DNA of 64,000 nucleotides, taken from positions 1,364,001 through 1,428,000 of the forward strand of contig NZ_PDIZ01000001.1 in the NCBI RefSeq assembly GCF_002563635.1. Direction: 5' to 3'. This stretch comes from Bacillus sp. es.036. GTDB lineage: Bacteria > Bacillota > Bacilli > Bacillales > Guptibacillaceae. Under the pieces are notes generated by a model that saw only the letters and a list, made by a program, of their open reading frames with translations, had not been told where the DNA came from and did not search any database. The position numbers were made by a program, and so were the translations under genes. Shown here one piece after another: positions 1-64,000 of this stretch. Every line of letters begins with the position of its first letter. Within the stretch, counting starts at the first letter, position 1.

Positions 1-630
1 ACGATGGATTATGCAAAAATGAGTGAAGCGATGGATTCACTTGTGGATCGTATGAACAAAGCCGACGAGGTTCGAATTGTTTCTCCTGACACAAACCTGA
101 GTTTCTCCATCAAAGATATTCCAGCTGTAAAATGTGCTGGTGAACTTAATATACCAGATGGGGAAGTTTTTACTGCACCAGTTAAGGAAAGTGTAAATGG
201 TGTCATTACGTATAATACACCTTCTCCTTACAATGGTTTTGTATTTGAGAATGTCCAGCTTACGTTCGAAAACGGGAAAGTGATCGATGCTGAAGCAAAT
301 GATACAGAGAGGCTAAATCAAATTCTCGATACGGATGAAGGAGCTCGGTATATCGGCGAATTTGCGATTGGTGTCAATCCGTTCATTCGTGAGCCAATGA
401 AAGATATTCTATTTGATGAAAAAATAGATGGTTCTTTCCATTTCACACCAGGACAAGCATACGATGAAGCGCCAAACGGCAATGATTCATCTGTTCACTG
501 GGACCTTGTTTTAATTCAACGCCCTGAATATGGTGGCGGTGAAATTTGGTTTGATGACGAGTTAATTCGCAAAGACGGCAAGTTTGTCCCTGAAGCGCTT
601 CAAGTGTTAAATCCAGAAAATCTTAAATAA
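1..630 (+). CDS. M29 family aminopeptidase, C-terminal half (5' end outside window)
   Basis: The reading frame is open from the first base, so this is the 3' part of a longer gene; the methionine at base 4 is internal. The family is about 410 residues long and roughly 209 are present. M29 aminopeptidases are dimeric, metal-dependent cytosolic exopeptidases that release N-terminal amino acids. The visible part keeps the expected C-terminal metal and catalytic residues: the Glu of [10 protein letters not shown], the His and Tyr of FHFTPGQAY, and the His and Asp of SSVHWDL. It ends at a strong intrinsic terminator. No cleavage preference can be read from the sequence. Confidence 0.88.
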
Positions 631-636
631 AGATGA

Positions 637-664
637 GAAACGCATCCATTGGATGCGTTTTTTC
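637..664 (+). terminator. Rho-independent terminator after the M29 aminopeptidase
   Basis: A 9-bp perfect stem, AACGCATCC/GGATGCGTT, with a 3-nt loop is followed by a run of T. It starts 8 nt after the stop codon. Confidence 0.92.
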
Positions 665-741
665 GTACAGATGACCAATCACATTTTCATCCTTTTGAAT
701 ATAAATAAAGAAAACTACTTTAAGACAGGAAGTGCCTTCCA

Positions 742-948
742 ATGGAAATACATTGTGATGGATGTACGAAGGAGATGAGAGACTGGGAAACCATTCATAT
801 GGTGAAGTTCGATAAATGGTATGTTGGTCATTTCAACTGTTTATTGAACTTGAAAAAAAAATTGAATCTCAATAGACCGATTAAGTGGGATAAATTAGAA
901 GGTAAGAAGGATAATCAAAAAGACTCGGATGGGAAAACAGCGAATTAG
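742..948 (+). CDS. Small hypothetical protein with a Cys-rich N terminus
   Basis: This encodes a 68-residue basic protein that I do not recognise. It starts 9 nt after AGGAAG. The N terminus has C5-x2-C8 (HCDGC) and a further HFNC around residue 33, which could form a small zinc site, followed by a Lys-rich hydrophilic tail. It lies between two terminators and so looks like its own transcription unit. The good RBS and its own terminator argue for a real gene. Function is unknown. Confidence 0.65.
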   Translation: MEIHCDGCTKEMRDWETIHMVKFDKWYVGHFNCLLNLKKKLNLNRPIKWDKLEGKKDNQKDSDGKTAN

Positions 949-962
949 ATCGAGGGGCAAGA

Positions 963-993
963 AAAGACGCTAACTTTAGGTAGCGTCTTTTCT
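963..993 (+). terminator. Rho-independent terminator after the small Cys-rich gene
   Basis: The stem AAAGACGCTA/TAGCGTCTTT has an 8-nt loop and a T-rich tail, 15 nt after the stop codon. Confidence 0.88.
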
Positions 994-1121
994 TGTGATT
1001 TTTATATGAAACATCCTCCTTATTCACCGCTTTCTTCCATAGACAATATGTAAATGGAATGCTAGTCACCTGTGGAAGATGAGGTGAATATTGTAGAGCA
1101 TCTAATAAATGAGGTGATACA

Positions 1122-1760
1122 ATGTTAGCTTGTCATCCTGCAATAGGTTACACAGCAATTGGTGACTCTATTACATTAGGAACGGGGACCTTGTTGTTTT
1201 CTCCAACTTTTGTAGATTTTTATAAAAATGATTTACAATGTTCCATAAGAAAAAAGGTGAATGTAAGTGTTTTTGCTGAAAATGGTGCGACAACGTTGCA
1301 ATTGAAAAAATGGCTTGCTTGCTCGAAGATCGACCTGGGACAAACGGAAATCGTAACTTTAACAGCTGGTGGAAATGACCTTATCGATGCGGCTGAATCT
1401 TACGCGATAACGAAAAAAGATACTGTGTTGGATGATGCTTTAAAGGTTTGCTGCCAAAATATGAGCTGGATTGTGTCCTATTTGTCTAAAGCTCTCAAAC
1501 AGTCAGATGGAAATGCGATGATACGAATTGTTAACTTGTATAACCCCATTCCTACTATTCCTTTTTCGGATTACTGGGTAAAGCAGTTCAACCGTCATAT
1601 TGACAAATGTTCCACTGGAGAGTTGGTGAGAGTGGCTAATGTATTTCCTGTTTTTAAAGGGAGAGAAAAGCAATTGCTAGCTTCAGATTGTATCCACCCG
1701 AACACGCATGGACATAAAGAAATTTCAAATGTACTTATGAAAACAGGAATTACTTTATAA
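1122..1760 (+). CDS. SGNH/GDSL-family esterase or lipase
   Basis: A 212-residue SGNH hydrolase. The four family blocks are present in order: block I GDSIT with nucleophile Ser16, block II Gly in ENGATT (about residue 55), block III GGND (Asn85), and block V DCIHPNTHGH with catalytic Asp189 and His192. These enzymes cleave acyl esters; the substrate cannot be read from sequence. There is no obvious signal peptide, although the N terminus is short and starts MLACHP. GAGGTG precedes the ATG. It ends about 70 nt before egtB with no clear terminator, so read-through is possible, but I see no functional link. Confidence 0.85.
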   Translation: MLACHPAIGYTAIGDSITLGTGTLLFSPTFVDFYKNDLQCSIRKKVNVSVFAENGATTLQLKKWLACSKIDLGQTEIVTLTAGGNDLIDAAESYAITKKDTVLDDALKVCCQNMSWIVSYLSKALKQSDGNAMIRIVNLYNPIPTIPFSDYWVKQFNRHIDKCSTGELVRVANVFPVFKGREKQLLASDCIHPNTHGHKEISNVLMKTGITL

Positions 1761-1830
1761 ATGTTTAATTAATTGAAAGCAAGGGTAAATTTTTGTGTTA
1801 ATACATTATAGAAATACTGGGGAGGAACAT

Positions 1831-3117
1831 ATGGTACATCAATCGATTCAGTTAAGCGAATTACGAGAACAATTGCTTCATTCCTTTGAGGCAATACGCG
1901 CAATGACAAATACATTAGTGGAAACGCTTGAGACGGAGGATTTTACCATCCAATCAATTCCCGATGTAAGTCCTCCCAAATGGCATATGGCCCACACGAC
2001 TTGGTTTTTTGAGACGTTTATTTTAAAACAGTATAAAGAAAATTATGAGTCTTTTCATAAAGAATTTGACTATTTATTTAACTCGTATTATGAAAGTGTT
2101 GGAAGTTACTTTCCGCGTCATTCAAGGGGATTATTAAGTAGACCAAGTATAGATAAAGTAAGAAGCTATCGTTCGGATATCAATGAAGAAATAGTTAACT
2201 TAATTCAACAACTCGATGAAGGACATCTTCATCAAGTTGCAGATCTCGTTGAAATTGGACTAAATCATGAACAGCAACACCAAGAACTTTTAATGACAGA
2301 TATTAAATATAACTTCTCCATTAATCCGTTGTACCCTGTATACCGTCCACTTGATGGCGAACCTACAGCAAAAGCGACACCGTTAGAATGGGTGTCATTC
2401 GAGGGTGGACTTATTGAAACGGGTATGGATGAAGATGACGGCTTTTCTTTTGACAATGAGCGACCAGTACATAAGGTATGGCTTGAACCATTTAAGTTAG
2501 CGACAAGAACTGTGACGAACGGAGAATACATGGAATTTATCAATGCTGGAGGCTATGAACAGGCTGCCTACTGGCTGTCTGATGGTTGGGCAACTGTGAA
2601 GAAAGAAAATTGGAAAGCGCCATTGCATTGGATCGAAAAAGATGGTGAGTGGTATGCGTTTACACTTCATGGACTAGTGCCGATTAATAAAGAAGAGCCT
2701 GTTACCCACGTTAGCTATTACGAAGCCGAAGCCTATGCAAGTTTTGTAGGGAAGCGCCTACCTTCAGAATCAGAATGGGAAGTTGCAGTGAGGGATCAGC
2801 CGATCGCTGGTAATTTTGTAGAGGATGGTCACTATCATCCGGTTGCATCAGTGAAAGAAGAAGAAGGTAACATAAAAAAAGCTTATGGAGATGTATGGGA
2901 ATGGACGAAAAGTCCTTATATGCCATATCCAGGTAATAAACCTCTTGAGGGTGCATTAGGTGAATATAATGCCAAATTCATGAGTAGCCAAATGATTTTA
3001 CGAGGAGGATCATGCGTTACTTCGCAAACACATATCCGTCCGACATATCGTAATTTCTTTGGTCCTGAGAAACGCTGGCAATTTACAGGCATTCGTCTTG
3101 CAGAGGACGCACAATGA
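1831..3117 (+). CDS. egtB: Ergothioneine biosynthesis sulfoxide synthase EgtB
   Basis: EgtB is a non-haem iron enzyme that joins hercynine to cysteine or gamma-glutamylcysteine using O2, giving the sulfoxide precursor of ergothioneine. I take the ATG at 1831, 4 nt after GGGGAGG, rather than the in-frame GTG at 1795; this gives 428 residues, the usual length. An N-terminal DinB-like domain carries the iron ligands: His55 in WHMAHTTW and His146/His150 in NHEQQH. A C-terminal FGE-sulfatase fold follows, with RGGS and IRPTYRN near the end. The stop overlaps the egtD start (ATGA). No egtA or egtC is nearby, which favours free cysteine as sulfur donor (inference). Confidence 0.93.
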   Translation: MVHQSIQLSELREQLLHSFEAIRAMTNTLVETLETEDFTIQSIPDVSPPKWHMAHTTWFFETFILKQYKENYESFHKEFDYLFNSYYESVGSYFPRHSRGLLSRPSIDKVRSYRSDINEEIVNLIQQLDEGHLHQVADLVEIGLNHEQQHQELLMTDIKYNFSINPLYPVYRPLDGEPTAKATPLEWVSFEGGLIETGMDEDDGFSFDNERPVHKVWLEPFKLATRTVTNGEYMEFINAGGYEQAAYWLSDGWATVKKENWKAPLHWIEKDGEWYAFTLHGLVPINKEEPVTHVSYYEAEAYASFVGKRLPSESEWEVAVRDQPIAGNFVEDGHYHPVASVKEEEGNIKKAYGDVWEWTKSPYMPYPGNKPLEGALGEYNAKFMSSQMILRGGSCVTSQTHIRPTYRNFFGPEKRWQFTGIRLAEDAQ

Positions 3118-4085
3118 TAAAAACCTCGGATCGTATTCAGTTAGTTGATTTCTTGCAGGAGCAATCTGATCGTTTTCAAGAAGTGATTGGGGGCTTGACA
3201 GCTCCTGAGAAAAGACTCGAACCTAAATTCTTGTATGATCAATATGGATCAGAGCTATTTGAGGAAATTACGCAGCTTGAAGAATACTATCCAACTCGTA
3301 CGGAATTGGCGATCATGGAAGAATGTTTGGATGAGATTTTGTCTTTTATTGGTAAAGACTCTCGGATCATCGAATTTGGTAGTGGTGCAAGTCGTAAAAT
3401 AAGACTTCTACTAGCATCGGGTATGATTAATGAGTATTGTCCAATTGATATTTCAAAATCGTTTTTAAAAGAGTCGATCAAACAGCTCTCATCTGATTAT
3501 ACAGACATTAAAATTACTGGAATTGTAGCTGATTATACAACGCACCTTAAACTTCCTGATCATTTATTGGATGCTTCAAGAAAAAAAACCGTCTTTTTTC
3601 CGGGTTCAACAATCGGTAATTTTGATAAAGATGAAGCTTTAAAATTTCTAACTAGAATTTCAAGTGTGTTGTCAAGCCAAGATGGATTACTAATTGGCGT
3701 GGACTTAAAAAAATCACCGGCTCGTCTGCATCAAGCATACAATGACGAAAGTGGCGTTACGGCTCAGTTTAATTTAAATATTCTTCGTCATTTAAATAGA
3801 GAGTACCGGGCACAATTTAATCTAGAACAGTTTGAGCACTACGCGTATTATAATTCTAGCCTTGGAAGAATTGAGATGCATCTAGTTAGTTTGCTAGATC
3901 AACATGTGGGAATAGGCGATCACACCATCCAATTTAGGGAACATGAGTCCATCCATACAGAAAACTCGTATAAGTACGGTATTAAAGAATTCCAACAGTT
4001 AGCGGAAAATGCAGGTTTTCTACCAATGAAAACCTGGACTGATAAGGAGAGGCTTTTTAGCTTGCATTATTTTAGTGTTAAGTAA
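3114..4085 (+). CDS. egtD: L-histidine N(alpha)-methyltransferase EgtD
   Basis: EgtD is a SAM-dependent enzyme that trimethylates the histidine alpha-amino group to give hercynine, the substrate of EgtB. The protein has 323 residues, typical of the family. Seen are the N-terminal ELFEEITQLEEYYPTRTE segment, the SAM-binding loop IIEFGSGASRKI at about residue 83, and the FFPGSTIGNF block. The start overlaps the egtB stop by 4 nt, so the two are translationally coupled and form a minimal two-gene ergothioneine operon. Such pairs are well known in Actinobacteria, Proteobacteria and fungi, and uncommon in Bacillota. Confidence 0.94.
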   Translation: MIKTSDRIQLVDFLQEQSDRFQEVIGGLTAPEKRLEPKFLYDQYGSELFEEITQLEEYYPTRTELAIMEECLDEILSFIGKDSRIIEFGSGASRKIRLLLASGMINEYCPIDISKSFLKESIKQLSSDYTDIKITGIVADYTTHLKLPDHLLDASRKKTVFFPGSTIGNFDKDEALKFLTRISSVLSSQDGLLIGVDLKKSPARLHQAYNDESGVTAQFNLNILRHLNREYRAQFNLEQFEHYAYYNSSLGRIEMHLVSLLDQHVGIGDHTIQFREHESIHTENSYKYGIKEFQQLAENAGFLPMKTWTDKERLFSLHYFSVK

Positions 4086-4162
4086 TGTATGCTTACTTAC
4101 AGACAGAGAATGATTATTTCGATATAATTGTTAGTGAAGATACAGTTGAAGGAGAGATAAAT

Positions 4163-4477
4163 ATGAAGAAAATCGAAACAACTGATTCCTATCAGTCATT
4201 CATTAACAATAAGGATATATCCATTCTAAAATACGAAGCAAACTGGTGTCCTGATTGCAAACGTCTTGATTTTTTTATTGATGATATCATTAATGTTAAT
4301 CAAGATAAGTCCTGGGCTCAAATTGACATTGAACAGTTTCCTGAAATCACAGAGGAAAATAATGTAATGGGCATTCCTAGCTTACTCGTTTATAAAGATG
4401 GGAAGAAAGTTGGTCACTTGCATAGTGCAAATACAAAAAACCCCGATCAAGTGAAAGAATATCTAAGTCAGTTTTAA
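4163..4477 (+). CDS. Thioredoxin-family protein with a CPDC active site
   Basis: A 104-residue thioredoxin-fold protein. The active-site motif WCPDCK replaces the usual WCGPC, and MGIPS supplies the cis-proline. I prefer the ATG at 4163 behind GAAGGAGAG over the in-frame ATG at 4085, which has no RBS and would add an unrelated 26-residue extension. It lies 77 nt after egtD and is followed by a strong terminator, so it may be the third gene of the egt transcript. CPDC-type thioredoxin-like proteins are common in Bacillus; a thiol-disulfide role is likely but the partner is unknown. Confidence 0.85.
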   Translation: MKKIETTDSYQSFINNKDISILKYEANWCPDCKRLDFFIDDIINVNQDKSWAQIDIEQFPEITEENNVMGIPSLLVYKDGKKVGHLHSANTKNPDQVKEYLSQF

Positions 4478-4481
4478 TAAT

Positions 4482-4516
4482 AAGAGAAGGTTGCATGTGC
4501 AACCTTCTCTTATTTT
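4482..4516. terminator. Bidirectional terminator between the thioredoxin-like gene and a convergent small gene
   Basis: A 14-bp perfect stem (AAGAGAAGGTTGCA and its complement) with a 2-nt loop. It is T-rich on the plus side and A-rich on the left, so it can serve both converging genes. Confidence 0.9.
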
Positions 4517-4740
4517 GTAAGGACATATTCAACTGAGCCGTCGTTAAGTGAATGAACGTAAGCAATTGAGTAGCCGATGCTAAGATAAATCGATAGGGTT
4601 TCTGTACATGAAGGATGGAGGGGCTCAGTTGGTGCGTGAAGGCTTTTGTAGAGTGCAGTTGTTTGATTGGAAAATGGTGAACAGTGGAGAAGTACGACAT
4701 GTTTTCCACTCCAAGCAGTACCGATTTGATGTCGTCTCAT
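4510..4740 (-). CDS. Hypothetical small protein
   Basis: A 76-residue protein on the minus strand. I do not recognise the family. The case for a real gene is an excellent RBS, AAAGGAGGA, 6 nt before the ATG at 4740, and a strong terminator at its end. The sequence is not strongly hydrophobic, has two Cys, and ends SLNDGSVEYVLTK, which looks like the last strands of a small beta fold. It is convergent with the thioredoxin-like gene and lies on the opposite strand from the c-di-GMP riboswitch unit. Function is unknown. Confidence 0.7.
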   Translation of the reverse strand: MRRHQIGTAWSGKHVVLLHCSPFSNQTTALYKSLHAPTEPLHPSCTETLSIYLSIGYSIAYVHSLNDGSVEYVLTK

Positions 4741-4895
4741 GACACTCCTCCTTTACCGTATTTTTAGTTTTCTTCAATCACCTGCAACAATGAGAAGCTA
4801 CTCGGTTTAGACGGAAAGATTCACTTTGGTGATAGGAGTATGATATGATTCTTGCAAGTTGAATGATATGAATACGACATTATTTTAAAAATATT

Positions 4896-4924
4896 TTGAA
4901 TTTTTTCTGCGTAGCTGGTATATT
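4896..4924 (+). promoter_or_regulatory. Sigma-A-type promoter of the riboswitch/SinI-like unit
   Basis: TTGAAT at 4896-4901, a 17-bp spacer and TATATT at 4919-4924. Transcription would start near 4931, giving a leader of about 205 nt that contains the c-di-GMP aptamer. Confidence 0.65.
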
Positions 4925-5019
4925 AGTAACATATACCGGCAAACTTCTCTTAAAAATTTGCGGATTCTTTAAAAACATGTAACATTTCTAGGAAAATAGT
5001 CGGTGCATGTCATTTCTTA

Positions 5020-5130
5020 ATTCTCCAGATAAGGGCAAACCATTCTAAAGAATGGGACGCAAAGACACAGGTCTAATGTTGGGTCACCAACGATGACGGC
5101 TGGTCCTCCTGGAAACCCGATAAGGAGGAG
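5020..5130 (+). promoter_or_regulatory. Cyclic di-GMP-I (GEMM-I) riboswitch with an RBS-sequestering hairpin
   Basis: The segment 5033-5064 matches the conserved core of the GEMM-I class almost base for base: GGGCAAACC, a hairpin with an AAAG-type loop, then GGGACGCAAAG, followed by ACACAGGTCT. A second helix is formed by GTTGG/CCAAC (5078-5091) closed by GTC/GAC. CCAG at 5025-5028 can close P1 with CTGG at 5100-5103. Just downstream, TCCTCCT (5104-5110) is perfectly complementary to AGGAGGA (5123-5129), the ribosome binding site of the next gene, so the platform is probably translational. Whether ligand turns the gene on or off is not resolved. Confidence 0.9.
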
Positions 5131-5136
5131 AAAAGA

Positions 5137-5289
5137 ATGACCATGGCAGAGATTAAGCCTAAGAAAGTACTTGATCAAGAATGGGTTATTCTAATGAGGG
5201 CTGCCCGGGAGCTTGGATTACAAAAGGAAGAGGTAAGGACATTCCTAAGACAAGATAAAAAACCAACATCCACGAATGTACATAAATGA
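5137..5289 (+). CDS. SinI-like antirepressor, 50 residues
   Basis: The reading frame starts at ATG 5137, 6 nt after AAGGAGGAG, and ends at TGA 5287-5289. It encodes LDQEWVILMRAARELGL and KEEVRTFL, matching the SinI/SinR dimerisation helix pair (in B. subtilis SinI, LDQEWVELMVEA). SinI-family proteins bind the biofilm repressor SinR and remove it from DNA. There is no DNA-binding helix-turn-helix, so this is an antirepressor and not a SinR paralogue. No sinR is in the window. The leader is a c-di-GMP-I riboswitch, which would connect the second messenger directly to the matrix/motility switch. Confidence 0.87.
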   Translation: MTMAEIKPKKVLDQEWVILMRAARELGLQKEEVRTFLRQDKKPTSTNVHK

Positions 5290-5290
5290 T

Positions 5291-5316
5291 AAGCGACCAG
5301 TAAGGTCGTTTTTTTC
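5291..5316 (+). terminator. Rho-independent terminator after the SinI-like gene
   Basis: The stem CGACC/GGTCG has a 5-nt loop and seven T, immediately after the stop codon. Confidence 0.85.
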
Positions 5317-5327
5317 TGGCTTAATCC

Positions 5328-5357
5328 TTGACTTTAGGTGAACATTTTTTGTATCAT
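5328..5357 (+). promoter_or_regulatory. Promoter of the glycine T-box / glyQS unit
   Basis: TTGACT at 5328-5333, an 18-bp spacer and TATCAT at 5352-5357, just upstream of the T-box leader. Confidence 0.6.
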
Positions 5358-5364
5358 ATGTCAT

Positions 5365-5590
5365 ATCAATCTCATACATAACCATACTAACTATGAAGGA
5401 CAAATAGTAATCAGATAAACCTCAATGAAGCGATTCGGGGATGGTGCGAGCCCGAATAAGGTCTGATGAAACGGCGGTCTGGAGTTTACGTTCTGAAAGT
5501 GGATGCATGATATGCATCAACTAGGGTGGAACCGCGGGTGCATAAGCTCTCGTCCCTGGACATTTATTGTCCATGGAGCGAGAGCTTTTT
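5365..5590 (+). promoter_or_regulatory. Glycine T-box leader with terminator
   Basis: A T-box leader that senses uncharged tRNA-Gly and allows read-through into glyQS. The T-box sequence AGGGTGGAACCGCG is at 5523-5536. Stem I spans about 5400-5490, with the AGCGA motif at the start of its upper part. A GGC triplet at 5473-5475 is the likely glycine specifier (position inferred from the layout of the B. subtilis glyQS leader). The terminator stem pairs AGCTCTCG with CGAGAGCT around the GGACA/TGTCC inner stem (about 5545-5586) and ends in TTTTT. Confidence 0.93.
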
Positions 5591-5618
5591 ATATTGATTG
5601 AAAAAAGGAGAGAATAAC

Positions 5619-7001
5619 ATGACAATTTCTATGGATCAGATCGTATCTGTATCAAAGCACAGAGGATTTATTTTTCCAGGGTCTGATATTTACGGAGGAC
5701 TCGCAAATACGTGGGACTATGGTCCGCTTGGCGTAGAATTAAAAAACAATATTAAAGGAGCATGGTGGAAGAAATTTGTTCAAGAATCTCCATATAATAG
5801 TGGCCTAGATGCTGCCATATTGATGAACCCTAAAACTTGGGAAGCTTCAGGGCACCTAGGTAACTTTAATGATCCATTAATCGATTGTAAAAGTTGTAAA
5901 ACAAGACACCGTGCTGACAAGTTAATTGAAGACGCACTATCGACAGAAGAAGATGAAATGATTGCTGACGGCCTTTCATTTGAAGAAATGGAAAGACTTA
6001 TTAAAAACAACAACATTACATGTCCTGAATGTGGTAGTGAAGACTTTACAGAAATACGTCAGTTTGATTTAATGTTTAAAACACATCAAGGTGTAACGAA
6101 ATCAAGCACAAGTGAAATTTACCTTCGACCGGAAACGGCACAAGGGATTTTTGTTAACTTTAAAAATGTACAACGTTCGATGCGTAAAAAAGTACCTTTT
6201 GGTATTGCGCAAATAGGAAAAAGCTTCCGAAACGAAATCACACCTGGTAACTTTACGTTCCGGACTCGCGAATTTGAACAAATGGAGCTGGAATTTTTCT
6301 GTAAACCTGGTGATGAACTAGAATGGCATGACTATTGGAAAGAGTATTGCAAAAACTGGTTGCTGAATCTTGGGGTAAAAGAGGATAGCATTCGATTACG
6401 TGAGCATGCGGAAGATGAGCTTTCTCATTATAGTAATGCAACAACTGATATTGAGTATAAATTCCCATTTGGTTGGGGTGAGCTATGGGGTGTTGCTTCA
6501 AGAACAGATTACGATCTTAAGCAGCATATGGAACACTCAAATGAAGATTTTACTTATCATGATCAGCAAACGGGTGAAAAGTATGTACCATATTGTATCG
6601 AGCCTTCACTCGGTGCAGATCGTGTGACGCTTGCCTTTTTGATTGAAGCATATGAAGAGCAAGAGCTTGAAGATGGCACTTCTAGAAGTGTGATGCACTT
6701 CCATCCGGCGATTGCGCCATTTAAAGCAGCTGTCTTCCCACTTTCTAAAAAACTTTCTGAAGAAGCGCGTGCCGTTCATGCTGAGCTATCTAAATACTTT
6801 ATGGTTGATTATGACGAAGCTGGTTCAATCGGTAAACGTTACCGTCGTCATGATGAAATTGGTACACCATACGCGATTACGTTTGATTTTGATTCTGTAG
6901 AAGATCAGCAAGTCACGATTCGTGACCGTGATACGATGGAACAAAAAAGAATGCCGATTTCAGAACTGAAAAGCTTTCTTGAAGAAAAAACACAATTTTA
7001 A
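5619..7001 (+). CDS. glyQS: Glycyl-tRNA synthetase, single-chain dimeric type
   Basis: Charges tRNA-Gly with glycine. This is the eukaryote/archaea-like single-chain class II enzyme (460 residues), not the bacterial alpha2-beta2 GlyQ/GlyS form found in B. subtilis. I choose ATG 5619 behind AAAAGGAGAG; an upstream in-frame TTG at 5598 has no RBS. Motif 2 is in [19 protein letters not shown] and motif 3 in [15 protein letters not shown] at about residue 93 and CPEC at about 139 form the zinc site. The C-terminal anticodon-binding domain begins near [11 protein letters not shown]. Control by the glycine T-box just upstream fits the substrate. Confidence 0.97.
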
Positions 7002-7007
7002 TTAAAG

Positions 7008-7037
7008 TAGCCGCTCATGTACGAGCGGCTTTTCTTT
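7008..7037 (+). terminator. Rho-independent terminator after glyQS
   Basis: The stem AGCCGCTC/GAGCGGCT has a 6-nt loop followed by TTTCTTT, 7 nt after the stop codon. Confidence 0.9.
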
Positions 7038-7061
7038 ACTAATGAGGAGAGTGAGTGAAAG

Positions 7062-7637
7062 GTGAGAATACTTTGGGATTTTGATGGGACATTATTTGAT
7101 ACATATCCAGCGTTTACAAAAGTGATGAAACAGTTAGTCTCCTCGGAGATATCGGAAGAAGAGATATTGAGGGAGTTGAAAGTTTCCTTTCATCATGCAA
7201 CAGAAGTATTTCAATTAACCGAGGAGCAGATTACAGCATTTCGCAAAAAAGATAATGCCCTTTCGCCTGACGATAAACCACCATTTAAAGGATTAAAAAC
7301 GATTCTGGAAAAAGCCGAGTTAAATGTGATCATGACACATAAACCACGTGCTGAAGTGATTGCTATTTTAAAGCATTTTGATATGGAACATTATTTTGCT
7401 GATCTCATAGCAGGTGACGATGGTTTTCCACGAAAGCCCGATCCTGCTTCGTACCATCATTTGAACGATCAATACCATTTGGACCTTGCGGTAGGGGATC
7501 GTCTGTTGGATATTCTTCCTGCAAAAGAAGTGGGTATGAAAACATGTCTCTTTCAAAATGACTCTCCAGGAGCCGATTTTTATGTGACAAATTATCATGA
7601 CCTAAATGAAATGCTATGGCCTTCTAATTATTCATAA
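7062..7637 (+). CDS. HAD-superfamily phosphatase (subfamily IA-like)
   Basis: A 191-residue haloacid-dehalogenase-type hydrolase. Motif I is WDFDGTLFDT with Asp6 as nucleophile and Asp8 as acid/base. Motif II is the Thr of IMTHKPR, motif III the Lys of FPRKPDP, and motif IV is VGDRLLDI. The helical cap between motifs I and II fits phosphoglycolate or beta-phosphoglucomutase-like enzymes that act on small phosphate esters; the substrate cannot be assigned. The start is GTG 7062, with AGGAG about 13 nt upstream, so initiation may be weak. The next gene begins within a large hairpin shortly after the stop. Confidence 0.85.
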   Translation: MRILWDFDGTLFDTYPAFTKVMKQLVSSEISEEEILRELKVSFHHATEVFQLTEEQITAFRKKDNALSPDDKPPFKGLKTILEKAELNVIMTHKPRAEVIAILKHFDMEHYFADLIAGDDGFPRKPDPASYHHLNDQYHLDLAVGDRLLDILPAKEVGMKTCLFQNDSPGADFYVTNYHDLNEMLWPSNYS

Positions 7638-7648
7638 TCAAGTAGTTG

Positions 7649-7698
7649 ATCCCCTTTGTGTCCGTATGTGATAATACACATATGAACACAAAGGGGAT
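7649..7698 (+). repeat. Perfect 13-bp inverted repeat covering the start region of the MFS gene
   Basis: ATCCCCTTTGTGT (7649-7661) and its exact complement (7686-7698) enclose a second stem, TATGTG (7665-7670) with CACATA (7677-7682). The right arm contains AAAGGGG, the only ribosome binding site candidate of the downstream MFS gene. It may terminate the HAD transcript, although the following T run is poor, or it may hide the RBS. Confidence 0.75.
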
Positions 7699-7705
7699 GT
7701 TTTGG

Positions 7706-9118
7706 TTGGATAAAAAACTTCGGTTTATATTGATTACATTTTTGCTAGGTGTTTTTCTAGGTGCTCTGGACTCAGGCATCGTATCTCCTGCGTTAACGAC
7801 CCTTATAGAAGATCTAGGAATTGACTTAAAATGGACGGTTTGGGTAGTAACGATTTATACGCTCGTCTATGCGGTAAGCATGCCAATTGTAGGGAAACTT
7901 GCTGATTTATTTGGCAGAAAACGAATTTTTCTAACTGGAATTATGTTATTTGCTATTGGTTCTGTAATCGCTGGATTTAGTCAGTCACTTTCCTTTCTTC
8001 TTGTTGGTCGAGCCGTTCAAGCTCTCGGTGGTGGTGGCATTATCCCTATTGCAAATGCCGTAATCGGAAGCAGCTTTCCAAAGGAGAAACGGGGCATGGC
8101 ACTCGGTTTTGTTGGAGCTATGTTTGGAATAGCGACGATTCTTGGACCAAATGTAGGAGGTTTTTTCGTTGCTCAGTTTAGTTGGAGATGGATATTCTTC
8201 ATTAACGTCCCTATTGCACTTATTATCATCATAATGGGCTTAAAACTTCCCGATGATCGAAAAGAGACAAAAAAACCTTCACTTGATTGGGGCGGAGCAG
8301 GTGTATTATCTTTTGTTATCATAAGTCTTCTACTTGGATTAACGAATCTCGATACGAATGAATTTGTGCAATCGATCCAATCGCTCATGGTTTGGCCGCT
8401 TTTACTAATTAGTGTTGTTTTTATTTATCCACTTATTCGAGTGGAAAAAGCTGCAAAAGACCCGATTCTTAAATTAAGTTACTTTAAAGACCGCAATATC
8501 GTGTTAGCTTTACTCATTTCAATGATTACAGGTATTGGCATTATTAGTATGATTTTTGTTCCTTCATTCTCAGAAATCATATTATTGCTTTCAAGAGGTC
8601 AAGGTGGGTACGTTATGACAATTCTGGCAGTAGCATCTGGTTTTGCTGCTCCTATAGGTGGAGTGCTTCTCGACAAGTGGGGAGCAAAACAAGTTGTATT
8701 ACTTGGCTTTTCATTAAGTCTTCTTGGTTCACTTTCCTTTGTTTATATAGCAGATGGATGGATCACACTATCTCTCGGGATGATTCTGTCTGGTATAGGT
8801 ATAGGATTCACTATGGGAACACCATTAAATTATATTATTCTTGAGCTAACACCTGATCATGAAGCAGGATCAGCTCTATCTCTCGTAAGTTTGTTTAGAT
8901 CGGTAGGTACTTCACTTGGCCCTGTTATTCTTGCTGGTTTTATCGCTATGTCAGGAGTAACATTTAGCGGAAGCAAAATGTCTGAAGCGATCAGAGATGT
9001 TATTTTATCCGGCTATCAACATATGTACCTTGCTGCCTCCGTTATTTTCTTGATTGGTCTTATACTCGGAGTCTTTCTGAAAATGCCTCCCAAGTCTTCC
9101 GAGGTTCAAAGTTCATAG
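7706..9118 (+). CDS. MFS multidrug exporter, DHA2 (EmrB/QacA) 14-TM type
   Basis: A proton-driven drug exporter of the inner membrane, about 470 residues with 14 predicted hydrophobic helices. Motif A of the MFS is seen as GKLADLFGRKRIF, and GALDSGIVSPAL in TM1 is typical of DHA2 proteins. The start is uncertain: TTG 7706 lies 9 nt after AAAGGGG and gives the usual MDKKLRFILI beginning; in-frame ATGs at 7697 and 7682 lie inside or before that RBS. The gene stands alone with its own terminator. Substrates are unknown. Confidence 0.87.
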   Translation: MDKKLRFILITFLLGVFLGALDSGIVSPALTTLIEDLGIDLKWTVWVVTIYTLVYAVSMPIVGKLADLFGRKRIFLTGIMLFAIGSVIAGFSQSLSFLLVGRAVQALGGGGIIPIANAVIGSSFPKEKRGMALGFVGAMFGIATILGPNVGGFFVAQFSWRWIFFINVPIALIIIIMGLKLPDDRKETKKPSLDWGGAGVLSFVIISLLLGLTNLDTNEFVQSIQSLMVWPLLLISVVFIYPLIRVEKAAKDPILKLSYFKDRNIVLALLISMITGIGIISMIFVPSFSEIILLLSRGQGGYVMTILAVASGFAAPIGGVLLDKWGAKQVVLLGFSLSLLGSLSFVYIADGWITLSLGMILSGIGIGFTMGTPLNYIILELTPDHEAGSALSLVSLFRSVGTSLGPVILAGFIAMSGVTFSGSKMSEAIRDVILSGYQHMYLAASVIFLIGLILGVFLKMPPKSSEVQSS

Positions 9119-9166
9119 TAAATGGTAAATTCGCAAGATTTTTTCCTTCATTAAAATAGCTTACAA

Positions 9167-9208
9167 AAAGCCAGATCTGAACACGTATGCTCGATCTGGC
9201 TTTTTTTA
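9167..9208. terminator. Bidirectional terminator between the MFS gene and gltC
   Basis: AAGCCAGATC pairs with GATCTGGCTT around a 15-nt loop, with T7 on the plus side and A-rich sequence on the left. It overlaps the gltC stop codon. Confidence 0.88.
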
Positions 9209-10111
9209 TTGCCCAAACCTGTTAAGAACTTCATAGAAGTGTTTAAGAAATTCGAAAAACTTTCTTTCTGAAGGGGCTAGTTCTCTTCCTTGAGGAATAA
9301 TGACGCCCACAGTTCTTGTCACGTTGGGCTCTGATAATTCAATTTTTACTGTTTCACCAGGCAACTGTTCTGAGAGTGTTATTTCAGGTAAGAGACTTAC
9401 ACCTAATCCTGCTGCTACAAGCCCCTTAATTGTATCAATGTCTTCCCCTTCAAATGCAATTCGAGGTTTAAAACCAACCTGCTGACATGCTGATGTAACT
9501 AGATGATGAAGCGCATATCCTGAACGAAATAAAACAAACGGTTCATTCTTCAATTGTCCTAGTCTCAACATTGGATAATCTGCTAACTCGTGTGAGATTG
9601 GTAGAAGAGCGAGTAGTTTTTCAGTGAAAAAGATGTGGCCTTCAACATCTGTTCGATCTTTTGGTACTGGAGATACGAAGGCAATATCGATTTCTCCTTT
9701 GCTGACAGCGTCCGTCAGATCTTGCACAGATCCTTGCCTTAATTGAAATCCAACGCTTGGATGCTCTTTACGAAATGCTGATATAACAGTAGGTAGCGTT
9801 TTGGCGGCTAAACTGTTCGGAAAGCCGATGCGGATTGTTCCGGTGTCTGGATTTAGAAATTCGTAGACTGCTTGTCTCGCACGTTCAATTTCTGAAATGG
9901 CCGTCTCGGCGTGATCCATAAATATTTGTCCAACTTGAGTTAACTTTACGTTTCTCCCTTCCCGAATAAATAATTGCACGCCAAGTTCCGATTCAAGATT
10001 GGCAATTTGTCGACTTACAGCTGATTGAGCAACATGAAGAGAAGTAGCTGCTGCTGTAACATGTTCTCTTTTTGCAACTTCCATAAAATAATATAACTGC
10101 CTAAGTTCCAT
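9206..10111 (-). CDS. gltC: LysR-family transcriptional regulator GltC
   Basis: An activator of glutamate synthase genes that responds to 2-oxoglutarate and glutamate. The 301-residue LysR protein starts MELRQLYYFMEVAKREHV, very like B. subtilis GltC, with the winged-helix recognition segment in HVAQSAVSRQIANLESELG and a periplasmic-binding-like effector domain from about residue 90. I choose the ATG at 10111, 11 nt after AAGGGAG on the minus strand, over the upstream in-frame ATG at 10138. It is transcribed divergently from gltA, the classical arrangement for a LysR regulator and its target. Confidence 0.93.
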   Translation of the reverse strand: MELRQLYYFMEVAKREHVTAAATSLHVAQSAVSRQIANLESELGVQLFIREGRNVKLTQVGQIFMDHAETAISEIERARQAVYEFLNPDTGTIRIGFPNSLAAKTLPTVISAFRKEHPSVGFQLRQGSVQDLTDAVSKGEIDIAFVSPVPKDRTDVEGHIFFTEKLLALLPISHELADYPMLRLGQLKNEPFVLFRSGYALHHLVTSACQQVGFKPRIAFEGEDIDTIKGLVAAGLGVSLLPEITLSEQLPGETVKIELSEPNVTRTVGVIIPQGRELAPSERKFFEFLKHFYEVLNRFGQ

Positions 10112-10146
10112 AAAAAAGCAATCTCCCTTATAATTCATATCAATAA

Positions 10147-10213
10147 TAGATCAATTATATCTAAATTATATATTGGAAGCATTGGTTAAAGCAATGTACA
10201 ATGAGTGTAGAAT
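10147..10213. promoter_or_regulatory. gltC-gltA divergent control region with putative GltC box and gltA promoter
   Basis: TAGAT-N7-ATCTA (10147-10163) is a dyad with the T-N11-A form of LysR operators and lies between the divergent genes. A gltA promoter is proposed as TTGGAA (10173-10178), an 18-bp spacer and TACAAT (10197-10202). A second possible -10, TAGAAT, is at 10208-10213. Assignment to GltC rests on position and shape only. Confidence 0.6.
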
Positions 10214-10288
10214 ATTTAAACAATTTCGACGTTATGGCGTTAAAGCGAGAAACCATAATGAATTGGGATAAGAGCGAGGAGTGGGAAT

Positions 10289-13200
10289 ATGGACAGAACA
10301 AACTTTCCAGAGAAACAGGGATTATATGATCCAATTCATGAGCATGACGCTTGTGGCATCGGACTGATTGCTAATATAAATAATGTACCAGCGCATGACA
10401 TTATTGAAAAGGGAGTCTATATGCTACGCCAGCTAGATCATCGCGGAGGGCAGGGAAGCGATCCTGACACGGGTGACGGTGCGGGCATTATGCTACAGAT
10501 TCCACACGAATTTTTCCAGAAGAATTCTGGGTTTAACCTCCCGAATAAAGGGGAGTACGGTGTTGGAATGATGTTCCTACCCGTTGATAACCAGCTGAGA
10601 CAGCGCGCAAAACAAATTGTTGAAAAAGCAATCGAGGAAGCAGGCCAAGAATTTATTGGCTGGAGAACAGTTCCTGTAGATGAAACAACAATTGGAGAAG
10701 CTGCATGTATTGCTCAGCCTGTCATTCGACAGGTCTTTATTAAGAAAAGCGATATTTCTGCTGAAGAATTTGAACGTAAATTGTACGTCATTCGTAAAAA
10801 AGCCGAAAAACAAGTATCTCAAGATTCACAGCTATCAAAGACAAAGTATTACGCAGCTAGTTTCTCAAAAGATACGATTGTTTATAAAGGAATGCTTACA
10901 CCAGAACAGCTTGATCAATTTTATTTGGATTTAAAAGATCCAAGTTTTAAATCTGCTTTTTCGATGGTACATTCACGTTTCAGTACAAATACTTTTCCTA
11001 GTTGGGATCGGGCCCATCCAAACCGCTACCTCATTCATAATGGAGAGATTAATACGCTTCGAGGGAATGTAAACTGGATGAGAGCAAGAGAAGGGGCTCT
11101 TCAATCAGATGTATTTGGAGATGATATGAAAGACATTGCTCCAATCGTACGACCAAATGGGAGTGATTCTTCCTCGTTAGATAACTGTCTTGAATTTTTG
11201 AATCTTTCAGGTCGTTCACTACCCCATGCGGCAATGATGATGATACCAGAACCGTGGGATCGTGATGCAACGATGCTTGATCCTAAGAAAGCTTTCTACG
11301 AGTATCATAGTACGTTAATGGAACCATGGGACGGACCGACAGCGATCGCGTTTACGAACGGTCGTCAAATCGGAGCGATGCTTGATCGAAATGGTCTGCG
11401 TCCTGCTCGATATGTGATCACAAACGATGATACATTTATTCTTTCATCCGAAGTTGGAGTTATTGAAATTGATGAAGAAAAGATAGCTGAGAAAGGTCGC
11501 TTAAGCCCTGGCAAAATGCTTCTTTTAGATCTTGAGGAAAAGCGACTTGTATATGATGAAGAGATTAAAACACAAATCGCAACAGACAAACCGTACCGCA
11601 AATGGTTAGATGAAAATTTAATGAGCTTGTCTCCTGAAGCAAGTAAAACGAGAGAAATTGATGAGAAAGAGCTCATTAAAACGCAAAGAGCCTTCGGTTA
11701 CACATATGAAGAGTTAACGAAGAATATTGCTCCAATGGTAACAGAGAAGAAAGATCCAATTGGCTCAATGGGGAACGATGTCCCGCTTGCTGTTCTTTCT
11801 GAGCGACCACAGCTATTGTTTAACTACTTTAAGCAACTGTTTGCTCAAGTTACGAATCCACCGATCGATTCCATTCGTGAAGAATCGGTTACTTCAACAA
11901 TGACGCTGCTTGGACCAGAGGGAAACTTGCTTGAAACGGATCCAGGAAGTGCTAGAAGAATTCGACTTGAAACACCGATTCTTACTGATAGTCGTTTTGA
12001 AGCGATTAAAGCATTAAATGAAGAGGATTTTCATCCTGAAACATTAAGTTTGCTGTTCGATGCAGCTCGTGGTGAAACGGAAATGGAACATGCTTTACTT
12101 GCCTTGTTCCGAAAAGCTGATCGTGCCATTAAAAACGGGAAAAGCATTCTTGTTCTTTCAGATTCAGGGGTGAACCGCGATAAAGCAGCGATTCCATCAT
12201 TACTTGCTTTGAGTGGTCTTCATCATCACTTAATTAAGAGAGAAACTCGAACGAAAGTAAGTTTAATTGTTGAATCAGGTGAGGCTAGAGATGTTCATCA
12301 GTTTGCCATGCTAATTGGCTATGGTGCTGACGCTATTTACCCATATGCCGCTTACGATTCAATTGATCAGATGATTTTGGACGGCACCATTGAAGGATTT
12401 ACGTTCGATGATGCGATTGGAAATTACATTGAGGCTGCCACAACAGGTATCGTTAAAGTGATGTCGAAAATGGGTATTTCGACTATTCAAAGCTATCGCG
12501 GGGCTCAAATCTTTGAAGCAATCGGGGTAAGCAACGAAGTGATTGATCGTTATTTTGCTGGCACCGCCTCACAAATTGACGGCATTCCAATCGATATTAT
12601 TGCGACAGAAACGCTGATGAGACACCATTTTGCTTATCATGATTCCGAATATAGTGATTTAACTCTGGAAACAGGAAGTGAACTTCAGTGGAGGAATGGA
12701 GGAGAGCATCACTCATTCAATCCGAAAACAATTCATACCCTACAACACGCTGCTAGAAGTAATAATTATGAACTATATAAAAAATTCTCTGGAATGGCTC
12801 TTGAAGAGAATTTAACTTATCTTAGACAGGCGATTGATTTTGGCTCAAAAGAAGCGATTTCAATTGATGAGGTTGAAAGTATTGAATCCATTACACGTCG
12901 GTTTAAGACAGGTGCAATGAGTTACGGCGCTCTAAGTGGTGAGGCTCACGAAGCTCTTGCGATTGCAATGAACCGCATTGGAGGACGGAGTAATAGCGGT
13001 GAAGGTGGAGAAGATCCTTCTCGCTTTACGCCAGATGAAAATGGGGATCTTCGTCGAAGTGCGATTAAACAGGTAGCCTCAGGTCGTTTCGGCGTATCAA
13101 GCTATTACTTAAGCAATGCAGATGAAATACAAATTAAAATGGCGCAAGGTGCCAAGCCGGGTGAAGGCGGTCAGTTACCTGGTAAGAAAGTATATCCGTG

Positions 13201-14878
13201 GATCGCCGAAGTTCGTGGATCGACGCCAGGAGTCGGTTTGATTTCACCACCACCACACCATGATATTTATTCAATTGAGGATCTTGCCCAACTCATCCAT
13301 GATTTGAAGAATGCAAATCCATCTGCACGAATTAACGTAAAGCTCGTTTCAAAAGCAGGCGTTGGTACGATTGCTGCAGGAGTAGCAAAAGGGCTGGCAG
13401 ATGTTATTCTCATTAGCGGATATGAGGGTGGAACAGGAGCATCGCCAAGAACGAGTATTAAACACGCGGGTCTTCCATGGGAACTTGGTTTAGCTGAAAC
13501 GCATCAAACGCTCGTATTGAATGATCTTCGTGATCGCGTGGTTCTTGAAGCGGATGGAAAAATGATGACCGGTCGTGATGTTGTAATGGCAGCCATTCTT
13601 GGCGCAGAAGAATTTGGATTTTCAACTGCACCTCTTGTTGTTCTTGGATGTATTTTAATGAGAGCTTGTCATTTAGATACATGTCCAGTTGGTGTAGCAA
13701 CTCAAAATCCTGAACTTCGCAAGAAATTTATGGGTAACCCTGATCATGTGGTTAATTATATGCAGTTTATTGCTCAAGAAGTGCGAGAAATCATGGCTGA
13801 ACTTGGATTTAGAACAATTGAAGAAATGATTGGTCGTACCGATGTACTGAAAGTTAGTCGTCGTACAAAAGACCATTGGAAAGCAAGATATCTTGATCTT
13901 AAACCACTTCTTTATCAGCCGCATGTATCCGATGAAGTCGGTAGATTCAACCAGCGGCAGCAGGATCATAAACTAGATGCTGCGCTTGATAATACGTCAA
14001 TCATACCTGCAGCACTTGGAGCGCTTGAGGAGCAAAAACCTTTTGAAGGCTCTTACGTTATTCGCAATACAAACCGTGTTGCTGGTGCGCTATTAGGACA
14101 TGAGATTACGAAGCGATATGGTGCTGATGGACTTCCAGAAGATATGATTCGCCTGCATTTTAAAGGGTCTGCTGGTCAAAGTTTCGGAGCATTTGTACCT
14201 AATGGGGTGACAATGCAGTTAGAAGGCGATGCAAACGACTATGTTGGAAAAGGATTATCAGGCGGGAAACTCATTATTCATCCTTCCGCTAAAGCAGGGT
14301 TTGCTAGAGACGAAAATACAATCGTTGGTAACGTTGCTTTTTATGGAGCAACTTCAGGTGAAGCATATATCAGTGGGCTTGCAGGAGAGCGTTTCTGTGT
14401 AAGAAACAGTGGTGCAAAAGCGGTTGTAGAAGGAATTGGCGACAATGGATGTGAATACATGACGGGTGGCCGGGTCGTTGTGCTTGGTGAGACAGGAAAG
14501 AACTTTGCAGCCGGTATGTCTGGAGGAATTGCATACGTTCTATCAGATGATCAAGAAGCATTTAAACGCAATGTTAATGCTGAAATGGTCCATGTTGAAA
14601 CATTGAGCAACTATGAAGAGATTCTTGAAGTAAAGCATATGATTCAACAGCATGCTTACTTTACTGATAGTCCAAAAGCCATTCGTTTTATTCAAAACTG
14701 GAATGAAGTTGTAGGGAAGATCGTGAAGATAATTCCTAAAGAATTTAAGAGAATTACAGAATCGTTAGAAGAGCTTAAAGAACAAGGATACAAAGACGAT
14801 GACGCAGCATATGAAGTGTTCCAACAGGCAAAGAACGGTGAAGTAAAGCCACGTAAAAGTGATCTGGAGCCGGTATAA
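10289..14878 (+). CDS. gltA: Glutamate synthase (NADPH) large subunit
   Basis: Transfers glutamine amide nitrogen to 2-oxoglutarate, giving two glutamates. The 1529-residue protein has the full family layout: a short propeptide ending HEHDA, then nucleophile Cys22 in CGIG (type 2 glutaminase), the glutaminase domain to about residue 430, a central domain, the FMN/2-oxoglutarate domain around residues 860-1250 (SGEGGEDPSRF; SGYEGGTGASP), the 3Fe-4S cysteines in CHLDTCPVGVATQNP, and the C-terminal beta-helix rich in Gly. RBS GAGGAGTGG precedes the ATG. It forms an operon with gltB, 14 nt downstream, and is probably activated by the divergent gltC. Confidence 0.98.
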   Translation: MDRTNFPEKQGLYDPIHEHDACGIGLIANINNVPAHDIIEKGVYMLRQLDHRGGQGSDPDTGDGAGIMLQIPHEFFQKNSGFNLPNKGEYGVGMMFLPVDNQLRQRAKQIVEKAIEEAGQEFIGWRTVPVDETTIGEAACIAQPVIRQVFIKKSDISAEEFERKLYVIRKKAEKQVSQDSQLSKTKYYAASFSKDTIVYKGMLTPEQLDQFYLDLKDPSFKSAFSMVHSRFSTNTFPSWDRAHPNRYLIHNGEINTLRGNVNWMRAREGALQSDVFGDDMKDIAPIVRPNGSDSSSLDNCLEFLNLSGRSLPHAAMMMIPEPWDRDATMLDPKKAFYEYHSTLMEPWDGPTAIAFTNGRQIGAMLDRNGLRPARYVITNDDTFILSSEVGVIEIDEEKIAEKGRLSPGKMLLLDLEEKRLVYDEEIKTQIATDKPYRKWLDENLMSLSPEASKTREIDEKELIKTQRAFGYTYEELTKNIAPMVTEKKDPIGSMGNDVPLAVLSERPQLLFNYFKQLFAQVTNPPIDSIREESVTSTMTLLGPEGNLLETDPGSARRIRLETPILTDSRFEAIKALNEEDFHPETLSLLFDAARGETEMEHALLALFRKADRAIKNGKSILVLSDSGVNRDKAAIPSLLALSGLHHHLIKRETRTKVSLIVESGEARDVHQFAMLIGYGADAIYPYAAYDSIDQMILDGTIEGFTFDDAIGNYIEAATTGIVKVMSKMGISTIQSYRGAQIFEAIGVSNEVIDRYFAGTASQIDGIPIDIIATETLMRHHFAYHDSEYSDLTLETGSELQWRNGGEHHSFNPKTIHTLQHAARSNNYELYKKFSGMALEENLTYLRQAIDFGSKEAISIDEVESIESITRRFKTGAMSYGALSGEAHEALAIAMNRIGGRSNSGEGGEDPSRFTPDENGDLRRSAIKQVASGRFGVSSYYLSNADEIQIKMAQGAKPGEGGQLPGKKVYPWIAEVRGSTPGVGLISPPPHHDIYSIEDLAQLIHDLKNANPSARINVKLVSKAGVGTIAAGVAKGLADVILISGYEGGTGASPRTSIKHAGLPWELGLAETHQTLVLNDLRDRVVLEADGKMMTGRDVVMAAILGAEEFGFSTAPLVVLGCILMRACHLDTCPVGVATQNPELRKKFMGNPDHVVNYMQFIAQEVREIMAELGFRTIEEMIGRTDVLKVSRRTKDHWKARYLDLKPLLYQPHVSDEVGRFNQRQQDHKLDAALDNTSIIPAALGALEEQKPFEGSYVIRNTNRVAGALLGHEITKRYGADGLPEDMIRLHFKGSAGQSFGAFVPNGVTMQLEGDANDYVGKGLSGGKLIIHPSAKAGFARDENTIVGNVAFYGATSGEAYISGLAGERFCVRNSGAKAVVEGIGDNGCEYMTGGRVVVLGETGKNFAAGMSGGIAYVLSDDQEAFKRNVNAEMVHVETLSNYEEILEVKHMIQQHAYFTDSPKAIRFIQNWNEVVGKIVKIIPKEFKRITESLEELKEQGYKDDDAAYEVFQQAKNGEVKPRKSDLEPV

Positions 14879-14892
14879 GGGGAGGTATTCGA

Positions 14893-16377
14893 TTGGGTAA
14901 GCCAACAGGATTTTTAGACTATCCTAGAGAAAAAGCACGTGAAAGAGATCTATCAACACGACTGAAAGATTGGGGAGAATACCAACTTCCTCAATCTGAA
15001 GAAAACTTAAAAACTCAGGGGGCACGCTGCATGGATTGCGGCACGCCCTTCTGCCACTCAGGAATAGAATTAAATGGTAGTGCATCAGGTTGTCCACTCT
15101 ATAACCTTATTCCAGAATGGAATCATCTTGTTTATCAAGGGAAATGGAAAGATGCCCTCGATCGCCTGCTTAAAACAAATAATTTTCCTGAATTCACTGG
15201 CAGAGTATGCCCTGCGCCATGCGAAGGTGCCTGCGTAGCAGCGATTCCTGATGATGCAGTTGCGATTAAAAGCATTGAAAAAGAAATTATTGACCGCGGT
15301 TTTGCGGAAGGATGGATGACACCTCAGCCTCCTAAAAATCGTACGGGGAAAAAGATTGCGATCGTGGGATCAGGTCCCGCAGGGTTGGCTGCCGCTGATC
15401 AGCTGAATAAAGCAGGACACTCCGTAACAGTATATGAACGTGATGATCGTATTGGCGGTTTATTGATGTACGGCATTCCTAACATGAAACTAGATAAAGA
15501 GTTGGTGGAGCGCCGTGTAAAACTTCTTGCTGATGAGGGCGTAACTTTTGTTACGAATACAGAAATCGGTAAAGATGTGACACAAGCTGAGCTTCGTGAT
15601 GAACATGATGCGGTGATTCTTTGTACGGGAGCTCAAAAGCACCGTGACCTTCCAATTGAAGGACGTAAGCTTGGAGGAATCCATTATGCAATGGATTACT
15701 TAAAGCAAAACACAAAGAGCTTGTTAGATTCGGAGCTTCAAGATAAGAAGTATGTTTCAGCAGAAGGAAAAAATGTTATTGTAATTGGTGGTGGAGATAC
15801 AGGGGCGGACTGTGTTGCTACAGCACTTAGACACGGATGCAAAAGTGTCCACCAATTTGGTAAACATCCGCAGCTAACAGCAGATCGAATGATCGATAAC
15901 CCTTGGCCAGAATTCCCGAAAGTTTTTACTCTTGATTATGCTTATGAAGAGGCTCAAGCAGAGTACGGTGAAGACCCTCGTCAATATTCCATCATGACGA
16001 AAAAATTCGTTGGTGATGAGAATGGTAAAGTAAAAGAGCTACACACGGTTACGATCGAAAAACATGTTGATAAAAGAGGGAATGTGTTCATGAAAGAACT
16101 TCCTGGAACAGAACAAGTTTGGCCAGTTGAACTTGTCTTAATTGCAATTGGATTTACTGGACCTGAGGAAGGTGTTCTTGAGCATTTTGAAGTCGATCAA
16201 GATAACCGTAAGCGCGCGAAGGCAGAATTTGAAGATTACCGTACGAATGTAGACGGTGTGTTTGCAGCGGGTGATGTTCGTAGAGGACAGAGCCTCATCG
16301 TATGGGCAATCAATGAAGGACGCGGAGTAGCTCGTGAAACGGATCGCTATTTAATGAACAAAACGGTTATGCCTTAA
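14893..16377 (+). CDS. gltB: Glutamate synthase (NADPH) small subunit
   Basis: The electron-input subunit: it passes electrons from NADPH through FAD and Fe-S clusters to the large subunit. It has 494 residues. The N-terminal Fe-S cysteines are in [23 protein letters not shown] and [10 protein letters not shown]. The FAD-binding [13 protein letters not shown] is near residue 155 and the NADPH-binding GGGDTGADC near residue 297; the C terminus has [16 protein letters not shown]. The start is TTG 14893, 8 nt after GGGGAGG, confirmed by the N-terminal [10 protein letters not shown] typical of the family. Confidence 0.97.
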
Positions 16378-16382
16378 TAACA

Positions 16383-16410
16383 AGAAAAGCACTCCAGTGG
16401 AGTGCTTTTC
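16383..16410. terminator. Terminator between gltB and the convergent small toxin gene
   Basis: GAAAAGCACTCC pairs with GGAGTGCTTTTC around a 3-nt loop. The palindromic A/T flanks let it work for both strands. Confidence 0.9.
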
Positions 16411-16416
16411 GGTTTG

Positions 16417-16506
16417 TTACGAAGAACGATCTTTCGTGTGGATGATGGCGAGCACAAGAGCGGAAAAGCTGACCATTAATGATAGGGCCTCAAATACGCT
16501 AAGCAT
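16417..16506 (-). CDS. Putative holin-like toxin (Hol_Tox family), 29 residues
   Basis: On the minus strand a 29-residue peptide, MLSVFEALSLMVSFSALVLA followed by IIHTKDRSS, starts at 16506, preceded by AAAGGAGTG. It has one membrane-spanning helix and a short charged tail, and its first half follows the M-x-x-F-E-A-(I/L)-S-L-M-(I/V)-S-F pattern of the Bacillales putative holin-like toxins, relatives of type I toxins such as TxpA and BsrG. It shares a bidirectional terminator with gltB. Type I systems need an antisense RNA; I could not identify a convincing antitoxin promoter. Confidence 0.75.
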   Translation of the reverse strand: MLSVFEALSLMVSFSALVLAIIHTKDRSS

Positions 16507-16573
16507 CACATCACTCCTTTACAAATAGAATGTCACTTTCAGGGGTTGTCCTATACGCAAAAAAGCGAAGTAT

Positions 16574-16630
16574 TTGACAGAATGTCTGGAATCAAATACA
16601 CTTAAATCAAATATCTCGAATTAAAGATAT
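16574..16630 (+). promoter_or_regulatory. mhqO promoter with MhqR-type operator
   Basis: TTGACA (16574-16579), a 17-bp spacer and TACACT (16597-16602) form a strong sigma-A promoter. The dyad ATATCTCGAATTAAAGATAT at 16611-16630 sits over the expected start site and matches the known MhqR box (TATCTCGAAT-type palindrome). MhqR is a MarR-family repressor released by quinones and catechols. Confidence 0.82.
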
Positions 16631-16718
16631 TTATCATTTTCAAATTAGATGATTAAGATAATTGTAATGCGGGAACCTTCTAAAATGGATGTAACAATGA
16701 AAAGGAGACTTATAACTT

Positions 16719-17663
16719 ATGAAGCACACAACAGGAATACACCATATTACAGCAATCGTAGGAAATCCTCAGGAAAATGTCGACTTTTATAGTGGGGTTT
16801 TGGGGCTACGCCTCGTTAAAAAAACAGTGAATTTTGATGACCCAGGAACGTATCATCTTTACTTCGGAAACGAAGAAGGAGCACCAGGTACAATTATGAC
16901 GTTCTTCCCCTGGTCAAACGCTCATGATGGTGAAATTGGTTCTGGCCAAGTAGGCGTAACAAGCTTCGTAGTTCCAACAGGTAGCCTATCATTCTGGAAA
17001 AAACGCCTGGACAAGTTAAATGTAGAAAACGGTGAGATGACTCGCTTTGGTGAGAAGGTTCTTGCTTTTGATGATCCTCATGGCTTGCATCTAGAGCTTG
17101 TTGAACGAGAAGAAGGTGAACCTAATACTTGGAGTTTTGGCGGTGTTAGTACGAAACATGCAATCAAAGGATTTGCCGGTGCAACGCTATTAACAGGAAA
17201 ACCAGATTCAACAATGACGGTTCTTGAAGAAGTTCTCGGTTTTATCCGTGTTGCGGAAGAAGAGGATTTCGTTCGGTTCAAATCAAGTGCTTCTATTGGT
17301 AATACGATCGATGTTAAGAAAACACCAATGGTTTCTGGGAGAATGGGGTCAGGGACAGTCCACCATATTGCATTACGTGCAAATGATTTCAATGATCATG
17401 AGGAATGGAAAAATTTACTCGAGGAAAAAGAGTATGGTCCTACTCCAGTCGTAGATCGTCAATATTTTAATGCCATTTACTTTAGAGAAGAAGGCGGAAT
17501 ACTTTTTGAAATTGCAACAGATCCTCCAGGATTTGCAAAAGATGAAGACCCTGATGAAATGGGGAAAAAGCTTCTTCTACCACCATGGCTTGAGGAAAAG
17601 CGTCCTGAGATTGAACGTGTTTTAGAGCCTGCAAATGCAAGAGTGCTTGAGGGTGACAAATAG
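16719..17663 (+). CDS. mhqO: Ring-cleaving extradiol dioxygenase MhqO
   Basis: A two-domain VOC protein of 314 residues, the B. subtilis MhqO type, thought to open hydroquinone or catechol rings and so remove quinone electrophiles. Each half has a betaalphabetabetabeta VOC module: the first begins TGIHHITAIVG (metal-ligand His) and the second GTVHHIALRA, with the ligand Glu in GILFEIATDPPGF. RBS AAAAGGAG precedes the ATG by 10 nt. It is the first gene of the mhqO-mhqD operon, and the MhqR-type operator upstream fits induction by quinones. Confidence 0.9.
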   Translation: MKHTTGIHHITAIVGNPQENVDFYSGVLGLRLVKKTVNFDDPGTYHLYFGNEEGAPGTIMTFFPWSNAHDGEIGSGQVGVTSFVVPTGSLSFWKKRLDKLNVENGEMTRFGEKVLAFDDPHGLHLELVEREEGEPNTWSFGGVSTKHAIKGFAGATLLTGKPDSTMTVLEEVLGFIRVAEEEDFVRFKSSASIGNTIDVKKTPMVSGRMGSGTVHHIALRANDFNDHEEWKNLLEEKEYGPTPVVDRQYFNAIYFREEGGILFEIATDPPGFAKDEDPDEMGKKLLLPPWLEEKRPEIERVLEPANARVLEGDK

Positions 17664-18268
17664 TGAAGCACATTTTCAAACAAGGAAAAAAGGATCTTCC
17701 CGTATTACTCTTACTTCATGGGACGGGGGGAACAGAAGAAGATTTGGTTCCTCTAGCTGAGCTTATTGCGCCAGCGTACTCGATTCTAAGTGTGAGAGGC
17801 AATGTTTCAGAAAATGGAATGCCGCGGTTTTTTAAACGATTAGCAGAGGGCGTTTTTGATGAGGCTGATTTAATTGAGAGAACGCATGAGTTAAATGCTT
17901 TCATTGATGAATCCGCGAAAAATTATAACTTTGATCGTAATCATGTTATTGCCATAGGCTATTCAAATGGTGCTAACATAGCCGGAAGTTTGCTTTTCCA
18001 TGACGCAAACGCACTTAGAGGCGCCATTCTTCATCACCCGATGGTGCCACTGCGAAATCTGAAGCTACCTAATCTTTCTGGAAAGCCTATCTTTATAGGA
18101 GCAGGAGAGAATGATCCGATTTGCTCTCCTGAGGAAACGAAGGAACTTTATGAAATGCTCTCTCATGCTGGGGCAGATGTATCGGTCCATTGGGAAAGTG
18201 CTGGACATCAATTAACAAGGTCAGAAGCTGAAACAGCAGCAGATTGGTTTCATAAGCATATTAAATAG
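17663..18268 (+). CDS. mhqD: Carboxylesterase/phospholipase-like alpha/beta hydrolase MhqD
   Basis: A 201-residue alpha/beta hydrolase. The nucleophile Ser is in GYSNGANIAG (about residue 96), the Asp in GAGENDPICSPEE and the His in SAGHQLT. It is the usual partner of MhqO/MhqE-type dioxygenases in the MhqR regulon. The GTG start overlaps the mhqO stop by one base, so it is translationally coupled. The proposed role is hydrolysis of ring-cleavage or quinone-adduct esters; the natural substrate is not established. Confidence 0.9.
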   Translation: MKHIFKQGKKDLPVLLLLHGTGGTEEDLVPLAELIAPAYSILSVRGNVSENGMPRFFKRLAEGVFDEADLIERTHELNAFIDESAKNYNFDRNHVIAIGYSNGANIAGSLLFHDANALRGAILHHPMVPLRNLKLPNLSGKPIFIGAGENDPICSPEETKELYEMLSHAGADVSVHWESAGHQLTRSEAETAADWFHKHIK

Positions 18269-18296
18269 CTGAGTGCTTTATCGTAGACTCAATAAT

Positions 18297-18343
18297 AAAA
18301 AAGCAAGCATCAAAGTCGCATAACTTTGATGCTTGCTTTTTTT
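18297..18343 (+). terminator. Rho-independent terminator of the mhqO-mhqD operon
   Basis: AAGCAAGCATCAAAG pairs with CTTTGATGCTTGCTT around an 8-nt loop, followed by T. Confidence 0.93.
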
Positions 18344-18438
18344 GGTAAACCAGTTTAAGTAGAGGAACCCTGGCGTGAAATAAGGATACGTTCTCCATTA
18401 ATAGTTATTGGTTGTTTTTTTACGGTTGAATTAAATTT

Positions 18439-18480
18439 TAAAGGCGTCTCACGTATTTGTTGAAATACGTGAGACGCCTT
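18439..18480 (-). terminator. Terminator of the dicarboxylate/amino acid symporter gene
   Basis: An 18-bp perfect stem (AAGGCGTCTCACGTATTT and its complement) with a 4-nt loop. On the minus strand it is followed by TTTAAAATTT. The 95 nt to its left hold nothing recognisable. Confidence 0.85.
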
Positions 18481-18491
18481 TAACGTAGCTA

Positions 18492-19727
18492 CTAACCAGC
18501 AGATTTTGTTGTTTTCTTTTCATCACGATCGATCACGGCAGCTCCGATAATGTCTCCTAGTACGTTTGAAGCTGTGCCAGCCATACCGATTAGTACATCA
18601 ACACCTGCGATGAGAGCGACAATTTCTAATGGTAAATTAAACATTGTTAATACAGCTGATAGTGTCACTAAGCCAGCAGCTGGAATGCCCGCTGTGCCTA
18701 TAGAGAGAAGAGTGCCAATCGCAACGATGATCACATAATCCATAATCGAGAAGTTTAACCCTGTTACATTTGCAGCAAATACAATCGAGGCTCCCATTCT
18801 TAATGCTCCTCCATCAGAGTTAAACACAGCTCCAATCGGTAAAGAAAAGTTCACAATTCGCTCTGAAATACCAGCTTTCTTTGCAGAGTCAATGGCTATC
18901 GGAAGAGAAGCGATACTACTTGATGTGAAAAAGGCTGTAAGATAAGCGTCCTTTGTTTGAGAGAAGAAGTGTCGAATACTCAACTTTGAGTATTTTAGAA
19001 AAGAAGTATAAATCAGTGCCCACAACAATAGAACACCCAAGTAAAACACCCCTGTAAAAGCGATGAGTGACTGGAAGGTTTGAAAGCCCTGATTACCGAA
19101 CGATGTTGCGCTGATCGCAAATATACCAATTGGTGCATAAAGCAAAATTCCCTGTAATAGCAAGAAGAACAAGTCATTTGCAGATGAGAAAAGACGATGG
19201 AGCCTTTCACCTGATTCCCGCAGATCTTTTTTCTCGGAATAACGCATTTTTCCCATCGTTAATCCGATGATCACAGCGAGAAAGAGAATGCCCATTAGCT
19301 GGCCAGAAGAAAAAGTTTCAAAAAGGTTACTAGGCACAATGTTAAGAAGTACATCAGAAAATCCTGGTGTATCTGGCTTTTCTACTTTAGCATCTGGAAG
19401 GGTTAAACCAGTACCGGGGTTAATCCATAAAGCGATTGTGACCCCTATTAATACAGCCGCGGCTGTCGTTAATCCGTAATACACGAGCAGCTTGCCGCCA
19501 AGGCGACCAAGGTGTTTCGGATTCATTTGATTAATTGCGATTACTACTGTTAAGAAAATGACTGGAATTGCCACGAGGTTGAGCAAGTTGATCAAAATGG
19601 TACCAAGTGGTTTAATAATTTCGATACTTGGTCCAAAAAGAACACCTGTTACTATACCTAATAGAAAGCCAAGGGTCATTTTTAATACGAAAGAAGAATT
19701 TTTATACAATTGCCACATTACCTGCAT
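18492..19727 (-). CDS. Dicarboxylate/amino acid:cation symporter (DAACS family)
   Basis: A 411-residue membrane transporter of the GltP/GltT/DctA type that takes up glutamate, aspartate or C4-dicarboxylates with Na+ or H+. It shows eight hydrophobic helices, the serine-rich re-entrant hairpin 1 (TSSSIASLPIAID), NSDGGALRMGAS in TM7, and hairpin 2 around GTAGIPAAGLVTLSAVL with the following DVLIGMAGTASNVLGD in TM8. AAGAGGTG precedes the ATG at 19727. It stands alone. A role in glutamate uptake is possible but specificity is not readable. Confidence 0.92.
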   Translation of the reverse strand: MQVMWQLYKNSSFVLKMTLGFLLGIVTGVLFGPSIEIIKPLGTILINLLNLVAIPVIFLTVVIAINQMNPKHLGRLGGKLLVYYGLTTAAAVLIGVTIALWINPGTGLTLPDAKVEKPDTPGFSDVLLNIVPSNLFETFSSGQLMGILFLAVIIGLTMGKMRYSEKKDLRESGERLHRLFSSANDLFFLLLQGILLYAPIGIFAISATSFGNQGFQTFQSLIAFTGVFYLGVLLLWALIYTSFLKYSKLSIRHFFSQTKDAYLTAFFTSSSIASLPIAIDSAKKAGISERIVNFSLPIGAVFNSDGGALRMGASIVFAANVTGLNFSIMDYVIIVAIGTLLSIGTAGIPAAGLVTLSAVLTMFNLPLEIVALIAGVDVLIGMAGTASNVLGDIIGAAVIDRDEKKTTKSAG

Positions 19728-20004
19728 GGTTACACCTCTTATTAAATAGTGTTATTAGTATAACAGCTAGAAAGAAAATTGTTTAGAAATTATATTTCCT
19801 TTTAAAATAAAATATATTTACAAGAGGTTATTTATCATTGGATATTGAGATTGTACTTGATTTTTAAATAGCTTTTTAAGATATTTATATTTCCTTTTGA
19901 TATTTTTTTAGAATAGTATTTTGAGGATAACCTTTTCCTCTATTATTTGCTTTTGAAGGCACATGGTATACTAACTAAGAAGGAATTAGAAGGAGTTTAG
20001 AAGA

Positions 20005-20781
20005 ATGATTTTTACAACTGCAGGTAGACCAACTGAATCGCTAGTGAGAGAAGCGAAAAGACTGAGCCGCTTACAAGAAGGCACATACATACCAAGGGAA
20101 AAACGATCGATTAGCCAACTTATGAATCTATGTGATGAACCACTTATAGTTGTTGGATTTGATCGCCTTTTTCTATATAAAGATCATGCAGAAAAGCCTG
20201 TTTTCTTCCATCCAAATTCAGCCATGTTTCGTACGAAAGCGCTCTTACGTGGACGCAGCGATGCGTTCATTCAGGCGAGCGGACTGAATAAAGGTATGAG
20301 TTTGTTAGACTGTACTGCGGGACTGGGAGCTGACAGCATCGTTGCTAGCCTTGTTGTAGGAGAAGCTGGAAGTGTTCAAGCAATCGAAGGCTCAGACCAT
20401 GCTCTTATACTTCAAGAGGGACTAAAAAATTGGCAAAGTGGCGAGGCAAAGATCGATAATGCTATGAGGAGAGTAGTCGTGATAGGGAAGCGGTATGAAG
20501 CTGTATTACCGAATTTACCTGATGATTCAGTAGATGTGGTTTATTTTGACCCAATGTTTGAAGATACCATACTAGAATCTGATGGGGTACTAGAAATGAA
20601 AAAGATTGCCCTGTACGATGCGCTATCTGAGGAAATGATAAAAGAAGCAAAACGAATTGCTCGTATAAGGGTTGTTTTAAAAGATTCATGGAAAAGTTCA
20701 CAGTTTCAAAAGTTTGGCTTTCAACAGCAAATTCGAAAAACATCCAAATTTCATTACGGAATCCTTGAATGTAAGGAGTGA
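20005..20781 (+). CDS. RsmJ-like class I SAM-dependent methyltransferase (YpiP type)
   Basis: A 258-residue Rossmann-fold methyltransferase. The SAM site is LDCTAGLGADSIVAS and the catalytic-side motif is VYFDPMFE, where DPMF resembles the (D/N)PP(Y/F) of base-modifying enzymes and is typical of RsmJ, the 16S rRNA m2G1516 enzyme. The N-terminal part with FHPNSAMFR is also family-typical. An extended -10 (TGGTATACT, 19964-19972) lies upstream and AAGGAG precedes the ATG. It is probably co-transcribed with the glycosylase gene 6 nt downstream. Assignment as an rRNA methylase is by family. Confidence 0.8.
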   Translation: MIFTTAGRPTESLVREAKRLSRLQEGTYIPREKRSISQLMNLCDEPLIVVGFDRLFLYKDHAEKPVFFHPNSAMFRTKALLRGRSDAFIQASGLNKGMSLLDCTAGLGADSIVASLVVGEAGSVQAIEGSDHALILQEGLKNWQSGEAKIDNAMRRVVVIGKRYEAVLPNLPDDSVDVVYFDPMFEDTILESDGVLEMKKIALYDALSEEMIKEAKRIARIRVVLKDSWKSSQFQKFGFQQQIRKTSKFHYGILECKE

Positions 20782-20787
20782 AGCAAT

Positions 20788-21288
20788 TTGATACCAGATC
20801 ACTTAGATTATAATTTAAAAATCCTGTTTATCGGTTTCAATCCTGGGCTTCAATCAGAAGAAGTAGGCCATCACTATGCGAATCCTACAAATCGTTTTTT
20901 TGCTGTATTAAATGAATCGGGACTGACTGACCGGAAGCTCTCACCAGAAGAAGATCATAGACTTCTAGAATATGGGTATGGATTAACGAATATCGTTGAT
21001 CGTCCTACAAGAGGTGCGAGTGACTTAACTATTGAAGATTATGTCCAAGGAAGAAAACATCTTTTAAAAAAAATTAATGTGTATATGCCATTAGTAAACT
21101 GCTATGTCGGGAAAGGAGTATATCAGAAATTTTCTGGTATAAAAAAGGTTGATTGGGGATTTCAACCGATTAATCAAGTGGAAGGTGTACGCGACTTTGT
21201 TGCACCATCTACAAGCGGATTAGTTAGGATGTCTCTTAACGAATTAACTGAAATTTATCGTCAATTAAAAGTGGATAAGGTCCATTAG
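20788..21288 (+). CDS. mug: G/U mismatch-specific uracil-DNA glycosylase (Mug family)
   Basis: A DNA repair enzyme that excises uracil or ethenocytosine opposite guanine. It has 166 residues. The family signature GFNPGLQSEEVGHHYANPTN includes the N-P-G catalytic Asn loop, and the second loop is seen near TSGLVRMSLNE. The TTG start at 20788 is supported by AAGGAGTG at 20773-20780 and by the short gap to the preceding gene. It may be coupled to the following DUF4256 gene, 12 nt away. Confidence 0.88.
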   Translation: MIPDHLDYNLKILFIGFNPGLQSEEVGHHYANPTNRFFAVLNESGLTDRKLSPEEDHRLLEYGYGLTNIVDRPTRGASDLTIEDYVQGRKHLLKKINVYMPLVNCYVGKGVYQKFSGIKKVDWGFQPINQVEGVRDFVAPSTSGLVRMSLNELTEIYRQLKVDKVH

Positions 21289-21300
21289 GAGGTAATGGGT

Positions 21301-21882
21301 ATGTCGAATACAAATAAGAGTACTGAGCGAAAAAACTTGCTACCTGAACATAAGGAAGAATTACTTCGCAAATTAAAAGAGCGCTTTGAAAAACATATGC
21401 AGCGTCATAATGATATTGAATGGGCATGTGTACAATCAAAGCTTGAGGAAAATCCTGATAAACTATGGACTCTAAATGAAATGGAAATGACGGAAGGAGA
21501 GCCAGATGTTGTAGGTTATCTCCAAGAAAGTGACGAATACATTTTTTATGATTGTTCTTCTGAGAGTCCTAAGGGCCGCAGAAGTGTTTGTTACGATCGA
21601 AAAGCTTTAGAATCCAGAAAAAAATTCAAGCCTGAGAATAACGCTATTGAAATGGCAACATCCATAGGAGCTGAACTTCTAACAGAAGAAGAGTACCGCG
21701 AATTGCAAACGCTAGGGAACTTCGATGTGAAAACGTCGAGTTGGGTGCAAACTCCCGCTGATGTGAGAGAACTCGGGGGCGCCCTTTTTTGTGATCGTCG
21801 CTACGGTCGGGTGTTTGTTTATCACAACGGCGCAGAATCTTATTATGCTGCTAGGGGATTTCGCTGCTCACTAAAGGTGTAA
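21301..21882 (+). CDS. DUF4256 domain protein
   Basis: A 193-residue cytosolic protein that I assign to DUF4256 from conserved segments such as MEMTEGEPDVV, CSSESPKGRRS, YDRKALESRK and GALFCDRRYGRVFVYHNGA. No biochemical function is known to me. The ATG at 21301 is 8 nt after AGGAGG and is preferred over the ATG at 21295, only 2 nt from it. It is the third gene of the run methyltransferase - mug - DUF4256. Confidence 0.8.
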   Translation: MSNTNKSTERKNLLPEHKEELLRKLKERFEKHMQRHNDIEWACVQSKLEENPDKLWTLNEMEMTEGEPDVVGYLQESDEYIFYDCSSESPKGRRSVCYDRKALESRKKFKPENNAIEMATSIGAELLTEEEYRELQTLGNFDVKTSSWVQTPADVRELGGALFCDRRYGRVFVYHNGAESYYAARGFRCSLKV

Positions 21883-21985
21883 TTATCATTTGGACTTAGT
21901 AAATCTAATTTAATACTTGATTTACTAATTTCAGCTTCAAATTAATGTAAGCGCTATTGTGAAGTTAACTTGAACGGAGGATAAG

Positions 21986-23026
21986 ATGAACAAGGGGAGT
22001 TTTTTCATACAGGAACGCATGGCAACTCATAACGTAATTGGTATAAGTTTAGCGGTTGTGAACCACTGCAAAATAAGTCATACGGAATGTTTTGGTTTAT
22101 TAGAAGCACATTCAACTAAGAGGGTAGAAACTTCTTCTCTTTTTAATGCGTGTTCTGTTAGTAAGTTTCTTACGTCAGTACTTGTAATGATTTTAGTGGA
22201 AAAAGGAAACCTTGATTTAGATATAGATGTAAATGAACTTCTAACTTCCTGGAAGCTTCCAAACAAACTATTTATGAATCACAAGGTGACGCTTCGTTAC
22301 TTACTTAGTCATCAATCAGGCATAATAGACCCTATTGGTAGTTTTGGTCAGCTTGATCAAATTGATACGGATCCTCCATCCATGGTCGAGCTTTTAAAAG
22401 GAAGAACAGTCTATTGTAAAGAACCTATTCAAGTAAAATACAAACCTGGCAGTGACTTTCAGTATTCTGATGCTGGATTTTGTACCATTGAACAAGTAGT
22501 AGAAGATGTGACTGGTATGAATTTTAATGAAGTTATGAACGATTTCATTTTTAAACCATTAAACATGAGTCGTAGCACCACAGATTTCACCAGGTTAACA
22601 GCCTTTAGTGGAGAAATTGCTTCTGGTCATCATAAAACGGGTGAAAAAGTGAAAGAAAACGATACGATTTATCCATATGCAGCTGCATGTGGTCTTTGGA
22701 CCACACCTACAGATTTATCTTTGTTTATGGTGGATCTCTTGAAGTCTATGAAAAATGAAAGCAGAATAGGACTATCTGCAAGTAGTGCCATGCAGATAAT
22801 GAGTTCGTATGGTGATAGAGAGTGGGCAGGATTAGGTGTATTTCTAGAACGCTCAGGGAAACATTTCAAAGTCTTTTCTCTTGGATGGGGAGTTGGATTT
22901 CAATGTATGATGGCACTCTATCCCAAATTAGAAAATGGAGTAATCATTATGACAAATACAGATTTAGGTGTACATCAAGATGAAGGCATTATAGGGGACA
23001 TCATTCGATCACTTACACTCGAATAA
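21986..23026 (+). CDS. Serine hydrolase of the beta-lactamase/class C PBP family
   Basis: A 346-residue protein with the AmpC-like layout: SxxK motif CSVSK with Ser57 and Lys60, a YSD (YxN-like) motif in QYSDAGF, and a HKTG segment. GGAGG precedes the ATG. There is no signal peptide, so it is probably a cytosolic esterase or peptidase rather than a beta-lactamase. A sequence resembling a CcpA site (TGTAAGCGCTATTG, 21948-21961) lies in front but differs from consensus in its last two bases. It ends at a bidirectional terminator. Confidence 0.82.
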   Translation: MNKGSFFIQERMATHNVIGISLAVVNHCKISHTECFGLLEAHSTKRVETSSLFNACSVSKFLTSVLVMILVEKGNLDLDIDVNELLTSWKLPNKLFMNHKVTLRYLLSHQSGIIDPIGSFGQLDQIDTDPPSMVELLKGRTVYCKEPIQVKYKPGSDFQYSDAGFCTIEQVVEDVTGMNFNEVMNDFIFKPLNMSRSTTDFTRLTAFSGEIASGHHKTGEKVKENDTIYPYAAACGLWTTPTDLSLFMVDLLKSMKNESRIGLSASSAMQIMSSYGDREWAGLGVFLERSGKHFKVFSLGWGVGFQCMMALYPKLENGVIIMTNTDLGVHQDEGIIGDIIRSLTLE

Positions 23027-23068
23027 TAGTTAGGAAAAGGTGGCGACTATTGTTTTTAACTGAAAATG

Positions 23069-23109
23069 AAAAACGATCCTGCTTGCTCGACAAGATCAGG
23101 ATCGTTTTT
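23069..23109. terminator. Bidirectional terminator between the serine hydrolase gene and the VWA gene
   Basis: AAAACGATCCTG pairs with CAGGATCGTTTT around a 15-nt loop, with T on one side and A on the other. Confidence 0.88.
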
Positions 23110-23110
23110 A

Positions 23111-24994
23111 TTATACAAATCGTAGCAATAACCGCTTTAACAATGGTGTTAAATATGCGGGTATTTCATTCGCGGATGGAATGACAAGACTTTGCGTCCC
23201 GTAGATATTTCGCATCGTATTTTTCTCTTTTTCTTGTGGTTCTCCATTTGATAAAAAGACACCGATTACTTCATAACCTTTTTTTCGTGTCTGAATAACG
23301 GCTTCATGTGTATCGATGATGCCATTTTCACTATAATCGTAAGCAGAAGGTTCTCCATCTGTAAAGACGAGTAAGATTTTATGTTTTTCATTTCGTTCAG
23401 CTAGTTCTTCAGCAGCTTTTCGAATCGCATAACCATCCCGATTGTCTTCTTCAGGCTCCAATTGCATAATTTTTGCACCTTCATTAGGTTGAGTCGAGCG
23501 ATGATAGTCGACGATTTGAAAAAGGGTATTTGGCTGTTCCTCGTCATCTGCATCGAAAGCATCTTCATAGAAGCCAGTGATCGAGTGTTTAATATTGAGT
23601 CCTTTTAACGTCTCGTGGAAAAGCGTAATTCCTAGGCGAGTTTCTTCCATCTTATCGTACATTGATGCCGAACAATCGACAAGCAACGAGAAGGTGACAT
23701 CTAGCTCGGTACTAGGCGAATTCTTTTTATAAAAGAGACGAGGATTTTCGTCTGTTAATAACCTAAGCAGCTTGCGATTCAACCGTCCAAAGTGGAGGTC
23801 GCTTCTGGGAGCAATTTGTTTTTGCTCAATCGTTTTTTGGATGGCAGACCGAAGAGATTTTTCAGCATATTGAATTTCAGCTTTTGCTGTTCGGTAGCTA
23901 GACAGCTCTTCAGTTGTCGGTTTTTCAGCCAGACGAGTTACTTCTTTTACATTTCGGTTCGCTTCACCTAGAGGTTCCTGTGAAGAAGCGACGGTTTTTG
24001 TATCATGACTTTCAAGAAGAGCTTCTTCATCAAACTGACTGCCTTCAGATTGTTTAGAAGCCCCTTGAACACTAACAAAGGCCTGATCACCTGATTCTTC
24101 TTTTCGTTCTCCTTCACCGATGAGGTCGGATTTTGCCCCTTCTTCCAAATCAAATTGAAGGAAATTAGAGCCTTCTTGTTCCTGTTCTTCATGCCACGTA
24201 TTCATTTCTTCATCATAGGTTTCTTTATCTTCTTTATCCGTCGTTTCCATTGTATCGTCACTCTTCAACTGACGAGCTTCTTCATCCTCTACTACTACCG
24301 AGGGATTTGCAGATGTCCCATACATCGTTAAATATTCTGTTGTCATATCGAAATGATCATCGTTTAGCTCCTGACAAAAAGCGTTTGTGAGCGTAACGAC
24401 TGCTTTTGTTGAACTCGCTTTAGAAATCTCCATAATTAAATGGCGCAAATAGGGCTTATATTCTGCCAGGTCATTTCCAAGAGCAACTGGTTTACCGATC
24501 GCTTGGAGGTAGATGGCGCAAAATAAAGCATCAAGCAGCTGGTTCTGACGATTATGAACGTCGAGACGTCCTCGAAAACGCTTCTGAAATAGCGTTTGTC
24601 TCGTATCAAAAGCTGCACTCATTCCAGGACGGATCGATTTGCAAATCTTCTCAAGTCTTATATCTTCTAATAACGCAAATAGCTGTTTACGAAAAAGAGG
24701 ATGGGATTGGTTTTTAAGAGTAGAGAGGTAACGATCTACTTCATTGAAATTTGTATAATGAACATTACCAAGTGCACGAAGGTAGATATCACTTTTCATG
24801 CCATCAAATTGTGTGCCATCAAAAATATCATTCCAATAATGACTGACCGTAATCAACTTTTCAGCCGGTCTGTAGTATGAATGGAAAGCGAACTGAACTT
24901 CACTCTCTATGTGACTCAGTGTTTCAGCGAGATCAGATAAACTTAGATGAAGAAAAGGATCCGTCTGATTCTCAGCAAAGTTTAGAAACTTCAT
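23111..24994 (-). CDS. VWA-domain protein (YojO type), partner of a MoxR ATPase
   Basis: A 627-residue protein with a long N-terminal region, an acidic low-complexity middle (about residues 225-350, rich in Glu/Asp/Ser), and a C-terminal von Willebrand A domain with the MIDAS motif DCSAS followed by FTDGEPSAYD. With the adjacent MoxR AAA+ ATPase it resembles B. subtilis YojN/YojO and the NorQ/NorD and CbbQ/CbbO pairs, which remodel or activate metalloproteins. The ATG directly follows the stop of the ATPase gene, with AGGAG inside that gene's end, so they are coupled. The client protein is unknown. Confidence 0.85.
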   Translation of the reverse strand: MKFLNFAENQTDPFLHLSLSDLAETLSHIESEVQFAFHSYYRPAEKLITVSHYWNDIFDGTQFDGMKSDIYLRALGNVHYTNFNEVDRYLSTLKNQSHPLFRKQLFALLEDIRLEKICKSIRPGMSAAFDTRQTLFQKRFRGRLDVHNRQNQLLDALFCAIYLQAIGKPVALGNDLAEYKPYLRHLIMEISKASSTKAVVTLTNAFCQELNDDHFDMTTEYLTMYGTSANPSVVVEDEEARQLKSDDTMETTDKEDKETYDEEMNTWHEEQEQEGSNFLQFDLEEGAKSDLIGEGERKEESGDQAFVSVQGASKQSEGSQFDEEALLESHDTKTVASSQEPLGEANRNVKEVTRLAEKPTTEELSSYRTAKAEIQYAEKSLRSAIQKTIEQKQIAPRSDLHFGRLNRKLLRLLTDENPRLFYKKNSPSTELDVTFSLLVDCSASMYDKMEETRLGITLFHETLKGLNIKHSITGFYEDAFDADDEEQPNTLFQIVDYHRSTQPNEGAKIMQLEPEEDNRDGYAIRKAAEELAERNEKHKILLVFTDGEPSAYDYSENGIIDTHEAVIQTRKKGYEVIGVFLSNGEPQEKEKNTMRNIYGTQSLVIPSANEIPAYLTPLLKRLLLRFV

Positions 24995-25900
24995 TTATGC
25001 TTTCTCCTGATAACGTCCAAAAATCGTTTCTGCGATGTTTTCCACTGCAGCTTTTTCACGCTCATCTTCAAGCTTATCTGTAATTGCACGTTTAATCGCA
25101 CGTCTCGCTTCCATAAATGTTGTTAAGTCACACGCATCTAGGAGTGAACGAGGAGATGCGGCTTCTTCTGAAATCTGGCCATCTCTTACTTTTGATTGAA
25201 GGTCAGCAGATAGCGTCACAAACTGATCAAGCTGATCTGAGTCGTCTAGAAGCGATTGTTCACTTAACATTTCTTTTAAAGCTTGTCCTTGTAAGTAAGG
25301 CACTTCTATTACGATAAAGCGATTTTTTAATGCTTCATTTAATGGTGCTGTTCCAATATATCCTTCATTAATTGCAGCAATAACACCAAAGTTCTCTTTT
25401 GCACGAACCGTTTCTCCAGTGAAAGGATTGAGTACCATGCGACGATAGTCAAGAACACCATTTAGAATAGGAAGTGTTTCTGCTTTCGCTGTATTTATTT
25501 CATCAATATAGAGAAGTTCACCGTTTTTCATCGCATTTTCCACTGGTCCAGGAATGAAGGTAATATGCGCATTGTTTTGTTCGTCATAACTTAGCGTTTT
25601 GTACCCTAGGAGCGCTTCTGCATCTAGATCAACGGAGCAGTTAATCGAGTACATAGGTTGGTTAAAGAAATAGCTAATTAATTCGGCTAGTTTTGTTTTA
25701 CCAGCTCCTGTTGGTCCTTTTAGCAAAACATTCTTCCCGAGAACTAGAGCTGTTACGGCATCTTTTACAATTGACATGTCCGGTGCTGTGTATCCTTTTG
25801 AACCAATTAGGTAGTGGTCCGGGTTTGTATTTGCATCGCGTCGGTCTTCAATACGGTTCTGTATTTTATCTGGAATATCAAACGTTTCATATAATTGCAT
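24995..25900 (-). CDS. MoxR-family AAA+ ATPase (YojN type)
   Basis: A 301-residue AAA+ ATPase. Walker A is LLKGPTGAGKTKLAE, Walker B is LLYIDEINTA, and sensor 1 lies in FGVIAAINEGY. CGGAGGT precedes the ATG. It is the first gene of the two-gene operon with the VWA protein. MoxR ATPases act as chaperones in complex with VWA proteins. In B. subtilis the homologues sit near odhAB; here they are 22 kb away from it. Confidence 0.88.
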   Translation of the reverse strand: MQLYETFDIPDKIQNRIEDRRDANTNPDHYLIGSKGYTAPDMSIVKDAVTALVLGKNVLLKGPTGAGKTKLAELISYFFNQPMYSINCSVDLDAEALLGYKTLSYDEQNNAHITFIPGPVENAMKNGELLYIDEINTAKAETLPILNGVLDYRRMVLNPFTGETVRAKENFGVIAAINEGYIGTAPLNEALKNRFIVIEVPYLQGQALKEMLSEQSLLDDSDQLDQFVTLSADLQSKVRDGQISEEAASPRSLLDACDLTTFMEARRAIKRAITDKLEDEREKAAVENIAETIFGRYQEKA

Positions 25901-26076
25901 GTGTTATACCTCCGAGTTTAAAATTCACATCTATTCAAAAGTTAACTATAACGGAAAAAAACAGTCTCTGTCTAATGAAAGTCGTTCGGATGTCAACGTC
26001 AATCATTTTACCGAGCGGAATAGATGAGCTATACTAGTTCTAGCAAGTAGGCCTAAGAAAGAAGGGGGCATAAGAA

Positions 26077-26418
26077 ATGAAGCCTATTCAAATAGAAAAA
26101 GTACAAGAAATTCTTGAAACATTTGAAAACAAAGAGCTGTATTTTCACTTAGAAACGACGAGTGGTGCCTATGCTGCTCAAGATAAAGAAAAGCTTGCGG
26201 TTGGAGCTTACATAAGAAACGGCTCAATTCAATTCACCAATGTAAAAATGGCTGGTAGCGGTCCATTTCGCGTTGGGTTTAAATTAAATGACGGCTGGAT
26301 GTATGCGGAAGGCTTAACCGATTATCAGTTGGACGATGGTCGTCTATTAATGGCAGGTCATGATTCAAGCGGCCGTTTAGCTGTAGCCGTACAACTAAGC
26401 TATACACCATTCGACTAA
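26077..26418 (+). CDS. yojF: YojF family protein (DUF1806)
   Basis: A 113-residue protein of the YojF/DUF1806 family, seen in Bacillales next to bshB2. Conserved-looking segments are TTSGAYAAQDKEK, GAYIRNG, GPFRVGFKL and GWMYAEGLTDYQLD. The function is not established; its constant neighbourhood suggests a link to bacillithiol metabolism. AGAAGGGGGC precedes the ATG. The gene ends 10 nt before bshB2. Confidence 0.87.
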   Translation: MKPIQIEKVQEILETFENKELYFHLETTSGAYAAQDKEKLAVGAYIRNGSIQFTNVKMAGSGPFRVGFKLNDGWMYAEGLTDYQLDDGRLLMAGHDSSGRLAVAVQLSYTPFD

Positions 26419-26428
26419 GGAGGTAACG

Positions 26429-27097
26429 ATGATGGAGAAACAAGTCCTAGTTGTTTTCCCGCACCCGGATGATGAAGCTTTCGGTACTGCAGGGCTAATA
26501 ACGAAATTTGTAAATGATGGCGTGCCTGTCACGTATGCATGTGCAACGCTAGGAGAAATGGGACGCAATATGGGTAACCCATTCTTTGCAACAAGAGAAA
26601 CCCTTCCAGAAGTACGTAAGAAAGAATTGCAGGATGCTTGCAATGCAATGGGGGTTAAAGACGTTCGCATGCTTGGCTTCCGTGATAAAACGCTCGAATT
26701 TGAAGATCCTGAACTGCTAGTTTCAACGATAGCGAAGCTCGTTGATGAATTGAAGCCGTCGTTGATCATTACATTTTATCCTGAATACGGTATCCATCCT
26801 GATCATGATGCCTGTTCGGCTGCAGTCATTGAGACGTTAAAACGAATGCCGAAAGAAGGCCGTCCAACGGTTTATGCTTTGCCTATTACTCCGGATCGCG
26901 AAGCAGTACTCGGTAAGCCAGATAAAGTATTTGATGTAACGGATGTGTTAGAAACGAAGATTAAAACAATCGAAGCTCACCGCTCCCAAACGGAGGCTAT
27001 GGTGGCAAGACTTGAAGATGGCTCAATCGATCCTAACTCCGAAATGATGTCATTTATTAAGCAAGAATCCTTCTGGATCTACCCATTTGATGAATAA
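26429..27097 (+). CDS. bshB2: Bacillithiol biosynthesis deacetylase BshB2
   Basis: A zinc-dependent deacetylase of the LmbE/PIG-L family that removes acetate from GlcNAc-malate to give GlcN-malate in bacillithiol synthesis. It has 222 residues. The zinc motif is PHPDDEAFGTAG, and the third ligand is in HPDHDACS. AAGGAGG lies 5 nt from the ATG at 26429 and 8 nt from a second ATG at 26432; either may be used. The pairing with yojF is the usual one. The same window also has ergothioneine genes, so this organism may make both thiols. Confidence 0.92.
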   Translation: MMEKQVLVVFPHPDDEAFGTAGLITKFVNDGVPVTYACATLGEMGRNMGNPFFATRETLPEVRKKELQDACNAMGVKDVRMLGFRDKTLEFEDPELLVSTIAKLVDELKPSLIITFYPEYGIHPDHDACSAAVIETLKRMPKEGRPTVYALPITPDREAVLGKPDKVFDVTDVLETKIKTIEAHRSQTEAMVARLEDGSIDPNSEMMSFIKQESFWIYPFDE

Positions 27098-27179
27098 GTT
27101 CTGAAGCGTTCATATCTATTCCGAACAGAACGTGATATAATTTGCACTATAATATGATAGATGGAGGAATACGACCTAA

Positions 27180-28799
<1,620 letters not shown>

Positions 28800-28805
28800 T
28801 ATGGT

Positions 28806-28837
28806 AAAAGCGGGTCCCCTAAATGGGACCCGCTTTT
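28806..28837. terminator. Bidirectional terminator between the ABC-F and MATE genes
   Basis: AAAAGCGGGTCCC pairs with GGGACCCGCTTTT around a 6-nt loop. Confidence 0.92.
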
Positions 28838-30191
28838 ATTCGTATATTGTTCGTTTTGCTTTCTGAACATGACGCAAACGAAGAAATAAGGTAATGGCCG
28901 CAACAAAAAGTCCAGCACTCAGACCGACCCAATAACCGTATGGACCAAACGCTGTGTATTTCGCAAGTATAAAACCTAAAGGAAGACCGATCACCCAATA
29001 AGAAATTAAGCTCATAACGAGTGTCACATTTACATCCTTATAACCTCGGAGTGCTCCCTGAATTGGAGCAGCAACAGCATCTGAAAGCTGGAAAAAGATC
29101 GCGTAGATTAAGAATACTTTAATCAGGTCGAATACGTTTTGATTACTTGTATACCAGCTTGCTACTGCATCATTGAAGAGATATAAACATAGAGCTGAAA
29201 ACAAAGCCATACCAACTGCAAAAGCAATGCCTATGTAACTGTAGTGTTTCGCATCCAGTAATCTTTTTGCGCCAACTTCAAATCCGATAGCGATTGTTAA
29301 CGCCATAGAAATACTAAGTGGAATCATATATAGAAGAGAGGCGAAGTTGATAGCCGCCTGATGAGCAGCAATCGTTTCGGTTGAATACGTGCTCATTAAT
29401 AGCGTAACGGCGGCGAAAATACTTACTTCAAAAAAGATGGAAAAACCAATAGGCACGCCAATTTTCAACTGTTCTTTCCAAGTTGAAAATGAGATTGAAT
29501 AAAAACGTTTGAAGATCCCGTATGCTCTAAACGGTCTTACTTTTATCACGACCAGTAATGCGATGAAAAGAATAAACCAGTAAGTGATCGCCGATGCATA
29601 TCCGGCACCAACACCGCCTAACTTGGGAAATCCCCATTTACCAAAAATGAGAACGTAATTGAAAAATACATTGATTGGAAGCGATGTAAGAGTAACGAGC
29701 ATCGTGGTTCTTGTCTCTCCAAGGGCATCAAAGAAACTTCTTAAAACGGAGTAAATAAACAGTGGGATAATCCCAAATGAAAGTCCGATTAAATACTCTT
29801 TTGCAATTTGAGCTACGTTGTCCTGAAGATCCATTGTATTTAAAATAGGATCCAAAATGAAACTTCCAACTACTAAAATACTAAGTGATAACACAATGGA
29901 AAGATAAATGCCTTGCAGGACTGAAAAAGAAACACGTTCTTCCTGTTTCGCCCCAATATAATGTGACACGATTGGCGTTATGGCAAGTAAAATGCCGCTT
30001 AAGCCTGTGAAGACAGGGACCCAAAGACTTGAGCCAATCGCAACCCCGGCAAGATCATTCGCCCCAGCTCTTCCGCTCATGATCGTGTCTACAAAGTTCA
30101 TTGAATACAGACCAACTTGCGTAATTAAAATCGGGTACAAAATGACAATTAATAGTTTGATTTTTTCCTTGAGTGAATGTGTTGGATACAT
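28836..30191 (-). CDS. MATE family multidrug efflux transporter (NorM-like)
   Basis: A 451-residue Na+- or H+-driven exporter of the inner membrane with twelve hydrophobic segments in two homologous halves. Family landmarks are ITQVGLYSMNFVDTIMSGRAG at the N terminus and GALRGYKDVN in the second half. AAGGATG precedes the ATG at 30191. B. subtilis YojI is the probable counterpart, given the neighbouring yoj genes (from memory of that map). The substrate is unknown. Confidence 0.9.
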   Translation of the reverse strand: MYPTHSLKEKIKLLIVILYPILITQVGLYSMNFVDTIMSGRAGANDLAGVAIGSSLWVPVFTGLSGILLAITPIVSHYIGAKQEERVSFSVLQGIYLSIVLSLSILVVGSFILDPILNTMDLQDNVAQIAKEYLIGLSFGIIPLFIYSVLRSFFDALGETRTTMLVTLTSLPINVFFNYVLIFGKWGFPKLGGVGAGYASAITYWFILFIALLVVIKVRPFRAYGIFKRFYSISFSTWKEQLKIGVPIGFSIFFEVSIFAAVTLLMSTYSTETIAAHQAAINFASLLYMIPLSISMALTIAIGFEVGAKRLLDAKHYSYIGIAFAVGMALFSALCLYLFNDAVASWYTSNQNVFDLIKVFLIYAIFFQLSDAVAAPIQGALRGYKDVNVTLVMSLISYWVIGLPLGFILAKYTAFGPYGYWVGLSAGLFVAAITLFLRLRHVQKAKRTIYE

Positions 30192-30317
30192 GGTGCAACA
30201 TCCTTGCTATGTAGAATACTGAACACGGAAATTATAGCACATTCTACCTCATCAATTAGTAAGTTATGCTACACTAAATATGTGAAATAGTGAACATATA
30301 GAATGAGGTGTTAATCT

Positions 30318-30728
30318 ATGAATAGGCGAGAAGAAGTGGATACAAATATTATTCTTTTTGATGGGGTTTGCAATTTATGCAATGGATTAGTAAAGTTTAT
30401 GTTTAAATACGATAAGAAAGCCGTTTTCTCTTTTGCATCTCTTCAATCAGAAACGGCAGAGATCCTTCTTAGGAAAGCTGGTCTTACAGAAGTACCAGAT
30501 AGTGTGATTGTGATAAAAGAAGGGAAGGCGCTAGTTAAATCCGAAGCAGCTCTTTCGATCATTCAACAACTTGGCGGATGGTTTAAGCTATTGCTAATAT
30601 TTCGCTTATTCCCACGTTCAATTAGAGATCGGCTCTATGACGAAGTAGCCAAACGTCGTTATAAATGGTTCGGAAAAAAAGAAAGCTGTATGATCCCAAC
30701 AAAGGAACAAAGAAAGCGGTTTTTGTGA
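30318..30728 (+). CDS. DCC family (DUF393) thiol-disulfide oxidoreductase-like protein
   Basis: A 136-residue protein with the family-defining FDGVCNLCN (the D-x-x-C-x-x-C motif near residue 13). DUF393 proteins have a thioredoxin-like fold and probable thiol redox activity; the substrate is unknown. GAGGTG precedes the ATG. It is divergent from the MATE gene and separated from the ABC genes by about 160 nt containing a TATAAT (near 30773). Confidence 0.85.
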   Translation: MNRREEVDTNIILFDGVCNLCNGLVKFMFKYDKKAVFSFASLQSETAEILLRKAGLTEVPDSVIVIKEGKALVKSEAALSIIQQLGGWFKLLLIFRLFPRSIRDRLYDEVAKRRYKWFGKKESCMIPTKEQRKRFL

Positions 30729-30887
30729 AAAGAAAAACGTTGAAATTGCATTCCTATCAATTTTGTTGTTATATAATGGAAAAATAATGAAGAGAAGAAG
30801 GATATACGAATTCTTCTAGCAAGAAAGGCATTGATCACTCATATAACTTACATATCGCAATCATGCATCACTTGAGAGGAGGATTTC

Positions 30888-31799
30888 ATGGAGCATGTCA
30901 TTATAGTAGAGGGTGTATCTAAAAAGTATGGTTCTGTGTTTGCAGTGAAGGATTTATCTTTCTCCGTAAAAAAAGGTGAAATCTTCGGCATTATTGGTCC
31001 TAATGGTGCAGGCAAAACAACGACGCTTGAAATGCTTGAAGGTATATTAAAACCTAATAGCGGTACGATTGATGTATTAGGCTATGTTCCAACGAAACAG
31101 TTGCGCGCATTGAATAAGCGCATTGGCGTACAATTTCAATCCACTTCGATCCAAAAGAAAATGAAAGTAAAGGAAGCGCTTCAATTGTTTGCATCATTTT
31201 ACGATGGGCCGAGTCAAAAGGATCATTTGATTGAATTACTCGGACTGCACGAGAAGTTAAACGTAAATTTTGAAGATCTATCAGGAGGTTGGAAGCAACG
31301 TGTCACGCTAGCACTCGCTACGATTCATCAGCCTGAAATCTTATTTCTTGATGAGCCAAGTATGGGGCTGGATCCTCATGCACGTAGGGAGATGTGGTCA
31401 TTGATTGAACGATTGAGAAAACAGGGCTGTACAATTGTGATTACTACCCATTACATGGAGGAAGCAGAAAAATTATGCGACCGTGTCGCTATGATTTACC
31501 ATGGTGAATTAAAAGCGCTTGATAAGCCACAGCAGCTATTAAGTGGGAGCATTTCAAAAAATATCACTTTCGAAAGCCATCAGTTAAAACTTGAGGATAT
31601 AGAACCAATACCAGGTGTGATAAGAGTCGAAGAAAATGACGGGCTATTTCACGTGTTTTGTAAAAATCAGCAAGAAACAGCTTATCATATTTTTCGCATC
31701 TGTCATGAACGAGAAATTTCTCTTTCGAACTTCTATTTCGAGAAAGGTACTTTAGACGACTTATTTGTACACTATCTCGAAGAGGAGGTCGGCCAATGA
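30888..31799 (+). CDS. ABC transporter ATP-binding protein (ABC-2 type exporter)
   Basis: A 303-residue ATPase of the drug or lantibiotic exporter class. Walker A is GPNGAGKTTTLEML, the signature is LSGGWKQRV (Trp in place of Gln), Walker B is ILFLDEPSMGLDP and the switch His is in ITTHYMEEA. About 75 C-terminal residues form a regulatory extension. GAGAGGAGG precedes the ATG. The stop overlaps the permease start (ATGA), so the two are coupled. No regulator or substrate gene is adjacent. Confidence 0.9.
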   Translation: MEHVIIVEGVSKKYGSVFAVKDLSFSVKKGEIFGIIGPNGAGKTTTLEMLEGILKPNSGTIDVLGYVPTKQLRALNKRIGVQFQSTSIQKKMKVKEALQLFASFYDGPSQKDHLIELLGLHEKLNVNFEDLSGGWKQRVTLALATIHQPEILFLDEPSMGLDPHARREMWSLIERLRKQGCTIVITTHYMEEAEKLCDRVAMIYHGELKALDKPQQLLSGSISKNITFESHQLKLEDIEPIPGVIRVEENDGLFHVFCKNQQETAYHIFRICHEREISLSNFYFEKGTLDDLFVHYLEEEVGQ

Positions 31800-32536
31800 A
31801 CGCTGTCGTGCAGTTAGCGATTCTAGAAACGAAAATGTTCTTTCGAGATCGTTTAAGTGTGTTTTGGACCTTTCTTTTTCCTGTTGTCATGATCTGGCTT
31901 TTTGGTTCCATGTTCGTAGGAAATGAAATGAACGGCCTTACTTTTGCTGAGCAGTTTGTTCCTTCTTGGATTGGCGTAAACATTGTAACAACTTCTTTTT
32001 TTACTTTAGGTACGGTTCTTGCTGGCTACCGTGAAACAGGCGTTTTGCGAAGGTATCAATCAACCCCGCTTCAGCCTTGGAAAATTCTCGCAGCGCATAC
32101 TGTGCAGGGGACTGTTATTTTCTTTTTTTCTGCAGTGTTACTGATGGTCTTTGGAATGTGGATGTATGGCCTCTCCTTACCTGAATATATTGGAAGCACA
32201 CTGCTAGCTTTAGTTATTAGTATTCTAGCTTTCTTTCCTTTTGCTCTATTCCTTACATCGCTTGCTAAAAATACCCAGGCTGCTGCCGCAATTAGTTCCC
32301 TCTTCTTAAACGTCATGCTTTTTTTATCTGGGGCCACTTTTCCAATTGCCTTTATGCCAGAAGCGCTTCAGTTCGTTGCCAAACTACTTCCGCTTTATTA
32401 TGTGATTAATTTGCTTCGCGGAACGTGGAACGAAGCTCCTATTTCCTCATATGGATTTGAAGTAGGGATTTTGTTAGGAATTTCAGTAGTTTCAATCCTA
32501 CTGGCCTCTCGTTTTTTTAGATGGAGCGGAAAGTAG
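31796..32536 (+). CDS. ABC-2 type permease subunit
   Basis: A 246-residue integral membrane protein with six hydrophobic segments, forming the channel for the preceding ATPase. The central GTVLAGYRETGVLRRYQSTP and late FLSGATFPIAFMPE are typical of ABC-2 permeases. It overlaps the ATPase gene by 4 nt. No terminator is obvious after it; about 120 nt of AT-rich sequence follows before the next promoter. The exported compound is unknown. Confidence 0.88.
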   Translation: MNAVVQLAILETKMFFRDRLSVFWTFLFPVVMIWLFGSMFVGNEMNGLTFAEQFVPSWIGVNIVTTSFFTLGTVLAGYRETGVLRRYQSTPLQPWKILAAHTVQGTVIFFFSAVLLMVFGMWMYGLSLPEYIGSTLLALVISILAFFPFALFLTSLAKNTQAAAAISSLFLNVMLFLSGATFPIAFMPEALQFVAKLLPLYYVINLLRGTWNEAPISSYGFEVGILLGISVVSILLASRFFRWSGK

Positions 32537-32661
32537 CAGTAGACGAAAATGGTAAGGGTTGTAAAAAATAAACTTTACTCATTTCAACCATCTTTAATTT
32601 GATGATTCGGTTTAAAATACGAACGTTTTATTGTTTTTATTTGAAAATATTCATGTTTTAC

Positions 32662-32690
32662 TTGAACCTCACTTATGGGTTTGCTATGGT
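32662..32690 (+). promoter_or_regulatory. Promoter of the guanine riboswitch / nucleosidase unit
   Basis: TTGAAC (32662-32667), a 17-bp spacer and TATGGT (32685-32690), ending 25 nt before the aptamer. The 120 nt upstream, back to the permease stop, show nothing else. Confidence 0.6.
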
Positions 32691-32715
32691 AGGTAAGTAC
32701 TAACTAAATCAATTT

Positions 32716-32789
32716 TTACTCGTATATTCTCAGAAATATGGTCTGAGCGTTTCTACCCGGTTCCCGTTAAAGTACTGGACTACGAGTTG
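32716..32789 (+). promoter_or_regulatory. Guanine-class purine riboswitch aptamer
   Basis: The purine aptamer is complete. P1 is ACTCGTA/TACGAGT (32718-32724 with 32781-32787). P2 is formed by TCTCAGA and TCTGAGC, the J2/3 segment has TTTCTACC, and the P3 stem-loop runs from CCGG to CTGG. The key pyrimidine before P1 is C (GGACTACGAG), the guanine form; adenine riboswitches have U there. Two terminator-like hairpins follow, so control is probably premature termination when guanine or hypoxanthine is abundant. Confidence 0.95.
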
Positions 32790-32797
32790 AAGTATGC

Positions 32798-32849
32798 TGA
32801 TAACTGTCTTTGTTTTTATAATGAAAAATAAGATGACAGCTATTTTTTA
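32798..32849 (+). terminator. First terminator-like hairpin of the guanine riboswitch
   Basis: CTGTC (32804-32808) pairs with GACAG (32835-32839), with TTTTT/AAAAA pairing inside, and is followed by TATTTTTTAT. It lies 10 nt after the aptamer and is the better-placed expression platform. Confidence 0.6.
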
Positions 32850-32865
32850 TACTTGAACTTTTGTG

Positions 32866-32905
32866 GTCTGGAGGGTAGAACATTACACCATCCAGACTTT
32901 TTTTT
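32866..32905 (+). terminator. Second, stronger terminator in the guanine riboswitch leader
   Basis: GTCTGGA pairs with TCCAGAC, extended by GGT/ACC after one mismatch, and is followed by eight T (32898-32905). It lies about 115 nt before the start codon, within the leader. Confidence 0.85.
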
Positions 32906-33019
32906 CACGAATACGAGAATGGTATTCTAGAAGGGAGCAGCAAAAGAAAGGTTAGTCAGTCAGGTTATCGTGTTTATTTTAAAAAATATCCGAACTTACA
33001 TACTAGGGAGAGAGCAACC

Positions 33020-33892
33020 ATGAGGAAACCAGTGATTAAAAAATACGTAGCAACAATGATGCTAACTTTACTTTTGCTAGTTGTTTTGTCAGCATGTAAC
33101 TCTGAATCAGAATCTTCTGCAGAGCAAGAGACAACGGAGCGTCCCATTCTTGTTCAGGGACCAATGCCAATTGAAGCAGAAAAATTTGCAGAAAGATTAG
33201 AAAATGTGACGGAAGAAACTTCAGGATCATTTGTTTTTTATAAAGGAACGGTAGATGATTATCCAGTGATTGTTGCAAAGACAGGAAAAGGTATGGAAAA
33301 TACAGCTGCTGCAACAGCCGTAGCCATCGAGAAGTACAATCCACTTGCGATTATCAACCAGGGTACTTCGGGTGGTCATGACCCCGAATTAGATGTATTT
33401 GATATCGTTCTAGGCAAAAGAACGACGAACACCGGGTCTCTAAAGACGGTTAATTTGAATGAGGATGAAGGTATAAAGCCAACGGAATGGAAGCCAATGG
33501 ATTTAATGGCTTCTGAGGGTAGCGCAGGAGAAGATCCTGATGCAGAAAATATACGCTACTTTGAAGGAGACCGAGATTTACTTGCTGCAGCAAACGCTGT
33601 AAAAGATGACTATCAAAAAGGAAAAGTTGTGGAAGGAACGATCGGTTCTGCAGACGTGTGGAATAATGAAATTGATCGTATTAATTGGTTTCATGAGAAG
33701 TATGGTACATCCGTTGAAGAAATGGAAGGCGCAGCAGGAGCTCAAATCGCTCAAGCCTACGATGTCCCTTTCCTTGGGATTCGTATTCTTTCAAATAATA
33801 AAGTAAACGGAGGAGAATATAACCCAAGTACCGCTGAAGCAAATCAGGAATATGTTTACAAAGTTGTCCAACAATATATAAGAAATAACTAG
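33020..33892 (+). CDS. Secreted purine nucleosidase/nucleoside phosphorylase-like lipoprotein
   Basis: A 290-residue protein with a lipoprotein signal (KK, then a hydrophobic run ending LSAC, Cys26), so it is anchored outside the cell. The rest is a PNP/UDP phosphorylase fold related to MTA/SAH nucleosidase: VVAKTGKGMENTAAATA at the start of the core, the substrate-binding EMEGAAGAQIAQ near residue 235, then RILSNNKV. MTA/SAH nucleosidases have a catalytic Asp after the Ser in the last block; here it is Asn, as in 6-oxopurine-specific trimeric PNPs. Together with the guanine riboswitch this suggests guanosine/inosine cleavage outside the cell (inference). GGGAGAGAG precedes the ATG. Confidence 0.85.
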   Translation: MRKPVIKKYVATMMLTLLLLVVLSACNSESESSAEQETTERPILVQGPMPIEAEKFAERLENVTEETSGSFVFYKGTVDDYPVIVAKTGKGMENTAAATAVAIEKYNPLAIINQGTSGGHDPELDVFDIVLGKRTTNTGSLKTVNLNEDEGIKPTEWKPMDLMASEGSAGEDPDAENIRYFEGDRDLLAAANAVKDDYQKGKVVEGTIGSADVWNNEIDRINWFHEKYGTSVEEMEGAAGAQIAQAYDVPFLGIRILSNNKVNGGEYNPSTAEANQEYVYKVVQQYIRNN

Positions 33893-33914
33893 AATACGGC
33901 CGTGTTTTAACAAG

Positions 33915-33970
33915 AAACAGCTTAAGTCATAAGTGCAAGGTAAGACGCACTTTTCTTAAGCTGTTTTTTA
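33915..33970 (+). terminator. Terminator after the nucleosidase gene
   Basis: AAACAGCTTAAG pairs perfectly with CTTAAGCTGTTT and carries an inner AAGTGC/GCACTT stem. TTTT follows. Confidence 0.88.
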
Positions 33971-34123
33971 TATTCTAAACTATCTCACTTTCCTACTTGC
34001 GACAGTATGCTAGTTTTTTGTGCATTTCATTTTACACTTTGTATAGTGTATCAAAGAAATGAATCTTCTACACTTTTATTAGAAAGAAAATTCAGTTAAT
34101 TACTCGAATGGGAGGTTATACAT

Positions 34124-35014
34124 ATGTCAGATTCAGTGAAAATTGGGTTGATTCAGGCAAAAAATGAGGTTGATGGCAACGAACCGGTTGAGCTGCATAA
34201 GCAAAAAGCGATTGAAAAACATATTCAGCTTGTAAGAGAAGCAAGTGAAAAGGGGGCTCAAATTGTTTGTTTACAAGAGATTTTCTATGGACCGTATTTT
34301 TGTGCAGAGCAGAATACGAAGTGGTACGACGCTGCAGAAGAAATTCCGGAGGGACCAACAACGGTAAGGTTTCAAGCACTTGCTCGTGAACTTGGGATCG
34401 TGATCGTATTACCTATTTATGAACGTGAAGGCATATCAACTTATTACAACACAGCAGCTGTCCTTGATGCGGACGGTTCCTATCTTGGAAAATACCGAAA
34501 ACAACATATTCCGCACGTAGCGGTTGGGGACAACGGACACGGGTTCTGGGAAAAGTATTATTTTAAGCCAGGAAACCTGGGTTACCCAGTGTTTGATACG
34601 GCTTTCGGCAAAATTGGCGTGTACATTTGTTATGATCGTCACTTTCCTGAAGGAGCGCGCTTGCTTGGGTTAAACGGAGCAGAAATTGTTTTTAACCCTT
34701 CCGCTACAGTAGCTGGACTTTCTGAATATTTATGGAAGCTTGAGCAGCCAGCTCATGCGGTAGCGAACGGCTACTATTTAGGAGCTATTAATCGTGTCGG
34801 GACTGAAGCGCCATGGAATATGGGAGAATTTTATGGCCAGTCTTATTTAGTAGATCCACGTGGCAACTTTGTTGCGATGGGCTCGCGTGATGAAGATGAA
34901 GTTATTATCGGTGAAGTGAATAAAAAGATGATTCGTGAAGTTCGAGATACATGGCAATTCTATCGTGATCGCCGTCCAGAAACTTACGGAGAAATGACGT
35001 CGTTATTACCTTAG
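34124..35014 (+). CDS. Beta-ureidopropionase-like carbon-nitrogen hydrolase (nitrilase superfamily)
   Basis: A 296-residue amidohydrolase with the nitrilase Glu-Lys-Cys triad: Glu in CLQEIFYGPYF (about 48), Lys in KYRKQHIPH and Cys in GVYICYDRHFPEG. In this context it most likely hydrolyses N-carbamoyl-beta-alanine to beta-alanine, CO2 and ammonia, the third step of reductive uracil breakdown. N-carbamoylputrescine amidase is the close alternative by sequence. GGGAGG precedes the ATG. A terminator separates it from preT, so it may be its own unit or be joined by read-through. Confidence 0.88.
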   Translation: MSDSVKIGLIQAKNEVDGNEPVELHKQKAIEKHIQLVREASEKGAQIVCLQEIFYGPYFCAEQNTKWYDAAEEIPEGPTTVRFQALARELGIVIVLPIYEREGISTYYNTAAVLDADGSYLGKYRKQHIPHVAVGDNGHGFWEKYYFKPGNLGYPVFDTAFGKIGVYICYDRHFPEGARLLGLNGAEIVFNPSATVAGLSEYLWKLEQPAHAVANGYYLGAINRVGTEAPWNMGEFYGQSYLVDPRGNFVAMGSRDEDEVIIGEVNKKMIREVRDTWQFYRDRRPETYGEMTSLLP

Positions 35015-35016
35015 CG

Positions 35017-35046
35017 AGCAGGTGTGGTTTGGCCACCTGCTTTTTC
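35017..35046 (+). terminator. Terminator between the ureidopropionase gene and preT
   Basis: GCAGGTG pairs with CACCTGC, followed by five T, directly after the stop codon. Confidence 0.85.
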
Positions 35047-35097
35047 GTTTAAAGCTCTTGCAGAACAGAGCTCATTTTATTTATAGGGGGGACTCAT

Positions 35098-36459
35098 ATG
35101 AGTACTAGCGAACCAATGATTCAACGAGAGCTTCAGAAACGATTTACCGAAGTCACACCACCGCTCACGAACCAGGAAGCGTTTCAAGAATCGCAAAGGT
35201 GTCTTTATTGTTACGATGCTCCGTGCATCCAGGCGTGTCCAACCGGCATTGATATCCCTACCTTTATTAAGAAAATCGCGTCAGGTAATATGAAAGGTTC
35301 CGCTAAAACAATCATGACAGCCAATCCAGTAGGGGCAAGCTGTGCAAGAGTTTGTCCAACTGAAGAACTATGTGAAGGTGCTTGCGTACTTAATCATTCG
35401 ACGAAACCGATTTTAATCGGAAACCTTCAAAGGTACGCCACTGATTGGGCAATAAAAAATGATCAAGTCCTATTTAAAGAAGGTCAACCAAACGGTAAGA
35501 GCGTCGCCATTGTGGGGGGAGGTCCAGCGGGATTATCTGCCGCTCGCGAGCTTGCTCTACTTGGGTATAGTGTGACGGTTTATGAAGCTGAAAAGCAAGC
35601 AGGGGGTCTCGATACGTATGGGATCGTCTCATTTCGCTTACCAAAGGCAATATCTTTATGGGAAGTTGAGCAAATTGAAAAACTAGGCGTTACGATTAAA
35701 ACGGGTGTAAAGATTGGGGAAGATATTCCATTTACTGAGCTTCTTTCAACGAATGATCGCGTGATTTTAGCAATTGGAATGGCAAACGTCCCTGATCTTC
35801 AAATTCCAGGAGAAAATGCGGAGGGCGTTTATGATGCGATTGAACTCGTTAAGATGACGAAAGACGCACCATTTCCAACTCACTTAAAAAATAAGAAAGT
35901 TGTTGTTATTGGTGCGGGAAATACTGCAATCGATGGTGCTACTTGCTCCGTTCGACTTGAAGCAGAAAATGTGAAAATTCTTTATCGTCGATCCGAACAA
36001 GAAATGACCGCCTATGATTTTGAATACGAGTTTGCCAAACAAGATGGCGTTGAGTTTCGCTGGTTAACCCAGCCGGTCGAAATCATCACAAATGAATCAG
36101 GAGAAGTAAAAGGAATGAAATGCGTTAAAATGAAGCTCTCAGAAGCCGCTGAAGATGGGAGAAGGAGCACTGAACCTATTCCGAACTCTGAATTTTTAAT
36201 TGAATGCGATGCGATCGTAAAGGCGATCGGTCAAAAGCGTCATCTTTCTTTTATTGAAGATCTTGGTATTGCGCATAACGACGGCGTTATTTTAATTAAC
36301 CCTGATACGATGGAAACATCCAATCCAAAAATCTATGCTTGTGGAGATGTGATCTTTGGAAAAGGACAGGGGGAAGCCATGGTTGTTTCCGCGGCACAAC
36401 AAGGGAAAACAGCTGCTTATCATATGCATGAAAGTTTAAAAGAAACGTACTCAGCTTAA
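35098..36459 (+). CDS. preT: Dihydropyrimidine dehydrogenase (NAD+) subunit PreT
   Basis: The electron-transfer subunit of the enzyme that reduces uracil and thymine to their 5,6-dihydro forms. It has 453 residues and is homologous to the GltB/DPD N-terminal half. Fe-S cysteines are in CLYCYDAPCIQACPTGIDIP and CARVCPTEELCEGACV, FAD binds at VGGGPAGLSAARE (about residue 138) and NAD at VIGAGNTAIDGA (about 280). A GGGGGG-type RBS (TAGGGGGG) lies 9 nt before the ATG. It is followed by preA after 20 nt. Confidence 0.94.
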   Translation: MSTSEPMIQRELQKRFTEVTPPLTNQEAFQESQRCLYCYDAPCIQACPTGIDIPTFIKKIASGNMKGSAKTIMTANPVGASCARVCPTEELCEGACVLNHSTKPILIGNLQRYATDWAIKNDQVLFKEGQPNGKSVAIVGGGPAGLSAARELALLGYSVTVYEAEKQAGGLDTYGIVSFRLPKAISLWEVEQIEKLGVTIKTGVKIGEDIPFTELLSTNDRVILAIGMANVPDLQIPGENAEGVYDAIELVKMTKDAPFPTHLKNKKVVVIGAGNTAIDGATCSVRLEAENVKILYRRSEQEMTAYDFEYEFAKQDGVEFRWLTQPVEIITNESGEVKGMKCVKMKLSEAAEDGRRSTEPIPNSEFLIECDAIVKAIGQKRHLSFIEDLGIAHNDGVILINPDTMETSNPKIYACGDVIFGKGQGEAMVVSAAQQGKTAAYHMHESLKETYSA

Positions 36460-36479
36460 GAGGAGAAAGGGGAATAACG

Positions 36480-37760
36480 ATGGCAGATCTTAGAACGAAC
36501 CTTGCGGGAATTACTTCACCGAACCCATTTTGGCTCGCATCTGCACCACCTACGAACTCAGGCTATCAAGTGCAGCGTGCGTTTGAAGCAGGATGGGGAG
36601 GAGCTGTTTGGAAAACGTTAGGGGATCCAATTCTAAATGTTTCTTCAAGATACGCAGCCGTTCACTTTAATGGGCAGCGCGTAGCTGGATTTAATAATAT
36701 TGAGCTCATCACGGATCGACCACTGGAAGTGAATTTAAAAGAAATCTATGAAACGAAGAAAAAATTTCCAAATCACGCTGTAGTTGCTTCGTTAATGGTT
36801 GAGCCCAATCAAGATGCATGGCATGAAATTGTTAAAAAGACAGAGGCGGCAGGTGTCGATGGTCTCGAACTTAACTTTGGTTGTCCTCATGGAATGGCTG
36901 AACGAGGAATGGGGTCTGCGTCCGGGCAAGTGCCTGAACTTGTAGAAAAGCAAACCTATTGGGCCAAAGAAGCGGCTGAAACACCAGTTATAGTTAAGTT
37001 AACACCTAATATTACGGATATTACTGCTACGGCTGAGGCTGCTGTTAGGGGTGGAGCCGATGCGGTGAGCATGATTAATACGATTAATAGTCTTGCTGGA
37101 GTGGATATTGATACGTGGCGACCCATTCCGCATGTTGGAGGAAAAGGCGCACATGGTGGCTATTGTGGACCTGCCGTGAAGCCGATCGCATTAAACATGG
37201 TCAGTGAATGTGCTAGGAATAGTCGTATTAATGTCCCGATTTCTGGTATGGGTGGCGTATCTAATTGGCAGAATGCGATTGAATTTATGTTAATGGGCGC
37301 AAGCAATGTACAAATTTGTACAGCAGCGATGCACCACGGTTTCCGCATTGTCGAAGATCTTATCGACGGTTTGTCTACGTATCTTGATGAAAGAGGCATT
37401 CTTTCAGTTCAAGACATTATTGGAAAATCTGTTCCTACCTTTTCAGACTGGGGAAACCTCGACCTTAATTACAAAGTTGTCGCGCGGATTAATAATGACG
37501 TTTGCATTAATTGCAATAAATGTCACATTGCCTGCGAAGACACTTCTCATCAATGTATTGATATGTTAAAAGATCCACAAGGACATGCCATTCTTCAAGT
37601 AAGAGAAGAAGATTGTGTTGGCTGTAATTTATGTTCAATCGTCTGTCCAGTTGATGGTGCGATTGATATGGTGGAGCTAAAAAGTGACTTGCCACCGATG
37701 ACCTGGAATGAACGTCAATCGCTCATCGGTTCCCTTAAAGATCATAAAGTTACCAAGTAA
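36480..37760 (+). CDS. preA: Dihydropyrimidine dehydrogenase (NAD+) catalytic subunit PreA
   Basis: An FMN-dependent TIM-barrel subunit that reduces uracil and thymine. It has 426 residues. The dihydroorotate-dehydrogenase-like barrel covers about residues 1-320, with LNFGCPHGM and the catalytic loop near GSASGQVPEL; the C terminus holds two 4Fe-4S motifs, CINCNKCHIACEDTSHQC and CVGCNLCSIVCPVDGA. It partners PreT encoded directly upstream. Confidence 0.95.
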   Translation: MADLRTNLAGITSPNPFWLASAPPTNSGYQVQRAFEAGWGGAVWKTLGDPILNVSSRYAAVHFNGQRVAGFNNIELITDRPLEVNLKEIYETKKKFPNHAVVASLMVEPNQDAWHEIVKKTEAAGVDGLELNFGCPHGMAERGMGSASGQVPELVEKQTYWAKEAAETPVIVKLTPNITDITATAEAAVRGGADAVSMINTINSLAGVDIDTWRPIPHVGGKGAHGGYCGPAVKPIALNMVSECARNSRINVPISGMGGVSNWQNAIEFMLMGASNVQICTAAMHHGFRIVEDLIDGLSTYLDERGILSVQDIIGKSVPTFSDWGNLDLNYKVVARINNDVCINCNKCHIACEDTSHQCIDMLKDPQGHAILQVREEDCVGCNLCSIVCPVDGAIDMVELKSDLPPMTWNERQSLIGSLKDHKVTK

Positions 37761-37775
37761 ATAGGAGGACTTAAA

Positions 37776-39194
37776 ATGAAAAAAATTATTCGAAATGGAA
37801 CGATTGTAACGGCAAGTGAAACGTATCAGGCAGATATTCTTATATCAAATGGCGTTATCTCTTCTATCGGAAAAAGCATTGAAGTGGAGGGTGCTGAAGT
37901 TGTTGATGCTACGGATCGCTATGTTTTTCCTGGCGGTATTGACCCCCATACACATCTTGAAATGCCATTTGGAGGCACAGTAACAAAAGACGATTTTGAA
38001 ACTGGAACGATAGCGGCAGCGTTTGGTGGAACAACCTCGGTCATTGATTTTTGTCTCACTGAAAAAGGAAAACCACTTTCTCACGCAATTAAAACGTGGC
38101 ATGACAAATCAAAAGATAAATCGGTTATCGATTATAGCTTTCACTTAATGATTAGTGAAATAAATGACGCTGTTTTGGATCAATTACCTGATGTGATCAA
38201 TCAAGAAGGAATTACATCTTTTAAAGTATTTATGGCCTATAAAAACGTCTTTCAAGCAGATGATGAAACACTTTATCGTACCCTTTTAGCAGCGAAAGAG
38301 CATGGGGCACTCGTCATGGTTCATGCGGAAAATGGAGATGTTATCGAATATTTAACAAAAGAAGCGCTAGCAAAAGGACAGACAGAGCCGATTTATCATG
38401 CTCTTACAAGGCCACCGGAAGTTGAAGGAGAGGCCACTGGGCGTGCTGCACAATTAACAGGACTCGCTTCTTCTCAATTATATGTCGTTCACGTAAGTTG
38501 CCAGGAGGCGGCTGATAAAATTGCGGAAGCAAGAAAGAAAGGCTATGACATACATGGAGAAACGTGTCCGCAATACCTTGTTTTAGACCAATCGTACTTA
38601 GAGAAACCTAACTTCGAAGGCGCAAAATATGTATGGAGTCCACCTCTGAGAGAAAAATGGAATCAGGATGCGCTGTGGAATGCACTTAGAACGGGACAGC
38701 TAGAAACAATTGGCTCGGATCAGTGCTCTTTTGACTTTAGTGGTCAAAAAGATTTGGGAAGAGATGATTTTACAAAAATTCCAAATGGCGGACCAATGAT
38801 TGAAGATCGATTTAGCATTCTTTTTTCAGAAGGTGTTCGAAAAGGTAGGATTTCGTTAAACAAATTTGTTGATATTACTTCTACAAAATCAGCTAAGCTA
38901 TTTGGGCTATTTCCAAAGAAAGGAACCATTTCGATTGGAGCTGATGCCGATTTAGTCATTTTTAATCCAGAAACAAAACGAAAAATTTCTGCCGACACTC
39001 ACCATATGGCAGTTGACTACAATGCGTTCGAAGGGATGGAAGTGACTGGTGAACCTGAAACAGTACTAGTAAGAGGAGAGTTTGTTATCAAAAACAAACA
39101 GTTTGTTGGAACACCGGGTTCAGGACAGTATCTGAAACGAGCAAAGTATGGCAAGACGACAAATATGACAGACAAGCCGATGATGATCCAGTAA
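37776..39194 (+). CDS. hydA: Dihydropyrimidinase (D-hydantoinase type)
   Basis: A zinc amidohydrolase that opens dihydrouracil to N-carbamoyl-beta-alanine, step two of the pathway. It has 472 residues. Metal ligands: HTH in IDPHTHLEMPF (about residues 58-60), the carboxylated Lys in SFKVFMAYKN (about 150), His in VMVHAENGD, His in YVVHVSC and Asp in IGSDQCSF. AGGAGG lies before the ATG, and the 15-nt gap to preA supports one operon. Confidence 0.95.
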   Translation: MKKIIRNGTIVTASETYQADILISNGVISSIGKSIEVEGAEVVDATDRYVFPGGIDPHTHLEMPFGGTVTKDDFETGTIAAAFGGTTSVIDFCLTEKGKPLSHAIKTWHDKSKDKSVIDYSFHLMISEINDAVLDQLPDVINQEGITSFKVFMAYKNVFQADDETLYRTLLAAKEHGALVMVHAENGDVIEYLTKEALAKGQTEPIYHALTRPPEVEGEATGRAAQLTGLASSQLYVVHVSCQEAADKIAEARKKGYDIHGETCPQYLVLDQSYLEKPNFEGAKYVWSPPLREKWNQDALWNALRTGQLETIGSDQCSFDFSGQKDLGRDDFTKIPNGGPMIEDRFSILFSEGVRKGRISLNKFVDITSTKSAKLFGLFPKKGTISIGADADLVIFNPETKRKISADTHHMAVDYNAFEGMEVTGEPETVLVRGEFVIKNKQFVGTPGSGQYLKRAKYGKTTNMTDKPMMIQ

Positions 39195-39218
39195 GAGACT
39201 GAAAAAGGAGATAGCTGA

Positions 39219-40700
39219 ATGAAAAAAGATGAAAGCTATTTAAAATCACCGGACCTTTTGCCAATTGCTCATAAGGATAAAAAGATCGGGACCGGCGGGT
39301 TTGCCATGATGTGGGTTGGGATGGCTGTTGTGCTTGCAGCGTTTGCAATTGGTGGAGCAGGGGTTCAATCCTTATCACTGACATGGGTCGTCGTTGCAAC
39401 GATTATTGGAACGATTGGAATTGGGTTGTTTATTACGGTGATAGGTGATATTGGCATTGAACATGGGTTATCTTTTCCCGTTTATATGAGAGCGCCTTTT
39501 GGAACGATTGGAACTCATATACCCTCAATCGTTAGAGGACTTGCAGCATCATTCTGGTTTGGAATCAACACTTACTTTGGCGCAACCGCGATGAATGCGA
39601 TTTTAAACGTTCTATTTGGATTTGATAACTGGTTCGTCTGTTTCCTTATATTTGCTACTGTTCAGCTTGTTAATACAGCGCTTGGCATTAAAGCTGTGGA
39701 ACGATTCGCAGATCTTGCCGCCCCTGTTATTATCATTATTTCGGTTTGGATGTACGCTTCTCTTTCAGAACAAGCCATTTCTCAAGGCAGAGAAGTGTGG
39801 GCTTGGATTGAAAGTCCTGTAACAGGTGGGGCTGCAGTAACTGCTTTTCTTGTCGTCATCTTTAGTAATATGGGATTTTGGGCAACGATTTCAGCTGACA
39901 TTCCATCGATCTCTCGCTTCATAAAAGCTCCTAAGTTTGAACGAAGCTGGGTAAAAAGAAATAAAGGAACACTTGTCGGAAGTATGGTTGCGTTACCGAT
40001 TACCCAGACCTTCATGGTCGTAATCGGTGGTGTGTCTTACATTGCTGTATCAAATTACGATCCAGTAGTTGCGTTACAAGAAGCCGCGACAGGTTTGGTG
40101 CTAGGTGTCCTTCTATTAATGATTGTACTTGCACAGTGGTCAACAAATGTTTCTGCAAATCTTGTGCCAGCCGCAACGATTTTTTCAAATGTTGGAGGTC
40201 CAAGAGTACCGTTTTGGGCTGGGGTATTCATTGCCGGGATTGTTGGATCGGTTGTTCAGCCTTGGAGTCTATTTAATATACTTATCCCTATTCTATTGAT
40301 CGTGGGTGGGATCTTATCCGCTATCGTTGGTATTCTCTTTGCTGACTATTATCTTTTACGAAAAAGACGCGTAAATGTGCCAGACTTGTATGAGAAAGAT
40401 GGCCAGTATCGCTATATGAACGGTGTTAACGCTGCTGGTTTTATCGCCTGGTTCATCGGGGGATTAGCTGCTTATTTTCTTTCTAACTACTCGTTTTTAG
40501 TCGGTTTTCTTGTAGGCGCCGGCACTTATTACGTATTAGCAAAGTACTGGTGGTTCAAAAAATACAAACAAGCAGAAATGCTTGATCCAAGTGATGAGAA
40601 ATATCTCGGCATTACAGTTGGGCGTGATTGGATCATCGGAAGTGACAGTGAATCTCAAGCTGTGCAAGAAGTCGGTAGTGGACTTGATGAAAGGAGGTAA
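39219..40700 (+). CDS. NCS1 family nucleobase permease (uracil/allantoin type)
   Basis: A 493-residue membrane transporter with about twelve helices. NCS1 landmarks are SLTWVVVATIIGTIGIG, RAPFGTIGTHIPSIVRGL and DYYLLRKRRVNVPDLY. In this operon uracil or another pyrimidine is the expected substrate, although NCS1 sequences alone do not separate uracil, cytosine, hydantoin and allantoin carriers. AAAGGAG precedes the ATG. The end of the gene contains the RBS of the next small gene. Confidence 0.92.
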   Translation: MKKDESYLKSPDLLPIAHKDKKIGTGGFAMMWVGMAVVLAAFAIGGAGVQSLSLTWVVVATIIGTIGIGLFITVIGDIGIEHGLSFPVYMRAPFGTIGTHIPSIVRGLAASFWFGINTYFGATAMNAILNVLFGFDNWFVCFLIFATVQLVNTALGIKAVERFADLAAPVIIIISVWMYASLSEQAISQGREVWAWIESPVTGGAAVTAFLVVIFSNMGFWATISADIPSISRFIKAPKFERSWVKRNKGTLVGSMVALPITQTFMVVIGGVSYIAVSNYDPVVALQEAATGLVLGVLLLMIVLAQWSTNVSANLVPAATIFSNVGGPRVPFWAGVFIAGIVGSVVQPWSLFNILIPILLIVGGILSAIVGILFADYYLLRKRRVNVPDLYEKDGQYRYMNGVNAAGFIAWFIGGLAAYFLSNYSFLVGFLVGAGTYYVLAKYWWFKKYKQAEMLDPSDEKYLGITVGRDWIIGSDSESQAVQEVGSGLDERR

Positions 40701-40704
40701 GGTG

Positions 40705-40935
40705 ATGAAAGAACATCAGCATTACTTAATTGAACGCGAGAAGATCGACTATTTTATTGATCGTGGCTATCGCATTAATGGAATTACGGAAAATTTAAGT
40801 GGAGCCTTCATCGAGTTTGTTCTAAAGGACGTAAAGTCAGGTGAAATTTCGAATGAAATTCTTCATATTCAGACAGCAAATGGGAGAAAATATTTCTCAG
40901 CTCTTCTATTAAAACAGATCCAATCCGTTACCTAA
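40705..40935 (+). CDS. Small hypothetical protein in the pyrimidine catabolic operon
   Basis: A 76-residue acidic/basic mixed protein starting at ATG 40705, 8 nt after AAGGAGG, which lies at the very end of the permease gene. It runs without terminator from the permease and into the next small gene. I see no known motif; predicted alternating strands (GYRINGIT, GAFIEFVLKD, EILHIQT) suggest a small alpha/beta fold. Its place in the operon suggests a role tied to pyrimidine breakdown or its control, but no function can be assigned. Confidence 0.72.
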   Translation: MKEHQHYLIEREKIDYFIDRGYRINGITENLSGAFIEFVLKDVKSGEISNEILHIQTANGRKYFSALLLKQIQSVT

Positions 40936-40949
40936 GGAGGAGGGAAGAG

Positions 40950-41192
40950 ATGGAGTACAACTTGTATTCAAAAGATAGCGCCTATCCATGTGAAGTGACG
41001 ATCGATGAGGAAAACGGTCGCTATATGATAAGAAAAGCGGATACGAGCGGAGAAATATTTAATTCAGCAGCGGAATTAACGTCATGGATTCGATCCAATT
41101 GGAAAGAGACGGACTTTCGAAGTAAAAAACAGTATTATTATCTCATGGAACTATTAGATGAATATGAATGGGAAGTCGAATCCGGGCAATAG
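40950..41192 (+). CDS. Second small hypothetical protein in the pyrimidine catabolic operon
   Basis: An 80-residue acidic protein that I do not recognise. AAGGAGGAGGG lies in front of the ATG and the gap to the preceding small gene is 14 nt. Residues 1-45 look beta-rich (CEVTIDEENGRYMIRKAD), followed by an amphipathic helix with aromatic residues near the end (YYYLMELLDEYEWEVE). The operon terminator overlaps its stop codon, so this is the last gene of the preT-preA-hydA-permease unit. Confidence 0.75.
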   Translation: MEYNLYSKDSAYPCEVTIDEENGRYMIRKADTSGEIFNSAAELTSWIRSNWKETDFRSKKQYYYLMELLDEYEWEVESGQ

Positions 41193-41209
41193 TTGTCCGG
41201 TGTTTTTTT
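41182..41209 (+). terminator. Terminator of the pyrimidine operon, overlapping the last stop codon
   Basis: CCGGGCAA pairs with TTGTCCGG (one G-T pair) around TAG, which is the stop codon of the preceding gene, and is followed by a T run. Confidence 0.85.
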
Positions 41210-41340
41210 ATTTATTATATAAATTTCATATACCGTACAAATATCAAATAAATAAAATCTGGCATTATGACTAATTGTGTCACAATATAGAGAATAAGTA
41301 GAAATGATTTTGATGATATAGTAAAGTTATTCTCACGAGA

Positions 41341-41354
41341 TGTAAGCGCTAACA
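41341..41354 (+). promoter_or_regulatory. Catabolite-responsive element (cre) upstream of pucR
   Basis: TGTAAGCGCTAACA fits the CcpA consensus TGWAANCGNTNWCA at every position. It lies 98 nt before the pucR start codon in the 240-nt gap after the pyrimidine operon, so glucose repression of pucR and possibly of the genes after it is likely. Confidence 0.75.
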
Positions 41355-41451
41355 TAAATGATGACTGAAAGATAATCTTCCACAATTCCCCATCATTACA
41401 AAACTTCATGGTTAGATTAATCATATAATCTTCAGAAGAGGAAGTGATCGG

Positions 41452-43050
41452 ATGCTGCGAATGACCAGTTTAACAGTCCATGAAGTGTTAGAAAGAGATC
41501 ATTTTCAACATGCTACTGTCATAGCTGGTAAAGAGGGCTTAACTAGACGAATTAAATGGGTGCACGTGATGGAAGTAACGAGTGTAAAACAGCTTTTACA
41601 TGGAGAAGAATTAATTCTATCGACTGGCTTTGTATGGAAAGATAATGTGCAGGTTTTTCGTTCGATCGTAAAACAATTGATACAAAGTCATGCTGCAGGT
41701 CTTTGTATTGAAATTGGTACATATATGGATCATATCCCCTTAGAAATTATCGAACTGGCTAATGAACATCAATTCCCCATCATTGTATTTACAAAAGAAG
41801 TTCGCTTTGTAGATATCACTCAAGATCTTCACTCCCTTTTAATTGCCCATCATTATCAAATGATTTCAGATCTCGAACAATTTTCACAAGAGCTCAACCG
41901 TCTCCTTCTTCTTCCTGGATGTTTAACGAAGATTTTATCGCTATTGTCTATAAAAACAGGTATGCAGGTTATTTATAATCCAAAAGAAGCAGCGCCTATT
42001 TTTGTGCCAGAAGCGACAGAAGAAAAACGAGAAACTTTCATGCATTTTCTGAAAATCCAACCTGACGGGAAAGGGCTCGTACTTCAACCCGTTCGTGCAA
42101 TGGATTATCATTTTGCAAACCTTAGCCTTGTACCAGCACAGCATGCGTCCGTCTCAGATTATGACATGTTACTACTTGATCGTAGCGCAACCGCAATTGC
42201 TCAATATCTTCTTCGAGAGCTATATATTGAAGAAAAGAAGCGAGCATTAGAGACAGAGTGGTTATATGACTGGCTTGAAGGTAAGCACACGGAAGAGCGA
42301 ATTTTGTCCTATCTCGTTGACGTAGACGAAACACTCATACCACGTGGACTTCATGTATGTACATGCAAATTTAAAAAGCCACATGATTCATACACATCTT
42401 CTCAAATGACGTATTTCATGCTCCTTATGCGTTCGATGTTTGAGCAAGAAGGTTTTTTTATATTATCGTTAACAACTCGGAATAAGCTGATCATTATCGT
42501 ACTAAATAGGCGGACAGAAGAAAATGTGGAAGAACGATTGCGTGAAGCTTTTAACCGTTTTCTACAAAGTGATATTTTACAGAAAGAAACCGTACCAGAA
42601 GTTGAAAAAATTGGGGTTGGGAAACATGTCCGATTATTAAAAGACATGCACAGAAGCTATGATTCGTCGCTTGAAACCATCACGATGAATGACAAGATAC
42701 CGACAAACCCTTCCCTCGTTACCTATTACAACGACTTTCATATCTATCGTATGATCTTCCACCTGGCAAAAGGAAAAGAGCTAAATGAGTTTATGTATGA
42801 TTATTTAGATCCGGTTATTGAATATGATGTAAAGAACAATAGTAATCTTTTAAACACCTTGAAAGTCTATATGTGTTGTAATGGTTCAAAAAAGGAAACT
42901 GCTGAACAACTCTATGTAGTGAGACAAACACTCTATCACCGCTTAGAAAAACTAGAGGAATTGCTTGGCCCAGATTTCATGTGTTCTCCGAAACGTTTAG
43001 CAATCGAATTCGCTATTCATGCATACAGTTATTTAAAACAGCAGGGCTAA
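41452..43050 (+). CDS. PucR-family transcriptional regulator
   Basis: A 532-residue regulator. The N-terminal PucR domain (LTVHEVLERDHFQHATVIAG, then GEELILSTG) occupies about residues 1-125, the middle is a GGDEF-like remnant, and the C-terminal helix-turn-helix is in KKETAEQLYVVRQTLYHRLE. PucR proteins control purine, pyrimidine or amino acid catabolism. Placed between the uracil operon and the genes for the lower pathway, it is the obvious candidate regulator for both. GAGGAAGTG precedes the ATG. Confidence 0.88.
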   Translation: MLRMTSLTVHEVLERDHFQHATVIAGKEGLTRRIKWVHVMEVTSVKQLLHGEELILSTGFVWKDNVQVFRSIVKQLIQSHAAGLCIEIGTYMDHIPLEIIELANEHQFPIIVFTKEVRFVDITQDLHSLLIAHHYQMISDLEQFSQELNRLLLLPGCLTKILSLLSIKTGMQVIYNPKEAAPIFVPEATEEKRETFMHFLKIQPDGKGLVLQPVRAMDYHFANLSLVPAQHASVSDYDMLLLDRSATAIAQYLLRELYIEEKKRALETEWLYDWLEGKHTEERILSYLVDVDETLIPRGLHVCTCKFKKPHDSYTSSQMTYFMLLMRSMFEQEGFFILSLTTRNKLIIIVLNRRTEENVEERLREAFNRFLQSDILQKETVPEVEKIGVGKHVRLLKDMHRSYDSSLETITMNDKIPTNPSLVTYYNDFHIYRMIFHLAKGKELNEFMYDYLDPVIEYDVKNNSNLLNTLKVYMCCNGSKKETAEQLYVVRQTLYHRLEKLEELLGPDFMCSPKRLAIEFAIHAYSYLKQQG

Positions 43051-43063
43051 ATGTGCAACGTGT

Positions 43064-43099
43064 ACAAAACGTAGCATATCCATGTTACGTTTTGTCTAA
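43064..43099 (+). repeat. 10-bp perfect inverted repeat after pucR: terminator or operator
   Basis: ACAAAACGTA (43064-43073) and TACGTTTTGT (43086-43095) with a 12-nt spacer. It lies 14 nt after the pucR stop and 65 nt before the dehydrogenase start. The right arm ends TTTTGTCT, a weak T run, so it may terminate pucR or be a protein binding site for the downstream genes. Confidence 0.6.
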
Positions 43100-43159
43100 T
43101 GAATGAAAGCCGTTACATCCCCTACAATGAAAATAGGAAAGATTAAAGGAGGGCATGTA

Positions 43160-44626
43160 ATGACTGTTGTAAAAAAGGGAACCACTTTATTAAAAAACTT
43201 TGTCAACGGAGAATGGGTGAGCGCCAAAAGTAAAGATACGCTTGAGGTACCAAATCCTGCAACTGATGAAAACCTAGCATTTGTGCCACTGTCTTCAAAA
43301 GAGGACGTGGATCTTGCGGTTAGTGCTGCATCAGCTGCCTATCAAACATGGAGTAAAGTACCTGTTCCGAAAAGGGCACGCATCCTTTTTAAGTATCACT
43401 CCCTTTTAGTGAAACACCATGATGAACTAGCAGAACTAGTTGTAAAAGAAAATGGTAAAAGCTTTAAAGAAGCTCATGGAGAAGTGCTTCGAGGTATTGA
43501 GTGTGTAGAGTTTGCAACAGGTGCCCCTTCTTTAATGATGGGAGACAATCTGTTGACGATTGCAGAAAATATTGATTCAGAAATGTTCCGCTATCCAGTA
43601 GGAGTAGTCGGAGGGATTACACCTTTTAACTTTCCAATGATGGTGCCACATTGGATGTTTCCACTTGCGATCGCGTGTGGCAATACGTTTGTCTTAAAGC
43701 CTTCTGAACGAACGCCAATTCTTGCTAATCGTATGGCTGAATTATTAACAGAAGCAGGATTACCAAAAGGCGTATTTAATATCGTGCACGGAGCACATGA
43801 CGTTGTAAATGGCTTATTAGAACATGATGACATAAAAGCAATTTCATTTGTCGGATCCCAACCAGTTGCTAAATATGTCTATGAAGAAGCTGCCTCTCGT
43901 GGTAAAAGAGTGCAGGCCCTTTCTGGAGCCAAAAATCATCATATTGTTATGCCCGATGCTGATATTGAGAAAGCAGTACAACAAGTCATAAGCTCAACAT
44001 TTGGTAGTGCTGGACAGCGGTGTATGGCTTGTAGTGCCGTTGTGATTGTTGGAGATGGTGAGTCATTTATTTCTGCACTTAAAGAAAAAGCAGATGATTT
44101 AAAAATGGGAAATGGTTTAGATGAAGAAGTTCTACTAACGCCTGTTATCCGAAAATCTCATCGAGAAAAAGTGCTAGGTTATATCGATAAAGGATTAGAA
44201 GAAGGGGCAGCGTTAATTCGTGATGGTCGCAGAGAAATAGATGCTCACGAAGAAGGGAACTTTCTTGGACCAACAATATTTGATGAAGTAACGCCTGATA
44301 TGACGATTGCGAAAGAAGAAATATTCGCACCTGTTCTAAGCTTGTTACATGCAGATTCGATCGATTCCGCTCTCGGCATTCTTCGTAAATCACGATATGG
44401 AAATGGTGCGACTATTTATACGAAAGATGCAGGTGTGATTAGGCAATTCCGTGAAGAAGCAGATGCGGGGATGCTTGGTGTTAATGTTGGTGTACCAGCT
44501 CCTATGGCTTTTTTCCCTTTTTCAGGATGGAAAGATTCTTTTTATGGGGATCTGCATGCAAATGGAAAAGATGGTGTCAATTTTTATACAAGAAGAAAAA
44601 TGATTACAACTCGCTTTGACTACTAG
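43160..44626 (+). CDS. mmsA: CoA-acylating (methyl)malonate-semialdehyde dehydrogenase
   Basis: Converts malonate semialdehyde (from beta-alanine) or methylmalonate semialdehyde (from 3-aminoisobutyrate) with CoA and NAD+ to acetyl-CoA or propionyl-CoA and CO2. The ATG 43160 behind AAAGGAGGG gives 488 residues; an in-frame ATG at 43103 lacks an RBS. The NAD-site GVVGGITPFNFPMM, the Glu-loop replaced in this subfamily (LSGAKNHHIVMPDADIEKA) and the catalytic Cys in GSAGQRCMA are typical of MmsA. Here it would complete uracil and thymine breakdown. Confidence 0.92.
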   Translation: MTVVKKGTTLLKNFVNGEWVSAKSKDTLEVPNPATDENLAFVPLSSKEDVDLAVSAASAAYQTWSKVPVPKRARILFKYHSLLVKHHDELAELVVKENGKSFKEAHGEVLRGIECVEFATGAPSLMMGDNLLTIAENIDSEMFRYPVGVVGGITPFNFPMMVPHWMFPLAIACGNTFVLKPSERTPILANRMAELLTEAGLPKGVFNIVHGAHDVVNGLLEHDDIKAISFVGSQPVAKYVYEEAASRGKRVQALSGAKNHHIVMPDADIEKAVQQVISSTFGSAGQRCMACSAVVIVGDGESFISALKEKADDLKMGNGLDEEVLLTPVIRKSHREKVLGYIDKGLEEGAALIRDGRREIDAHEEGNFLGPTIFDEVTPDMTIAKEEIFAPVLSLLHADSIDSALGILRKSRYGNGATIYTKDAGVIRQFREEADAGMLGVNVGVPAPMAFFPFSGWKDSFYGDLHANGKDGVNFYTRRKMITTRFDY

Positions 44627-44641
44627 AGGGGAGAGAAGAGT

Positions 44642-45979
44642 ATGCAAACTGCTCACGAGAATCTTGCAGGAAAAGACGAGAAATATGTTTGGCATGCGAT
44701 GCGACCATATGATCCGAAATCGACAATGGTAATTGAAAAAGCAAAAGGCGCGTGGTTATCTGATTACGATGGGAATCAATTTCTTGATGCTATGGCGGGT
44801 CTTTGGTGTGTGAATGTTGGATATGGTCGAGAAGAGCTCGCTCAGGCAGCTTTCGATCAGCTTAAAGAACTATCTTATTATCCCTTAACACATACACATG
44901 CTCCGGCGATTAAATTAGCGGAAAAGTTAAATGAAATGCTTGGTGGAGGATATGTCATCTTCTTTTCAAACAGCGGTTCTGAAGCAAATGAAACTGCATT
45001 TAAGATCGCCAGGCAGTATCATGAGCAAAAAGGGGAAGGAAGTAGACATAAAATTGTTTCACGTTATCGGGCGTATCATGGAAATACGATGGGGTCATTA
45101 GCTGCAACCGGTCAGGCACAGCGGAAGTATAAGTATGAACCGCTTGGCCAGGGCTTTTTACATGTGCAGCCACCAGATACGTACCGTGATGTAGAAGACG
45201 ATCGGGTTCAACTTGCGTCCGTCAAAGCAGTTGACGATCTGATGACCTGGGAACTGAGTCAGACTGTAGCAGCAATGATCATGGAACCCATCATCACAGG
45301 TGGAGGAATCATCATGCCTCAACAAGATTACATGAAATCCGTAAAAGAAGTATGCGAAAAGCACGGTGCTCTTTTAATCTGTGATGAAGTGATTTGTGGT
45401 TTTGGAAGAACAGGTAAAGCATTTGGTTTTATGAATTACGATGTTAAACCTGACATTGTAACAATGGCAAAGGGGCTAACGAGTGGATACCTTCCTTTAT
45501 CAGCTACAGCAGTGAAAGAAGAAATTTATGAAGCATTTAAAGGGAAAGGTTCATATGATCACTTTCGTCACATAAATACATTCGGAGGTAATCCTGCATC
45601 ATGCGCACTTGCTCTAAAAAATCTAGAAATTATGGAACGGGAAAAGCTTTTCGACCGGTCTCAAGAATTAGGAGAAAAGCTGAAGCGTCAATTAATAGAG
45701 CAGTTATCTTCTCATTCCAATGTCGGCGATATCCGTGGGAAAGGGTTGTTGATTGGAATTGAGCTTGTTGAAGACAAAAGGACAAAAAAACCGCTTGCCG
45801 TGGGGGAACTAAATAAAGTGATCGGTTATTGCAAATCGAAGGGAGTAATCATCGGAAAAAATGGTGACACCGTAGCAGGTTATAATAATGTTCTTACGAT
45901 GGCCCCTCCATTAATGATCGAAGAAAAAGACATCGATTTACTTGTGGATACCATTGTAGAAGGAATATCCCATTTATAA
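44642..45979 (+). CDS. Class III aminotransferase, probable beta-alanine:pyruvate transaminase
   Basis: A PLP-dependent omega-aminotransferase, 445 residues. PLP-site landmarks are SNSGSEANETAFK, the Asp in LICDEVICGFGRTGK and the Lys in MAKGLTSGYLPLSA. By context it removes the amino group of beta-alanine (or 3-aminoisobutyrate) to give malonate semialdehyde for the preceding dehydrogenase; sequence alone would allow other omega-amino acids. A GAGGGGAGAG RBS precedes the ATG and the gap to mmsA is 15 nt. Confidence 0.88.
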   Translation: MQTAHENLAGKDEKYVWHAMRPYDPKSTMVIEKAKGAWLSDYDGNQFLDAMAGLWCVNVGYGREELAQAAFDQLKELSYYPLTHTHAPAIKLAEKLNEMLGGGYVIFFSNSGSEANETAFKIARQYHEQKGEGSRHKIVSRYRAYHGNTMGSLAATGQAQRKYKYEPLGQGFLHVQPPDTYRDVEDDRVQLASVKAVDDLMTWELSQTVAAMIMEPIITGGGIIMPQQDYMKSVKEVCEKHGALLICDEVICGFGRTGKAFGFMNYDVKPDIVTMAKGLTSGYLPLSATAVKEEIYEAFKGKGSYDHFRHINTFGGNPASCALALKNLEIMEREKLFDRSQELGEKLKRQLIEQLSSHSNVGDIRGKGLLIGIELVEDKRTKKPLAVGELNKVIGYCKSKGVIIGKNGDTVAGYNNVLTMAPPLMIEEKDIDLLVDTIVEGISHL

Positions 45980-45980
45980 A

Positions 45981-46003
45981 GGTGCGCCTCACGCGCACTT
46001 TTT
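45981..46003 (+). terminator. Terminator after the aminotransferase gene
   Basis: GTGCGC pairs with GCGCAC around CTCAC, followed by five T; it begins directly after the stop codon. Confidence 0.88.
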
Positions 46004-46028
46004 CCTATGGACTCGTTATAAAAAAAGA

Positions 46029-46084
46029 TTGAATAATTAAAATAATTGGTTTATAGTAAAGATGTTACATACCGACTGGTTAGT
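46029..46084 (+). promoter_or_regulatory. Promoter and TetR-like operator of the quinone oxidoreductase gene
   Basis: TTGAAT (46029-46034), 17-bp spacer, TATAGT (46052-46057). Downstream, ACCGACTGGTTAGT (46071-46084) is a dyad of the form ACYRAC-N2-GTYRGT, like operators of many TetR-family repressors, and sits about 14 nt after the -10 box. Confidence 0.6.
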
Positions 46085-46102
46085 TGATAAAGGAGGATGA
46101 AA

Positions 46103-47086
46103 ATGAAAGCGATTCAATTAACAGAGTTTGGTGGTCCGGAAGTATTAAAACTAATCGACTTGGATGTGCCTGAGCCAAAAGGACACGAAGTACTTATTGA
46201 GATTCAAGCAATCGGGGTTAATTACGCAGATACCGCAAGAAGAGAAGGCCAATATGTTGTGGAAACACCTCTACCGTATGTGCCAGGTTCTGAAGTGGCT
46301 GGTGTTGTAAAAGCAGTTGGAGAAAAAGTGACTTCTGTAAAACCAGGTTCTTCGGTGGTCACATTATTAGGCACAAAAAATGCAACAGGTTATGCAGAAT
46401 ATACGTTAGCTGATGAAAGAGGACTCATTGCGATTCCAGATGGCGTTGATCCTCAGTATGCAGTAGCTCTCCCTCTACAGGGATTAAGTGCTTATCACAC
46501 ACTTAAGACAATGGGGCGTTTTGAAAATGGAGAAACGGTTTTGATTCATGCTGCAGCAGGCGGCGTTGGAACAATTGCAGTACAGCTCGCCAGACTATGG
46601 GGAGCTAAAACAATTATTGGTACAGCAAGCAGTGAAGAGAAAAGAAAGCTTGCAGCTGATATGGGAGCAGATATTACGATCGATTATACGAAAGAAGGCT
46701 GGGAACAAGAAGTTTTAGAAGCTACGGAAGGTAAGGGAGTAGACGTGATTCTTGAAATGGCAGGAGGAGACGTTTTCAGAAAATCGTTGAATTGCCTTGC
46801 ACCTTTCGGACGACTCGTCATATATGGGGTAGCAAGTGGAGAACAAAGCCGCTTTTATCCATCTTCCTTAATGGAGAAAAATCAGTCTGTAGTTGGCTTT
46901 TTTCTACCACAGATGATGCGTAAGCCGTCTCTTTATCAGAAGAGTCTAGAAGAACTCCTAAACTATATGCAGAGTGGAGAACTTAAATTGACGATCGGCG
47001 GGGTTTTTGAGTTAGAAAAGGCAGCTGATGTTCATCGTATGCTTCAAGGACGCCAAACGAAAGGGAAGTTAATCCTAACTCCTTGA
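46103..47086 (+). CDS. Zinc-independent quinone oxidoreductase (NADPH:quinone reductase family)
   Basis: A 327-residue medium-chain dehydrogenase/reductase of the zeta-crystallin type. NADPH binds at HAAAGGVGTIAVQLA (about residue 150). The catalytic-zinc cysteines of alcohol dehydrogenases are absent. It reduces quinones or enones. The ATG at 46103 is 6 nt after AAAGGAGG; the ATG at 46097 lies directly against the RBS. It stands alone between terminators, with a TetR-like operator in front, but no TetR gene is nearby. Confidence 0.9.
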   Translation: MKAIQLTEFGGPEVLKLIDLDVPEPKGHEVLIEIQAIGVNYADTARREGQYVVETPLPYVPGSEVAGVVKAVGEKVTSVKPGSSVVTLLGTKNATGYAEYTLADERGLIAIPDGVDPQYAVALPLQGLSAYHTLKTMGRFENGETVLIHAAAGGVGTIAVQLARLWGAKTIIGTASSEEKRKLAADMGADITIDYTKEGWEQEVLEATEGKGVDVILEMAGGDVFRKSLNCLAPFGRLVIYGVASGEQSRFYPSSLMEKNQSVVGFFLPQMMRKPSLYQKSLEELLNYMQSGELKLTIGGVFELEKAADVHRMLQGRQTKGKLILTP

Positions 47087-47111
47087 TTGAAAAAAGAAGC
47101 GTGCATCAAAC

Positions 47112-47140
47112 AAAGACGATCGAATTTGGTCGTCTTTTTT
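47112..47140 (+). terminator. Terminator after the quinone oxidoreductase gene
   Basis: AAAGACGA pairs with TCGTCTTT around a 10-nt loop, followed by T. Confidence 0.87.
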
Positions 47141-47141
47141 A

Positions 47142-47475
47142 CATGGAGAAATTAGTTTTGATATTCTCTGTTAGAAAATCGCTATTGCCTATTCACTATG
47201 TTAACACTTTGTGGTAATTTAGTATTGCACTGTGTTAATATTCGAAATATTTTTCAGTGAAAATTTGATATTGTTGAAAATTTTTTCGGAAATTTGCTTG
47301 AAAGTTTTGTGAGCAATCTAATACTATGCTAAAATATCAATGAAAGCGTTTTTTTAAAAGAATGTTTCAAAAAGTGAAAAGAGTGTAAAGAACTAGTAAG
47401 AAACTAAACTTTAACGAAGTTAGAAACCGTTCAATGCACGATTTAAGATTAAACCCAGCAGGGAGGTAGCATGCT
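47142..47475 (+). promoter_or_regulatory. odhA leader and promoter region with a cre-like site
   Basis: A 330-nt AT-rich stretch without a gene. A likely promoter is TTGAAA (47298-47303), 18-bp spacer, TACTAT (47322-47327). TGAAAGCGTTTTTT (47341-47354), about 8 nt after the expected start, matches a CcpA cre site except for its last two bases. The RBS GGGAGG is at 47461-47466. Nothing else is recognisable. Confidence 0.5.
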
Positions 47476-50334
47476 TTGAATACCAAACAGTCCAGAGTGG
47501 AACATCCATGGCAAGAATTTTATGGACCAAACCTTGGCTATGCCATTGAATTATACGAGAAATATCAAGAGGATCCTGAGTCAGTTGATCCTGAAATGCG
47601 TCAAAAATTTGATCAGTGGGGACCTCCACCATCATCACAGGAAGTCATTGAATCTACTAGTCAGCCAGCCAACCTCAAAAAGGTTATTTCTGCTGTTAAA
47701 TTAGCCGACAACATTCGTACATATGGGCATTTGGCAGCAGCAATTAATCCACTAACGAATGAAAAATCTGATCAAGATTTCATGACACCTCAAAATTACG
47801 GGCTTTCCGATGAAGACTTGAAAGCGATTCCTGCTCAGGTTATTTGGGAGAACGCACCAAGAGATGTCACCAATGGACTACAAGCAATTCAAAAACTTCA
47901 GGATCTTTATACAAAGTCCATGTCTTATGAGTTTACTCATGTTCATGCGGAAGATGAGCGTAAATGGTTAGATGAGATGGTTGAGAATGATTCTGTAAGC
48001 CGTACGCTTACGAATGACGATCGTATCGCACTGCTAAGAAGACTAACAGAAGTAGAAGGCTTTGAAAAATTCCTTCATAAAACATTTGTTGGCCAAAAGC
48101 GTTTCTCGATTGAGGGCGTTGATGCTATGGTGCCAATGCTAGATGATGTGATTAAATGTGGTGCAAGTGATGGTGCTAAGAACGTTATGATTGGAATGGC
48201 TCACCGTGGTCGCTTAAATGTTCTTACACACGTATTAAATAAGCCTTACGAAAAGATTTTTGCGGAATTCCACCATGCACCAAACAAGGAACTCGTTCCT
48301 TCTGAAGGTTCAATGGGTATTAACTATGGTTGGACAGGCGATGTCAAATATCATATGGGTGCTGACAGACAAATCGAGGATTCGGAAACAGCAAGTGCAA
48401 CAATTACACTAGCCAATAATCCAAGCCACCTTGAGTTTGTTGATCCTGTTGTAGAAGGTTATGCTCGCGCTGCACAAGAAACGCGTAATGAAAAAGGTGA
48501 ACCGAAGCAAGATTTCACTAAATCTTTTGCGATATTAATCCATGGTGACGCTGCTTTTCCAGGCGAAGGTGTGGTAGCAGAAACGCTAAACTTAAGTCAG
48601 CTAAAGGGATATCATACGGGTGGCACAATTCATATCATCGCCAATAATCAGCTAGGTTTTACAACGGAAAGCACGGATTCGAGATCTACAAAGTATGCAA
48701 GCGATCTCGCAAAAGGATACGAAATTCCGATTGTTCATGTGAACGCCGATGATCCAGAAGCTTGTCTTGCAGCGATGCATCTTGCGTATGAATATCGAAT
48801 GAAATTTAATAAAGATTTCCTTATTGATTTAATTGGCTATCGTCGTTTCGGTCATAATGAAATGGATGATCCAGCAGTTACTCAGCCACATTTATATGAA
48901 AAAATTAAGAATCATCCTACTGTTCGAGCGAGCTATGCAAAGTATTTAACAGAGCAAAGTGTGATAGAAGACGGTCAGGGCGAAAAGTTAGATGAAGAAG
49001 TACTTTCTGAGCTTCAGACCGAATACGACAAGATCGCTAAAGGTGGAGACGGGAATGGCGAAGTACAAGAGCTTCAACCACCAAAAGAAATTGTTAAGGG
49101 ACTCCCTTCTATAGATACAGCTGTTTCACTAGAAACGCTAAAAGATATTAACAACAAGCTGTTAACCCGTCCAGATGGATTTAATGTCTATCCTAAGCTT
49201 GAGCGCATTCTAAAACGCCGACTTGATATGTTAGAAGAAGGCGGTAAAGTAGACTGGGCGCTAGGTGAAACGTTGGCATTTGCTTCAATTCTTAGCGACG
49301 GAACGCCAATTCGTATTACAGGGCAGGACTCTCAGCGTGGAACATTTGCTCAGCGTCATCTCGTTCTTCATGATAAAGAAACAGGCGTAACTTTTTGCCC
49401 ACTACATGAATTACCAGAAGCTGAATCATCCTTTGCGATTCACAATAGTCCACTTTCTGAAGCATCAGTGGTCGGGTTTGAATACGGATATAACGTATTT
49501 GCACCAGAAACGCTCGTTATTTGGGAAGCGCAGTATGGTGACTTTGCGAATGCCGCTCAGGTCATTTTTGATCAATTCGTTTCGGCCGGTCGAGCTAAAT
49601 GGGGACAAAAATCAGGAATGGTTCTTTTACTACCGCATGGTTACGAAGGTCAAGGTCCTGAACATTCAAGTGGCCGAGTTGAACGCTTCTTGACATTAGC
49701 TGCTGAAAATAACTGGACAGTTGCTAATTTAACGAGTGCTGCTCAGTACTTCCACATTTTAAGAAGACAAGCGGCTATTCTAGAGAAACAGGAAGTGCGT
49801 CCACTTGTTATCATGACGCCAAAGAGCCTTCTTCGTAATCAGCGCACATCATCTCCTGGCTTTGAATTTAGTCAAGGCCAGTTCTTGAGTGTTGTGGAGC
49901 AAGCAGGACTTGGTGAAAAGAAAGATAAAGTGGAGCGTATTGTTTTATGTACTGGTAAAGTAGCTGTGGACCTTGCAACTGAAATAGAGTCTTCTGATGA
50001 GAAGTACGATTGGCTACACGTTCTTAGAGTAGAGCAGCTATATCCATTCCCTGAAGAAGAAGTGAAAAACATATTTGACCGCTATTCAAACGTCAAAGAA
50101 ATTATCTGGCTGCAAGAAGAACCAAAAAATATGGGATCTTGGAATTACATTTCTCCTCGTTTAAGGGAGACGGCATCAGAAGGCGTTTCTGTAAGCTATG
50201 TAGGACGTCCGGATCGTTCAAGTCCTGCTGGCGGAGAACCGAATGTGCATAAAAAAGATCAAGAACGAATCATTCAGGAAGTACTAGAACCATCTAAAAC
50301 TGTTTCCCATCAAGGAGGTAATCGTCGTGATTGA
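47476..50334 (+). CDS. odhA: 2-oxoglutarate dehydrogenase E1 component
   Basis: A TCA-cycle enzyme: decarboxylates 2-oxoglutarate on thiamine diphosphate and passes the succinyl group to the lipoyl domain of OdhB. It has 952 residues, full length. The thiamine diphosphate motif runs from GDAAFPGEG to ANNQLGF (about residues 357-395), with the Dehydrogenase_E1 landmark [12 protein letters not shown] and the transketolase-like C-terminal part with [13 protein letters not shown]. The start is TTG 47476, 9 nt after GGGAGG; the nearer ATG at 47471 leads to a stop after two codons. The stop overlaps odhB by 8 nt. Confidence 0.97.
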
Positions 50335-51622
50335 AGTTAAAGTACCAGAACTAGCAGAATCCATTACAGAAGGTACCATTTCTCAATGGTTAATCAAAGT
50401 AGGAGACAAAGTTGAAAAAGGTGACAACCTTGTTGAGCTTGAAACAGATAAAGTTAACATTGAAGTGAGTGCAGAAAACGATGGCGTCATTGAAGAACTT
50501 TTGAAAGAGCCTGGCGATAATGTTGAAGTTGGAGAGATTATTGCTTATCTTGGCAACGGAGAAGGTAGTTCTTCTAAGTCGTCAGATCAAGACTCTTCTC
50601 CAAAAGAAGAAGCAAAGAAAGAAGAGAAAGAAGCACCTGAAGAAGCAAAGTCAAACGAAGAATCTAAGGCGCATGCAACAGACTCTTCAGAAGACGAAAA
50701 ATCTGAGAATGGACGCACAGTAGCTTCACCTTCTGCAAGAAAGCTTGCACGTGAACTAGGCGTTGATTTGAATAACGTTGAAACGCGTGATCCATTAGGT
50801 CGCGTTCGACCAGACGATGTGAAGGCTCATGCAGACAAAGCAAACCAAAAAGAAGCGCCTAAGGAAAAGAAACAAGAGGCACCTAAGCAACAAAAACCAT
50901 CTCCTGAAGCGAATGACGGCAAACCGGTTGAGAGAGTTAAGATGTCTCGTCGTCGTCAAACCATTGCGAAACGTCTTGTTGAAGTTCAGCATACTGCAGC
51001 AATGCTAACAACTTTTAACGAAGTAGACATGACGGCAATTATGGAACTTCGGAAACGTCGCAAAGATAAATTCCTTGAAGATAATGATGTGAAGCTTGGC
51101 TTTATGTCCTTCTTTACGAAAGCAGTTGTTGGCGCACTTAAGAAATATCCTCGTTTAAACGCGGAAATTCAGGATACTGATATTGTACTGAAGAAATTTT
51201 ATGATATCGGTATCGCAGTTGGAGCAGAAGAAGGACTAGTAGTACCAGTCGTTCGTGATGCAGACAAGCTATCTTTTGCAGGAATTGAACAAGAAATTGG
51301 TAATCTTGCAAAGAAAGCACGAGACAATAAACTTAAACTTGATGAACTACAAGGTGGATCATTTACGATTACAAACGGAGGAATCTTTGGATCGATGCTT
51401 TCAACACCGATTCTAAATGCACCTCAAGTTGGTATACTAGGTATGCACAAGATCCAGTGGCGCCCTATGGCAATTGATCAGGAACGAATGGAAAACCGTC
51501 CGATGATGTACATTGCACTATCCTATGATCACCGTATTGTTGACGGTGGAGAAGCAGTTAGCTTCCTTGCTAAAATTAAAGAACTTCTTGAAGATCCAGA
51601 ACAGCTTCTTCTAGAAGGATAA
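50327..51622 (+). CDS. odhB: Dihydrolipoyl succinyltransferase, E2 of 2-oxoglutarate dehydrogenase
   Basis: Transfers the succinyl group to CoA. It has 431 residues: an N-terminal lipoyl domain with ETDKVNIEV (lipoylated Lys about 43), a long Glu/Lys/Ser-rich linker (about 80-125), an E1/E3-binding domain ([15 protein letters not shown]), a second charged linker, and the catalytic domain ending [13 protein letters not shown], with the catalytic His. The GTG start overlaps odhA and is preceded by AAGGAGGT. The E3 subunit gene is not in the window, as usual for Bacillus. Confidence 0.97.
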
Positions 51623-51626
51623 ATCG

Positions 51627-51660
51627 AAAGAACCTGAATCAGTAGATTCAGGTTCTTTTT
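51627..51660 (+). terminator. Terminator of the odhAB operon
   Basis: A 14-bp perfect stem, AAAGAACCTGAATC and its complement, with a 4-nt AGTA loop, then T. Confidence 0.94.
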
Positions 51661-51746
51661 CTACATTTTTGAAAGGAGAAGGCGGATCCTTTATCTTATC
51701 GCTCCTGTCATGTAAAATAGAAAGAAAGTTGAAAGGGGTGAAAGAT

Positions 51747-51953
51747 TTGATTCATCAAACATGGAAAGAGACATCAACGATTAAAAAGGTGAAGTGCATA
51801 CATACTGATGCCAAGAAGTACATGGTTAACCGTGTTTTAACTGAAGGTCAAATTTATGAAGTGAAAAATGAAACAGAAGAATTTTTATTCGTCTTAGACA
51901 ATAGTGGTAAAATCGGTGGGTTTTATAAAGAGTATTTTGAAGAAGTAGAGTAA
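51747..51953 (+). CDS. Small protein, probably DUF6501 family
   Basis: A 68-residue protein starting at TTG 51747 (AAAGGGGTG 8-9 nt upstream); longer in-frame starts lack an RBS. The sequence (ETSTIKKVKCIHTDAKKYMV; YKEYFEEVE at the end) looks like a conserved Bacillales small beta-barrel protein that I recall as DUF6501, found near odhAB. No function is known. It is flanked by two terminators. Confidence 0.75.
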   Translation: MIHQTWKETSTIKKVKCIHTDAKKYMVNRVLTEGQIYEVKNETEEFLFVLDNSGKIGGFYKEYFEEVE

Positions 51954-51960
51954 GTGTAGG

Positions 51961-51991
51961 AAACCAGATCAAAAGTGATCTGGTTTTTTTG
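51961..51991 (+). terminator. Terminator after the DUF6501-like gene
   Basis: AACCAGATC pairs with GATCTGGTT, followed by T7. Confidence 0.9.
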
Positions 51992-52000
51992 TTAGCGCAA

Positions 52001-52035
52001 AAAGGGACATTGGATTATATCCAATGCCCCTTACG
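52001..52035 (-). terminator. Terminator of the YeeE/YedE gene
   Basis: GGGACATTGGAT pairs with ATCCAATGCCCC (one mismatch); on the minus strand the stem is followed by TTTTT. Confidence 0.85.
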
Positions 52036-52039
52036 TAAG

Positions 52040-53284
52040 TTAACAAAATTGATCATTTTTGTTAGGGTTCTTCAATCCGAAAATCGGTCTTAAATAAAGA
52101 GCAAGATAGGATCCTGCCAGAGCAACGACCATCCAAACCCAGCCGTGGAGACTAAAGGAAGCAATTCCGCCAAAATAGGCACCTATATTACATCCGAAGG
52201 CTAGTCTAGCACCGTATCCCATAAGCAGTCCTCCAATGATCGATGCGGCTGCTAACTTAAATGGCACTCTTCTCATGATAAAGGCCCCGCCAGCGCCAGC
52301 TGCCACAAATGCACCAAGAATAACACCAAAGTTCATGACGCTTGTAGAATCAGTAAGAATCGATTGCTGGAGTGCTTCACCTTTCGCGCCTGACCAATAT
52401 CCCCATTGTGTTACATCAATTCCAAGAAACAAAGCGATTTTTGATCCCCATAAAGCAAAAGCGGATGTAATTCCCCATGGATTTCCGCGCGATATCAATG
52501 TGAGGGCATTTAAAACAGCTAATGCGATTGCTGCAATCCAAATCGGCCATGAGCCACGAAAAATTCGCTTCCAACCTGATGTTGTAGGAAGAGGCTTCAT
52601 TTTTGGTGGCTGTCGTTTTTTAGCGATGAATTTTACAGCGAAAAAAATAATCCCAAACAATGCAAGTTGCACAATCCAGGCACCAAAATATCCTAATCCA
52701 GTATCTTCAGCTAAGGAGATAGCTTGAAAAGAAGGCATTTGATTTACCCAGAAATCAAAGTGCCATGCACCGATGACAGATCCGACGATAAAACCGAAAA
52801 GAGTAAGTAGCATTTCAGTTTTCCCCCACCCTACTGTATAGAGTGTACCTGAAGCGCATCCCCCGCCTAGCTGCATCCCAATTCCAAATAAGAATGAACC
52901 AACCACTACGCTTGTTCCAACAGGAAATACATATCCCGTTGGAGTCGTTCCAAATAATCCAAAGCCGTTAGAGAGAATCGGCGCAAACAGCGTACTAGCT
53001 ACCGCAAGCATCAGCATATGCGACTGAATTGCTGTTCCATTTCCTACACTTAATAATTGTCTGAAAGCAGAAGTGAAACCAAATCTTGCATGTAATAAAC
53101 AATAGCCAAGTAATAATCCTAAGCCAAATAAGACAAATTGCTGAATTCCTTGATCCACTAATAAGATTAACGCGAGTAGTCCAATGACCAAAAAGCCTCC
53201 TGTTAAAACGGGCTTTTGAGGAGCTTTTAAGAAAGGTAATTGTAAGTTTGTTTTTGAAGAGTGAACAGGTTGTTCCATTGCCAT
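52040..53284 (-). CDS. YeeE/YedE family sulfur-compound transporter
   Basis: A 414-residue membrane protein with about ten hydrophobic helices and the family motifs FGIGMQLGGGCASGTLYT and GARLAFGCNIGAYFGG, each with a conserved Cys. Relatives (TsuA) import thiosulfate through Cys-mediated transient hydrogen bonds. This is a fused two-repeat form. GAGGTG precedes the ATG at 53284. There is no adjacent TusA-like or rhodanese gene, so the physiological partner is unknown. Confidence 0.87.
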   Translation of the reverse strand: MAMEQPVHSSKTNLQLPFLKAPQKPVLTGGFLVIGLLALILLVDQGIQQFVLFGLGLLLGYCLLHARFGFTSAFRQLLSVGNGTAIQSHMLMLAVASTLFAPILSNGFGLFGTTPTGYVFPVGTSVVVGSFLFGIGMQLGGGCASGTLYTVGWGKTEMLLTLFGFIVGSVIGAWHFDFWVNQMPSFQAISLAEDTGLGYFGAWIVQLALFGIIFFAVKFIAKKRQPPKMKPLPTTSGWKRIFRGSWPIWIAAIALAVLNALTLISRGNPWGITSAFALWGSKIALFLGIDVTQWGYWSGAKGEALQQSILTDSTSVMNFGVILGAFVAAGAGGAFIMRRVPFKLAAASIIGGLLMGYGARLAFGCNIGAYFGGIASFSLHGWVWMVVALAGSYLALYLRPIFGLKNPNKNDQFC

Positions 53285-53427
53285 GTATAATGCACCTCAT
53301 TCCGATGTATTTAGTATGAATTGATTTGTATATCCTACATGAATTTTTTATATCTGTAAACTATTACATACCAAATCTTTTTAACTCTATCGATGAAATA
53401 GACATATCTTTCTCTACTTGGAGATTG

Positions 53428-53436
53428 TGCTATAAT
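53428..53436 (+). promoter_or_regulatory. Extended -10 promoter of the nos operon
   Basis: TGCTATAAT, an extended -10 element, about 88 nt before the nos start codon; no good -35, as is common for this promoter type. Confidence 0.55.
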
Positions 53437-53523
53437 GACACGTGTAGCAATGAAGGTTAATTTATTCATCAGGAGCTTAAGATTAGGTTTTAAAACCGTC
53501 TCAGGCTATTGGAGGTCGAGACA

Positions 53524-54591
53524 TTGGATAATGAGCAATTAATTGAAAAAGCATTTGATTTTATTCAACAAATGTATGCTGAACTAACAATCGATCCGTC
53601 ACGCATACAAGACCGTAAAAAGGAAATTATGCATGAAATTAAAGCAACTGGTTCCTATACACATACATATGATGAACTTTCTCAAGGAGCTAAAATGGCC
53701 TGGAGAAACAGTAATAAGTGTATTGGTCGCTTGTTCTGGAATACGATGACTGTATTGGATGCGAGGTATGCTTCGAAACCTAAAGAAGTAGCGGGTGCAC
53801 TCCTGCACCACATTCGCACCGCTTCAAACGGCGGAAAAATCAAGCCAACGATTACTATTTTTCAGCCAGGTAAAATTCGTGTTTGGAATCATCAGCTTAT
53901 TCGCTATGCAGGTTATGAAACTGATAAAGGTATCATAGGGGACCCTGATTCGGTTGCTTTTACTAAGGAAGTCATGAAACTTGGATGGGAAGGAAAGGGA
54001 ACACAATATGATATACTTCCGCTAGTTTTCTCAATAGATGGAGCAATACCAAGTTTCGTTGAAATTCCGAATGAAGACGTACTTCAAGTCGTGATTCAAC
54101 ACCCGGACTACGATTTTACTCCATTACGTGCACGGTGGTATGGCGTGCCCATCATTTCAGATATGCGATTAGAAATTGGAGGTATTAGTTATGATGCCGC
54201 ACCATTTAATGGGTGGTATATGGGCACAGAAATAGGAGCAAGAAATTTAGCTGATACTAATCGGTACAACCTTTTGCCGGATGTAGCTAAACTTTTAGAC
54301 CTAGATACAAGTTCAAATGCAACGCTATGGAAAGATGTCGCATTAGTTGAACTAAACAGGGCTGTCCTTTATTCCTATCAAAATAAAGGGGTAAGTATTG
54401 TTGATCATCATACAGCCGCAAAACAATTTCAAAAATTTGAGCAAAATGAAGAGAAGGCCGAGCGAGAAGTTACTGGAAATTGGACATGGCTAATTCCACC
54501 TGTGTCGCCAGCTACGACTCATATCTTCCATAAACCCTACAAAAACAAAATTGTAACACCGAACTATTTTTATCAATCAAAACCTTATTAA
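53524..54591 (+). CDS. nos: Bacterial nitric oxide synthase, oxygenase only
   Basis: Makes NO and citrulline from arginine and O2 using haem and a pterin. It has 355 residues and no reductase domain, as in Bacillus NOS, which borrows electrons from general flavodoxins or reductases. The haem-ligand Cys66 is in WRNSNKCIGRLFW, and the arginine-binding Glu is in GWYMGTEIGARN. TTG 53524, 8 nt after GGAGG, is preferred over TTG 53509, which coincides with the RBS. It forms an operon with the ABM gene 13 nt downstream. Confidence 0.95.
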   Translation: MDNEQLIEKAFDFIQQMYAELTIDPSRIQDRKKEIMHEIKATGSYTHTYDELSQGAKMAWRNSNKCIGRLFWNTMTVLDARYASKPKEVAGALLHHIRTASNGGKIKPTITIFQPGKIRVWNHQLIRYAGYETDKGIIGDPDSVAFTKEVMKLGWEGKGTQYDILPLVFSIDGAIPSFVEIPNEDVLQVVIQHPDYDFTPLRARWYGVPIISDMRLEIGGISYDAAPFNGWYMGTEIGARNLADTNRYNLLPDVAKLLDLDTSSNATLWKDVALVELNRAVLYSYQNKGVSIVDHHTAAKQFQKFEQNEEKAEREVTGNWTWLIPPVSPATTHIFHKPYKNKIVTPNYFYQSKPY

Positions 54592-54604
54592 GCGAGGGAG
54601 AAAC

Positions 54605-54901
54605 TTGGTTATTGAAAAAGCTTATTTCACCATTCATGAAGGTCTTGAATCAACATTTGAAGCGACATTTAAAGAAGCAGTACGTTACATTGCAGAAACA
54701 GCAGGATACATCCATTACCGCTTGTTGAAATCAATTGAATCAGAGCGTAAGTACGTCATTTTCATTGAGTGGGAGACACTTGCCTCACATACTGAAGGCT
54801 TCATGTCATCCGATCGATTTGAAAAATTTACGTCTTTAGTGGAGCCATTCCTTGAAAATGTAGAGATGGAGCACCTCACACCCGTTCATTCAGATCTATA
54901 A
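54605..54901 (+). CDS. Antibiotic biosynthesis monooxygenase (ABM) domain protein
   Basis: A 98-residue dimeric ferredoxin-like-fold protein: AYFTIHEGLESTFEATFKEA, then IHYRLLKSIESE and IEWETLASHTEGFMSS are the usual ABM strands and helix. ABM proteins include quinone-forming monooxygenases and IsdG/HmoA haem-degrading enzymes; which one cannot be told. The TTG start follows GAGGGAG. The gene lies directly after nos, which uses haem. Confidence 0.8.
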   Translation: MVIEKAYFTIHEGLESTFEATFKEAVRYIAETAGYIHYRLLKSIESERKYVIFIEWETLASHTEGFMSSDRFEKFTSLVEPFLENVEMEHLTPVHSDL

Positions 54902-54924
54902 ACCCACACCTTTGTGGGTTTTTT
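54901..54924 (+). terminator. Terminator of the nos-ABM operon
   Basis: AACCCACA pairs with TGTGGGTT around CCTT, followed by TTTT; the stem starts in the stop codon. Confidence 0.9.
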
Positions 54925-55006
54925 AGATGCAAAAAACTATACATTCGATTTAAAAAAGGGTATGGTAGGATATAGTTATATTCCTATAAGAAAGGTTGGT
55001 TTTGGA

Positions 55007-55426
55007 ATGCCTTCATCTATCCCCAGACCATTAGTTCGATTAAACCAATCGTTTATTTTTATATTTGCTACAGGTTTTGTATTCTTTTCACATTGGCTTT
55101 TCCTCATGATCCCACTCATTGCTGGATTGATGGGTTTGTTACTACATTTTAATCCAGTGCTGAAAGTGGGAAAACAATTCTTAATGAAACCACTTAATCA
55201 ATATATTCCTGAGGATGCCGAGCAACAAAATTTCAATCAAAAAATAGCAGTATCGCTTCTTACAATTTCTTTTATAGCTCACATGTTTTCCATTGAATGG
55301 TTAGCAATCACAGCTGCAGTCCTAGTAGCTTTAGCTTCGTTTATCGCTATTCTAGGGTTCTGTATCGGTTGTTTTGTTCGTTTTCAATGGAAGCAGTATC
55401 AATATAGACGGTCACAGCACTCTTAA
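55007..55426 (+). CDS. DUF4395 membrane protein
   Basis: A 139-residue membrane protein with four hydrophobic segments and the family beginning IPRPLVRLNQ. I choose ATG 55007 with AAAGG upstream; an in-frame start at 54914 would lie inside the preceding terminator. The FCIGCFVRFQWKQ near the end carries a Cys pair (GFCIGC) typical of DUF4395, sometimes found near thiol or sulfur genes. Function is unknown. Confidence 0.8.
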   Translation: MPSSIPRPLVRLNQSFIFIFATGFVFFSHWLFLMIPLIAGLMGLLLHFNPVLKVGKQFLMKPLNQYIPEDAEQQNFNQKIAVSLLTISFIAHMFSIEWLAITAAVLVALASFIAILGFCIGCFVRFQWKQYQYRRSQHS

Positions 55427-55451
55427 AAGGCAGCTTGGCTGTCTTTTTTTT
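55427..55451 (+). terminator. Terminator after the DUF4395 gene
   Basis: AAGGCAGC pairs with GCTGTCTT (one G-T pair) around TTG, followed by a T run. Confidence 0.87.
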
Positions 55452-55528
55452 GACTGAAAAACCTGAAAAGTTAATTTCTGATATACTTAAGAAAGAGATA
55501 AGATGAAGATTAGAAAGGATAGGTTTGG

Positions 55529-56839
55529 ATGAGAGAGAATATTTATGATTTAATCGGTGTAGGAATTGGACCATTTAATTTAGGATTAGCTGCATTGTTG
55601 GAACCTATAAATGAAGTGGATGCCTTGTTTTTCGATCAGAAACTTGAATTTGATTGGCATCCAGGTATGTTGATTGAAGGAACCAGATTACAGGTACCTT
55701 TCATGGCGGATTTGGTCACAATGGCGGACCCAACAAATCCATATAGTTATTTAAATTATTTGAAACATCAAAATCGCTTATATAACTTCTATTTCTTGCA
55801 ACGACTTGAAATGCCTCGAAATGAATATAACCACTATTGCCAATGGGCAGCGGGTCAGTTGGAAAGCTGCCAATTTGGAACAAAAGTAACGAGCATTGTA
55901 CCTGTAGGAGATCCTGTTGAACATTATGAAGTGGTTGTTGAAAACCTTGAAACACATGAAGTGAATACGTACTTTGCTAAAAATATGATACTCGGTGTTG
56001 GAACCGTTCCTTCTTTACCTTCATCACTTCAGGGGATGAAAGAAGAAGATGTATTTCATTCATCAACATTCCTTCAGCACACTGAACGATGTTCTAAGGC
56101 AAAAAGTATTACTGTTATTGGGTCAGGTCAAAGTTCTGCAGAAATTTTCAGGGAACTTTTGAAAGACCGAAAAGAGCATGGGTATTCACTTAATTGGATA
56201 ACACGCTCACAGGGGTTTTTCCCAATGGAGGAAACCAGATTAAGCCTTGAGCATTTTTCACCCGAGTATATCGATTATTTCTATGACCTACCTCAGGCTC
56301 AAAAAGATGACATTTTTAGTGGTCAACAGCTTCTCTACAAGGGAATTAGTCCACATACTATTACTGACATATATAACCTGTTATATGAACAATCTGTAGG
56401 TGGCGAAAAGATGGATGTCACATTAATGCCGTTAATCGAAGTAAACGGGATTAAAGAAAAAGAAGACGGTACTGGTTATGAATTAGAATGTCGTCAATGG
56501 CAAAAGGATGAAAAGTTTCTTATTGAAAGTGAAGTTGTTGTGGCGGGCACTGGCTATCGACCTTTAATTCCTCACTGCCTTGAAGACCTTAATCATTTAA
56601 TTGAGTGGGATGAAAAGGGACGCTACCATGTAACAAAGGATTACCGTCTTCGATTAAAGAAAGAAGCGAATGCGAATATCTTTGTACACAGCGGCATGCA
56701 ACATACGCACGGAGTAGGATCAACAAATTTAGGGCTTGCTGTTAATCGAAATAAAATTATTATTAATGAGCTTTTAGGAAAAGAGTTTTATCCGATCCTT
56801 GAAGGAAATATTTTTCAACAATTTGAAGTAAAAGAGTAG
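55529..56839 (+). CDS. L-lysine N6- / L-ornithine N5-monooxygenase (SidA/IucD/PvdA family)
   Basis: An FAD- and NADPH-dependent N-hydroxylase, 436 residues, that makes hydroxamate building blocks of siderophores. FAD binds at GVGIGPFNLGLAAL near the N terminus, NADPH at VIGSGQSSAEIFREL (about residue 205), and the ATGY-like block is VAGTGYRPLIP, with GVGSTNLGLAVNRNKI near the end. The substrate (lysine or ornithine) is not decided; the overall sequence looks IucD-like. No siderophore synthetase, transporter or Fur box was seen nearby. ATG 55529 follows AAAGGATAGG. Confidence 0.9.
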   Translation: MRENIYDLIGVGIGPFNLGLAALLEPINEVDALFFDQKLEFDWHPGMLIEGTRLQVPFMADLVTMADPTNPYSYLNYLKHQNRLYNFYFLQRLEMPRNEYNHYCQWAAGQLESCQFGTKVTSIVPVGDPVEHYEVVVENLETHEVNTYFAKNMILGVGTVPSLPSSLQGMKEEDVFHSSTFLQHTERCSKAKSITVIGSGQSSAEIFRELLKDRKEHGYSLNWITRSQGFFPMEETRLSLEHFSPEYIDYFYDLPQAQKDDIFSGQQLLYKGISPHTITDIYNLLYEQSVGGEKMDVTLMPLIEVNGIKEKEDGTGYELECRQWQKDEKFLIESEVVVAGTGYRPLIPHCLEDLNHLIEWDEKGRYHVTKDYRLRLKKEANANIFVHSGMQHTHGVGSTNLGLAVNRNKIIINELLGKEFYPILEGNIFQQFEVKE

Positions 56840-56898
56840 TTAAACTTTCTATTTATAGGTAAACATTTTATGATAAAAGAAAATAGAAAGGAACGGTG

Positions 56899-56919
56899 AT
56901 GAGTGTGATGGTCCGATGA
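56899..56919 (+). CDS. Six-codon leader ORF coupled to the next gene
   Basis: ATG at 56899 follows AAAGGAACGG and reads Met-Ser-Val-Met-Val-Arg, stop TGA at 56917-56919. The stop overlaps the start codon of the next gene as ATGA. The main gene has no RBS of its own, so ribosomes probably reach it by re-initiation. Confidence 0.55.
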   Translation: MSVMVR

Positions 56920-57536
56920 ATCAATACCAATCACTAACATCCAACAATTTTCTTGCAAAATTGCTTACTCAGTACGCGAGCATTCATCATAGAGCAATTG
57001 GATCTGCTGCAGAAGAATACATCAAACAGCTTGGAATTAGAACGGGAGAGTGGCTAGAGTCTCACTATCGTCCTCTTGAATGGACGCCTGATGACTATGC
57101 CAGGGTGATCGTTGATATCAAGAATTCCATTGGAGGAGAGTTCTATATATCAGAAGTTACTCCTACCTATGTGGTTGTGAAAGCGAATCGCTGTCCATTT
57201 GGAGATCAAGTAACGAACGCACCACATCTTTGTACCATGACATCAAGTGTGTTTGGGGGAATCGCAGCAAGGCATTTTAAGTATGGAGAAGTAAATCTTC
57301 GGCAAAGAATTGCACTTGGTGACCCGGTTTGTGAAGTAATGATAGCGTTTGAACCTGGAATTGAAACGGGAGACCGATATGAAAACCTCCCGGTAACGCC
57401 AGAGAATGGTGATCCTTTTACGTGGGAAGAAGATACGATCACACTCTTAAACCAAGAGTTAAAACGGAGTGACGAGATGGTAATGAAATTGGTTCAAGAA
57501 TTAGAAGAACTTAAAAATCAAGTTGACAATCGTTAG
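56916..57536 (+). CDS. Cys-containing sensor-like protein, possibly methanogen output domain 1
   Basis: A 206-residue protein. The middle (about residues 85-150: VVVKANRCPFG, PHLCTMTSSVFGGIAAR, LGDPVCEVMIAF) resembles the methanogen output domain 1 found at the end of some two-component or PAS proteins, with three conserved Cys that may bind metal or a cofactor. The last 35 residues form a coiled coil (LNQELKRSDEMVMKLVQELE). It stands alone here. The start overlaps a six-codon ORF. The family call is moderate. Confidence 0.6.
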   Translation: MNQYQSLTSNNFLAKLLTQYASIHHRAIGSAAEEYIKQLGIRTGEWLESHYRPLEWTPDDYARVIVDIKNSIGGEFYISEVTPTYVVVKANRCPFGDQVTNAPHLCTMTSSVFGGIAARHFKYGEVNLRQRIALGDPVCEVMIAFEPGIETGDRYENLPVTPENGDPFTWEEDTITLLNQELKRSDEMVMKLVQELEELKNQVDNR

Positions 57537-57540
57537 ATCT

Positions 57541-57574
57541 AAAACCAGCCTGGCAGTAAACGGGCTGGTTTTTT
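57541..57574 (+). terminator. Terminator after the sensor-like gene
   Basis: AAAACCAGCC pairs with GGCTGGTTTT, with T6 at the end. Confidence 0.9.
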
Positions 57575-57623
57575 GTATGAAATTCTGAATTAATCAGAAA
57601 CTAATCACAAAGGGGTGAAAAAT

Positions 57624-57815
57624 ATGGAGAAAAACGCTAGAGGATATGTTCAGGAGAGTTGTCAAGCTCTAGAAGAAGCGAGTCGTTGTTTGCAACAAGC
57701 ATTATCAACAGTTGAGAAGGATCAAAATCGAGATCGCATACAGCAGTCATTAGATGGATTAACAGCTGTTCAATCTCATTGTAGTGAAACGGCAAACGTA
57801 CTTTCAAAACAATAA
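57624..57815 (+). CDS. Small helical hypothetical protein
   Basis: A 63-residue protein starting at ATG 57624 behind AAAGGGGTG. It is almost wholly helical with a heptad-like pattern and three Cys (residues 13, 22 and 53 by count). It resembles small Bacillales proteins that form helical hairpins, but I cannot name a family. It is followed after 90 nt by another small gene without a clear terminator. Confidence 0.7.
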   Translation: MEKNARGYVQESCQALEEASRCLQQALSTVEKDQNRDRIQQSLDGLTAVQSHCSETANVLSKQ

Positions 57816-57906
57816 AATTTTTTTAGAAGAAATTTGAAAAATGAAGTTTTAGAAGAAATAAAATCGGAAATGGTGGACTAACGTTACACATAAGGAGGGA
57901 TAGATC

Positions 57907-58041
57907 ATGAGTCTTTTGTTTGGAAAAGGCATGCAGGCATTCGAACAGGATGCGAAAGCAGAGAGAGAAAAAGTACAAACTTCTCCAATTGCACACTCGA
58001 ATAAAAAATCAAGATTAAAACAGAAACCGACTAAATTCTAG
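57907..58041 (+). CDS. Small basic hypothetical protein, 44 residues
   Basis: ATG 57907 follows AAGGAGGG by 7 nt; the frame ends at TAG 58039-58041 and a strong terminator begins at once. The peptide starts MSLLFGKGMQAFEQDAKAER, has a short amphipathic N-terminal helix and a Lys-rich tail ending KQKPTKF. Function is unknown. The RBS and terminator make this a credible gene. Confidence 0.72.
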   Translation: MSLLFGKGMQAFEQDAKAEREKVQTSPIAHSNKKSRLKQKPTKF

Positions 58042-58064
58042 CCATCCTTTTGGATGGTTTTTTT
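58042..58064 (+). terminator. Terminator after the 44-residue gene
   Basis: CCATCC pairs with GGATGG around TTTT, followed by T7. Confidence 0.9.
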
Positions 58065-58207
58065 ATTGATTTTTGCGTGACTAGAAATAAAGCAATAAAA
58101 TTTCAATGTTAATAATACAAAATATAAAACTGTAAAAAAATGATTAGATTATGCCATGAATGGGAAATGTCTTCTTATGAGTATAAGAATAATGGAGGAG
58201 ATTTCAA

Positions 58208-59035
58208 ATGGTTAAACAATGGACAACTACAACATTGCATAATGACGTAGAAATGCCAACGCTTGGTCTTGGTGTTTGGAAAATGGAGAATAACGATGAA
58301 GTAAAAACAGCAGTCAATGCCGCAATTGATGCAGGATATAAAGCGATCGATACTGCTGCTGCATACAAAAATGAAGAAGGTGTTGGTGCTGCTATTAAAG
58401 AAAGCAGTACACCACGTGAAGAACTTTTTATTACATCAAAAGTATGGAATGATGATCAGGGCTATGATTCAACCCTTCAAGCATTTGAAGATACGGTTTC
58501 AAAGCTTGGAATTGATACGTTAGATCTTTATTTAATTCATTGGCCCGTAGAGGGCAAATATAAAGAGACGTGGAAAGCGATGGAGAAGCTCTACAAAGAT
58601 GGTCGAATTCGTGCCATTGGGGTCAGCAATTTCCATCCCAATCACCTTGAAGATTTAATGAAAGATGCAGAAATTAAACCGATGGTAAACCAGGTAGAAT
58701 TCCATCCACTTTTAAATCAAAAAGAGCTTCGTGAGTATTGTAAACAGCATTCTATTCAACTAGAAGCATGGTCACCACTTGCACAGGGAAAACTATTAGA
58801 TCATGAAGTTGTGAAAGAAATTGCAGAACAGCACGGTAAATCTACTGCTCAAGTGATCATTCGCTGGGATCTTGAACATGAAGTAGTGACAATTCCTAAG
58901 TCGTCAAATCCCGAGCGTATTAAACAAAACTTTGATGTTTTTGATTTTGAATTAACACAAGATAACATTCGCGCGCTTGATGAGTTAAATCAGAATGAAC
59001 GAATGGGTCCTGATCCTGACAACTTTGATTTTTAA
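58208..59035 (+). CDS. Aldo/keto reductase
   Basis: A 275-residue NADPH-dependent carbonyl reductase of the YvgN/YtbE type, acting on methylglyoxal and other aldehydes. Catalytic residues: Asp and Tyr in DTAAAYKNEEG (about 46-51), Lys in ITSKVWND and His in LIHWPVEG. NADPH-binding residues lie in IPKSSNPERIKQN. GGAGG precedes the ATG. A strong terminator follows. Confidence 0.93.
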   Translation: MVKQWTTTTLHNDVEMPTLGLGVWKMENNDEVKTAVNAAIDAGYKAIDTAAAYKNEEGVGAAIKESSTPREELFITSKVWNDDQGYDSTLQAFEDTVSKLGIDTLDLYLIHWPVEGKYKETWKAMEKLYKDGRIRAIGVSNFHPNHLEDLMKDAEIKPMVNQVEFHPLLNQKELREYCKQHSIQLEAWSPLAQGKLLDHEVVKEIAEQHGKSTAQVIIRWDLEHEVVTIPKSSNPERIKQNFDVFDFELTQDNIRALDELNQNERMGPDPDNFDF

Positions 59036-59040
59036 GACGA

Positions 59041-59064
59041 AGCCGGCCATGTGCCGGCTTTTTG
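59041..59064 (+). terminator. Terminator after the aldo/keto reductase gene
   Basis: AGCCGGC pairs with GCCGGCT around a 5-nt loop, followed by T5. Confidence 0.92.
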
Positions 59065-59116
59065 TATGCAACCATTCCTTTTTTGTTACGTCTGTATTGT
59101 GAAGGGAGAGAAGAAA

Positions 59117-59662
59117 ATGAGGAAATGGCTGTATGGATCTGTACTACTAGTATTGATCGTAACTTTTTTCTCAGGTGTGTGGTATACGATGATTCGAGAA
59201 TCGAGTATAGAAGCGGTGAATTCTTTAGCACCTATCGCGAAGACTCAGGAAGATCATGAGTACTATGAACCTGGTGAGCCTTATGTCGAAGAAGATATGG
59301 ATGGGAAGGAGCTTTTTCGATTGGAAGTTCATGTGTTGGATGAATTGCCTGAAGAAGCCAAGTTAAAAGAATTAGATAAAACACAAGAGTATATTGGATT
59401 TGAACTTTATGCGAAAAACGATCAAGAAACTGGCCTCGATTTCAAGCCTTATTATTCGAAACTACAAGTAAATGGTTCGCAAGTAGCACCTGCCGACTTT
59501 GTAATAATTGAACAAGACGGTTGGAACAAATTCATGATGAAAAGCAAAGGTTCATTTCGGCTTGTGCTCATTTATGCTGTCGATCGAAATGCAAAGGAGA
59601 TGACGCTTGTGATTTCCCCTGAATTCTACTATAAGGATATCTTGTATAAATGGATGAGGTAG
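59117..59662 (+). CDS. Membrane-anchored hypothetical protein
   Basis: A 181-residue protein with an N-terminal signal-anchor (KW followed by about 18 hydrophobic residues, LYGSVLLVLIVTFFSGVWY) and an extracellular acidic domain of about 150 residues. ATG 59117 follows AAGGGAGAG; a longer in-frame start at 59051 lies in the previous terminator. I do not recognise the domain; the pattern of strands (FRLEVHVLDELP, IGFELYAKND, YYSKLQVNG, FRLVLIYAVDR) suggests a beta sandwich. Confidence 0.72.
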   Translation: MRKWLYGSVLLVLIVTFFSGVWYTMIRESSIEAVNSLAPIAKTQEDHEYYEPGEPYVEEDMDGKELFRLEVHVLDELPEEAKLKELDKTQEYIGFELYAKNDQETGLDFKPYYSKLQVNGSQVAPADFVIIEQDGWNKFMMKSKGSFRLVLIYAVDRNAKEMTLVISPEFYYKDILYKWMR

Positions 59663-59676
59663 CATTTTCATTAAAT

Positions 59677-59726
59677 TTGACAATGTTACGGAAAGGAGAT
59701 AAAATTATCTCGAATTCGAGATAATT
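59677..59726 (+). promoter_or_regulatory. Pirin promoter with a perfect MhqR-type operator
   Basis: TTGACA (59677-59682), 17-bp spacer, TAAAAT (59700-59705). A 24-bp perfect palindrome at 59703-59726, with core TATCTCGAATTCGAGATA, overlaps the -10 box. It is the same motif as in front of mhqO at 16611-16630. Confidence 0.85.
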
Positions 59727-59736
59727 AAAAGGAGAG

Positions 59737-60492
59737 ATGAGTCAATTGCGTATACAACGTTTTCGTGTAAATCAGCAGGGCGTAGGGGAATTTGATGGTG
59801 GTAAAATCACAGAACAAAAGCCAATTGGCTTTCCAGGAGAAGGATCAGAGGTAAAACGAGTTGGTCCTTTGTTTTATTGGGCATGGGCTAAAGCAGAGCA
59901 TGAAGGGTATATCCCTCTCCATCCACATCAAGGATTTGAAATCATTACGTATGTTATTAGTGGAAAAGCAGAGCACGGAGACTCACTAGGAACTAGAAGT
60001 GTTGTGGGAGCCGGTGGCCTTCAAGTGATGCAAACAGGATCGGGTGTTTCTCATGAGGAAGGGTTCGTTGGTCCAGATATGCAAGGATTTCAAATTTGGT
60101 TTGAGCCTCATTTACGAGAAGCCCTGCGTCGCAAACCAACTTACCAACAGTTTGAACACGAAGAGTTTCAAACAATCGTTAAAGATGGAGTGAAAATAAA
60201 AGAAATTCTAGGAGATGATTCCCCTGTTTCATTCGAAACAGATGCACTTATGTGGGATGTTTTGATTGAGGACGAAATCATGTTTCAACAATCCTTAACT
60301 AAAGGACGCTCGCTCAGTGTTCTTGTTTTAGAGGGTGTTGGTGAACTAAATGAGCATGTTTATGAAGCGAAAGATTTTTTTGTTATTGATGGTGCAGAAC
60401 GTGTTGAAATGATCGTTCAAGCTAAAGAAAAGACGCGACTTTTAATAATTGAGGTTCCGACATCAGTCAGTTATCCATTCCTTCGAAAATAA
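59737..60492 (+). CDS. Pirin family protein (quercetinase-like bicupin)
   Basis: A 251-residue bicupin with the metal site in LHPHQGFEIITYVISGKAEH (two His, His and Glu further on). Pirins include quercetin 2,3-dioxygenases that open aromatic rings. AAAAGGAGAG touches the ATG at 59737; the in-frame TTG at 59746 has better spacing, so the start is not settled. The MhqR-type operator immediately upstream places it in the quinone/catechol response together with mhqO-mhqD. Confidence 0.9.
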   Translation: MSQLRIQRFRVNQQGVGEFDGGKITEQKPIGFPGEGSEVKRVGPLFYWAWAKAEHEGYIPLHPHQGFEIITYVISGKAEHGDSLGTRSVVGAGGLQVMQTGSGVSHEEGFVGPDMQGFQIWFEPHLREALRRKPTYQQFEHEEFQTIVKDGVKIKEILGDDSPVSFETDALMWDVLIEDEIMFQQSLTKGRSLSVLVLEGVGELNEHVYEAKDFFVIDGAERVEMIVQAKEKTRLLIIEVPTSVSYPFLRK

Positions 60493-60588
60493 TCTTATAT
60501 GCTTTTCCCGATCGATTTACTGGAGATTAATTCCTCTTGTAGTGTACGATAGATAGTATACATCAATTGGAAGGGCTGGAATCTTATA

Positions 60589-61764
60589 ATGAATCACTTA
60601 TATCATTCTTATCTAAAAAATAATCGGCAGAAGAAATTACTGAAGATGGCGAATACGCTCGCAGATTCGTTTTCTGAGAGGGCCGATGCAATCGACAAGG
60701 AAGGTCGTTTTCCTTTTGAGAATTTCGAAGAATTAAAGAACTCCGGATATGTTGCCTTAACTGTTCCAGCAAAGTTTGGTGGAAAAGCAATTGATTTATA
60801 TGAATTTGTTATGCTTCAAGAGCGTATTGCAACAGGAGATGCTGCTACCGCGCTCTCTATTGGTTGGCACCTTGGGCTTATGCTTGAAATGAGAGACGAG
60901 CAAACGTGGACAGATGACGTTTTTGAACGACTTAGTCGTCTTGTTATGAAAGAAAATGCTCTGTTTAATCGTGCCGCTTCAGAGCCTGCGACAGGAAGTC
61001 CGACCCGTGGTGGAATGCCAGAAACGAAGGCAACAGAAAAAGATGGACAATGGATTGTTAACGGACGAAAGTCGTTTACTTCAATGGCACCTGGACTCCA
61101 ATACGCGCTTGTTTCTGCTCAAATTGGAGATACAGGTCAAAAAGGTTTTTTCCTTATTGATATGAACCTGTCAGGTGTCAAGATTGAAGAAAAATGGGAT
61201 ACGATCTCGATGAGAGGGACACGAAGTGATGATCTTGTACTAAACGATGTTCTCCTACCGAAGGATGCTTTAGTGGAAGGTCCTGAATCCCCTAAGAGTA
61301 AGTTACCAAAAGCGTGGCTTCTTCACATTCCTGCATGTTATTTAGGAGTTGCAATAGCTGCTCGAAATGAAGCGATCGCTTTTGCATCTACATATTCTCC
61401 GAATAGTCTACCCGGTCCCATTAAAGAGGTACCCGAAGTGCAGCGGAAAATCGGCGAAATGGAATTAGAATTGATGCGAGCACGAGAAATGATGTATTCT
61501 GTTGCTTTAAGATGGGTTTCTGAACCTGAAAAAAGGTCAGAAATGGGACCTGAACTAGCTGCTGTTAAACATGTTGCGACAAATAGCGCAGCTAATGTGG
61601 TAGATCAGGCAATGAGAATTGTTGGAGCTAGAGCGCTTTTTAAGGACAACCCAATGCAGCGACATTATCGTGACGTAAGAGCGGGTTTACACAATCCACC
61701 AATGGATGACGCTGTTATTTCCATGCTTGCAGGGAATGCCATCAGTCATTATGAATCTTCCTAA
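60589..61764 (+). CDS. Acyl-CoA dehydrogenase family flavoprotein
   Basis: A 391-residue FAD enzyme with the N-terminal helical domain (YVALTVPAKFGG), a middle beta domain (NRAASEPATGSPTRGGMPET; GRKSFTSMAP) and a C-terminal helical domain with AVKHVATNSAANVVDQAMRI and the later DVRAGLHNPPMDDAV. It resembles the YdbM-like group, in which the natural substrate is not known; the usual catalytic Glu is not clear from reading. The RBS is weak (AAGGGCTGG). It stands alone. Confidence 0.85.
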   Translation: MNHLYHSYLKNNRQKKLLKMANTLADSFSERADAIDKEGRFPFENFEELKNSGYVALTVPAKFGGKAIDLYEFVMLQERIATGDAATALSIGWHLGLMLEMRDEQTWTDDVFERLSRLVMKENALFNRAASEPATGSPTRGGMPETKATEKDGQWIVNGRKSFTSMAPGLQYALVSAQIGDTGQKGFFLIDMNLSGVKIEEKWDTISMRGTRSDDLVLNDVLLPKDALVEGPESPKSKLPKAWLLHIPACYLGVAIAARNEAIAFASTYSPNSLPGPIKEVPEVQRKIGEMELELMRAREMMYSVALRWVSEPEKRSEMGPELAAVKHVATNSAANVVDQAMRIVGARALFKDNPMQRHYRDVRAGLHNPPMDDAVISMLAGNAISHYESS

Positions 61765-61940
61765 GGGGAGATTTTTTTTTTGAGAAAAAAATGAAACCAT
61801 CTCCAATTAGACGTTTTTTACTATCACATGTTTCAATATGCCAGCAATCTAGTTCATTAGATTTAAATTAGTCAGAAAAAAAGGAAAAAACCATTCGAAT
61901 AGCGAAATAGATCATTAAGAAACGAAAGGAGGGGAGAAAA

Positions 61941-62087
61941 GTGAGAGAACGTCGAACCGTTTCTTTAAGTGGAAGCTTGTTGTTAACTTATCCATGGGAA
62001 ATGGAGCGTAAGGAGCAAGCATTAAAAGAACAAGGTATCTATAATAGGAATAGCCAAAAAGAACAGGAGTTGAAGGAGAATAAATGA
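61941..62087 (+). CDS. Small hypothetical protein, 48 residues
   Basis: GTG 61941 follows GAAAGGAGGGGAG; the frame ends at TGA 62085-62087. The peptide starts MRERRTVSLSGSLLLTYPWE and continues as a charged helix rich in Lys, Glu and Gln. A strong hairpin follows at 62129. I do not recognise it; the RBS is among the best in the window. The 175 nt upstream are AT-rich with no clear feature. Confidence 0.68.
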   Translation: MRERRTVSLSGSLLLTYPWEMERKEQALKEQGIYNRNSQKEQELKENK

Positions 62088-62128
62088 TTTCCTTTCATGA
62101 CAGTCTCTTAATAAATGCATTATAGCTT

Positions 62129-62167
62129 AGAGCCGCGCGAAAGAATAATCGCTTCGGCTCTATTTTA
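62129..62167 (+). terminator. Terminator before the carboxypeptidase gene
   Basis: AGAGCCG pairs with CGGCTCT around a 19-nt loop, followed by ATTTT. Confidence 0.8.
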
Positions 62168-62188
62168 ATTGGAAAGGATGTAGGTCTT

Positions 62189-63658
62189 ATTTTATCTAAA
62201 AAAACAATCGGTTATGGAATGATGTTATCTAGTATTCTTATTTTAAGTATGGGCTGTAAACAAGGGAAAGGCACGTTACATCAAAAAGGAAAATGGTCAT
62301 CATCTTTACATAGAATATTAAGCGATCATCGACTCAAAGGAGCAATTGCTGGAGTCAGCGTTCGATCTGCAAAAACTGGGGATTTACTTTTTAATCATAA
62401 TGGAGATACAAGACTAACTCCTGCTTCAAATATGAAGCTCATTACTGGAGCTGCTGCCCTCGAAATGCTTGGTTCTGATTACCGTTTTACAACTGAGGTT
62501 TGTACAGATGGCGAAATACACGACGGAACTTTAATTGGCAATCTTTATTTAAGAGGAAAGGGAGACCCTACCCTTTTAAGAGAAGACTTTGATCAATTTG
62601 TTAGTGAGCTTAAATCAATTGGTGTGAAACGGATCGAAGGAAATGTAGTAGCAGATGAATCGTGGTTTGATGATCAGCATCTTTCTGAAGATATGATTTG
62701 GAGCGATGAGCACGAATATTATGGAGCGCAAATTTCAGCGCTTACCGTTTCTCCAAATACCGATTACGATGCAGGAACTATTATGGTGACTGTTTCGGGA
62801 GGGGAAATCGGGAGTGCACCAGAAGTCGTGCTTCATCCTAAAACTAATTATGTCGACATTAATAATTTGGCAACGACCGTATCTTCTGAAGAAGAAGGGG
62901 AACTTGTTATTAAACGGAATCATGGGTCAAACACGATCACTATTTCAGGTACTATTTCACAGGTTGGTGATCCGAAAACGAATTGGATCGCTGTTTGGAA
63001 TCCTTCCGCTTATGTAATGGACCTTTTTTTCGAATCGCTGCAAACACATCACATCACTCTATCTGGCAAAAAAGAGATTGCGTCTACACCTAGCCATGCA
63101 AAAACGCTTTTATCCAAGAAATCGATGCCGCTTTCTGAATTACTCATACCGTTCATGAAACTAAGTAATAATGGACACGCAGAAGTACTTTTAAAAGAAA
63201 TGGGGAGGGTTCATTTAGGAAAAGGGAGCTTTGAAGCAGGGTTAGAAGTCGTTAAGACTTTTTTGAGAAGTGAAGGGTTAAATCCTAATAACATGTGTCT
63301 ACGAGACGGATCCGGCATCTCGCAACTGAACCTTATTCAACCAAACGAACTTTCGAAGCTTTTATATACATTACAAAGTAAGAATTGGTTTGCATCGTTC
63401 TTTGATTCTCTCCCAGTAGCAGGAGCTCAAGAGCGGTTCGTAGGGGGTACACTACGTGAGCGGTTAAGACAAACTTCTGCTGAAAATGTAATCATCGCTA
63501 AAACTGGTTCGCTAATAGGGGTTACCTCAATGTCCGGTTATATTAAAAGGAAAGAGCCTCTAGTTTTTTCAGTGATTATGAATAACTTTCTTGATGAAGA
63601 AGAAATGGAGAAAATTGAAGATGAAATTATGCTTATATTAGCGGGTGAGGTATTGTAA
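62189..63658 (+). CDS. dacC: D-alanyl-D-alanine carboxypeptidase/endopeptidase (PBP4 type)
   Basis: A cell-wall enzyme that trims D-Ala and cleaves peptide cross-links (class C low-molecular-mass PBP, DacB/DacC family; about 490 residues). The three active-site motifs are SNMK (in TPASNMKLITG), SNN (in KLSNNGHAEVLL) and KTG (in IAKTGSLIGV). The first ATG (62219) gives 479 residues and cuts off the basic end of the signal peptide. An in-frame ATT at 62189, about 10 nt after GGAAAGG, restores LSKKTIGYG before the hydrophobic run; I place the start there with caution. A Cys in ILSMGCK may be lipid-modified, but the lipobox is poor. Confidence 0.87.
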   Translation: MLSKKTIGYGMMLSSILILSMGCKQGKGTLHQKGKWSSSLHRILSDHRLKGAIAGVSVRSAKTGDLLFNHNGDTRLTPASNMKLITGAAALEMLGSDYRFTTEVCTDGEIHDGTLIGNLYLRGKGDPTLLREDFDQFVSELKSIGVKRIEGNVVADESWFDDQHLSEDMIWSDEHEYYGAQISALTVSPNTDYDAGTIMVTVSGGEIGSAPEVVLHPKTNYVDINNLATTVSSEEEGELVIKRNHGSNTITISGTISQVGDPKTNWIAVWNPSAYVMDLFFESLQTHHITLSGKKEIASTPSHAKTLLSKKSMPLSELLIPFMKLSNNGHAEVLLKEMGRVHLGKGSFEAGLEVVKTFLRSEGLNPNNMCLRDGSGISQLNLIQPNELSKLLYTLQSKNWFASFFDSLPVAGAQERFVGGTLRERLRQTSAENVIIAKTGSLIGVTSMSGYIKRKEPLVFSVIMNNFLDEEEMEKIEDEIMLILAGEVL

Positions 63659-63661
63659 TAT

Positions 63662-63684
63662 GGCTGCAATTGCAGCCTTTTTTA
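63662..63684 (+). terminator. Terminator after the carboxypeptidase gene
   Basis: GGCTGCAA/TTGCAGCC forms a perfect stem followed by six T. Confidence 0.9.
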
Positions 63685-63745
63685 ATGTAGATTATGAGGA
63701 AATAAGACTCAGAAAAATGGATTTTACGTCAGTTTACATGATGAC

Positions 63746-63754
63746 TGGTATAAT
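63746..63754 (+). promoter_or_regulatory. Extended -10 promoter of the last gene
   Basis: TGGTATAAT, an extended -10 element, 135 nt before the next start codon. Confidence 0.55.
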
Positions 63755-63888
63755 AGGTATGGATTTGATAAAGAAAGCTAAAGTCTTGAGCGAATTGTGA
63801 TTATTTCAGATATACATAGAAATAGGCATGCAGCCTAAATAAAAAGAAATACAAACGGTGTAATACCGATGAGAGAAAGGGGGATTTC

Positions 63889-64000
63889 ATGCTTAAACGG
63901 CTCTATCAGTACCTTTTATTTATATGTGTGATTTTATCTGTATCAACAATCTGGTATGAGTCTCCCATACAACAGGAGATCTTGATTGGTACATGGATTG
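63889..64000 (+). CDS. N terminus of a membrane or secreted protein (3' end outside window)
   Basis: ATG 63889 follows GAAAGGGGG. The 37 codons present start MLKRLYQYLLFICVILSVST and look like a signal-anchor segment followed by an outside part. Too little remains to name it. Confidence 0.6.
   Translation, partial: MLKRLYQYLLFICVILSVSTIWYESPIQQEILIGTWI

Follow-up and report, generated by a model that had tools for sequence, protein, structure and literature searches.

Textbooks present SinI/SinR as a circuit that decides on biofilm formation and c-di-GMP as a biofilm signal; to our knowledge, the two have been treated as largely separate in Bacillus subtilis. A 64,000-nucleotide stretch of the Bacillus sp. 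es.036 genome, here called the window, raises the question of whether they may meet in a single RNA. On its forward strand, it carries a compact unit made up of a promoter-like site, a c-di-GMP-I (GEMM-I) aptamer, a 50-codon SinI-like open reading frame (ORF) and a terminator-like site (Table 1). A first-pass annotation had proposed this arrangement. The analysis confirms it, with the qualification that the promoter scan alone stays at chance level (three sites found, against a mean of 2.3 in shuffled sequences).

Architecture of the riboswitch-sinI unit

Scoring with the Rfam covariance model upholds the aptamer call (Table 1). GGGC, CGCAAA and the CC before P1 are all present in the window aptamer, and with them the ligand-contact nucleotides, which we take to be G20, A47 and C92 in the Vc2 numbering of c-di-GMP-I aptamers, the mapping of these numbers being likewise our assumption. 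In c-di-GMP-I riboswitches, a GNRA tetraloop on P2 docks into P3. The P2 loop of the window aptamer (5046-5049) reads UAAA rather than GNRA, a form shared by several relatives, many others having GAAA, and it might weaken this docking.

Table 1. Elements of the stand-alone riboswitch-sinI unit, in window positions
Feature	Position	Strand	Basis
Promoter-like site, TTGAAT-17 nt-TATATT, TG before the -10	4896..4924	+	Consensus scan; aligned in 14 orthologues
5' arm; UCCAG (5024-5028) is the 5' strand of P1	5019..5028	+	Predicted folds
c-di-GMP-I (GEMM-I) aptamer	5024..5112	+	Rfam RF01051, 66.9 bits, gathering score 35, E 6.6e-11
3' arm; CUGGA (5109-5113) is the 3' strand of P1	5104..5113	+	Folds, alignment
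Shine-Dalgarno region AAGGAGGAGA	5122..5131	+	Sequence; aligned in orthologues
Stand-alone SinI-like antirepressor gene, 50 codons, ATG start	5137..5289	+	Pfam PF08671
Intrinsic terminator-like stem AAGCGACC..GGTCGTTT, T residues after	5291..5311	+	Terminator scan; compensatory stem changes in several orthologues

The Shine-Dalgarno sequence AAGGAGG (5122-5128) lies 8 nt ahead of the ATG. A scan of 4740-5420 detects two terminator-like sites where 0.4 would be expected, and none between the aptamer and the SinI ORF. With no such site there, control of the window copy should act on translation, and a transcription-terminating platform was rejected for the same reason.

The 4.34-Mb genome, assembled in three contigs, contains four c-di-GMP-I aptamers, of which two stand directly upstream of a SinI ORF. 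Chance co-occurrence of aptamer and SinI was rejected on this count and on the recurrence of the pair in relatives. The other two aptamers lie at about 3048-3137 of locus L011, preceding an ORF that by eye resembles a small membrane protein, and at about 2568-2654 of locus L012, preceding the gene of a protein of about 299 aa that looks secreted and has no Pfam match. Elsewhere in the window, a purine riboswitch aptamer occupies 32700-32802 (78.2 bits), and adjacent ORFs at 1795-4085 resemble, by eye, egtB and egtD of ergothioneine synthesis.

The stand-alone SinI-like peptide and the sin cluster

The SinI-like identity first assigned to the 50-codon ORF is borne out by Pfam, where the peptide reaches 39.8 bits against PF08671 (cut-off 31.4, E 3.8e-10). 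A profile of the peptide and 14 relatives matches B. subtilis SinI (PDB 1b0n_B, E 6.2e-13), and the AlphaFold model predicts a small two-helix protein of 50 aa, with helices at 14-25 and 30-41 and without a DNA-binding domain (mean pLDDT 73.8, pTM 0.44). At 37.7 bits, it falls under the curated cut-off of 80 for the NCBIfam SinI equivalog NF046031 and is therefore not filed under it.

Among the five SinI-domain matches of the genome are those of a sin cluster (locus L010), which consists of an aptamer, sinI1 (39 codons), sinR1, a divergent sinI2 (40 codons) and a second SinR-like gene; no aptamer over the Rfam cut-off is found at sinI2. The SinI-like gene of the first-pass annotation is a real family member, but an extra, stand-alone one; the sinIR cluster has its own riboswitch-sinI pair. 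The stand-alone peptide and the sinI1 product are 41 % identical.

The genome also encodes a SinR homologue, as the proposed circuit needs: SinR1 matches its B. subtilis counterpart over residues 1-107 of 111 (E 5.7e-40). SinR is 90-96 % identical in Bacillus sp. RAR_GA_16, Alkalihalobacillus macyae, Pseudalkalibacillus hwajinpoensis, Alkalihalobacillus sp. CinArs1 and Alkalihalobacillus algicola, which makes Pseudalkalibacillus, or a near neighbour of it, the probable genus. Both SinR-like proteins score under the cut-off of the NCBIfam SlrR equivalog (88.3 and 82.9 against 250 bits). A tapA-sipW-tasA-like matrix operon is present as well, with SipW at 259.9 bits (curated cut-off 190), a TasA/camelysin protein over the PF12389 cut-off (156.5 against 450 bits for the NCBIfam TasA equivalog) and a TapA-like gene that matches weakly (19 against 80 bits). 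Two sites resemble what we take to be the SinR operator, namely GTTCTTTATAAAGAA upstream of the TapA-like gene (locus L245, 2428-2442) and the inverted pair AAAGAAC..GTTCTTT between sinI2 and the second SinR-like gene (L010, 4052-4070). Enzymes of c-di-GMP metabolism are represented by eight GGDEF and four EAL domain matches.

Conservation within the genus

The stand-alone unit was aligned across 14 genus genomes, the window's own and 13 others. Aptamer, ORF and the anti-Shine-Dalgarno arm UCUCC align in all of them, the arm being identical throughout, and the SinI frame is open in every one, in agreement with the earlier expectation that the peptide is kept in relatives. The -10 region of the promoter-like site is changed in two genomes (G003, G010) and the terminator is apparently lost in one (G006, locus L116); several orthologues carry compensatory changes in the terminator stem (GCGACC/GGTCG, GCGATC/GATCG, GCTATC/GATAGC).

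Codon differences in the six nearest orthologues sum to 41 synonymous against 23 non-synonymous, mostly at third positions, in comparisons that are not independent. Five more distant orthologues give synonymous/non-synonymous counts of 8/8, 14/17, 13/13, 11/13 and 10/18. Codons were compared without gaps, and for this reason the counts of L083 and L132 (genomes G010 and G003; 2/39 and 4/38) are not informative. The arrangement of the three genes is constant, with sinI1 and the stand-alone sinI both preceded by an aptamer and sinI2 lacking one over the Rfam cut-off in all 14 genomes.

Breadth across Bacillales

The pairing extends well beyond the genus. A survey of 61 Bacillales genomes, from 48 genera and 47 family labels, found c-di-GMP-I aptamers in 54 genomes and a SinI domain (E <= 0.001) in 43. 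Scanning covered 92 SinI loci, and two that proved to be SinR (L144, L162) were dropped. The resulting 90 short SinI ORFs are those with an open frame of at most 106 aa among the matches listed, plus L163, which has a longer frame, and the copies of the window genome; they represent 41 of the 43 genomes in which a SinI domain was detected. Aptamers recur ahead of short SinI ORFs: among the matches listed, 53 of the 90 have one (RF01051, or RF03167 from the same clan) over the Rfam cut-off directly upstream on the same strand, with 15-37 nt from aptamer end to chosen start codon, start codons being chosen by rule rather than observed and one being set by hand. The aptamer seen at L120 is that of the adjacent L150 ORF and enters the count a single time. 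No significant aptamer accompanies the other 37 ORFs among the matches listed. Riboswitch-SinI copies occur in at least 35 of the 61 genomes, at least 22 genera and at least 21 family labels; six of the 41 genomes represented have no riboswitch copy among the matches listed.

A second sample of 80 named SinR loci, partly overlapping the first, was searched with a model built from SinI-linked aptamers. It gave 55 matches at E up to 1, of which 53, in 52 of the 80 loci, are directly followed by a SinI ORF; the match in L184 (E 0.63) is not significant, and 27 loci have no significant match. Because of the way the model was built, its matches in 20 of the 80 loci were checked against Rfam, and all 21 exceeded the cut-off, L187 included. 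The pair is seen in Fictibacillus, Sutcliffiella, Metabacillus, Oceanobacillus, Gracilibacillus and Neobacillus, and also in Cytobacillus, Heyndrickxia, Weizmannia, Salibacterium and Alteribacter, although not in every member of each genus. Among the named SinR loci, those of Fictibacillus enclensis, solisalsi and fluitans lack it, as do both Halobacillus loci examined. Collectively, the two samples suggest that c-di-GMP often feeds straight into the biofilm switch of Bacillus relatives.

Two observations concern individual loci. In Halalkalibacterium ligniniphilum (L187, 2180-2345, - strand), a c-di-GMP-I aptamer of 49.6 bits runs into a SinI frame with neither a usual start nor a Shine-Dalgarno region, which looks like a decayed unit. 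Peribacillus frigoritolerans F-D2 (L188) and Metabacillus idriensis (L202) have a near-identical sinI leader and the same SinI, and one of them may be misnamed.

Motifs upstream of sinI genes were counted as well. The search covered 250 nt upstream of the aptamer for riboswitch copies, or of the start codon for the others, with ORFs among the matches listed. TGTCGAA, which we take to be the Spo0A-box motif, precedes six of 53 riboswitch copies, where shuffles lead one to expect 1.2, and two of 37 others, where they lead one to expect 1.0; with TTTGTCGA, the figures are five of 53 (0.6 expected) and one of 37 (0.2 expected). GTTCTYT, presumably the SinR box, stands upstream of 20 of the 37 aptamer-free genes (3.2 expected) versus eight of the 53 riboswitch copies (4.1 expected), and 14 of those 20 are the sinI2 genes of the genus, all 14 being included, which are orthologues and not independent. 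This pattern suggests that sinI2 may be under SinR feedback and that riboswitch copies may take the c-di-GMP input, a division that serves as a lead only because the 14 sinI2 genes are orthologues.

Predicted switch mechanism

Folding points to two leader designs with a common outcome. In the genus design, the Shine-Dalgarno region has a possible partner in the 5' arm of P1 (UCUCCAG or UCCUCCAG); the window leader is predicted to form this pairing in its ligand-free fold, and UCCUCCU (5104-5110) in its 3' arm offers a second complement of that region. The other design is present in 45 of 106 leaders, drawn from two samples that overlap in part. Its near-invariant hairpin CCUGAAAUAC..GUAUUUUAGGAGG covers the Shine-Dalgarno region and has a 5' arm in common with the 3' strand of P1. 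Pairing is perfect in 30 distinct hairpins, partly by construction, because the search pattern allows only purine/wobble changes at several hairpin positions. The shared arm means that P1 and sequestration exclude each other, and since the two compete in both designs, an ON switch is predicted.

With P1 forced, 48 of 53 leaders gain more than 0.1 in predicted Shine-Dalgarno accessibility (mean rising from 0.24 to 0.62), three lose more than 0.1 (L094, L095, L099) and two hardly change (L098, L147); P1 was located by a simple rule and is, in our judgement, doubtful in about ten of the 53. Shuffle and swap controls were run on 35 of these leaders, five of the 14 genus genomes being kept. The real leaders gain 0.40 on average. 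Shuffling flanks and linker gives 0.19 (exceeded by 28 of the 35 leaders, p 7e-6), swapping the downstream parts 0.31 (exceeded by 26, p 0.02) and shuffling the linker 0.32 (exceeded by 22, p 0.035).

The window leader behaves less distinctly. Without ligand, its P1 arms together are predicted to hold 0.70 to 0.80 of Shine-Dalgarno pairing across four transcript lengths, and 0.02 to 0.10 of that pairing remains with P1 forced, yet accessibility rises from 0.17-0.30 to only 0.45-0.56. Its gain of 0.23 is not above the 0.30 of its flank-and-linker shuffles, the 0.29 of its swaps or the 0.42 of its linker shuffles, so the direction of its own switch is one that we infer. These models argue well for a translational ON direction in the group and less strongly for the window copy.

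A probable c-di-GMP-responsive SinI unit and its alternatives

The analysis supports the first-pass interpretation of a c-di-GMP riboswitch on a SinI-like antirepressor. The window probably holds a one-gene c-di-GMP-responsive unit under translational ON control, whose SinI would free the matrix operon from SinR. Aptamer, gene, their linkage and conservation, and the presence of SinR and the matrix operon are computed features of the genome. From them, we infer direct c-di-GMP regulation of sinI and action on SinR. The promoter would transcribe a leader with the c-di-GMP-I aptamer, followed by the SinI-like antirepressor microprotein and the terminator. When ligand is absent, the P1 arms would occupy the sinI Shine-Dalgarno region by base pairing, which would keep translation low. 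High c-di-GMP, if the window copy binds it, would stabilise P1, free the Shine-Dalgarno region and allow SinI to be made. SinI would then bind SinR or an SlrR-like paralogue, derepress the tapA-sipW-tasA operon and so affect the biofilm.

The opposite sign, by which c-di-GMP would lower SinI and high c-di-GMP would favour SinR, appears improbable. Bacillus does have c-di-GMP riboswitches of both signs, one 'off' and one 'on' (PMC7793685), and the three leaders that lose accessibility, together with a window copy that does not exceed its controls, fit such a switch. It sits poorly with the 48 of 53 leaders that respond the other way, with the arm-sharing hairpin of 45 of 106 leaders, in which P1 and sequestration are mutually exclusive, and with the lack of a terminator-like site between the window aptamer and the ORF. 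That the true target might be the glycyl-tRNA synthetase gene beginning at about 5600 on the same strand, with the small ORF merely a leader ORF, deserves almost no credence and was rejected: the terminator-like site ends the unit before it, and the gene has its own T-box leader (5384-5560) and promoter-like site (5328-5357, from a scan not above chance). The ORF is moreover of the SinI family, and the aptamer-SinI pair recurs next to sinR in the same genome. The T-box leader scores 84.1 bits (E 4.9e-19), just under the Rfam gathering score of 93, and is for that reason absent from the default Rfam scan.

It is unlikely, although a reading to be kept in mind, that the stand-alone SinI is a differently specialised or decaying duplicate, acting for example on an SlrR-like regulator only, with a riboswitch that does not set SinR activity. 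Its limited identity to the sinI1 product, the second SinR-like protein, the damaged unit of H. ligniniphilum and the many non-synonymous codon differences in distant orthologues would all suit this account. The frame is nevertheless open in all 14 genus genomes, and synonymous codon changes outnumber non-synonymous ones in the six nearest orthologues, in those non-independent comparisons.

A c-di-GMP-responsive, matrix-promoting sinI unit thus stays our preferred reading of the window. Extended to the order, we lean towards the view that in much of Bacillales c-di-GMP enters SinI/SinR directly via translational ON riboswitches on sinI, with B. subtilis as an exception. Genomes with several sinI genes would divide their inputs, c-di-GMP acting on riboswitch copies in the cluster and on stand-alone ones and SinR feedback on the aptamer-free copy, and two anti-Shine-Dalgarno designs would follow the same logic. 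A riboswitch on sinI would unite the SinI/SinR circuit and c-di-GMP in one RNA, and its target would be a microprotein that serves as a master antirepressor, instead of an enzyme, a transporter or an adhesin. If the ON direction is true, it would offer a direct, testable c-di-GMP route to matrix production in many Bacillales.

Relation to known systems

A close relation is the sinI-sinR system of B. subtilis, which likewise combines a SinI family antirepressor, SinR and the tapA-sipW-tasA operon. It differs in its input: B. subtilis sinI is activated by Spo0A, and the B. subtilis genome used as a control has no reported c-di-GMP-I match. SlrA of B. subtilis resembles the window gene, by description, as a stand-alone SinI paralogue away from sinIR, but it is controlled by YwcC and is not known to have a riboswitch.

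Published precedent is limited in the open-licence literature searched. A search for GEMM and SinI together returned unrelated titles, and titles and abstract openings among the matches listed from the open-licence literature pointed to no study of a sinI riboswitch. The accessible part of one paper names both SinR and riboswitches without linking them (PMC2614493). In B. thuringiensis overexpressing a c-di-GMP synthase, a microarray showed sinI up-regulated, and the accessible part of that report names no sinI riboswitch (PMC7793685). The same source describes an 'on' c-di-GMP riboswitch of cbpA, which resembles the present case in its ligand class and in the ON direction predicted here, and differs in that its target is a collagen adhesion protein, not a regulator (PMC7793685).

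The closest precedent comes from RNA-seq of Bacillus methanolicus MGA3, where Table 4 lists '(c-di-GMP)-sinI', a putative c-di-GMP riboswitch upstream of sinI (PMC4342826). With this precedent, the one found in print among the papers searched, the pairing is not new, and the first-pass annotation, which was aware of no described case, needs correcting on this point. As far as the accessible part of that paper goes, the entry concerns a single gene of a single species, named in one table and one sentence, with no fold, sign or species comparison (PMC4342826). The present work adds the stand-alone copy, the wide occurrence of the pair and the two anti-Shine-Dalgarno designs with a shared arm, none of them found among the matches listed from the open-licence literature searched. 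Compared with B. methanolicus, the window genome carries a stand-alone extra sinI besides the cluster copy.
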